IMG/VR virus record: IMGVR_UViG_3300025168_000414
Span: 1 to 30,356 of that record
Source: a virus
Direction: 5' to 3' (one strand)
DNA: 30,356 nucleotides
The translations under genes were made by a program, and so were the position numbers. This document shows positions 1 through 30,356 of the stretch, in pieces. Within the stretch, counting starts at the first letter, position 1, and every line of letters starts with the position of its first letter. The notes under the pieces are model-generated. The model did not search any database. It saw only the letters and a program-made list of their open reading frames with translations, and was not told where the DNA came from.

Positions 1-131
1 GTGAAGATTTATCAAATCCTTTATTAAGTGATGATATGAATCTTACTGGAAAAAGTTATACTTCAGACGAAGGTGGAAACACAAGCATTATGCCCGCGCT
101 TAGAAATATGTACGGAATGAGTAAAAAATAA
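1..131 (+). CDS. C-terminal end of an unidentified phage protein (5' partial)
   Basis: An open frame enters from the left edge (first whole codon at base 3) and ends at TAA 129-131, leaving 42 residues. The tail is polar and rich in Ser, Asn and Asp, then finishes Met-Tyr-Gly-Met-Ser-Lys-Lys. No domain can be recognised. It is on the same strand as everything downstream and ends about 65 bases before the next gene, so it probably belongs to the same late region. Codon use (AAT, GGA, AGA) resembles most of the window. Function cannot be assigned from this fragment. Confidence 0.6.
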   Translation, partial: EDLSNPLLSDDMNLTGKSYTSDEGGNTSIMPALRNMYGMSKK

Positions 132-133
132 AA

Positions 134-147
134 ACGGAATAAACCGT
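134..147 (+). other. Weak hairpin between genes
   Basis: ACGG (134-137) can pair with CCGT (144-147) around a six-base AATAAA loop, just after the stop codon at 131. The stem is only four base pairs and no T-run follows, so it is a poor terminator by itself. It could help separate the upstream transcript from the A/C leader that follows. Confidence 0.2.
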
Positions 148-154
148 GTAAATT

Positions 155-197
155 AAACAAAAAACAAAAACAAAAACAAAAACAAAAAACAAAAAAA
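155..197 (+). promoter_or_regulatory. A/C-only leader with CAAAAA repeats ahead of a highly biased gene
   Basis: These 43 bases contain only A and C. Cytosines at 158, 165, 171, 177, 183 and 190 give an imperfect hexamer/heptamer repeat of CAAAAA units running straight into the ATG at 198. There is no Shine-Dalgarno sequence. In Bacteroidetes, A-rich unstructured 5' regions are known to favour initiation, so this is probably a translation-enhancing leader. The next gene's strong codon bias supports high expression. No promoter boxes can be assigned with confidence. Confidence 0.5.
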
Positions 198-656
198 ATG
201 GCAAAATTCATTAAATTTAAAATCCAAAACGCAACTACATTAGCTGCTGGAGGAGATTACGCAAGAGACGTATTAGTAAACGTTGACGACATCGAAAACG
301 TAGCTGACGCTGTAAACGGAGGAGTTTACACAGCAATTGTAACATTAAAAGGAATAGTATCACAAAACATTGGCCACGCTGATGGAGCTGCTGTTGTTCC
401 TGACACTATTGGTGGTAGAATACTTACAGTAACTGTATCTACTTCTGCAAGTGCTGCTGTTAACCCAGCTGCTATAACAGTAAGTCAAAACATGCCTTCA
501 CAAGCTATTGTTAGAGCTCTAACTGCAAACCCAGGTGGTGTTGCTGCTTCTGCTCAATTAAGCGTAGATGGTAACGGTATTGTAGCTGCTCAAGGTGGTA
601 CTGCGGTACAAATGTACTGGTCAGGTGCTGCATTTAGCTCAGTTGTAAGTATATAG
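198..656 (+). CDS. Small Ala/Gly/Val-rich protein, probable abundant virion protein
   Basis: 152 residues with no signal peptide, membrane segment or catalytic motif. The composition (Ala, Val, Gly, Thr, Ser in alternating short stretches) suggests a beta-rich structural or decoration protein. Codon use is sharply biased: all nine Asn codons are AAC and all three Tyr codons are TAC, whereas the next gene uses AAT throughout. That is typical of a very highly expressed phage protein. It has its own A/C leader and is followed by a clear terminator, so it looks like a monocistronic unit. The start at 198 is chosen because the leader runs directly into it. I do not recognise the family. A capsid decoration, head-fibre or other abundant virion role is inferred from composition and expression signals, not from homology. 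Confidence 0.8.
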   Translation: MAKFIKFKIQNATTLAAGGDYARDVLVNVDDIENVADAVNGGVYTAIVTLKGIVSQNIGHADGAAVVPDTIGGRILTVTVSTSASAAVNPAAITVSQNMPSQAIVRALTANPGGVAASAQLSVDGNGIVAAQGGTAVQMYWSGAAFSSVVSI

Positions 657-675
657 TAAACTAACTTTTAAATAT

Positions 676-706
676 CCCTGTAGCTTAATTGTTGCAGGGT
701 TTATTT
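676..706 (+). terminator. Rho-independent terminator after the abundant small protein gene
   Basis: CCCTGTAGC (676-684) pairs with GTTGCAGGG (691-699) in a nine-pair stem with two G-T wobbles, loop TTAATT, followed by a T-rich tail from base 700. It lies 20 bases after the stop of the 198-656 gene. The form is classic for intrinsic termination and would isolate this strongly expressed gene from the peptidase-like genes downstream. Confidence 0.75.
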
Positions 707-723
707 AAATTAAATAAACAAGT

Positions 724-1041
724 ATGAGTTTTAAAATGAAAGGCGCGCCTTATTGCGCATGTAAATTGTCCACGCCCATACTACACGTTGATATGGAAGA
801 TGGGACATTGGGTATGGCTACAAATAATGGTAGTATATTAATAAATAAAAATATTAAAGACCCTAAACAAGAAGAAGATGTTACAGATCACGAAATGGTT
901 CATGTAGATCAAATTAAACGTGGTGATTTAGATTATGATGACGATAATGTATATTGGAAAGGTAAAAAGTATTCAAGAGCTAGTATGAAAGAAGGTGCTA
1001 AAAATTTACCTTGGGAAAAAGAAGCATATAAAAAAGCATAA
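724..1041 (+). CDS. Small putative zinc peptidase-like protein (HEMVH)
   Basis: 105 residues. It carries HEMVH at residues 56-60, followed by V-D-Q, and a C-terminal W-E-K-E-A at 97-101, where a glutamate could be the third zinc ligand. This HExxH...E layout is the gluzincin pattern, and the spacing recalls the small HExxH-V-Q cores of DUF4157-like proteins; that link is an inference. The N-terminus (F-K-M-K-G-A-P with S-T-P-I shortly after) resembles a Lys/Pro leader I associate with small proteins of marine Bacteroidetes phages. Codons are AT-rich (all Asn AAT), unlike the preceding gene. It sits three bases before the first of two larger HExxH proteins and upstream of the holin, so a role in lysis, entry or virion processing is plausible but unproven. 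Confidence 0.75.
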   Translation: MSFKMKGAPYCACKLSTPILHVDMEDGTLGMATNNGSILINKNIKDPKQEEDVTDHEMVHVDQIKRGDLDYDDDNVYWKGKKYSRASMKEGAKNLPWEKEAYKKA

Positions 1042-1043
1042 AC

Positions 1044-2561
1044 ATGGGACTAAAAAAGAATTTTTTTAAAGGATTACAAAACGGTTTAAGTACTAGCCCT
1101 ATAAAGCAAGAAAATGGAGTTGATCTAAAAAATTTTCAATATTTTAACCCAGGAATAATGAAAGAAAAAATTAAACAAACTAATGATTATTTAAATTCAA
1201 TTAAAAACGCGCCTGAAATTGACAGAAGAAATCAAATCAATTTAGACTATAGAGCAAGAAGGTTAAAAGATATGAAAAAACTCTATCCTGACGCTAGTGA
1301 CGAAGATTTAAATGCTTATTTGTTTTCTAACAAAAAAGGTATACTTCCAGAAGACTACATTAGTCCTGCTGGCGGTGTAATGTATGGACAAAATGCTAAA
1401 ATGCTTACTGATCAAAACTTACCCTCAGACGCATTAGCAGTTAATGACCTAAGTATAAATGCGTATAAAATAAAAGAACATGAAAAACATTCTATAAACA
1501 ATCCAAGAGATTATGATAATGATATGTACGGTCTTAGTTTAGAAGAGAAAACTAAATTAGTAAATAATAAGATTAAAAACTTAAATTTAGATCCTAGAAA
1601 CGTAGAACAAAATTATCAAAAAGAAACTTTAGAAAATTTTTCAGATTGGTATATGAATCCAATAACTCAAAAAAGATTGTTAGAGCAAGCTCAATTTTCC
1701 GGAAACATTAGAAGCGAAAAATATGATGCCGGGTTAACTTCTGACACTAATAAGTTTTTTGAAACGGACAATGACCAAATATTTGCGCAGAAAGAGCTAA
1801 ATTATGGCAGAACAGCTCCAGATAGAGATAATAAACTTTTAACGGGCGCGTCCAATGTAGCTGGAAGTTTAGTTGGTCAAGCTGATATAGACAATATTAT
1901 GACAGGTATAGCAAACAAAAAATTTACATTTGAACAAGAAAGAGACGACTATGGAAATTTGCTTCCAAATGTAACTGGAAGTGTAGATCCAGCTAAAGCT
2001 AACTATAATAAAAATTACCCAAACATGTCAACGCATGATCTTGTAAATATAGATCCAGATACTTTAGGTAATAGTTCTCAAAACTATTCTGTTAATGATA
2101 CTAATTTAGTAGATGTTCGAAGAGTAAAAGAACAACCAAACCATATAAGAGCTAAACAACATACTGGTTCTCATGAATTGCTTCACAATACTAGATTAGA
2201 TAAATTAATGGATCCAGCACTAAGAACCACATTAAAAGGCAACTACGCCTCCATGTTAGGAGGTAATGATAGACATCAATATAAATACAATACAACACCT
2301 GGCGAACTTTATTCTAATTTTCATGAGTTTAGAAAATCTATAAACATGAAACCAGGAGAGCAATTTGATGAGAAAAAATTAAACGAAAGAATTAAAGAAA
2401 CTGGTATGGAAGATGATGATTTTAAACAAAATTTTACAACAGAATCACTAATAAAAGCTTTAAACACTATTGCAGACGCAGATAAAAAAACACCAGGTAA
2501 AAATAAATTTGAGGATTTGAAGATGATGGAAAGTCTGGATATGAACACAGGAATGGCGTAA
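1044..2561 (+). CDS. Putative zinc peptidase-like phage protein, first tandem paralog (HELLH)
   Basis: 505 residues, homologous along most of its length to the next gene. HELLH lies at residues 377-381 and a conserved P-G-E-L-Y-S-N-F block follows with Glu at 421, a candidate third zinc ligand 44 residues after the motif. Other shared blocks are a D-W-Y-x-x-P-I-T-Q segment ending L-L-E-Q-A-Q, a P-S-D-A-L block, and the C-terminal N-K-F-E-D-L-K-M-M. The N-terminus is basic and Phe-rich, ending in S-P-I-K-Q near residue 21, and is nearly the same in the paralog. No signal peptide or membrane segment is visible. The motif sits in the C-terminal third behind a long polar region, so this looks more like a virion or assembly protein with a peptidase domain than a free lysin. 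Peptidase activity is inferred from the motif alone. Confidence 0.8.
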   Translation: MGLKKNFFKGLQNGLSTSPIKQENGVDLKNFQYFNPGIMKEKIKQTNDYLNSIKNAPEIDRRNQINLDYRARRLKDMKKLYPDASDEDLNAYLFSNKKGILPEDYISPAGGVMYGQNAKMLTDQNLPSDALAVNDLSINAYKIKEHEKHSINNPRDYDNDMYGLSLEEKTKLVNNKIKNLNLDPRNVEQNYQKETLENFSDWYMNPITQKRLLEQAQFSGNIRSEKYDAGLTSDTNKFFETDNDQIFAQKELNYGRTAPDRDNKLLTGASNVAGSLVGQADIDNIMTGIANKKFTFEQERDDYGNLLPNVTGSVDPAKANYNKNYPNMSTHDLVNIDPDTLGNSSQNYSVNDTNLVDVRRVKEQPNHIRAKQHTGSHELLHNTRLDKLMDPALRTTLKGNYASMLGGNDRHQYKYNTTPGELYSNFHEFRKSINMKPGEQFDEKKLNERIKETGMEDDDFKQNFTTESLIKALNTIADADKKTPGKNKFEDLKMMESLDMNTGMA

Positions 2562-2574
2562 ATAATTTAAAAAT

Positions 2575-4002
2575 ATGGCATTAAAGAAAAATTTTTTTAA
2601 AAAACTACAAAACAATATAAGTATTAGTCCTATAAAACAAAACGGGGTTGGTGTGGATAAAAAATACCCTAATATTGTTAAAGAAGTTGATAATAATTCA
2701 ATTCAAGATGGTAGTAATTGGAGAACTGCGCGTATAAATGCTGAAAAAATAGCAAAAGAAAATAATATTAACGATAATTACAACGAAGCTGTGTTTAATA
2801 AAGCATTAAAACAAAATCCCAACATAGATCAAGAAGCTTTAAGAAAATACATGTTTAGTAATAAACCAGGATTAAACCCAAAAGAATATGCTATTCCTAA
2901 AGGTGGTGTTAGTAGTCCTGATAGACTTGCGATGATGGATCCATCAATACCTAGTGATGCACTAGTATTAGAAGACGGAGATCAATTAGCGCCCGGTATA
3001 CCAATGCTTAATACTTTTAATCTACATAGTTTACAAGCCGACACTAATATGATGAACATGAGTCTTAATGAAAAAAAGCAATATTTAAACAAAAAATTAA
3101 ATGCTAGAGATTTTGACATTAAGAACAAGGGTGATGTGTATGAAAGAGACAGTAAACAAAACTTTATAGATTGGTATACAGACCCTATAACTCAACAAAG
3201 ATTGTTAGAGCAAGCTCAAGGAGTAGGTAAGATTAGATCAGAAGAATTAGGTGGTAATGTTGCTGGTGATTTACTTTCTCAAGGTAATATAGATGGTATG
3301 CTTAGCAATAGTGTAGGTGCTGGTTTTAATTTTGAGTCAATGGGAAATCTAAGTTCAACATCAAAAGGTGACTACTTTGGATATGTGGCGCCTGCAGAAG
3401 GTTACGTTGATTCAGATTTAAAAATTAATTCTAAAATACCATTTGATCCTAAATCTGGATTTGGTGAATTTGGAGGATATAATTTAATTAATATAAACAA
3501 AGGTAATTTAAATGTTGCTCCACCTGGTGGTGACCCAAGCTTTGGTAGTTTTAGTAATCAAATAGGCGGAAGTACTGAGAATAAAAGAACAAAACAACAA
3601 ACTGGTTTTCATGAATTAGCTCATTACACTGGTTTAGATAAGGCAATGGATCCTTATTTAAGAAGTATACTAAAAAGACCAAAAAATAAAATAGCGGCTG
3701 GACCCAGTATTGAAGGGAGAGAAAGATATTACTCAAAAGAACCAGGTGAAATGTATGCTAATTTTACAGAGTTTAGAAAAATGATAAATATGAAACCAGG
3801 AGATCAGTTTAATGAAAAATCATTTAAAAAAGTATTGAAAGATAATGATTTAGAAAATGACGAATTTGTGCAGCAGTATGATACAAGTTCTTTAATAAAA
3901 GCACTTAATACTGTGGCTAAAGTTGATAAAACAGTTCCTGGTAAAAATAAATTTGAGGATTTAAAAATGATGCAAGGAAATATGAATACAGAGGTAGCGT
4001 AA
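2575..4002 (+). CDS. Putative zinc peptidase-like phage protein, second tandem paralog (HELAH)
   Basis: 475 residues, clearly related to the preceding 505-residue protein. HELAH is at residues 346-350 and the matching P-G-E-M-Y-A-N-F block gives Glu 392 as the candidate third ligand (46 residues away, against 44 in the paralog). The N-terminus repeats the K-K-N-F-F-K...S-P-I-K-Q leader and the C-terminus repeats the N-K-F-E-D-L-K-M-M block. The middle (about residues 225-310) has diverged most and is Gly/Asn-rich here. Both catalytic-type motifs are intact in both copies, so neither looks decayed. The gene pair arose by duplication, and the stop-codon context is also duplicated. Substrate and location are unknown. 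Confidence 0.8.
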   Translation: MALKKNFFKKLQNNISISPIKQNGVGVDKKYPNIVKEVDNNSIQDGSNWRTARINAEKIAKENNINDNYNEAVFNKALKQNPNIDQEALRKYMFSNKPGLNPKEYAIPKGGVSSPDRLAMMDPSIPSDALVLEDGDQLAPGIPMLNTFNLHSLQADTNMMNMSLNEKKQYLNKKLNARDFDIKNKGDVYERDSKQNFIDWYTDPITQQRLLEQAQGVGKIRSEELGGNVAGDLLSQGNIDGMLSNSVGAGFNFESMGNLSSTSKGDYFGYVAPAEGYVDSDLKINSKIPFDPKSGFGEFGGYNLININKGNLNVAPPGGDPSFGSFSNQIGGSTENKRTKQQTGFHELAHYTGLDKAMDPYLRSILKRPKNKIAAGPSIEGRERYYSKEPGEMYANFTEFRKMINMKPGDQFNEKSFKKVLKDNDLENDEFVQQYDTSSLIKALNTVAKVDKTVPGKNKFEDLKMMQGNMNTEVA

Positions 4003-4021
4003 ATAATTTAAAAACATGTGA
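4000..4021 (+). other. Duplicated gene junction with a start-stop remnant
   Basis: The sequence after the second paralog, GCG-TAA then ATAATTTAAAAA and ATG, nearly repeats the junction after the first paralog at 2556-2577. There the ATG starts the next gene; here ATG (4016-4018) is followed at once by TGA (4019-4021). This looks like the leader and start codon of a further copy, or of a lost neighbour, ahead of the secreted-protein gene. A short translated start-stop with a regulatory role is less likely. Confidence 0.35.
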
Positions 4022-4052
4022 TTATATTAATATAACAATTAAATTTAATTAT

Positions 4053-4451
4053 ATGAAAAATCTTATTTTAACATTATGCTTTCTTTTTACTACAGTTTTA
4101 TTTTCACAATCTGAATACGAAGATTTTATAGGTAACTGGGAAAGTGACAAAACACAATACACTTTAGTTATATCAAAACATTTTGCTAAAGATCATTTTA
4201 AGTTTTTAAATTACAAAGAAGTTTTTAAAACTATAGAAACTGGAGAACAAATAATAGAAATAGAATATTCTCCAGAAGAATTTGTAAAAGCTAAAAATAA
4301 AAAAATATATACTTTTGTAGCTTGGGAATATGGAGACGGCACAGAAAGTTATTATTGTGATTTAGTTTATGAAAAAGTAACTAAAAATAAATTAAAGGTT
4401 ACATTTACAGGATCATCAAAAATGGTTTTGTATTATAAAAGAAAAAAATAA
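4053..4451 (+). CDS. Small secreted protein with signal peptide, function unknown
   Basis: 132 residues. It begins with a textbook Sec signal peptide: Lys at position 3, a hydrophobic core of Leu/Phe/Thr from about 4 to 17, then F-S-Q-S with probable cleavage near residue 19-20. The F-S-Q ending is common in flavobacterial exported proteins. The mature part begins G-N-W-E-S-D and continues with alternating strands (Y-T-L-V-I, I-I-E-I-E-Y, I-Y-T-F-V-A-W-E-Y), which could be a small beta barrel of lipocalin-like type; that fold is a guess. The holin gene starts on the very next base after its stop, so the two are probably co-translated. Candidate roles are periplasmic help at lysis or exclusion of superinfecting phage. 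It may derive from the host. Confidence 0.8.
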   Translation: MKNLILTLCFLFTTVLFSQSEYEDFIGNWESDKTQYTLVISKHFAKDHFKFLNYKEVFKTIETGEQIIEIEYSPEEFVKAKNKKIYTFVAWEYGDGTESYYCDLVYEKVTKNKLKVTFTGSSKMVLYYKRKK

Positions 4452-4904
4452 ATGAAAAAAAAATTTAACGAAACTAAAGTTGGAAAGTTTTTAAGCAAAG
4501 CTGCTCCAGGTATATTAGACTTAGCTGGTGATGTGTTGCCAGACGCTGGTGTTTTTGGTTTAGTTAAAAATTTAATAACCAAAGACGAAAACCTACCCAC
4601 AGAGTTTAAAGAAAAAGCATTGATGTTATTAGAACAAGATATGATAGAAATGCAAGAGGTTTCAAAACGCTGGGAGAGCGATATGAAAAGCGACTCATGG
4701 CTTTCGAAAAACACGCGACCAATGTGTTTAATTTTTTTATCTATAATGACGGTAGCTTTTATATGGGTAGACAGTCATCATGAGATATCTTTTACAGTAG
4801 AACAAGAATGGATAGGTTTACTAAAAACTTTAGTAACTACAGTCTACGTAGCCTATTTTGGTTCGCGTGGAGTTGAAAAATATAAAACAATAAGTAATAA
4901 ATAA
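4452..4904 (+). CDS. Holin, three-transmembrane (GTA-type) family
   Basis: 150 residues. The N-terminal third is a soluble amphipathic region, followed by a charged helix (E-Q-D-M-I-E-M-Q-E-V), then S-K-N-T-R-P-M, a hydrophobic segment at about 91-106, a short loop, and another hydrophobic segment at about 125-137 ending Y-F-G-S-R-G-V-E-K. The W-x-x-x-x-T-R-P plus Y-F-G-S-R-G-x-E-K signature is that of the 3TM holin family first described in gene transfer agents (PF11351). Holins collect in the inner membrane and open it at a set time, releasing the lytic enzyme or collapsing the membrane potential. The start abuts the stop of the secreted-protein gene. No recognisable lysozyme or amidase gene is found nearby. 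Confidence 0.85.
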   Translation: MKKKFNETKVGKFLSKAAPGILDLAGDVLPDAGVFGLVKNLITKDENLPTEFKEKALMLLEQDMIEMQEVSKRWESDMKSDSWLSKNTRPMCLIFLSIMTVAFIWVDSHHEISFTVEQEWIGLLKTLVTTVYVAYFGSRGVEKYKTISNK

Positions 4905-4916
4905 AAAAAATAAAAA

Positions 4917-5267
4917 ATGGGACAATTTCCAACAAATGATGGTATAGTAGGACAAGCTATGCCTTTAACAGCGGCTATGATAGCTGGTATAGACGTTAGA
5001 CCGGCTTGGTTATTTGAAAACCAAAGTGGGACATTAGGTACTAATCTTAATTCATCTGTAATATATTGTGGTGTAATGCCAGCAGACGCAAGTATTAGTG
5101 TTATACTACCGGGTGTTACTGCAGTTGGAGGTGGAGCACCAGTAGCTGGACAAGCTATAACTTTTGAAGGTTTACAGTCTGGATCAATATTACCAGTGGC
5201 TGTAGATTACGTTACAGCAGTAGCTGGTGCCGGTGTAACTGTGGATGACTTTATAATATGTAAATAA
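4917..5267 (+). CDS. Small Gly/Ala/Val-rich protein, possible virion decoration protein
   Basis: 116 residues with no signal peptide or catalytic motif. It is rich in Gly, Ala, Val and Ile in alternating patterns (for example V-A-V-D-Y-V-T-A-V-A-G-A-G-V-T-V near the end), suggesting a compact beta protein. The general make-up resembles the 198-656 product, but no convincing alignment between the two is seen. An A-rich leader without Shine-Dalgarno sequence precedes the ATG. It lies between the holin and the small conserved genes upstream of the terminase. A structural role is inferred from composition and position only. Confidence 0.7.
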   Translation: MGQFPTNDGIVGQAMPLTAAMIAGIDVRPAWLFENQSGTLGTNLNSSVIYCGVMPADASISVILPGVTAVGGGAPVAGQAITFEGLQSGSILPVAVDYVTAVAGAGVTVDDFIICK

Positions 5268-5314
5268 CTTTAAAACAAGTAAATAACAAATAAATAACAA
5301 TTAAATTAAATCAA

Positions 5315-5578
5315 ATGAAAAAAGCAGAAGAAAAAATTAAAGCAATGATTACTAAAGAACAATTAAAAACTGTTAACGATCAACAATCTAAATTAAGTGG
5401 TTTTTTAAGATCTATTGGTGTTTTAGATGTACAAAAACAAAACGTACATAGTGAAATACAAAAAGTGTCTGAAGAAATTGAAGCAACTAAAAAAGAACTT
5501 GAAAACGAGTATGGTCAAATAAATATTGATCTTAAAGATGGAAGTTATACTGAAATCGAAAAAGAAGATGCAGAATAA
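5315..5578 (+). CDS. Small coiled-coil protein, conserved-looking hypothetical
   Basis: 87 residues, mostly charged helix. Heptad-like spacing of Leu/Ile/Val from about residue 15 to 65 predicts a coiled coil. The last 20 residues switch to a short beta-like segment (Y-G-Q-I-N-I-D-L-K-D-G) followed by an acidic tail. The start follows an AT-rich 47-base gap. It overlaps the next gene by 11 bases, so translation is likely coupled. No enzymatic motif is present. A small assembly factor or oligomerising structural protein would fit, but the function is unknown. Confidence 0.75.
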   Translation: MKKAEEKIKAMITKEQLKTVNDQQSKLSGFLRSIGVLDVQKQNVHSEIQKVSEEIEATKKELENEYGQINIDLKDGSYTEIEKEDAE

Positions 5579-5795
5579 TATAAGAAAAATTAGTATTGGA
5601 TCTGACTATAAAAACGACGCGATGCATTATGCTGTAGGTCAACAAGTTTATGGAGGTCATGAAATATCTCATATACTTTTAGATAGTTCTGATAAATCTT
5701 ATAATATACACATTAAAAAAAACAACGAGGTATTGCCATGGAAAAAATTTAATTCTAACATGGCTATATCCGTTGAGTATGACTTAGAATATTAA
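5568..5795 (+). CDS. Small conserved-looking hypothetical protein
   Basis: 75 residues from the ATG at 5568. An upstream in-frame ATG at 5526 exists, but it would overlap the previous gene by 53 bases and add a low-complexity Lys-rich stretch, so the internal start is preferred. The body reads as a small beta domain: R-K-I-S-I-G near the start, then M-H-Y-A-V-G-Q-x-V-Y-G-G, S-Y-N-I-H-I and a C-terminal A-I-S-V-E-Y. I recall similar proteins in uncultured marine phages, but no function is known to me. Its stop overlaps the next start by one base (TAATG), placing it in a translationally coupled set with the GroES-like and terminase genes. Confidence 0.75.
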   Translation: MQNNIRKISIGSDYKNDAMHYAVGQQVYGGHEISHILLDSSDKSYNIHIKKNNEVLPWKKFNSNMAISVEYDLEY

Positions 5796-6400
5796 TGAAA
5801 AGTTTATATGATTTTATTGTAGAACCTTTAGGTGAAACTTACAGTAATGAAATAAATATTGACAAAAAAAAACTTATTCTTAACACTAAAATAGAAAGTT
5901 TTAAATTTGTTAATAGACACGCTTTGGTAAAGCAAGTACCTTTAGCTTATAAAACAGGTATTGAAATAGGTGATATTGTTATATTACATCAAAACGTTTT
6001 TAGAGTATTCTATAACATGCAAGGTAAAAAAAAACAAAGTAGATCTTTTTTTAAAGATAATTTGTATTTTTGTTCTTTAGATCAAGTTTATTTATATAAA
6101 AATAAAAATGGTTGGAATTCATTTAATGACAGGTGTTTTATACAACCTATAAAAAATTTAGACAACCTAAGCGTTGATAAAGAAAGAAATCTAATTGGTA
6201 TATTAAAGTACGGAAACAGCAGCTTAAAACATAAAGATATTAACCCTGGAGACTTAGTTGGTTACACGCCTAATGGCGAATGGGAATTTATTGTAGACGA
6301 AGAACGTCTTTATTGTATGAAATCAAATGATATTGTTATAAAATATGAATACCAAGGAAACGAAGCAAAATATAATCCTAGCTGGGCAAGTAGCAGTTGA
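5795..6400 (+). CDS. Possible double GroES-like co-chaperonin protein
   Basis: 201 residues. Two halves have the same outline: a G-D-I-V-I-L turn near residue 58-63 with L-Y-F-C-S-L-D-Q-V-Y later, and G-D-L-V-G-Y near residue 152-157 followed by E-R-L-Y-C-M-K-S-N-D-I-V. In GroES, a G-D-x-V strand is followed by a short hairpin and a conserved x-x-x-D-I-x strand, and the second half matches this best. This suggests a phage co-chaperonin-like fold used in capsid folding, as gp31 is in T4, but similarity is partial and the mobile loop is not identified. The C-terminal tail N-P-S-W-A-S-S-S is coded in a region shared with the next gene (56-base overlap). Alternative: an unrelated small beta protein. 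Confidence 0.75.
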   Translation: MKSLYDFIVEPLGETYSNEINIDKKKLILNTKIESFKFVNRHALVKQVPLAYKTGIEIGDIVILHQNVFRVFYNMQGKKKQSRSFFKDNLYFCSLDQVYLYKNKNGWNSFNDRCFIQPIKNLDNLSVDKERNLIGILKYGNSSLKHKDINPGDLVGYTPNGEWEFIVDEERLYCMKSNDIVIKYEYQGNEAKYNPSWASSS

Positions 6401-6620
6401 AGAACTTATAAAAGTTGCTAAAGAAGCTATAATAGATACAGCAGATGATATATCTGCAGATAGACTTAAAAATGCTGCAGCCACAAAAAAACTAGCTATA
6501 TTTGATGCTTTTGAAATACTTAATCGTATTGAAGAAGAAAAAAATATGTTAGAAGATAAGCCAAAAGAAATTAAAAAAGAAACTACATTTCGTGGTTTTG
6601 CTGAAGGAAGATCTAAATAA
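6345..6620 (+). CDS. Putative small terminase subunit
   Basis: 91 residues, almost all helical, with a conserved-looking core (about residues 14-63) holding V-A-V-E-E-L-I, D-I-S-A-D-R-L-K-N-A-A-A-T-K-K and A-F-E-I-L-x-R-I-E-E-E. It lies directly upstream of the large terminase, and its stop overlaps that start by one base (TAATG). This position, small size and helical character fit the small terminase, which recognises phage DNA and forms a ring that loads the large subunit. No helix-turn-helix can be assigned with confidence. The start at 6345 is the only ATG that keeps the conserved core and forces a 56-base overlap with the preceding gene in another frame. Confidence 0.7.
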   Translation: MNTKETKQNIILAGQVAVEELIKVAKEAIIDTADDISADRLKNAAATKKLAIFDAFEILNRIEEEKNMLEDKPKEIKKETTFRGFAEGRSK

Positions 6621-8827
6621 TGTACAAGCAAACTTTATATAAAATATTAAAAAACCATGTTAAACCTAAAGTTCTTAAACGAATGAATAGGTATAATAAA
6701 TGGGATTATGGATATAACGAAGATCATGATATGGTTGTTATATCTAAGACTGGGCAAATTGGAGAGATTTATGAGATACAAAATCTTAAAATAGCTTTAC
6801 CAGCCGCTGTAAACGTGCATGAGTTTAAAGAAAACAAATGGACTAAATTTGAATATCCTAAGATATTAAAAAAAATTAAAACAGTTTTTGATTGGAGAGA
6901 GTATCCTGATGAATTTAAAGAAAAACACTATGACTACATCGATAATGAGTTTACTCGCAGAGAAGAAGGTTTTTGGTATGTTAATAAAGATGTGCCTACT
7001 TACATTACTGGTACTCACTATATGTACTTGCAGTGGTCCAAGATTGATGTTGGGAACCCAGACTTTCGAGAAGCAAACCGTATCTTTTTCATATTCTGGG
7101 CCGCCTGCGTTGCAGATACACGGTGTTATGGTATGTCCTATCTCAAGAACAGACGTTCGGGCTTTTCGTTTATGGCATCAGGTGAGTGCGTTAACATGGC
7201 GACCATATCAACCGACGCACGTTTTGGGATTTTGTCCAAATCTGGCGCCGATGCTAAGAAGATGTTCACTGATAAGGTCGTACCAATATCCGTTAATTAT
7301 CCCTTCTTTTTCAAGCCGATCCAGGACGGAATGGACCGTCCAAAGACCGAACTCGCATACAGAGTTCCAGCCAGTAAATTTACCAGAAGAAGTATTACCT
7401 CTTCCGACAAAGCCGAGGATCTCGCCGGGCTCGACACGACAATCGACTGGAAAAATACCGGTGATAACGCCTACGATGGTGAAAAACTCAAACTCCTCGT
7501 CCACGATGAAAGTGGGAAATGGGAAAGGCCAAACAACATTCTTAACAACTGGAGGGTTACGAAAACCACCCTTAGATTAGGATCAAGAATTATTGGAAAG
7601 TGTATGATGGGATCAACATCAAACGCTTTAGACAAAGGTGGTAGAAACTTTAAAAAACTATACGATGACTCAGATGTTAACAAAAGAAACGCCAATGGAC
7701 AGACTCGCTCAGGATTATATTCTTTGTTCATACCTATGGAATGGAACTACGAAGGATACATTGATTCTTATGGGTTTCCTGTCTTCGAAACTCCAAAAAA
7801 CAAAACATACGGACCGCATGGAGTATTAATAAAAATAGGTGTATTAGAGTATTGGAAAAATGAGGTTGAAGGATTAAAAGAAGATCAAGACGGTTTAAAT
7901 GAATTCTACAGACAATTTCCCCGTACAACTAAACATGCTTTTAGAGATGAATCTAAAATGTCTTTATTTAATTTAACTAAAATCTATCAACAAATAGATT
8001 ATAATGAAGATATTAATAATAAAATACTAGTAACAACTGGTTCTTTTAGTTGGCAAAACGGAATTAAAGATTCGAAAGTTTTATTTTTACCTAATAATAA
8101 CGGTAGGTTTAAAGTGTCTTGGGTTCCACCAATTCAATTACAAAACAAAGTAATAATAAAAAATGGTATAAAATATCCTGGAAATGAACATTGTGGATGT
8201 TTTGGTTGTGATAGTTATGATATATCAGGAACAGTTGATAAAAGAGGTTCTAACGGATCTTTACATGGATTAACAAAATACAGCATGGAAGACGTGCCTC
8301 CTAGTATGTTTTTTTTAGAATACATAGCAAGACCGCAAACTGCTGAAATATTTTTTGAAGATGTATTAATGGCTTGTATATTTTATGGCATGCCTATATT
8401 AGCTGAAAACAATAAACCAAGACTACTTTATCATTTTAAACGTAGAGGTTATAGAGGCTTTGCAATGAATAGACCTGACAAAATTTGGAATAAACTTTCA
8501 ATAACAGAAAAAGAAATAGGTGGAATACCTAATTCAAGCGAAGACATAAAACAAGCGCACGCAGCGGCAATAGAATCTTATATTGAATCACATGTTGGTC
8601 TTTTAGATAATGGGTATGGAGATATTTATTTTCAAAGAACATTAGAAGATTGGTCTCAATTTGATATAAACAATAGAACTAAACATGATGCTTCTATAAG
8701 TTCTGGTTTAGCACTCATGGGTTGTAACAAACATAGATACACGCCTATTTTTAAAGCGCCATTAGCGTCAAAACCATTAGGGTTTAAAAAATATAATAAC
8801 GAAGGAATTAGTTCAAAAATAATATAA
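6620..8827 (+). CDS. terL: Terminase large subunit (ATPase and nuclease)
   Basis: 735 residues. TerL powers DNA packaging and cuts the concatemer. The ATPase half has an Arg-rich loop N-R-R-S-G-F-S at about 177-183 in the Walker A position; it lacks the usual Lys after Gly, a variation I believe is shared by related marine phage terminases. Walker B is L-L-V-H-D-E-S with Asp 296 and Glu 297, and M-M-G-S-T-S-N follows in the coupling-motif position. The nuclease half shows G-C-D-S-Y-D (Asp 531), a middle acidic/aromatic stretch around I-L-A-E-N-N, and H-D-A-S (Asp 690), the expected acidic residues of an RNase H-like nuclease. The length is typical of long crAss-like TerL proteins. Bases about 7030-7570 have very different GC content and codon use. 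Confidence 0.92.
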   Translation: MYKQTLYKILKNHVKPKVLKRMNRYNKWDYGYNEDHDMVVISKTGQIGEIYEIQNLKIALPAAVNVHEFKENKWTKFEYPKILKKIKTVFDWREYPDEFKEKHYDYIDNEFTRREEGFWYVNKDVPTYITGTHYMYLQWSKIDVGNPDFREANRIFFIFWAACVADTRCYGMSYLKNRRSGFSFMASGECVNMATISTDARFGILSKSGADAKKMFTDKVVPISVNYPFFFKPIQDGMDRPKTELAYRVPASKFTRRSITSSDKAEDLAGLDTTIDWKNTGDNAYDGEKLKLLVHDESGKWERPNNILNNWRVTKTTLRLGSRIIGKCMMGSTSNALDKGGRNFKKLYDDSDVNKRNANGQTRSGLYSLFIPMEWNYEGYIDSYGFPVFETPKNKTYGPHGVLIKIGVLEYWKNEVEGLKEDQDGLNEFYRQFPRTTKHAFRDESKMSLFNLTKIYQQIDYNEDINNKILVTTGSFSWQNGIKDSKVLFLPNNNGRFKVSWVPPIQLQNKVIIKNGIKYPGNEHCGCFGCDSYDISGTVDKRGSNGSLHGLTKYSMEDVPPSMFFLEYIARPQTAEIFFEDVLMACIFYGMPILAENNKPRLLYHFKRRGYRGFAMNRPDKIWNKLSITEKEIGGIPNSSEDIKQAHAAAIESYIESHVGLLDNGYGDIYFQRTLEDWSQFDINNRTKHDASISSGLALMGCNKHRYTPIFKAPLASKPLGFKKYNNEGISSKII
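7030..7570 (+). other. GC-rich island of foreign codon use inside terL
   Basis: By hand count of nine 60-base lines (7021-7560), GC is about 47%, against 33% in the two lines just before (6901-7020) and about 30% elsewhere. Within it Arg is often CGT, CGA or CGG, Leu is CTC, Ala is GCC, and Ser is TCC or TCG, while the flanks use AGA, TTA, GCT and TCT. In a 40-codon sample, about half of the third positions are G or C. The reading frame and TerL protein motifs are uninterrupted. It covers the ATPase core from before the Walker A-like loop to just after Walker B. The best reading is recombination with a higher-GC relative, or an assembly chimera. Confidence 0.8.
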
Positions 8828-8830
8828 TAA

Positions 8831-11245
8831 ATGATTTATAATAATTACGTTGGTTCATTTCCAAGTCAGGTAGTATCTGATGAAGAAAAGCAAAGTTACG
8901 ACTATGGTTACGCTGTGGGACGCGCTGTTGAGGGTGAGTGGTTTTCTGGAGACAGAGGAGGTATGGGAAATAGATACCAAAATAGTTGGTTAAATTTTCA
9001 TAGACTAAGATTGTATGCTAGAGGAGAACAACCTGTGCAAAAATATAAAGATGAGTTATCTATTAATGGTGATTTGTCTTATCTTAATTTAGACTGGAAA
9101 CCAGTACCTATTATACCTAAATTTGTAGATATAATTGTAAATGGTATGTCACAAAAAATTTTTGATATAAAAGCTTATGCTCAAGATCCAGAATCTTTAA
9201 AACAAAGAACAAAATACGCAGATGCTATAATGCGTGATATGTATGCTAAAGAAATAATTCAAGCCACTAATGACGCTACTGGAATGAATTTTTTTAATAC
9301 AAATGATCCAAATAACATACCTGAGTCTCAAGATGAATTAGATTTACACATGCAGCTTAGTTATAAGCAGTCTATAGAAATAGCAGAAGAAGAAGTTATT
9401 GAAAATGTGCTAGCTGCAAATAAGTATGAATTAGTTAAAAAAAGATTATTACAAGATTTAGCAATTATAGGTATAAGTGCAGTAAAAACAGATTTTAATT
9501 TAGCTAATGGGGTAACTGTTAATTATGTTGATCCTGCTAATTTAGTTTATTCTTACACAGAAGATCCAAATTTTGACGATATATACTATGCTGGTGAAGT
9601 TAAGTCTATTAGTTTAGTAGAACTTAAGAAACAATTTCCAGGACTAACTGATTCAGAATTAAAAGAAATAGAAAAATATCCTGGTGACGCTAACTATACT
9701 AGAAATTTTTACGCACAACAAGATTCTTATAACCAAGTTCAAGTGTTATATTTTGAATATAAAACTTACAGTAATCAAGTTTTTAAAATAAAGCAAACAG
9801 AACAAGGGTTAGAAAAAGCTTTAGAAAAACCAGACAGTTTTAATCCACCCGCTAATGATAACTTTGAAAGAGTTGGAAGAAGTATTGAGGTTTTATATAC
9901 TGGAGCTAAGATATTAGGACATGAAATGATGTTAGAATGGAAACTAGCAGAAAATATGACAAGGCCTAATTCTAATGTTACAAAAGTTAACATGAATTAC
10001 GCTATATGTGCTCCTAGAATGTATAAGGGCAACATAGAATCAACCGTAAGCAGAATAACAGGCTTTGCTGATATGATTCAATTAACACATCTTAAACTAC
10101 AACAAGTTTTAGCGCGTATGGTGCCAGATGGTGTGTTTGTAGATGTTGATGGTTTAGCGGAAGTAGATCTAGGTAATGGAACTAATTATAATGCACAAGA
10201 AGCATTAAACATGTATTTCCAAACTGGTTCTATTGTTGGTAGATCAATGACTCAAGAAGGTGACTTAAATAGAGGAAAAGTACCTATACAAGAATTACAG
10301 ACTTCAGCAGGTAGCGCAAAAATACAAAGCTTAATACAAACTTATCAATATTATTTACAAATGATAAGAGATGTAACTGGGCTTAATGAAGCTAGTGATG
10401 CTAGCACACCAGATCAACATGCTTTAGTAGGTTTACAAAAAATGGCAGCAGCTAATTCTAATACTGCATTAAGACATATTATGCAAGCTGGATTATTTTT
10501 AACTTTAAGAAGTTGTGAAAATATAGCATTAAGAGTAGCTGATTCTTTAAGTTATCCTTTAACAAGAGCTGCTTTAATAGATTCTATATCATCTTATAAT
10601 ACAGGCACGTTAGAAGAACTACAAGATAGAAACTTACAAGATTTTGGTATATTTTTAGAATTAGAACCTGATGATGAACAAAAAGCTCAATTAGAACAAA
10701 ATATTCAAATAGCATTACAGTCAGGTGGAATAGATTTACCAGACGCTATTGATATACGTCAAGTAAAAAATATAAAATTAGCTAATGCTTTATTAAAACA
10801 AAGTCGTAAAAGAAAAGCTGCAGAAGATCAAGCTAAGAATTTACAAAACATTCAAGCGCAAGCTCAAGCAAATGCTCAAGCTGCTGAACAAGCTACAACT
10901 GCAGAGATGCAAAAACAACAAGCTTTAGCAGAAACAGAAATACAAATAGAACAAGCAAAATTACAGTTTGAAACTAAAAAAATGCTTCAAGAAGCTGAGA
11001 TTAAAAAAGAGTTAATGGCAGAAGAATTTGGGTATAACATGCAATTGGCACAAATAAAAGCTAATACTGAAACTCAAAAAGAATCAGAAATAGAAAACAG
11101 AAAAGATTCAAGAGTAAAATTACAAGGTACTCAAGAATCAGAGCTTATTAATCAAAGACAAAACAACACACTACCCCAAAGTTTTGAATCCGCTGGATTT
11201 GATGGTTTAGGAGGTTTTGGGCTAGAACAATTTACGCCTAGATAA
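8831..11245 (+). CDS. Portal protein
   Basis: 804 residues directly after TerL, four bases downstream of its stop. The portal forms the dodecameric ring through which DNA enters and leaves the head. Near residues 90-115 a block L-N-L-D-W-K-P-V-P-I-I-P-K-F-V-D followed by I-V-N-G-M resembles the N-terminal region of crAss-like portal proteins. The middle contains long helices with alternating acidic and hydrophobic residues, and D-V-T-G-L-N-E-A near residues 515-522 fits the common portal crown/stem region. The last 150 residues (from about 655) form a Gln/Ala/Glu-rich coiled coil and a Gly/Phe-rich tail, which may be the barrel inside the capsid. Gene order TerL, portal, scaffold, capsid strongly supports the call. 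Confidence 0.88.
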   Translation: MIYNNYVGSFPSQVVSDEEKQSYDYGYAVGRAVEGEWFSGDRGGMGNRYQNSWLNFHRLRLYARGEQPVQKYKDELSINGDLSYLNLDWKPVPIIPKFVDIIVNGMSQKIFDIKAYAQDPESLKQRTKYADAIMRDMYAKEIIQATNDATGMNFFNTNDPNNIPESQDELDLHMQLSYKQSIEIAEEEVIENVLAANKYELVKKRLLQDLAIIGISAVKTDFNLANGVTVNYVDPANLVYSYTEDPNFDDIYYAGEVKSISLVELKKQFPGLTDSELKEIEKYPGDANYTRNFYAQQDSYNQVQVLYFEYKTYSNQVFKIKQTEQGLEKALEKPDSFNPPANDNFERVGRSIEVLYTGAKILGHEMMLEWKLAENMTRPNSNVTKVNMNYAICAPRMYKGNIESTVSRITGFADMIQLTHLKLQQVLARMVPDGVFVDVDGLAEVDLGNGTNYNAQEALNMYFQTGSIVGRSMTQEGDLNRGKVPIQELQTSAGSAKIQSLIQTYQYYLQMIRDVTGLNEASDASTPDQHALVGLQKMAAANSNTALRHIMQAGLFLTLRSCENIALRVADSLSYPLTRAALIDSISSYNTGTLEELQDRNLQDFGIFLELEPDDEQKAQLEQNIQIALQSGGIDLPDAIDIRQVKNIKLANALLKQSRKRKAAEDQAKNLQNIQAQAQANAQAAEQATTAEMQKQQALAETEIQIEQAKLQFETKKMLQEAEIKKELMAEEFGYNMQLAQIKANTETQKESEIENRKDSRVKLQGTQESELINQRQNNTLPQSFESAGFDGLGGFGLEQFTPR

Positions 11246-11263
11246 ATTTTTTATTAATTATTT

Positions 11264-11280
11264 AATTATATTATATTATG
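11264..11280 (+). promoter_or_regulatory. AT leader repeated before the scaffold gene
   Basis: The 17 bases AATTATATTATATTATG, ending in the start codon of the scaffold gene, occur identically at 14005-14021 ahead of the gene after the capsid. No Shine-Dalgarno sequence is present in either place. The repetition suggests a common translation leader or late promoter element rather than chance, although the composition is simple. Confidence 0.4.
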
Positions 11281-12465
11281 TCAACACAAAAAGAAGTAAA
11301 ACAAGAGGGAGATTTTAAATTAAAATCAAAAACCCCTAAAAAATTAAGCGTTCCTGAATCTACAATCAAAATGGATTTAGCAGCAATGAAACCTAAAGAA
11401 GAACCAGTCAAAATTGACTTAACAGAAAAAGATCAAAAAGATGCCCTTCAAAAACAAGAAACAAAGGAAAGCGTGCTACCTGAAGAACGACCCAAGGTGG
11501 AACTGCAAGCAGTGGGACAAGGAGACGAAAAACCCGTTGAGAATGTTATTAAAGAAATACAAAACGACGACGAGGTAAAAGAAGAAGTAAAACAAACCAC
11601 AAAAGAATACAAAGAATCTAAAAGAGATGCAGAGGTTATTGGGAAACCATTACCTGAAAACATTGAAAAACTTGTTTCATTCATGGAAAAAACAGGTGGT
11701 AATATTGAAGATTATGTTAGATTAAACGCTGACTACTCAACAATAGACAATGAATCTTTACTTAGAGAATATTATAAGCAAACACGTCCACATTTAGAAT
11801 ATGACGAAGTTAACTTTTTATTAGAAGATAATTTTAAATACGATGAAGACGTTGCTGATGAGCGAGAGATTAAAAAGAAAAAACTCGCTTTTAAAGAAGA
11901 AATTGGAAAAGCTAAAAACTTTTTAACAGATCTGAAAGATAAATATTACGATGAAATCAAGTTGAAATCTAACGTAACTGAAGATCAAAAAAAAGCTATG
12001 GACTTTTTTAATAGATACCAAGAAGATCAAAGTGCAATATCCACACAAAGAGAAGAATTTAAACGTGTAACTGAAAATACTTTTAATGACGATTTCGAAG
12101 GTTTCGATTTCAAACTAGGAGACAAAAAATTTAGATACGGCGTAAAAAATCCTAACGAAATTGTGGAAAATCAATTAGACATTACAAACTTTGTTAAGAC
12201 GTTCTTAAACAAAGAAGGTGTTTTAAGCGACCCAAAAGGATATCACAAAGCTATGTACGCCGCAAGAAATGCCGATACTATAGCAACACATTTTTATGAG
12301 CAAGGCAAAGCTGATGCTGTTAAAGATGTAGTAGCTAAATCAAAAAACATAACCACTGAAGCTCGACAAGAGGGAACTGGAAATGTTTTTGTTAATGGAT
12401 TGAAAGTTAAAGCGGTTAGTGGTGTTGATTCTTCTAAGTTAAAAATAAAAACAAGAAAATTTTAA
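11278..12465 (+). CDS. Putative scaffolding protein
   Basis: 395 residues, highly charged, with a disordered Lys/Glu/Pro-rich first 110 residues, then helical segments (about 130-320) and a short C-terminal part with F-V-N-G-L-K-V-K and a basic tail K-I-K-T-R-K-F. It lies between portal and major capsid genes, the usual place for the scaffold, and its acidic helical body with a basic C-terminus fits proteins that organise capsid subunits and leave before DNA enters. No protease motif is seen. The 32-base AT leader matches that before the 14019 gene. A minor capsid or internal protein is the alternative. Confidence 0.72.
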   Translation: MSTQKEVKQEGDFKLKSKTPKKLSVPESTIKMDLAAMKPKEEPVKIDLTEKDQKDALQKQETKESVLPEERPKVELQAVGQGDEKPVENVIKEIQNDDEVKEEVKQTTKEYKESKRDAEVIGKPLPENIEKLVSFMEKTGGNIEDYVRLNADYSTIDNESLLREYYKQTRPHLEYDEVNFLLEDNFKYDEDVADEREIKKKKLAFKEEIGKAKNFLTDLKDKYYDEIKLKSNVTEDQKKAMDFFNRYQEDQSAISTQREEFKRVTENTFNDDFEGFDFKLGDKKFRYGVKNPNEIVENQLDITNFVKTFLNKEGVLSDPKGYHKAMYAARNADTIATHFYEQGKADAVKDVVAKSKNITTEARQEGTGNVFVNGLKVKAVSGVDSSKLKIKTRKF

Positions 12466-12481
12466 AAAAAATTAAACAATT

Positions 12482-13933
12482 ATGGCTTTACAACCGCAAT
12501 TTGGGGCAATAATCCCATCGCAATCGCAAGAGTTACTTAACAGTAATTATTTGCAGTGGACGAATAACGCAGGTGCAAACTTTGCTGATTTCGCTCAACA
12601 ATACTTACCTGAAGTATACGAACAAGAAGTAGAACGTTATGGAAACAGAACGTTATCTGGATTCTTACGTATGGTAGGGGCAGAAATGCCAATGACTTCT
12701 GATCAAGTAATTTGGTCTGAACAAAATAGATTACACATATCTTACGACGGATGTGCAATTGGAAATGGAGCTGGTGTAAATACAGTTACAATTCCACTTG
12801 CTGCTGGAACTGTTAGAAATGTAGTTTCACCTAAATCAACTATAGTTATACTTGACACCGCTGGACAAGAAAGAAAATGTTTCGTATCTGCAAGTAATAC
12901 AGCTACTGGAGTATTAAACGTTTTACCTTACACTGCTGCCGATCTACAAGGTATGGCTGCTGTTGGTAAAATATTTGTTTATGGTTCTGACGTTGCAAAA
13001 GGTCAATCTGTAAACAATGCTCCTGACGCACTTGGAGCTGTTATTAACGATCAATACATTAGCGTTGATCCTGCTTTTACGCAATTCAGCAACGCGCCAA
13101 TAATTCTTAGAAGCAAATATGTTGTTTCTGGTTCTGACACTGCTCAGATTGGTTGGGTTGAAGTTGCTACTGAAGATGGAACTTCTGGATACTTATGGTA
13201 TTTAAAAGCTGAATCTGAAACTAGATTACGTTTTGAGGATTACTTAGAAATGGCAATGGTTGAAGGTGAGCTTTCTGGAGCTGGATCTGCTGCTGCTGGA
13301 TCTGCTTTAGTTGGTGGAGGTACGCAAGGTTTATTTGCTGCTATTCAAGCTAGAGGTAATGTGCAAACAGGATTTACAGCTGCTGCTGGACTTGATTCAT
13401 TTGACGCGATTCTTAAGAATTTAGATACTCAAGGAGCAATTGAAGAAAACATGTTATTTTTACAGAGACAAACATCTCTTGATTTTGATGATATGTTAGC
13501 TTCTATCTCAGGCGGATTTGCTGGAGGTACTGCTTTTGGATTATTTGAAAATTCTGAAGAAATGGCTCTTAATTTAGGTTTTTCTGGTTTCAGAAGAGGT
13601 TCTTATGACTTCTACAAAACTGACTGGAAATATTTAAATGATGCTTCCACTCGTGGTGCTATCGTTGGAGCAAGTTCTATTGAAGGTGTTTTAATACCTG
13701 CTGGAACTTCTACAGTTTACGATCAAATTTTAGGAACTAACATCAGAAGACCTTTCTTACACGTAAGATATAGAGCTTCACAAGCTGATGATAGAAGAAT
13801 GAAATCTTGGTTAACAGGATCAGTTGGTGGTGCATTTACTTCAACTCTTGATGCTATGGAAGTTAACTTCCTATCTGAAAGATGTTTAGTAACTCAAGCT
13901 GCTAACAACTTTGTATTATTCAAAGGACTATAA
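12482..13933 (+). CDS. Major capsid protein
   Basis: 483 residues, position after portal and scaffold, no signal peptide. The N-terminal part (residues 15-90) is helical with E-V-Y-E-Q-E-V-E-R-Y and a G-F-L-R-M block. The rest is rich in Gly, Ala, Ser and Thr with repeated beta-strand patterns, and there is a long Gly/Ala loop at about residues 263-285. The C-terminal block R-R-P-F-L-H-V-R-Y-R-A-S matches the closing strands expected of an HK97-fold capsid protein, and the length is close to crAss-like capsid proteins (about 490 residues). Local GC is higher than in neighbours and AAC/GAC codons are more frequent, as expected for the most abundant virion protein. A terminator follows. A processed N-terminus cannot be judged from sequence. 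Confidence 0.85.
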   Translation: MALQPQFGAIIPSQSQELLNSNYLQWTNNAGANFADFAQQYLPEVYEQEVERYGNRTLSGFLRMVGAEMPMTSDQVIWSEQNRLHISYDGCAIGNGAGVNTVTIPLAAGTVRNVVSPKSTIVILDTAGQERKCFVSASNTATGVLNVLPYTAADLQGMAAVGKIFVYGSDVAKGQSVNNAPDALGAVINDQYISVDPAFTQFSNAPIILRSKYVVSGSDTAQIGWVEVATEDGTSGYLWYLKAESETRLRFEDYLEMAMVEGELSGAGSAAAGSALVGGGTQGLFAAIQARGNVQTGFTAAAGLDSFDAILKNLDTQGAIEENMLFLQRQTSLDFDDMLASISGGFAGGTAFGLFENSEEMALNLGFSGFRRGSYDFYKTDWKYLNDASTRGAIVGASSIEGVLIPAGTSTVYDQILGTNIRRPFLHVRYRASQADDRRMKSWLTGSVGGAFTSTLDAMEVNFLSERCLVTQAANNFVLFKGL

Positions 13934-13956
13934 TAAGTCAACATTAATGTAATTTT

Positions 13957-13981
13957 TACCCTCGTTGTAACTACGGGGGTA
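13957..13981 (+). terminator. Hairpin terminator or attenuator after the capsid gene
   Basis: TACCCTCGT (13957-13965) pairs with ACGGGGGTA (13973-13981) in a nine-pair stem with one T-G wobble and a seven-base loop. The downstream sequence is AT-rich with a TTTT at 13990-13993, so termination may be partial. It would raise capsid transcript stability and lower expression of downstream tail genes relative to capsid. Confidence 0.65.
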
Positions 13982-14004
13982 ATTATTACTTTTATAAACT
14001 ATTA

Positions 14005-14021
14005 AATTATATTATATTATG
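14005..14021 (+). promoter_or_regulatory. AT leader repeated before the 254-residue gene
   Basis: Identical over 17 bases to the leader at 11264-11280, again ending in the start codon. It follows the capsid terminator by about 24 bases, so this could be where a new transcript or a strong re-initiation site begins. No recognised Bacteroidetes promoter boxes are evident. Confidence 0.4.
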
Positions 14022-14783
14022 GCAAATAACGCTAAAAAAACCCCAAACAACTGGGAAAGAAAAGATAGAAAATACTATCTTACAAATAACTTAACTCCCC
14101 TTACATTAACAATACCATCCAAACATACTAGAAAACATGCTTTGTTATGGTATGATGAAGAATTAGGGAAACAAAGAGAAATTAGATATGCAACTAATCA
14201 AGATTCACCATTTGTAGATGAACAAAAAGGAGAAGTTACATTAGGACATATCGTGTTTGATGAGGGACATTTAATTGTTCAAAAAGAAAAACAAAACTTA
14301 CAAAAACTTTTATCATTATATCATCCATCTTTAGGTAAAGTATACGCTGAGTTTGATCCAGTAGAAAAAGCCAACGATGAATTAGATATACTTGACATGC
14401 AGGTAGATGCAATGAATGCAGCTAGAAACATAGACGTTGATTTAGCAGAAGCTATATTAAGAACTGAAATGGGATCTTCTGTAACATCAATGAGTACTAA
14501 AGAACTTAAAAGAGATTTATTAATATTTGCAAGATCTAATCCTCAATTATTTATTGAATTAGCTAATGATCCAAATGTACAATTAAGAAATTTTGCCATT
14601 AAAGCAACTGAAGCCGGTATAATAATACTAGCACAAGATCAAAGATCTTTTAGATGGGCAACTAATGACAAAAAATTAATGAACGTGCCATTTGACGAAA
14701 ATCCTTATTCAGCTATGGCTGCTTTCTTTAAAACGGATGAAGGTGTAGAAATATTTAAATCTATCGAGAAAAAGTTTAAATAA
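14019..14783 (+). CDS. Conserved-looking virion/connector-region protein of unknown function
   Basis: 254 residues between the capsid and the first ring protein. The N-terminal 70 residues are beta-rich and basic (W-E-R-K-D-R-K-Y-Y-L-T-N), and from about residue 120 the protein becomes helical with D-L-L-I-F-A-R-S-N-P near 168-177. The C-terminus has V-P-F-D-E-N-P-Y-S-A-M-A-A-F-F-K-T-D-E-G, a block I associate with uncultured marine phage structural regions. No enzymatic motif. It is bracketed by hairpins at 13957-13981 and 14795-14826, so its mRNA level may be set separately. Auxiliary capsid or head-completion roles would fit. Confidence 0.75.
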   Translation: MANNAKKTPNNWERKDRKYYLTNNLTPLTLTIPSKHTRKHALLWYDEELGKQREIRYATNQDSPFVDEQKGEVTLGHIVFDEGHLIVQKEKQNLQKLLSLYHPSLGKVYAEFDPVEKANDELDILDMQVDAMNAARNIDVDLAEAILRTEMGSSVTSMSTKELKRDLLIFARSNPQLFIELANDPNVQLRNFAIKATEAGIIILAQDQRSFRWATNDKKLMNVPFDENPYSAMAAFFKTDEGVEIFKSIEKKFK

Positions 14784-14794
14784 CATGTAATACT

Positions 14795-14826
14795 AATATA
14801 GGGCTCGTTTACTCGGGCCCAATATT
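14795..14826 (+). terminator. Strong GC hairpin after the 254-residue gene, partial terminator
   Basis: GGGCTCG (14801-14807) pairs with CGGGCCC (14814-14820) around loop TTTACT, with an outer AATAT/ATATT helix (14795-14799 with 14822-14826) separated by one A-A mismatch. No T-run follows; the next bases are AT-mixed and then A-rich. It may act as a processing or stability hairpin, or a weak terminator, between capsid-side and tail-side genes. Confidence 0.5.
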
Positions 14827-14843
14827 ATAATAAAAAAAACAAA

Positions 14844-15773
14844 ATGGCGATAAACGTAGATAAGGTTTACAAAACAGTCTTATTAATAACAAATAAAGAA
14901 CAAAGAGGCTATTTAACTCCAGATGAGTTTAACAAAATAGCAACTCAAGTACAATTAGAAATATTTGAAACTTACTTTGAAACGTTAAATCAACAAATGC
15001 GTGTACCACAAAACGAAAGTGAATATGGTGACAGGTATAAAACAATTCAAGAAAAATTAGAAATTTTTAGAGAATTTGGCCTAGCTACACACGTAAACTT
15101 AGCCACAGGCGAAGATTATTTTACAACTCCAACCTCTTCAGGAGTTGCAAGCGGTACACAATTATTCAGTAGTGTTAACTTACAAACCGCTTATCCTCTT
15201 ACAACTATAACGCAATCAAATGTAGAAGAAAGTACAGTTGTTGTTACGGTTAACAATTTACCTTATACAAGTTTCAATATAACTGGTGGTATTTTTAATT
15301 TAACTGCTGGCGCTATTCCTACAGGAACTGCTAATAATATTCAAATAATACTATATCCTCAAAACTTTTACAAACTAGGTACTGTATTATATAGAGATGA
15401 TAGAGAGGTTCAATCCGTACAAAGAAATGAACTTGCTCAAATGAACATGTCTACTATAACAAAACCTTCTGAAAATTTTCCTGTATATTTATATGAAGAT
15501 CAAAAGTTAATTATATTTCCACAAACTATAACAAACCGTGTAAATGTTACATATGTTAGAACACCTAATAATGTTAAGTGGAATTTTGACTCAACAACAG
15601 GTTATTATGTTTATGATCCAAAAACTTCAGTTGACTTTGATTTAGATATATCTGAAACATCAACTGTAATATTAGAAGTGTTAAAATACTCTGGTATAAC
15701 TATAAAAGATCCTATGATAATACAAGCCGCTTCTCAAGAATTAGCAGCTAATGAACAAAACGAAAGAAATTAA
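14844..15773 (+). CDS. Head-tail adaptor / ring protein, likely first connector ring
   Basis: 309 residues. The start I-N-V-D-K-V-Y-K-T-V-L-L-I-T-N-K-E-Q-R-G-Y then T-P-D-E-F-N with F-E-T-Y-F-E at about 42-47 matches, from memory, the helical N-terminal part of crAss-like ring/adaptor proteins that dock below the portal. A beta domain follows (about 95-180) with V-T-V-N-N-L-P-Y, and the C-terminal part returns to helix. Position after capsid genes and six bases before the next adaptor gene fits a connector. The N-terminal block is the main basis, so the exact ring number is unknown. Confidence 0.75.
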   Translation: MAINVDKVYKTVLLITNKEQRGYLTPDEFNKIATQVQLEIFETYFETLNQQMRVPQNESEYGDRYKTIQEKLEIFREFGLATHVNLATGEDYFTTPTSSGVASGTQLFSSVNLQTAYPLTTITQSNVEESTVVVTVNNLPYTSFNITGGIFNLTAGAIPTGTANNIQIILYPQNFYKLGTVLYRDDREVQSVQRNELAQMNMSTITKPSENFPVYLYEDQKLIIFPQTITNRVNVTYVRTPNNVKWNFDSTTGYYVYDPKTSVDFDLDISETSTVILEVLKYSGITIKDPMIIQAASQELAANEQNERN

Positions 15774-15779
15774 TAAATT

Positions 15780-17033
15780 ATGGCTAGTATAATAACACCA
15801 CCAAATAACGGACTAATAACTGAAACAGGTCAGCAATATTATGCTGGATCACAATCTTTTAGAGGAAATGGAGCTGAAACAAAATTTACAACTACCTTTA
15901 ATACTAACTTGTATTTAGGTAATTGGAATCCAGTTGATCCAAATTATGCTTTAAATAATTTTAAAATATACACTAGCGCAACAGGTATACCAGGTACTTG
16001 GTCAGAATATATTACAGATTTTACAGTGTTAGATAATGTAATAGATTTTGCTAATACTGGAGCTCCAGCAGCAAATTTATTTATAGCAGTACAGCTAACC
16101 ATATTAGATGGTGGTAAATACGGAAGCACTAACGCTGAAAAAGCTTTTGGACAAGCTGTAGAAGATAATTACGGAGGATATCAATATTTAAAATTAAACG
16201 ATATTGTCAGTAACTTTATGGTGGGTTATGTAGGTAAAGATAAATTAATACCTACTGTAAAAAGAACTGATGTTATATTTTTTGCTAAAAGAACAATGCA
16301 AGAGTTTAGTTACGATACTTTAAAAAGTATAAAATCTTCAGAACTAAGTATACCACCAAGTCTTACTCTTCCGTTACCGCAAGACTATGTTAATTACGTT
16401 AGAACTTCTTGGATAGATCAATCAGGGGTTCAACATATAATATATCCTACTAATAACCTAACAACAAGTCCTTATTATACACAGCTTCAAGATTCTGATG
16501 GTATACCAACGCAGGATAATTTTGGCAATGACACAGAAGGAACCTCTATAACTCAAGAAAGATGGCACAGTGCACAACAAAACGCTATAAATGGAATATT
16601 TGACAATGCTGATTTAAACAGCGGAATAAATCCTTATGATTATAATTATGGCACGTTAAATGGATATGGTCAAAGATATGGTTTAGAACCATCAACCTCA
16701 CAGTCCAATGGTTGGTTCAATCTTAATGAAAGAGAGAATAAATTGTCTTTTTCAGGTGGTTTAGCAAATCAATTAATTGTTTTTGAATATATTTCAGATG
16801 GACTAGCTTATGATCTTGATAGTAGAGTACCTAAAATGGTTGAAGACGCCATGTACGCTAATATACTTTATAATATTATAGCAGGTAGAATAAATCAACC
16901 TGAATATGTAGTGCAAAGATTAAAAAAAGAAAAGTCTGCTAAATTAAGAAACGCAAAAATAAGATTATCAAATATTAAACTAGATGAAATAACTCAAGTT
17001 ATGCGTAATAAATCTAAGTGGATAAAAAATTAA
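15780..17033 (+). CDS. Head-tail connector protein (ring or tail tubular protein A-like)
   Basis: 417 residues. The N-terminal 115 residues are a beta domain (F-R-G-N-G-A-E-T-K-F-T...) that looks like an extra module. The core from about 130 has D-I-V-S-N-F-M-V-G-Y-V-G-K and I-P-T-V-K-R-T-D-V-I-F-F-A-K-R, then Q-E-F-S-Y-D-T-L near 176-183 and P-S-L-T-L-P-L-P-Q-D-Y-V-N-Y-V, as in gatekeeper/adaptor proteins of crAss-like podoviruses that occupy the role of T7 gp11. The C-terminus is helical and strongly basic. It is packed between the preceding ring gene and the nozzle gene, with only five bases before the latter. Confidence 0.8.
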   Translation: MASIITPPNNGLITETGQQYYAGSQSFRGNGAETKFTTTFNTNLYLGNWNPVDPNYALNNFKIYTSATGIPGTWSEYITDFTVLDNVIDFANTGAPAANLFIAVQLTILDGGKYGSTNAEKAFGQAVEDNYGGYQYLKLNDIVSNFMVGYVGKDKLIPTVKRTDVIFFAKRTMQEFSYDTLKSIKSSELSIPPSLTLPLPQDYVNYVRTSWIDQSGVQHIIYPTNNLTTSPYYTQLQDSDGIPTQDNFGNDTEGTSITQERWHSAQQNAINGIFDNADLNSGINPYDYNYGTLNGYGQRYGLEPSTSQSNGWFNLNERENKLSFSGGLANQLIVFEYISDGLAYDLDSRVPKMVEDAMYANILYNIIAGRINQPEYVVQRLKKEKSAKLRNAKIRLSNIKLDEITQVMRNKSKWIKN

Positions 17034-17038
17034 GTTAA

Positions 17039-20000
17039 ATGGCTGAAAATAAAAATAGTTTTATAAAGTCTAAGATGAATAAAGATCTAGACGATAGAAT
17101 AATTCCAAATAATGAATACAGGGATGCTCAAAACATTGCTGTTTCAAGATCAGAAAACGAAGACGTAGGTGCTTTAGAATCTATTTTAGGAAATGAGCTA
17201 GTTTTTTCAAACAATGGACTTAAAACAATAGGTCAATATGTTGATGAAAGAAATGGTTTTATATATTATTTTGTTACAGATTGGAGTAAATTAGGTTTAG
17301 CACCAAGCACTTCTAATCATAGGATTTATAGATGGCAACCAACCTCAGGTAATAACACACCTACTATTTTAGTTGATGGTTATTTTTTAAATTTTTCTAC
17401 ATTAGCTCCAGTTTATGGGGTTAGTTTGTTAGAAGAATTATTATTTTTTACAGACAATAGAAATCAACCAAGAAACATAAACGTACTTACAGCTTCTTTA
17501 GATGTAAGTAATACTTATTATAAAGACGAAGAAAGCATAACTGTTTGTAAGTATTTTCCATATGAAGCACCTAGCTTAATAGATTTAAGAAGTGTATCTT
17601 CTTTAAAACCAAGCACTATGAGCGATGCTCAAAACTTACCTGAAATAACTATAGGTGCTATTGTTTTTGCTACAGAAAATTTAAACGTAGCTAGATATAG
17701 AAATGGAGACTTAATTACACATGCTGTAACAAGATCTGATTGGATAGATGCTAATACAAATGAAACTGGAGCGTGGTGTTATTATGAAAACAATTTAGCT
17801 AATGGTGTAATATATCAAAAATTATATAATAGTTGGGCTGTTAGAGATTCAAGAAACATTTGTCCTTACGGTTACGATGTTGTTGATGAAGCTGATTATT
17901 TAAATTTAAATACTCAAGTAGGTGTAACTGGCACGGGTTCAATAAAGTCAACCGACAATTGGCTCAACTCATCTAGCGCGAGCAACAATTCAACTGGATT
18001 TGATTCTCAACCTAGTGGTGAAAGAATAGCTACAAGTGACACTGATGACTTTCAAGAAATATACACTAATGCTAAATACTGGATAAAAGGTGGTTTAAAA
18101 TATTATTCTATATTAGACAACAACAATGTTCCAACAATAGAAACAGCTTTAATTAGTCCTGCTACTGGATATGGAAGTTTAGTTGGCGGTACTACATATA
18201 ATAACGCTACTGACGTGGCGACTGTTGCTGTAAATCCTGCCATTGGAACTGGAGCTATTGTAACTATTACAGCTAATAACGGCCCTGTGACCAACGTTGT
18301 TTTAACAAGCGGTGGAGCTGGTTACAATATTGGAGATGTTCTTACTATATCAGGAGGTACAGATGACGCAACCATAACAGTTACTTCTATAGGTATTAAT
18401 GAATCTATAATGGGATTTGCTGTTAGAGTAATTAAAGAAGTTGGGTTTAAAGGTTGGCAAGGTGATCCAGAATTTATAAAAGATAAATTTGTTAGATTTA
18501 GTTACAGATTTAAGTTTGATGATGGTGAATATTCTTTAATAGCTCCATTTTCACAAGATTGTTATATACCTCTTCAAGAAGGTAGATTTGTTAATGATGA
18601 CGAAGATAATGCTTTAAGATCTACTATTATTGATTTTATGCAAAACAGTATTAATAATATAATATTAAACATAGAACTACCTTCGTTAGATATAGTTGAT
18701 GACTATAAAATTGAAGAAATAGATATAATCTATAAAGAATCAGATTCTTTAACTTACAAGATATTACAAAATGTTCCTGTAAATAAAACTTTTACTAGTA
18801 ATTTAAATGATACTAATATATATCAATACACATACGAATCAACAGTTCCTTTTAAAACACTACCTACTGATGAAACAACTAGAGTTTTTGATAAGGTTCC
18901 TGTAAGAGCAAGAGCACAAGAAATATCAGGTAATAGAATAATGTATGGTAATTTTGTACAAAGCTACAATGCGCCATTATCATTAGACTACGCTGCTGGT
19001 TCTTCAGATAAAAATGCTCAAGAATATGAAGAATATCCTCAGCACTCTGTAAAACAAAATAGAAATTATCAAGTTGGTGTTATATTGGCAGATAAATGGG
19101 GTAGACAAACAGACGTAATATTATCTTCTAAAGATAATGTATTAGTAGCAGGTGGACAACCAACCGAAGGCTCTAACTTTTTTACTACATATAGACCTGT
19201 AGAAAATGCTGGTACTGTTTTAGGATGGTTAGGAGAATCTTTAACCATGAGGTTTGATGATGTAATTACTGTAAACGGAGATCCCACTGGTTTATATGCA
19301 GTGCCAGTTAGTTATCAAGCGATAGCTAGTCCAACTACTGGTTTTTCTTCTCCTTTTCCTTCATTTCTTGATTATAGTGTTCAAGTTTTAAATACAGTTG
19401 CAAATCAAACAGTTTACACTTTTAACAATATATCAGTTCAGGATATAGGCGTTACTAATATATTTAGCTTATGGATAAACCAAGGTAATGGATGGGTTTT
19501 AATAAACTCTACTGATTATGGTGTTACTGACGATGGTGATGATCAATCTGTTGTTACTTTAACAGCCTCTATACCTGCTTCTTCAAGTTATAAAATAAGA
19601 GCTAGATTGCTTTATGACAATCAATATAAATATGAAATATTAAATATAACAGATGCTGATAAAATTTTTAAAGTAAATAAAAAACTAAGAGGAAAATATC
19701 AAGATTATGTTGAAATAAAATCTGTATCAGGCACAACAGACACTGTAGATATACGTACTAATCATGAGATCTCAGACACATATATATTTATAGGTGATAG
19801 TATTCCTGCGTCTAATCCTACAACCAGAGTAGAATCTATAACAGATTTAACAGTTTCTAACTTTGTTTATGATATAAACGTTACAGGTTTTTATTCTTAT
19901 AGAATAGTTATTAAACAACAAGAACAAGAATATTACAATGTATATTTACCTGGTATAATTGATGGTTATCCTATACAGGGTAATACTACTGAAATAGGAG

Positions 20001-22057
20001 ATACTTCATTTTGCGTATTAACTCATGATAATATAAACAAAGTTCCTAGAGAACTAACCGATGTAGGCGCTCAAGACACACAGTTTAACAGTAATTTAAA
20101 CATGTTTGGTAGAGTTACTAATATAGCGGCTACAGTAAGTAATCAACAGTTTGGACCAAATTCTACCCCAGATATTGTAGAGCTAATAGGTAGTATACAA
20201 AAAGTATTTCCAGATGTAGATTATGATGGTGATGCTGGCTCAGCCCCAGCCGCTGGAAAAATAAACAATAATGCTATATTTGATATTGATCAAAAACCTT
20301 TTATAGCTAAAATAAATACACAAAAAAGCATAGGTATACTTCAAGGTGATTATAATACACAATCTGCTGGTGCGGAATATCCAGATTATTTAGATTTAGC
20401 TGTATATGAAACAGCGCCTACTGTATCTAATTTAGATTTATTTTATGAAACTTCAACCACAGGTTTAATATCTGATTTAAATTATGCTATACAAACAGCA
20501 GGTACACAGATAATAGGTTTGTCTACTTTCACTTGGTTGCACAACGAGGGTGATTGCGGTGGAGCACAATTAACAACTCCGTTTTTTGCTTTAACACCAG
20601 ACGGTAATGATGTAACTTCTACAGCTGCTTTTCTTTCAGTATACTCATTTGATTCAAATGATGACGTTGTAACGAGCGTAAATAGATCTCAAGAATTTGC
20701 TTTACAAAGCGCCGGTGGTGGTGCTTTTAGAATAGATTTAGCAGCGGATACTATAGCCGGTGTTCCTCATGCTGCTTTAACTGGTTTTAGTTATTTACAA
20801 AAATATCAATTTACTATTGAATTCACGCAAGCAGATGGTACTACTTCTACGCAACAATTCACTAGAACGCTACTTAATGATCCACCGGTTATAGAATTAA
20901 CACAAGCACCTCAACCAACTTTAGCTGATACAACAATAATGAAGTGGACTGGTTATAGTGGTTTATTGGCGTCTGGCCCAGGTGTTGTAAGAGGTTACAA
21001 TGGTAGTTGTGCGCCTTGCAATAGAACCGTAGATCTAGAGTGGGTTATAGAAAGTACTAGATGGCAAGACGCAACAGGCGCTTGGTATGGTTACATAACA
21101 GGTCAAAATCCCACAGGTACACCAACAACTAGTGATATTGCTTATTATTATTTTATAAAAGGTCAACAACAACAAAACCAAAGCACTTGTACTACAGGAA
21201 GTAATGAAAATTTTTACGGATTGTGGTTAGAAAGAAAAAACCCTGGTGGTTTAGGAGGAACTTTAGAAGGTGATTTTTTAGCTGCTAATCTTCACGAGGT
21301 AACAATGAAGTTAGTAGACAAAAACGGCACGGATGCCAGCACTAGTCTTGCTATTCAATATACACCTATAGCTTCATCATATACTGGTGTTAGAGCTAAT
21401 TGGTATACTTCTAATATAACTTCTGGAAATCCTGGTTATATAAATCCAGCCTTACAATGGCAATCTCCACCTACAGGCGCTGTTGGTATGACGCCTGGTT
21501 GCCCTACAAGCACGTCTACTGCCGCTCTACCAATATGGGTAGGTGAAGTTGCTAATTGGACTAATCAAACACAATATATATATGCTAAAGTTGTAAGAAA
21601 TGGAACGGGTCAAAGTCAATTTATTGCTGTTGTTTCTGGTTATAATACAACCACGACAACTGCTTTTCAAGCACCTGCGTCTGGAACTGGAGCACCTTTT
21701 GCAAGTTTCACCTCTCCAATAACTATTAGCGACTCTACATCTAATGATTCATATTCAATACTAGCAACACTACAGCCATTTAATCCAACGCAAGCACAAA
21801 TAAACGTTGGGGTTAGGCCTGGTGATTCAGGAACTGACCCAGTAACAAGCACGTCGTATGACTGGAGCCAGTGTTGTCTTATTAACATGAAGATTGAATT
21901 TACAACAGCGTTTTGCGCTAGTGGAGTTAGTCTTACTTTAGTTTCTGACACTGTATTACAGTCTCCACCACCAAGCCCTGAGTTAGTTAATCCAGCAAGC
22001 GGATCACCTCCATTTGTATCTAGTGCATGGTTTAAAACAAACGCTTGGCCAAGTTAG
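17039..22057 (+). CDS. Giant tail nozzle protein, N-terminal half, with inserted FISUMP and beta domains
   Basis: 1672 residues. The first 190 residues (K-S-K-M-N-K-D-L-D-D-R then D-A-Q-N-I-A-V-S) resemble the start of T7 gp12-like nozzle/muzzle proteins. About residues 205-350 read as a Fib_succ_major-type domain: E-N-L-N-V-A-R-Y-R-N-G-D, G-A-W-C-Y-Y (Trp 246, Cys 247), I-C-P-Y-G-Y-D-V (Cys 275), K-Y-W-I-K-G-G. A repetitive beta module follows (about 368-448) with G-G-A-G-Y-N-I-G-D-V-L-T. The nozzle fold resumes near residue 478 with F-V-R-F-S-Y-R-F-K-F-D-D-G and later Y-Q-V-G-V-I-L-A-D-K-W-G-R-Q. The last 500 residues are a Cys-bearing, Thr/Ser/Gly-rich beta region that may hold receptor-binding domains. 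The next gene appears to carry the rest of the nozzle. Confidence 0.85.
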   Translation: MAENKNSFIKSKMNKDLDDRIIPNNEYRDAQNIAVSRSENEDVGALESILGNELVFSNNGLKTIGQYVDERNGFIYYFVTDWSKLGLAPSTSNHRIYRWQPTSGNNTPTILVDGYFLNFSTLAPVYGVSLLEELLFFTDNRNQPRNINVLTASLDVSNTYYKDEESITVCKYFPYEAPSLIDLRSVSSLKPSTMSDAQNLPEITIGAIVFATENLNVARYRNGDLITHAVTRSDWIDANTNETGAWCYYENNLANGVIYQKLYNSWAVRDSRNICPYGYDVVDEADYLNLNTQVGVTGTGSIKSTDNWLNSSSASNNSTGFDSQPSGERIATSDTDDFQEIYTNAKYWIKGGLKYYSILDNNNVPTIETALISPATGYGSLVGGTTYNNATDVATVAVNPAIGTGAIVTITANNGPVTNVVLTSGGAGYNIGDVLTISGGTDDATITVTSIGINESIMGFAVRVIKEVGFKGWQGDPEFIKDKFVRFSYRFKFDDGEYSLIAPFSQDCYIPLQEGRFVNDDEDNALRSTIIDFMQNSINNIILNIELPSLDIVDDYKIEEIDIIYKESDSLTYKILQNVPVNKTFTSNLNDTNIYQYTYESTVPFKTLPTDETTRVFDKVPVRARAQEISGNRIMYGNFVQSYNAPLSLDYAAGSSDKNAQEYEEYPQHSVKQNRNYQVGVILADKWGRQTDVILSSKDNVLVAGGQPTEGSNFFTTYRPVENAGTVLGWLGESLTMRFDDVITVNGDPTGLYAVPVSYQAIASPTTGFSSPFPSFLDYSVQVLNTVANQTVYTFNNISVQDIGVTNIFSLWINQGNGWVLINSTDYGVTDDGDDQSVVTLTASIPASSSYKIRARLLYDNQYKYEILNITDADKIFKVNKKLRGKYQDYVEIKSVSGTTDTVDIRTNHEISDTYIFIGDSIPASNPTTRVESITDLTVSNFVYDINVTGFYSYRIVIKQQEQEYYNVYLPGIIDGYPIQGNTTEIGDTSFCVLTHDNINKVPRELTDVGAQDTQFNSNLNMFGRVTNIAATVSNQQFGPNSTPDIVELIGSIQKVFPDVDYDGDAGSAPAAGKINNNAIFDIDQKPFIAKINTQKSIGILQGDYNTQSAGAEYPDYLDLAVYETAPTVSNLDLFYETSTTGLISDLNYAIQTAGTQIIGLSTFTWLHNEGDCGGAQLTTPFFALTPDGNDVTSTAAFLSVYSFDSNDDVVTSVNRSQEFALQSAGGGAFRIDLAADTIAGVPHAALTGFSYLQKYQFTIEFTQADGTTSTQQFTRTLLNDPPVIELTQAPQPTLADTTIMKWTGYSGLLASGPGVVRGYNGSCAPCNRTVDLEWVIESTRWQDATGAWYGYITGQNPTGTPTTSDIAYYYFIKGQQQQNQSTCTTGSNENFYGLWLERKNPGGLGGTLEGDFLAANLHEVTMKLVDKNGTDASTSLAIQYTPIASSYTGVRANWYTSNITSGNPGYINPALQWQSPPTGAVGMTPGCPTSTSTAALPIWVGEVANWTNQTQYIYAKVVRNGTGQSQFIAVVSGYNTTTTTAFQAPASGTGAPFASFTSPITISDSTSNDSYSILATLQPFNPTQAQINVGVRPGDSGTDPVTSTSYDWSQCCLINMKIEFTTAFCASGVSLTLVSDTVLQSPPPSPELVNPASGSPPFVSSAWFKTNAWPS

Positions 22058-22089
22058 TAAAAAACTAAACAAATAAGTAATTATAATAT

Positions 22090-23418
22090 ATGTCTACTAC
22101 ATTAAAAATACAGTACTACAATACTTTTATATTAAAAAAGATAAATCAAAGTTGGAGCTCCTCTGGTGGCTACAATAGAGCCAATGCACAATATGATTGG
22201 TACGTAGAAGAGTCTAGAATAAAAGGTGATTATAATGGTAAGTTTGCTGGTATTTCACCTAGAGCATTTTTAGTAACTGACAATAAAACTCAAGAAACGT
22301 TTGGCAATACTATTATTTATTCTGGAATTTTTAATTCAAGAACAGATATAAATGAAACAAATCAATTTTCAATTGCAAATGACATAACTAGAACAGTTGA
22401 TCCTTCAAAAGGAACAATTCAAAAGTTATACGCTGAAGATACAAATCTTACTATATTTCAAGAAAGAAAAGTAAATAGAGCTTTAATAGATAAAGACGCT
22501 ATTTATACGGCAGAAGGCCAACCTATTACTACTTCCACCAACCTTGTAATTGGTCAAATACAACCTTACGCTGGCGAGTTTGGTATAGCTACAAATCCAG
22601 AATCATTTGCGGTTTATGGTTATAGAAAATATTTTACAGATGCAAATAAAGGTTCTGTTATGAGATTATCTCAAGATGGTTTAACAGAAATATCTAATTA
22701 TGGTATGTATGACTTTTTTAGAGATAGATTAAGTTTGTCAAACATGGGTAGTTTAGGTAAATTAATAGGTGGATGGGATATTCATAACAAATGCTATACA
22801 TTGTCAATACAACCCACCGTAGGCCAAGAAACAGGTGAACAAGCTATTACTTTGTCATTCGATGAGCAGGTTCAAGGTTGGACTAGCTTTTATAGTTACG
22901 TTCCTTCTAATATCTTAAGTTTAAATAATAGTTTTTATAGTTTTAGTTTAAAAGGGGATTTATATAAACATTACTCTACTGTTTCAAATAGAGCTAATTT
23001 TTATGGAGTTGATAATACTTCTAGTGTTACTACAGTTTTCAATGCTAAACCTTCTATGATTAAAAACTTTCAAACAATAAACTATGAAGGTGATAGCAAT
23101 TGGTCATTGAATTTATTTCAAACAAATACTGATTCAGCTAACCAAATTGATGTATTTAGCATGCCAACTACTTTGGCAGACATGGAAAATGCTTTACTAA
23201 AAAACCAATTTAAAGCTAAAGAAAATAAATATTTTGCAAATTTAATAAACACTAGTGCTGTTAATCAAGGTGAAGTTATATATGGCAAAGAAATTTCAGG
23301 TGTAAAAGGATTTTACGCTACAGTTAGATTAAGTGCTAAAAATCTTTCAGGTGGTGGATTAGCTGGAACAAACGAATTGTTTGCAGTAAGCACAAATTAT
23401 AAAGAATCATCTTATTAA
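22090..23418 (+). CDS. Nozzle/muzzle protein, C-terminal half encoded as a separate gene
   Basis: 442 residues, starting 33 bases after the giant nozzle gene, with an AT-rich leader and its own ATG. Blocks such as W-Y-V-E-E-S-R-I-K-G, D-P-S-K-G-T-I-Q-K-L-Y-A-E-D-T-N-L, F-Q-E-R-K-V-N-R-A-L-I-D-K and G-W-T-S-F-Y-S-Y-V-P-S, followed by S-L-N-N-S-F-Y-S-F, are those I expect near the C-terminal half of long crAss-like nozzle proteins. The protein therefore probably assembles with the 1672-residue product to form the tail tube end. There is no frameshift remnant: the upstream gene ends in a stop and this frame has a clean start. A separate tail protein is possible. Confidence 0.78.
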   Translation: MSTTLKIQYYNTFILKKINQSWSSSGGYNRANAQYDWYVEESRIKGDYNGKFAGISPRAFLVTDNKTQETFGNTIIYSGIFNSRTDINETNQFSIANDITRTVDPSKGTIQKLYAEDTNLTIFQERKVNRALIDKDAIYTAEGQPITTSTNLVIGQIQPYAGEFGIATNPESFAVYGYRKYFTDANKGSVMRLSQDGLTEISNYGMYDFFRDRLSLSNMGSLGKLIGGWDIHNKCYTLSIQPTVGQETGEQAITLSFDEQVQGWTSFYSYVPSNILSLNNSFYSFSLKGDLYKHYSTVSNRANFYGVDNTSSVTTVFNAKPSMIKNFQTINYEGDSNWSLNLFQTNTDSANQIDVFSMPTTLADMENALLKNQFKAKENKYFANLINTSAVNQGEVIYGKEISGVKGFYATVRLSAKNLSGGGLAGTNELFAVSTNYKESSY

Positions 23419-23428
23419 ATAAAATTAA

Positions 23429-23839
23429 ATGAAAAACTTAATCTCTATAAGAGAATTAAACGAAAAAAAAGATATACCAATAATGAGTTCTTGGTGGGAA
23501 CATTATAATGGAAAACCATTAAATACCTTATTATTACCTTTTGGAAAACAAGGTTTAGTAATTAGTGTAAATCAAAAAATAATAGCAGGTGTTTTTATTT
23601 TTAGAACAAATTCACCTATTTGGTATTGTGATTATTTAATTGCAGATCCGAATTACAAAAAAGAAAACAGATCAGAAATAATAACATCGTTAATTGATAA
23701 AACAGTTGAAAATTGTTTTGATCAAGGAGCTGAAGGAGTTTGGTGTACGACACCTTATGATAAAGTTTTAAATAAATTAAAAGAACTTAATTATATTATT
23801 AGTAAAGAAAAACATAATATAATATATAAAACAAAATAA
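23429..23839 (+). CDS. GNAT-like acetyltransferase fold protein
   Basis: 136 residues. The layout is that of a GNAT domain: helix 1 with I-M-S-S-W-W-E-H near 19-26, strands L-V-I-S-V-N-Q-K-I-I-A-G-V-F-I-F and W-Y-C-D-Y-L-I-A-D near 67-75, then a helix, then G-V-W-C-T-T at about 103-108 and a final K-E-L-N-Y-I. The acetyl-CoA loop normally reads Q/R-x-x-G-x-G/A; here K-K-E-N-R-S-E-I lacks the glycines, so catalytic activity is doubtful. It sits between tail and internal virion genes, two bases before the next start. Comparable proteins occur in tail regions of marine phages. It could modify or bind a virion or host protein. Confidence 0.7.
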   Translation: MKNLISIRELNEKKDIPIMSSWWEHYNGKPLNTLLLPFGKQGLVISVNQKIIAGVFIFRTNSPIWYCDYLIADPNYKKENRSEIITSLIDKTVENCFDQGAEGVWCTTPYDKVLNKLKELNYIISKEKHNIIYKTK

Positions 23840-23841
23840 AT

Positions 23842-24510
23842 ATGGGAGCAGCAACAATAGGCCAAGGCATAATAGGTATGATAGGCGCAGGTAAGACAGC
23901 GTCTAACGCTAGAGCTAGAGCTAGAGACTCTAAAAACGAAAGAAATAGATTATCTCGTGAATTAGAAACTTTAGAAGACGGTAGACAACCTATAATAAAT
24001 CCTTACGCAAACGTTACTGATACTAGTGGTGAACTAGGTAATCCTTATGAAAACCTTGGAGTTGCTACGCAAGCTGCCGAAATGCAAGCAGAACAATCTG
24101 ATATAGCCTTAGCAAACACGTTGGACACTTTAAGAGCAACAGGCGCGGGTGCTGGTGGAGCTACGGCATTGGCCCAAGCTGCTTTACAAAGCAAGAAGGG
24201 AATTAGCGCAAGTATACAAATGCAAGAAGCTGCTAATGATAAGCTAGTTGCTAAAGGGGCACAAAAATTACAAGAACAAAAGATGGCAGAACAACAACGT
24301 CTACAAAACGCTGATGTTATGGGTAAAACATTTGAATTTAGTACTAGAGAAAATAGACAAGTGTCTGAAATAAATAGAGCCGCTGGTATGTTAGACAATG
24401 CTCAACAACAACATTACAATAATCAAACAGCAGCAGCAGCTGCAGAAGCAAATCAATACAACGCAGCTAGTGGTTTATTAGGATCTATAGGTAGCGTAAT
24501 TGGTGGTTAA
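23842..24510 (+). CDS. Internal virion / ejection protein, small Ala/Gln-rich
   Basis: 222 residues. The N-terminus is a short glycine-rich hydrophobic segment (I-G-Q-G-I-I-G-M-I-G-A-G) followed by a long helical Ala/Gln/Glu/Arg-rich body with coiled-coil character, and the last 20 residues are again glycine-rich and hydrophobic (G-L-L-G-S-I-G-S-V-I-G-G). This shape recalls T7 gp14-like internal proteins that leave the capsid first and enter the host envelope. The neighbours are two larger proteins of likely internal origin. A G-A-G-K-T string near the start mimics a P-loop but the rest does not fit an ATPase. Confidence 0.7.
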   Translation: MGAATIGQGIIGMIGAGKTASNARARARDSKNERNRLSRELETLEDGRQPIINPYANVTDTSGELGNPYENLGVATQAAEMQAEQSDIALANTLDTLRATGAGAGGATALAQAALQSKKGISASIQMQEAANDKLVAKGAQKLQEQKMAEQQRLQNADVMGKTFEFSTRENRQVSEINRAAGMLDNAQQQHYNNQTAAAAAEANQYNAASGLLGSIGSVIGG

Positions 24511-24527
24511 TAAATAAAAAGAAAAAC

Positions 24528-26276
24528 ATGGGAGCATACGATAATCCAAAACCTTTAACTGGCATGAATCCTACTATGGCTGCGTTACAAGTATTAATGA
24601 CAGGCGATAAAAATAGACAGATTGATGAGGCTCAACGTTTAAAAAGCGAAGAAGCTAAAGAAAGAAAAAACCAAGCTGTAATACAACAAATGCAAAATGT
24701 TCAAGGCGCTGCAGATGTTTGGAATTTAGAGCAAATGAGTAATCTTTCTTCTGCGCCTAAAACTTCTGCTATAGATACTGAATTACAAAAAACTTTAAAC
24801 GGTAGAATAGACATTGCTACAAAAGCTCAAATATATTTAAAAACTCAATTTGGAGATAACGAAAAAAGATTGTCTGCTCAAAAAGCTGTAAGAGATTATT
24901 ATGATTTACTAGACTTAACTAAAAAAACAGTTGCTAGTTTTGCATCTACAGGGGAATATTGGAAACAAAACGCGGCAACTATAGGTAAAAAAATAACTAT
25001 ATTAGGTAAAGATCAAAATGAAGTTGCTAATAATCAATTTTTTCTTAATTCAATAGGTGATGTTGTTGATGGTCAATTTGAAATGGTTTATGATCCAGAA
25101 ACAAATGATATAATGGTAAAAGTCTCTGGCTATGAAACAGGTGTTGTAGATGGAAAAACAGTACAAGGAGATTATAGAGAAAAAATAATAAGTGCTAGAA
25201 AATGGAATGCTCAAGTCAACGAAGGAAGCAATTTTGACTTTGTATCTAATGTACCGCAAATAGTAAACGAATCTTTAGATATGATGAAAACTAAAGAAAA
25301 AAGCAAAAGTGGTAATGGTATAGGTGTTATAGCCAACAATGGTCAAATTGACCCAAGATTTTGGACTCAAGATACTATTGTTTATGATACAATAAAAGTT
25401 GAAGGCAATCAAGAAAGCGAGCAAAGAACAACAGAGATTAGAAATTACTTAAACATGGATGCTTTAAGAACTGAAATGGAAGGTATACTTACACAAAAAG
25501 TATCGGGTGTAAATAGCAACGTGCAAACAGCTGCCAATGCTTGGAATATTGATTTGCAAAAACTAAACCAAGGTTTTGAAAATGATTATCAAACAATAAA
25601 CCCTACTGATGATCAATTTAAAGAAGCTTTGTTTGAACAAATAGTAAAAGCCAACACGTCTGGCTTAAAGCAAGATAACCAAGGAAGATGGTATAAATCA
25701 CGTAACAAAGCTATAGTAAAACCAGCAGATCCTGTAGCAGGACCAGGTTATAGAGCTGAGTATTATAATAATATAATGAATGGAGCTGCAGAAAACTCAC
25801 AGAAAACAAATATAGAAGTAGTTTCTGAAAACTTAAATAGAATTTCTCCTGGAAGTCAACTTATGACTATAGAGGAAACAATAGAAGTTTGGCTAAAGGC
25901 TGAAAGTACACAACTTAAAGGTAAAAGTAATCAAGAATATTACGATAGAAACTCAACTAAAAAAATAAACAACGGTAAAGGAGCACGAGAAATCGCGGAA
26001 GGTCTATATAATAAAAAACCTGGATTTTATATTAGTAAAAATAACAATATTACTTATGCAGGTGATTATAATTTAGAGTCAGCTGTTGATAGACTTAAAT
26101 TTATTTTAGATAACAGTACTTCTGCTGAAAGAAAAAGCATAACAAGTAAAACTATACTAATGGATAGAGCTAAAAAAACTGATTGGATGAAAGCTAATCC
26201 AATGGGTGCTACTAATGCAGAAGAAACTGAAGAAGAATATATAAAAAGAATGAACAAAGCTCTTAATATTAAATAA
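24528..26276 (+). CDS. Internal virion / cargo protein of unknown function
   Basis: 582 residues, charged and largely helical at the ends, with a mixed beta region in the middle (about residues 145-240: G-K-K-I-T-I-L-G-K-D, F-E-M-V-Y-D-P-E-T-N-D, V-V-D-G-K-T). The N-terminal 60 residues are rich in Gln, Lys and Glu and predict a coiled coil. There is no signal peptide or catalytic motif that I can name. It lies between the small ejection-type protein and the giant terminal protein and is one base from the latter, so the three are likely made together and packed inside the head as cargo. Relationship to crAss-like cargo proteins is only by position. Confidence 0.7.
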   Translation: MGAYDNPKPLTGMNPTMAALQVLMTGDKNRQIDEAQRLKSEEAKERKNQAVIQQMQNVQGAADVWNLEQMSNLSSAPKTSAIDTELQKTLNGRIDIATKAQIYLKTQFGDNEKRLSAQKAVRDYYDLLDLTKKTVASFASTGEYWKQNAATIGKKITILGKDQNEVANNQFFLNSIGDVVDGQFEMVYDPETNDIMVKVSGYETGVVDGKTVQGDYREKIISARKWNAQVNEGSNFDFVSNVPQIVNESLDMMKTKEKSKSGNGIGVIANNGQIDPRFWTQDTIVYDTIKVEGNQESEQRTTEIRNYLNMDALRTEMEGILTQKVSGVNSNVQTAANAWNIDLQKLNQGFENDYQTINPTDDQFKEALFEQIVKANTSGLKQDNQGRWYKSRNKAIVKPADPVAGPGYRAEYYNNIMNGAAENSQKTNIEVVSENLNRISPGSQLMTIEETIEVWLKAESTQLKGKSNQEYYDRNSTKKINNGKGAREIAEGLYNKKPGFYISKNNNITYAGDYNLESAVDRLKFILDNSTSAERKSITSKTILMDRAKKTDWMKANPMGATNAEETEEEYIKRMNKALNIK

Positions 26277-26277
26277 A

Positions 26278-29200
26278 ATGGAACAAAAAATATATATTAT
26301 AAACGGAGAGGAAATAGATCTTACTAATTATTCTCAATCAGATAGAATAATATGGTTATCAGAAAACCCAGGTGCAGAATTAAAAAAAGTGGAGGGTGTT
26401 GTAACGGATGTAAATGTAGCACCTCTTCCAAACATGTTTGCATCACAAGAAAATGGGGAATTAATTTCGGAAAATATTTCTTCGGAATCTACAAATGAAG
26501 TAGATAATATGGGTTTACCGGTAAAGCCACAGTCTTATTATGACAATATAGCTAGAACCCTTGGTAAAACAAATGACCCAAAAACGCTAGAACAAAACCA
26601 ATTTGGTTTATTTGAAGATATAAACGTACAGTTAGCTGTAGATCAAAATTTCATAACTGAAGATGATTTAGAATTAGCAGGTTATACTCAAAACCAAACT
26701 ATATCTACATTTAATCCTCCATCACAAGCACAAAAAGATAGAGCTAAAGCAAAAATATCAACATATCAAGTAAAAACTGCTGACGAAGTGTCTAGTTATA
26801 TAGATCTACAAAAACTAAATCAACCTTATATATATGAAGGAAACTTACAAGATAACACTCTTGTAAATGACATATATAATGGTGAAGAATTAGCTGAAAC
26901 AAATTTAAATATAAATGATTTTGGTGGTTTTTTACAAGAAAGAGGTTTTGATAAAGATCTTAAAAGATTTTTAGAATTAGATATGGATGAAAGAAATTAT
27001 GGTGAATACTATGATCCATCCTTAGCTTTTGAAGCTAAAAGACTTCAATATCTAAACATGTATATTAATGACCAGATAACAAGAGATATCAAGCAGCAAA
27101 AACTTATGTATGAACAGCAGAACGGTGTTGATCCAGATCTTGCTGGTATTAAATTTAATATTTCATCTGAAAACGTAAAATTAAATGGTTACGAAAAGTT
27201 TATTAAAAAAGAATTTCCTTTAATATCTCAAAAATTACAAGAGCAAGACGAAAAAAATGCAGTAGAGTATCAAAAACTACTTGAAACTGGTGGAAATATA
27301 ACTACTGGTCAATTTTTATTAAATACACTTGGTAGTGGTTGGAACGGGTTATCTGAAGCTATAGGAAGTTTTAGTGCAAGTTTTTATGGACTTTTACCTG
27401 GTGATTATTTTGAAGGCGTTTCAGAAAGTATCAGAACTAGTTTAGCTTTAGAAGAAATGGGTGTTGTTGATACTAAATATCATACTTTTGGAAGATATGT
27501 GTTTGCTAATGGTTATGAATATACAGATCCAAAATCAGAAACTAGATATATTATAGATGCAAATAATAGAATAATAGACGCTACACGATCACTTGATGCA
27601 ACTCCATTTTTAAGTCCAGAACAACAAGAGGAAATAAGAACAAAAGCTAGACAAGGTGGTAGAAAAGGAACTTCTTTTAGTGTATTAGGCGCTTTTGATG
27701 CTGGTTCTAACGTTGTTGGAGATTTAATATTTCAATTAGCATTAACTAGAGGCATGGGAGTTGCTAGGCAATCTGTAGGAGGTTTTACTAAAGGCTTAGG
27801 AGTTTTAGGTAAAACTAGAAAATATCTTAAAACCATTCCTATTAAAAGAGGTATGGCAGACGCTATAATAGGCCAAAGTACTTTAGGTTTTTCTAGAGGT
27901 TATGAAGAAACTTTAAAACAAGCAAGACAAGCTGGATTTAATGACGATGAAGCTTCGAGTTTAGCAGCTGTGTCTTCTATAGAAACAGGGTTACTATACG
28001 CATTAACAGCACCTATTTCTCCACAAACAAAAGCTACAGATGCTTTATTTGGTAAATTACTTAAGCCAAGCATGCTTAAAAATGCTTTTAAAATATATAG
28101 AAAAGAAGGATTGTCAGCATATAAAAAAGCTTTATCAGCAGCTAGAACTGGTTTAAATATTACTGGTGAAGGTTTAAAGGAAGTTTTTCAAGAAAACGTA
28201 CAGCAAATAGGAGAAGTTTATGGTGTTAATAGAGATATTAACGAAATGGCCGGTAAAAATTTTTTGAAAGATACTATATCTGGTCAAGATTTCATGGATA
28301 CTATTGTTTTATCTTTTTTCGCAGGTGCTTTGATACCAGGAGCCGGTGTTACTCTTAATTTAGCAACAAAAACAGGAAGACAACTTTTAGGAATGGATGC
28401 TGTAGATAGATTTAACGCTTTAAGCTACATGTCTTATAATAAGAAAAAATCTTTAAAACTACTATCAAAACAAGTTGAACAAGGAATATATACTCAACAA
28501 GAAGCAGATCAACTTATTGAAGAGATGGACGCTTTTAACAACAGTATAAATAGAATGCCTACAAATATTTCAGCTTCTGTTGCTGAAAAAATACTAGGTG
28601 ATTTAAAAACTCTTGGCACATTAAGACAAAACTTAAAATCAGAAGACAAATCTTTTAGAGCTGGTACTGAAGAAAAAATAAAACTTTTAGAAGAAAAAAT
28701 ATCAAGAACATATTATGATGAAATGTCTAAAAAAACAGGTGATCAGTTAATTAAAGCAATAACAGAAAATACTTTAGAAAATACTGTATATAAAGAATTT
28801 GAAAGCAACGAAGAAGCTGTTGATTATTTAATGAAAGAATTTGGTTTTACTAGATCAAAAGCAGAAAAAACTGCAAGCCAATATGGAATGGATATTCAGA
28901 TGAAAGATGGTAGACAATTCATAGGTATTAATAATGCTTTAGCCTCTAAAGACGGCGCTATAACTACTAAGCAACATGAGTTTATACATGGTATAATATA
29001 CAAAACCATAAAAGGAGATCCAGAGGCTCAAATTTTAATAGGTAGAGCTTTTACAGCAGAATTATTAAAGCTGCAAGAAAAGTTAGTTTTAAATGATTCT
29101 AAGCTAACAGCAATGCCTGAGCAATGGTTACGTAGGTTTAGTCAATATATTAAAAAATATTCTGAAAAAATAGCAGGTTATGATGCCGAGTTAAAAGCTG

Positions 29201-30356
29201 GTAGTATAACTAAAGAAGAGCATAAAAGAAAAGTTGACAAAGCTTTAGGTAATCAATGGGAAGAAACTTTACCTTTATATTCAGAAGCAATAAGCAATGG
29301 AGCGGTTACATATGATGAAGATATTTTTACAAAATTAGGTGATATATTAAGACAAGTATTACAATATTTTGGAAGAACAGATATTAAATTTAATTCAGGT
29401 AGATCTGTTTATAATTTTATAAAAGATTTTAATGCAACTTTAGAGTCAGGTAATTTTAATAAAAATAAAGCATTTAAAAAGTTAACTAAACAAGGCGCTG
29501 AAGTAGATAAAAAAGCATTAAAAAAAGAAATAAGTAAAGTTGTTGATGAAACAAAACCACCAACTAAACCTAAAACAGAAATAAAACCTGAAGAGAATGT
29601 TTATGATTTTGATGAAAAATTCTCTATGCGTAATGTTCCAGTGGGACAAGATTTTAAAGTAAAAGTAAATTCACTTTATAATAAAAACAAATGGGGTAAT
29701 CCTCGTCAAGTAGACAATGTTCTTTATGAAGTGTTACAACAATACGAAGATGCTATAGCTTATAAAGCGGAAGTTTTATATGGAAACTTACCAGACTACA
29801 GCGCTGAAAACATGTTAGCTGAAACTCAAGTAGCTTTAATACCTCACATAAGAAATTTTAATAAAGAATTTTTAAAATTAAGAGAAAATAAAAGAAAAGA
29901 ATTAACAGACAAAGGTTTAACTTCTAATGAAATAAATAGTAAGTTAAATGAATTAGACGTTAAAGGTTATAAAAACAGTAAAGGTAATTTTGTCACTGAA
30001 AACAACAATTTAAACGGTTGGATAAATGCTCAGTTAAGAAATAAAATGAAAACTGCTCTTAAAACTGGTACTGTTACTACTCAAAAATTTACAGAAGAAT
30101 TTGATGCTAATAAAATATCAGATGAAAACCAATTAAGTAATGAAGAAGAATTAAAAGAAGAAGCTTTAGAGTTTGAAAATAATCAAGATGAATTAGTAGA
30201 ATTACTAAAAGACCCTGTTTTTGGTTTTACTAATGAAGACGGTAAAGATGTAGAAATAGAAGCTATACCATTAGGAGGTTCTGTTGTTTTTGATATTAAT
30301 GATCCTAGTATACCTGCAAATAAAAAACTTAAAACAGAGCAAGATCCTAAAATAAG
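26278..30356 (+). CDS. Giant internal virion / polyvalent-type protein with an HEFIH motif (3' partial)
   Basis: At least 1359 residues, open through the right edge. The ATG at 26278 comes one base after the previous stop. The first 35 residues (I-Y-I-I-N-G-E-E-I-D-L-T, then S-D-R-I-I-W-L-S-E-N-P-G-A) resemble the short leader of many large phage proteins that travel inside the virion. Hydrophobic stretches lie at about 347-375, 479-492, 564-580 and 674-696 and could insert into a membrane. HEFIH sits at residues 900-904 (Lys-Gln before it), with W-E-E-T-L-P-L-Y-S-E-A-I about 95 residues later offering a candidate third ligand. A Lys/Pro-rich linker (about 1085-1105) separates a further charged helical domain. 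Probably an ejected multidomain effector with a zinc-peptidase-like domain; the function is unproven. Confidence 0.75.
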   Translation, partial: MEQKIYIINGEEIDLTNYSQSDRIIWLSENPGAELKKVEGVVTDVNVAPLPNMFASQENGELISENISSESTNEVDNMGLPVKPQSYYDNIARTLGKTNDPKTLEQNQFGLFEDINVQLAVDQNFITEDDLELAGYTQNQTISTFNPPSQAQKDRAKAKISTYQVKTADEVSSYIDLQKLNQPYIYEGNLQDNTLVNDIYNGEELAETNLNINDFGGFLQERGFDKDLKRFLELDMDERNYGEYYDPSLAFEAKRLQYLNMYINDQITRDIKQQKLMYEQQNGVDPDLAGIKFNISSENVKLNGYEKFIKKEFPLISQKLQEQDEKNAVEYQKLLETGGNITTGQFLLNTLGSGWNGLSEAIGSFSASFYGLLPGDYFEGVSESIRTSLALEEMGVVDTKYHTFGRYVFANGYEYTDPKSETRYIIDANNRIIDATRSLDATPFLSPEQQEEIRTKARQGGRKGTSFSVLGAFDAGSNVVGDLIFQLALTRGMGVARQSVGGFTKGLGVLGKTRKYLKTIPIKRGMADAIIGQSTLGFSRGYEETLKQARQAGFNDDEASSLAAVSSIETGLLYALTAPISPQTKATDALFGKLLKPSMLKNAFKIYRKEGLSAYKKALSAARTGLNITGEGLKEVFQENVQQIGEVYGVNRDINEMAGKNFLKDTISGQDFMDTIVLSFFAGALIPGAGVTLNLATKTGRQLLGMDAVDRFNALSYMSYNKKKSLKLLSKQVEQGIYTQQEADQLIEEMDAFNNSINRMPTNISASVAEKILGDLKTLGTLRQNLKSEDKSFRAGTEEKIKLLEEKISRTYYDEMSKKTGDQLIKAITENTLENTVYKEFESNEEAVDYLMKEFGFTRSKAEKTASQYGMDIQMKDGRQFIGINNALASKDGAITTKQHEFIHGIIYKTIKGDPEAQILIGRAFTAELLKLQEKLVLNDSKLTAMPEQWLRRFSQYIKKYSEKIAGYDAELKAGSITKEEHKRKVDKALGNQWEETLPLYSEAISNGAVTYDEDIFTKLGDILRQVLQYFGRTDIKFNSGRSVYNFIKDFNATLESGNFNKNKAFKKLTKQGAEVDKKALKKEISKVVDETKPPTKPKTEIKPEENVYDFDEKFSMRNVPVGQDFKVKVNSLYNKNKWGNPRQVDNVLYEVLQQYEDAIAYKAEVLYGNLPDYSAENMLAETQVALIPHIRNFNKEFLKLRENKRKELTDKGLTSNEINSKLNELDVKGYKNSKGNFVTENNNLNGWINAQLRNKMKTALKTGTVTTQKFTEEFDANKISDENQLSNEEELKEEALEFENNQDELVELLKDPVFGFTNEDGKDVEIEAIPLGGSVVFDINDPSIPANKKLKTEQDPKI

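Follow-up and report, generated by a model that had tools for sequence, protein, structure and literature searches.

A FISUMP domain in an apparently exchangeable slot of a crAss-like phage tail muzzle protein, a candidate adhesion module

INTRODUCTION

What interrupts the tail muzzle protein encoded on an uncultured viral contig of 30,356 bases (the whole of which we call the window), where did the interrupting domain come from, and what might it do at the tail tip? For the host choice of uncultured crAss-like phages, an exchangeable muzzle slot with a lectin-fold domain would be a concrete, testable candidate in aquatic crassviruses. The muzzle protein gp44 of phicrAss001 (7QOK/7QOL) has a ring-joining/propeller framework with the domain IG1 between blades 2 and 3; its authors noted that muzzle length varies by insertion, naming the crass and IG2 regions, and proposed that the muzzle tip touches the cell, with the distal crass domain as the contact (PMC10172136). 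FISUMP and related/DUF1566 domains are known targets of diversity-generating retroelements (PMC4159848, PMC8143477), and the FISUMP family is known to serve as a scaffold for diversified binding (PMC4159848). Gut crAss-like phages carry C-terminal lectin-fold domains on their tail fibers, and in some of these phages diversity-generating retroelements act on the fibers (PMC7290462, PMC12386605).

RESULTS

A crassvirus muzzle divided between two ORFs

The window, probably a fragment, belongs to an aquatic lineage of crAss-like phages. Its structural block shares its gene order with cultured crassviruses, e.g., Cellulophaga phage phi38:1, and genes for a phrog_6681 terminase and a phrog_6547 portal protein lie upstream of the muzzle ORF. 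Most samples are presumably marine, to judge by the sample numbers. A gene for a GroES-like co-chaperonin (phrog_13932, E=2.7e-19) was seen at positions 5795 to 6400, a short way upstream of the terminase gene.

The ORF at 17039 to 22057 encodes the N-terminal part of the crassvirus tail muzzle, a T7-nozzle-like tail-tip protein (Table 1). Both the sequence family and the C-terminal Pfam domain in the adjoining ORF identify the protein as a crassvirus muzzle, and the structure model of residues 1 to 700 reproduces the propeller/IG1 part of the fold, aligning with phicrAss001 muzzle chain 7qol_P at a Z score of 11.2 over 187 residues (rmsd, 5.0). Because both ORFs match phrog_14478, the second at a later part of the family and with PF25729 in addition, the muzzle is split in two. 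The second ORF lies in a different frame, 32 bases downstream of the first. The same division, which extends over positions 17039 to 23418 here, was seen in every relative of the clade for which the next gene was available; phi38:1 and elemoF, in contrast, have an unsplit muzzle protein.

Table 1. Features of the split muzzle locus (window coordinates; residue numbers refer to the first ORF)
Feature	Position	Strand	Evidence
Muzzle (tail nozzle-like) protein, N-terminal part, 1672 aa	17039..22057	+	phrog_14478, E=5.6e-46; model vs phicrAss001 muzzle 7qol_P, Z 11.2, 187 residues
First propeller blades, residues 55-171	17201..17551	+	structure model, pLDDT 77-92 for the most part; 7qol_P and many propellers matched by VIA
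Hypervariable insertion slot, residues 181-475	17579..18463	+	greatest length variation in muzzle residues 1-760; content 42-319 aa
FISUMP (PF09603) domain, first segment, residues 203-370	17645..18148	+	Pfam E=1.5e-18; AlphaFold pLDDT mostly 84-97 in core
Nested Gly-rich beta module, residues 371-454	18149..18400	+	absent in L001-L004; module HMM 1e-18; 52% identity to a piece of a cyanophage S-RIM2 structural protein
FISUMP last segment ESIMGFAVRV, residues 455-464	18401..18430	+	G and R invariant across 75 aligned FISUMP rows; predicted strands
Ig-like domain 1, framework resumption, residues 483-603	18485..18847	+	predicted strands, pLDDT mostly 73-86, weak stretch 511-539
Muzzle C-terminal part, separate ORF, 442 aa	22090..23418	+	PF25729 crAss_MUZ_C, E=8.9e-11; phrog_14478 positions 920-1273

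A variable slot at the predicted blade 2/Ig domain 1 junction

A first-pass annotation of the window had proposed a nozzle-type tail protein whose framework breaks off, accommodates an insertion, and resumes. The relatives bear this out: they can be aligned as far as about residue 181, and the alignment resumes at about residue 473 to 475. Between ISVAKYYPY and GDPDYLEDKFVRFSYRF, 80 relatives hold 42 to 319 residues of varied content, versus only 7 to 13 residues between the framework blocks, i.e., a nearly empty slot, in the cultured phages phi38:1 and elemoF and in a spring-water phage. Over muzzle residues 1 to 760 of 62 proteins, the standard deviation of length was 40 to 47 in the two halves of the slot, compared with 16 at the next most variable site. 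The opposite outcome, namely, absence of a PF09603 match together with a fold continuous with the nozzle in all relatives, was looked for and did not occur.

In the structure alignment, model residues 55 to 603 map to residues 64 to 278 of the phicrAss001 muzzle chain, the aligned range ending within IG1 (residues 163 to 292 by the bounds of PMC10172136), and the model places the slot where propeller blade 2 meets Ig domain 1. Because the phicrAss001 authors name the crass and IG2 regions, this insertion site adds to the published description. Judged by sequence comparison, the slot is evolutionarily exchangeable: lineages differ in whether it holds a FISUMP domain, Gly-rich or other beta modules, or next to nothing. 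FISUMP was present in 21 of the 40 related records searched, 20 times in the muzzle slot and once (L099) as a separate small ORF. In L099 (positions 2450 to 3701), two small adjoining proteins have the common start MGQYGNQPDF and a similar ending, one of them with a FISUMP domain in its middle, an apparent with/without pair.

A FISUMP domain that is itself interrupted

The presence of a FISUMP domain, also suggested in the first-pass annotation, was substantiated by a PF09603 profile search, which matched residues 203 to 350 (window positions 17645 to 18088) with E=1.5e-18 and 68.1 bits against a curated cutoff of 33.9. TIGR02145, the NCBIfam FISUMP profile, reached 37.7 bits, just short of its curated cutoff of 41.65, perhaps because the match is cut at profile position 138 by a nested module. 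This module, residues 371 to 454 with the motif GAGYNIGDVL, is the second, Gly-rich beta module of the first-pass annotation; it is real but, rather than following the FISUMP domain, it is nested within it, before the last strand, with FISUMP running to residue 464. Specifically, TIETA ends at residue 370, 84 extra residues follow, and ESIMGFAVRV occupies residues 455 to 464, placing the invariant G and R of the C-terminal G..VR strand, as defined by a 75-sequence alignment, at residues 459 and 463. We consider the module nested and not consecutive because four close relatives (L001 to L004) have the FISUMP domain without it, two of them matching the 187-position PF09603 profile almost in full (L003 over positions 1 to 186 and L004 up to position 185). 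The muzzle FISUMP is thus a case of nested domain insertion in a virion protein.

Since a Gly-rich module occupies another FISUMP loop in L096 to L098 and is lacking in their sister L093, modules of this type entered FISUMP at least twice, at different loops. Such modules also occur at other places in muzzles, and relatives have them in the ring-type gene upstream and in the muzzle C-terminal protein. Structural proteins of cyanophage S-RIM2 carry them as well, as do baseplate, head-closure, and tail-fiber families of PHROG. A search for a second contig with a nested module at the same FISUMP position found none. Third-position GC content was considered as a mark of foreign origin of the module and rejected, as 30% of equally long stretches of the gene are equally high.

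Because the model of residues 1 to 700 was of poor quality over FISUMP, a domain model was made from 75 sequences, bacterial FISUMP loci being excluded from the structure-model inputs. Its pLDDT values were mostly 84 to 97 in the FISUMP core and about 50 in the nested module, for which we therefore claim no fold. A Foldseek search of this model against the PDB returned nothing; when 69 Foldseek candidate chains were re-aligned with VIA, the top match was TaqVP (5VF4), the variable protein of a diversity-generating retroelement, at a modest Z score of 5.3 over 134 residues (rmsd, 3.6). TaqVP has a C-type lectin fold, and the predicted FISUMP fold weakly resembles it. No solved structure was matched significantly in searches by sequence or with profiles of the muzzle, FISUMP, and the Gly-rich module.

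Origin and evolution of the muzzle FISUMP

Of 198 genomes sampled from the class to which a Cyclobacteriaceae genome belongs, 93 have a FISUMP domain, and viral contigs contain at least 381 instances. Descent from the host, as proposed in the first-pass annotation, is not supported by the cysteine that follows the final VR (VR-C), which is kept in 28 of the 29 classifiable bacterial domains and absent from all 14 muzzle domains, or by the nearest bacterial match to the window domain, which is only 34% identical. Among the 58 phage FISUMPs that could be classified, 47 have also lost VR-C, proportions that are rough, as the phage sample was chosen by similarity to a bacterial profile. The muzzle FISUMP therefore has a phage-type feature in common with FISUMPs of other phages. 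Across the FISUMP domains of L104 to L213, this cysteine is kept in bacteria and mostly lost in phages, with leucine in its place; a disulfide may have been lost in proteins assembled in the cytoplasm.

In a tree of the muzzle framework built without the slot, a single branch (support, 100/100) sets all FISUMP-bearing proteins apart from the others, which fits a single entry of FISUMP into the slot; the FISUMP tree is in agreement, with the 14 muzzle domains forming one group (support, 97/96). Two distant crAss-like phages have a nearly empty slot and a FISUMP domain at the C terminus of the muzzle ORF (L161) or in an adjoining ORF (L164), a separate recruitment to muzzles at another site. The propeller of L161 (positions 3623 to 10060) is broken elsewhere, with a first ORF that ends in FISUMP, a small ORF, and then the rest of the propeller as a separate ORF.

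Within the slot, FISUMP is under purifying selection: dN/dS is about 0.09 to 0.26 in close pairs, among which no sign of positive selection was seen, and dN is usually above that of the framework. Recombination at the slot edge is likely for L096 and L098, because their DNA identity falls from 96 to 99% up to about residue 180 to 72 to 79% across the slot, being mixed thereafter. The two differ elsewhere in the muzzle as well, and exchange is not limited to the slot. Along their muzzle ORFs, stretches of 96 to 99% DNA identity alternate with stretches of 63 to 79%, a mosaic suggestive of tail-tip recombination. In L082 and L083, FISUMP dN and dS exceed those of the flanks, but since 4-fold sites are not more divergent, likely exchange is claimed for L096/L098 only.

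DISCUSSION

The reading that we favor, with some reserve, is that the slot-borne FISUMP is a tail-tip adhesion domain changed by module insertion and recombination. As a loop insertion with a putative C-type lectin fold at the blade 2/Ig domain 1 junction, one FISUMP copy would be displayed at the tail tip by each subunit of the muzzle, which is presumably hexameric by homology. It would bind a surface molecule, probably a glycan or a surface protein of a Bacteroidota host, and would thereby help adsorption before the muzzle gate opens. Once installed, the domain would change by substitution, by insertion of Gly-rich modules into its loops, and probably by recombination, with no visible retroelement. 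We infer a host-binding role because the predicted fold bears a modest likeness to TaqVP, the family is a known retroelement target, and lectin-fold domains occur on crAss-like fibers. Against this stand the position of the slot, which the model puts in the upper muzzle (propeller/IG1) and not in the distal crass domain proposed as the contact, the dN/dS values, which give no hint of positive selection, the modest Z score of the TaqVP match, picked from only 69 candidates, and the crassvirus tail fibers, which could perform recognition instead. A broader version, possible but doubtful, is that the blade 2/IG1 site of aquatic crassvirus muzzles is a dedicated cartridge slot for interchangeable, mutually nested modules for adhesion (FISUMP as well as Gly-rich and other beta modules), so that the muzzle would determine host range alongside the fibers.

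Considerably less probable than the adhesion reading is structural decoration, in which the slot domains, FISUMP included, stiffen or shield the muzzle or aid passage through capsule without specific receptor binding. The varied slot content would agree with this, and generic decoration is common, since Gly-rich modules occur across virion protein families; yet the FISUMP core is complete throughout a clade in which identity drops to 36%, and the family has a known role as a diversified scaffold for binding (PMC4159848). A functionless, near-neutral insertion in a permissive loop is improbable: the slot does tolerate very different lengths and contents, but FISUMP is under purifying selection, is kept throughout the sampled clade, and was separately recruited to muzzles at another site.

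We regard it as very improbable that the domain is a diversity-generating retroelement target with a reverse transcriptase encoded outside the part of the genome recovered here. This reading draws on the fragmentary state of the window, on FISUMP being documented among the target families, and on the retroelements that act on tail fibers of some gut crAss-like phages. The first-pass annotation had called for a search for a reverse transcriptase and a template repeat, and neither was found: no RVT_1 was found in the window contig or 64 related records (65 in all, several of them >50 kb, though they may be fragments), and the window contains no template repeat with adenine-limited mismatches, its best 70-nt match having 9 non-A and 37 total mismatches. 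Moreover, most close pairs have FISUMP domains of 89 to 98% identity, with dN far below dS, and the nested module seems to occupy the place where variable residues would lie. Least credible of all is a chimeric assembly, with the nested module as an artifact, since, although the module is at this position in this contig only, the ORF is open across both joints, the flanking domain is intact, L096 to L098 have an equivalent module in another FISUMP loop, and the module is like the gene in third-position GC.

The favored reading, a tail-tip adhesion domain, can be set beside several known systems. The phicrAss001 protein gp44 (7QOK/7QOL) shares with the window muzzle the ring-joining/propeller framework in which IG1 separates blades 2 and 3; its noted insertions are in the crass and IG2 regions, whereas that of the window is at blade 2/IG1 and bears FISUMP, in a muzzle divided between two ORFs. 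The muzzle of Cellulophaga phage phi38:1 (gp97) agrees with that of the window in framework and gene order but has a nearly empty slot and an unsplit gene. Like other members of Fib_succ_major (PF09603, TIGR02145), the window FISUMP is a full-length domain with the G..VR end motif; other phage FISUMPs are usually C-terminal (84 of 94 ORFs), whereas this one is internal, inserted in a loop, and itself interrupted. Its modest likeness to the C-type-lectin-fold variable proteins (TaqVP, 5VF4) lies in the predicted fold (Z, 5.3), and, unlike in those systems, no reverse transcriptase, template repeat, or hypervariation was found. The tail fibers of Zeta crAss-like phages are crassvirus tail proteins with a lectin-fold domain, as the window muzzle is predicted to be; there the domain is C-terminal on a fiber and under a retroelement, whereas in the window it lies inside the muzzle without one (PMC12386605).
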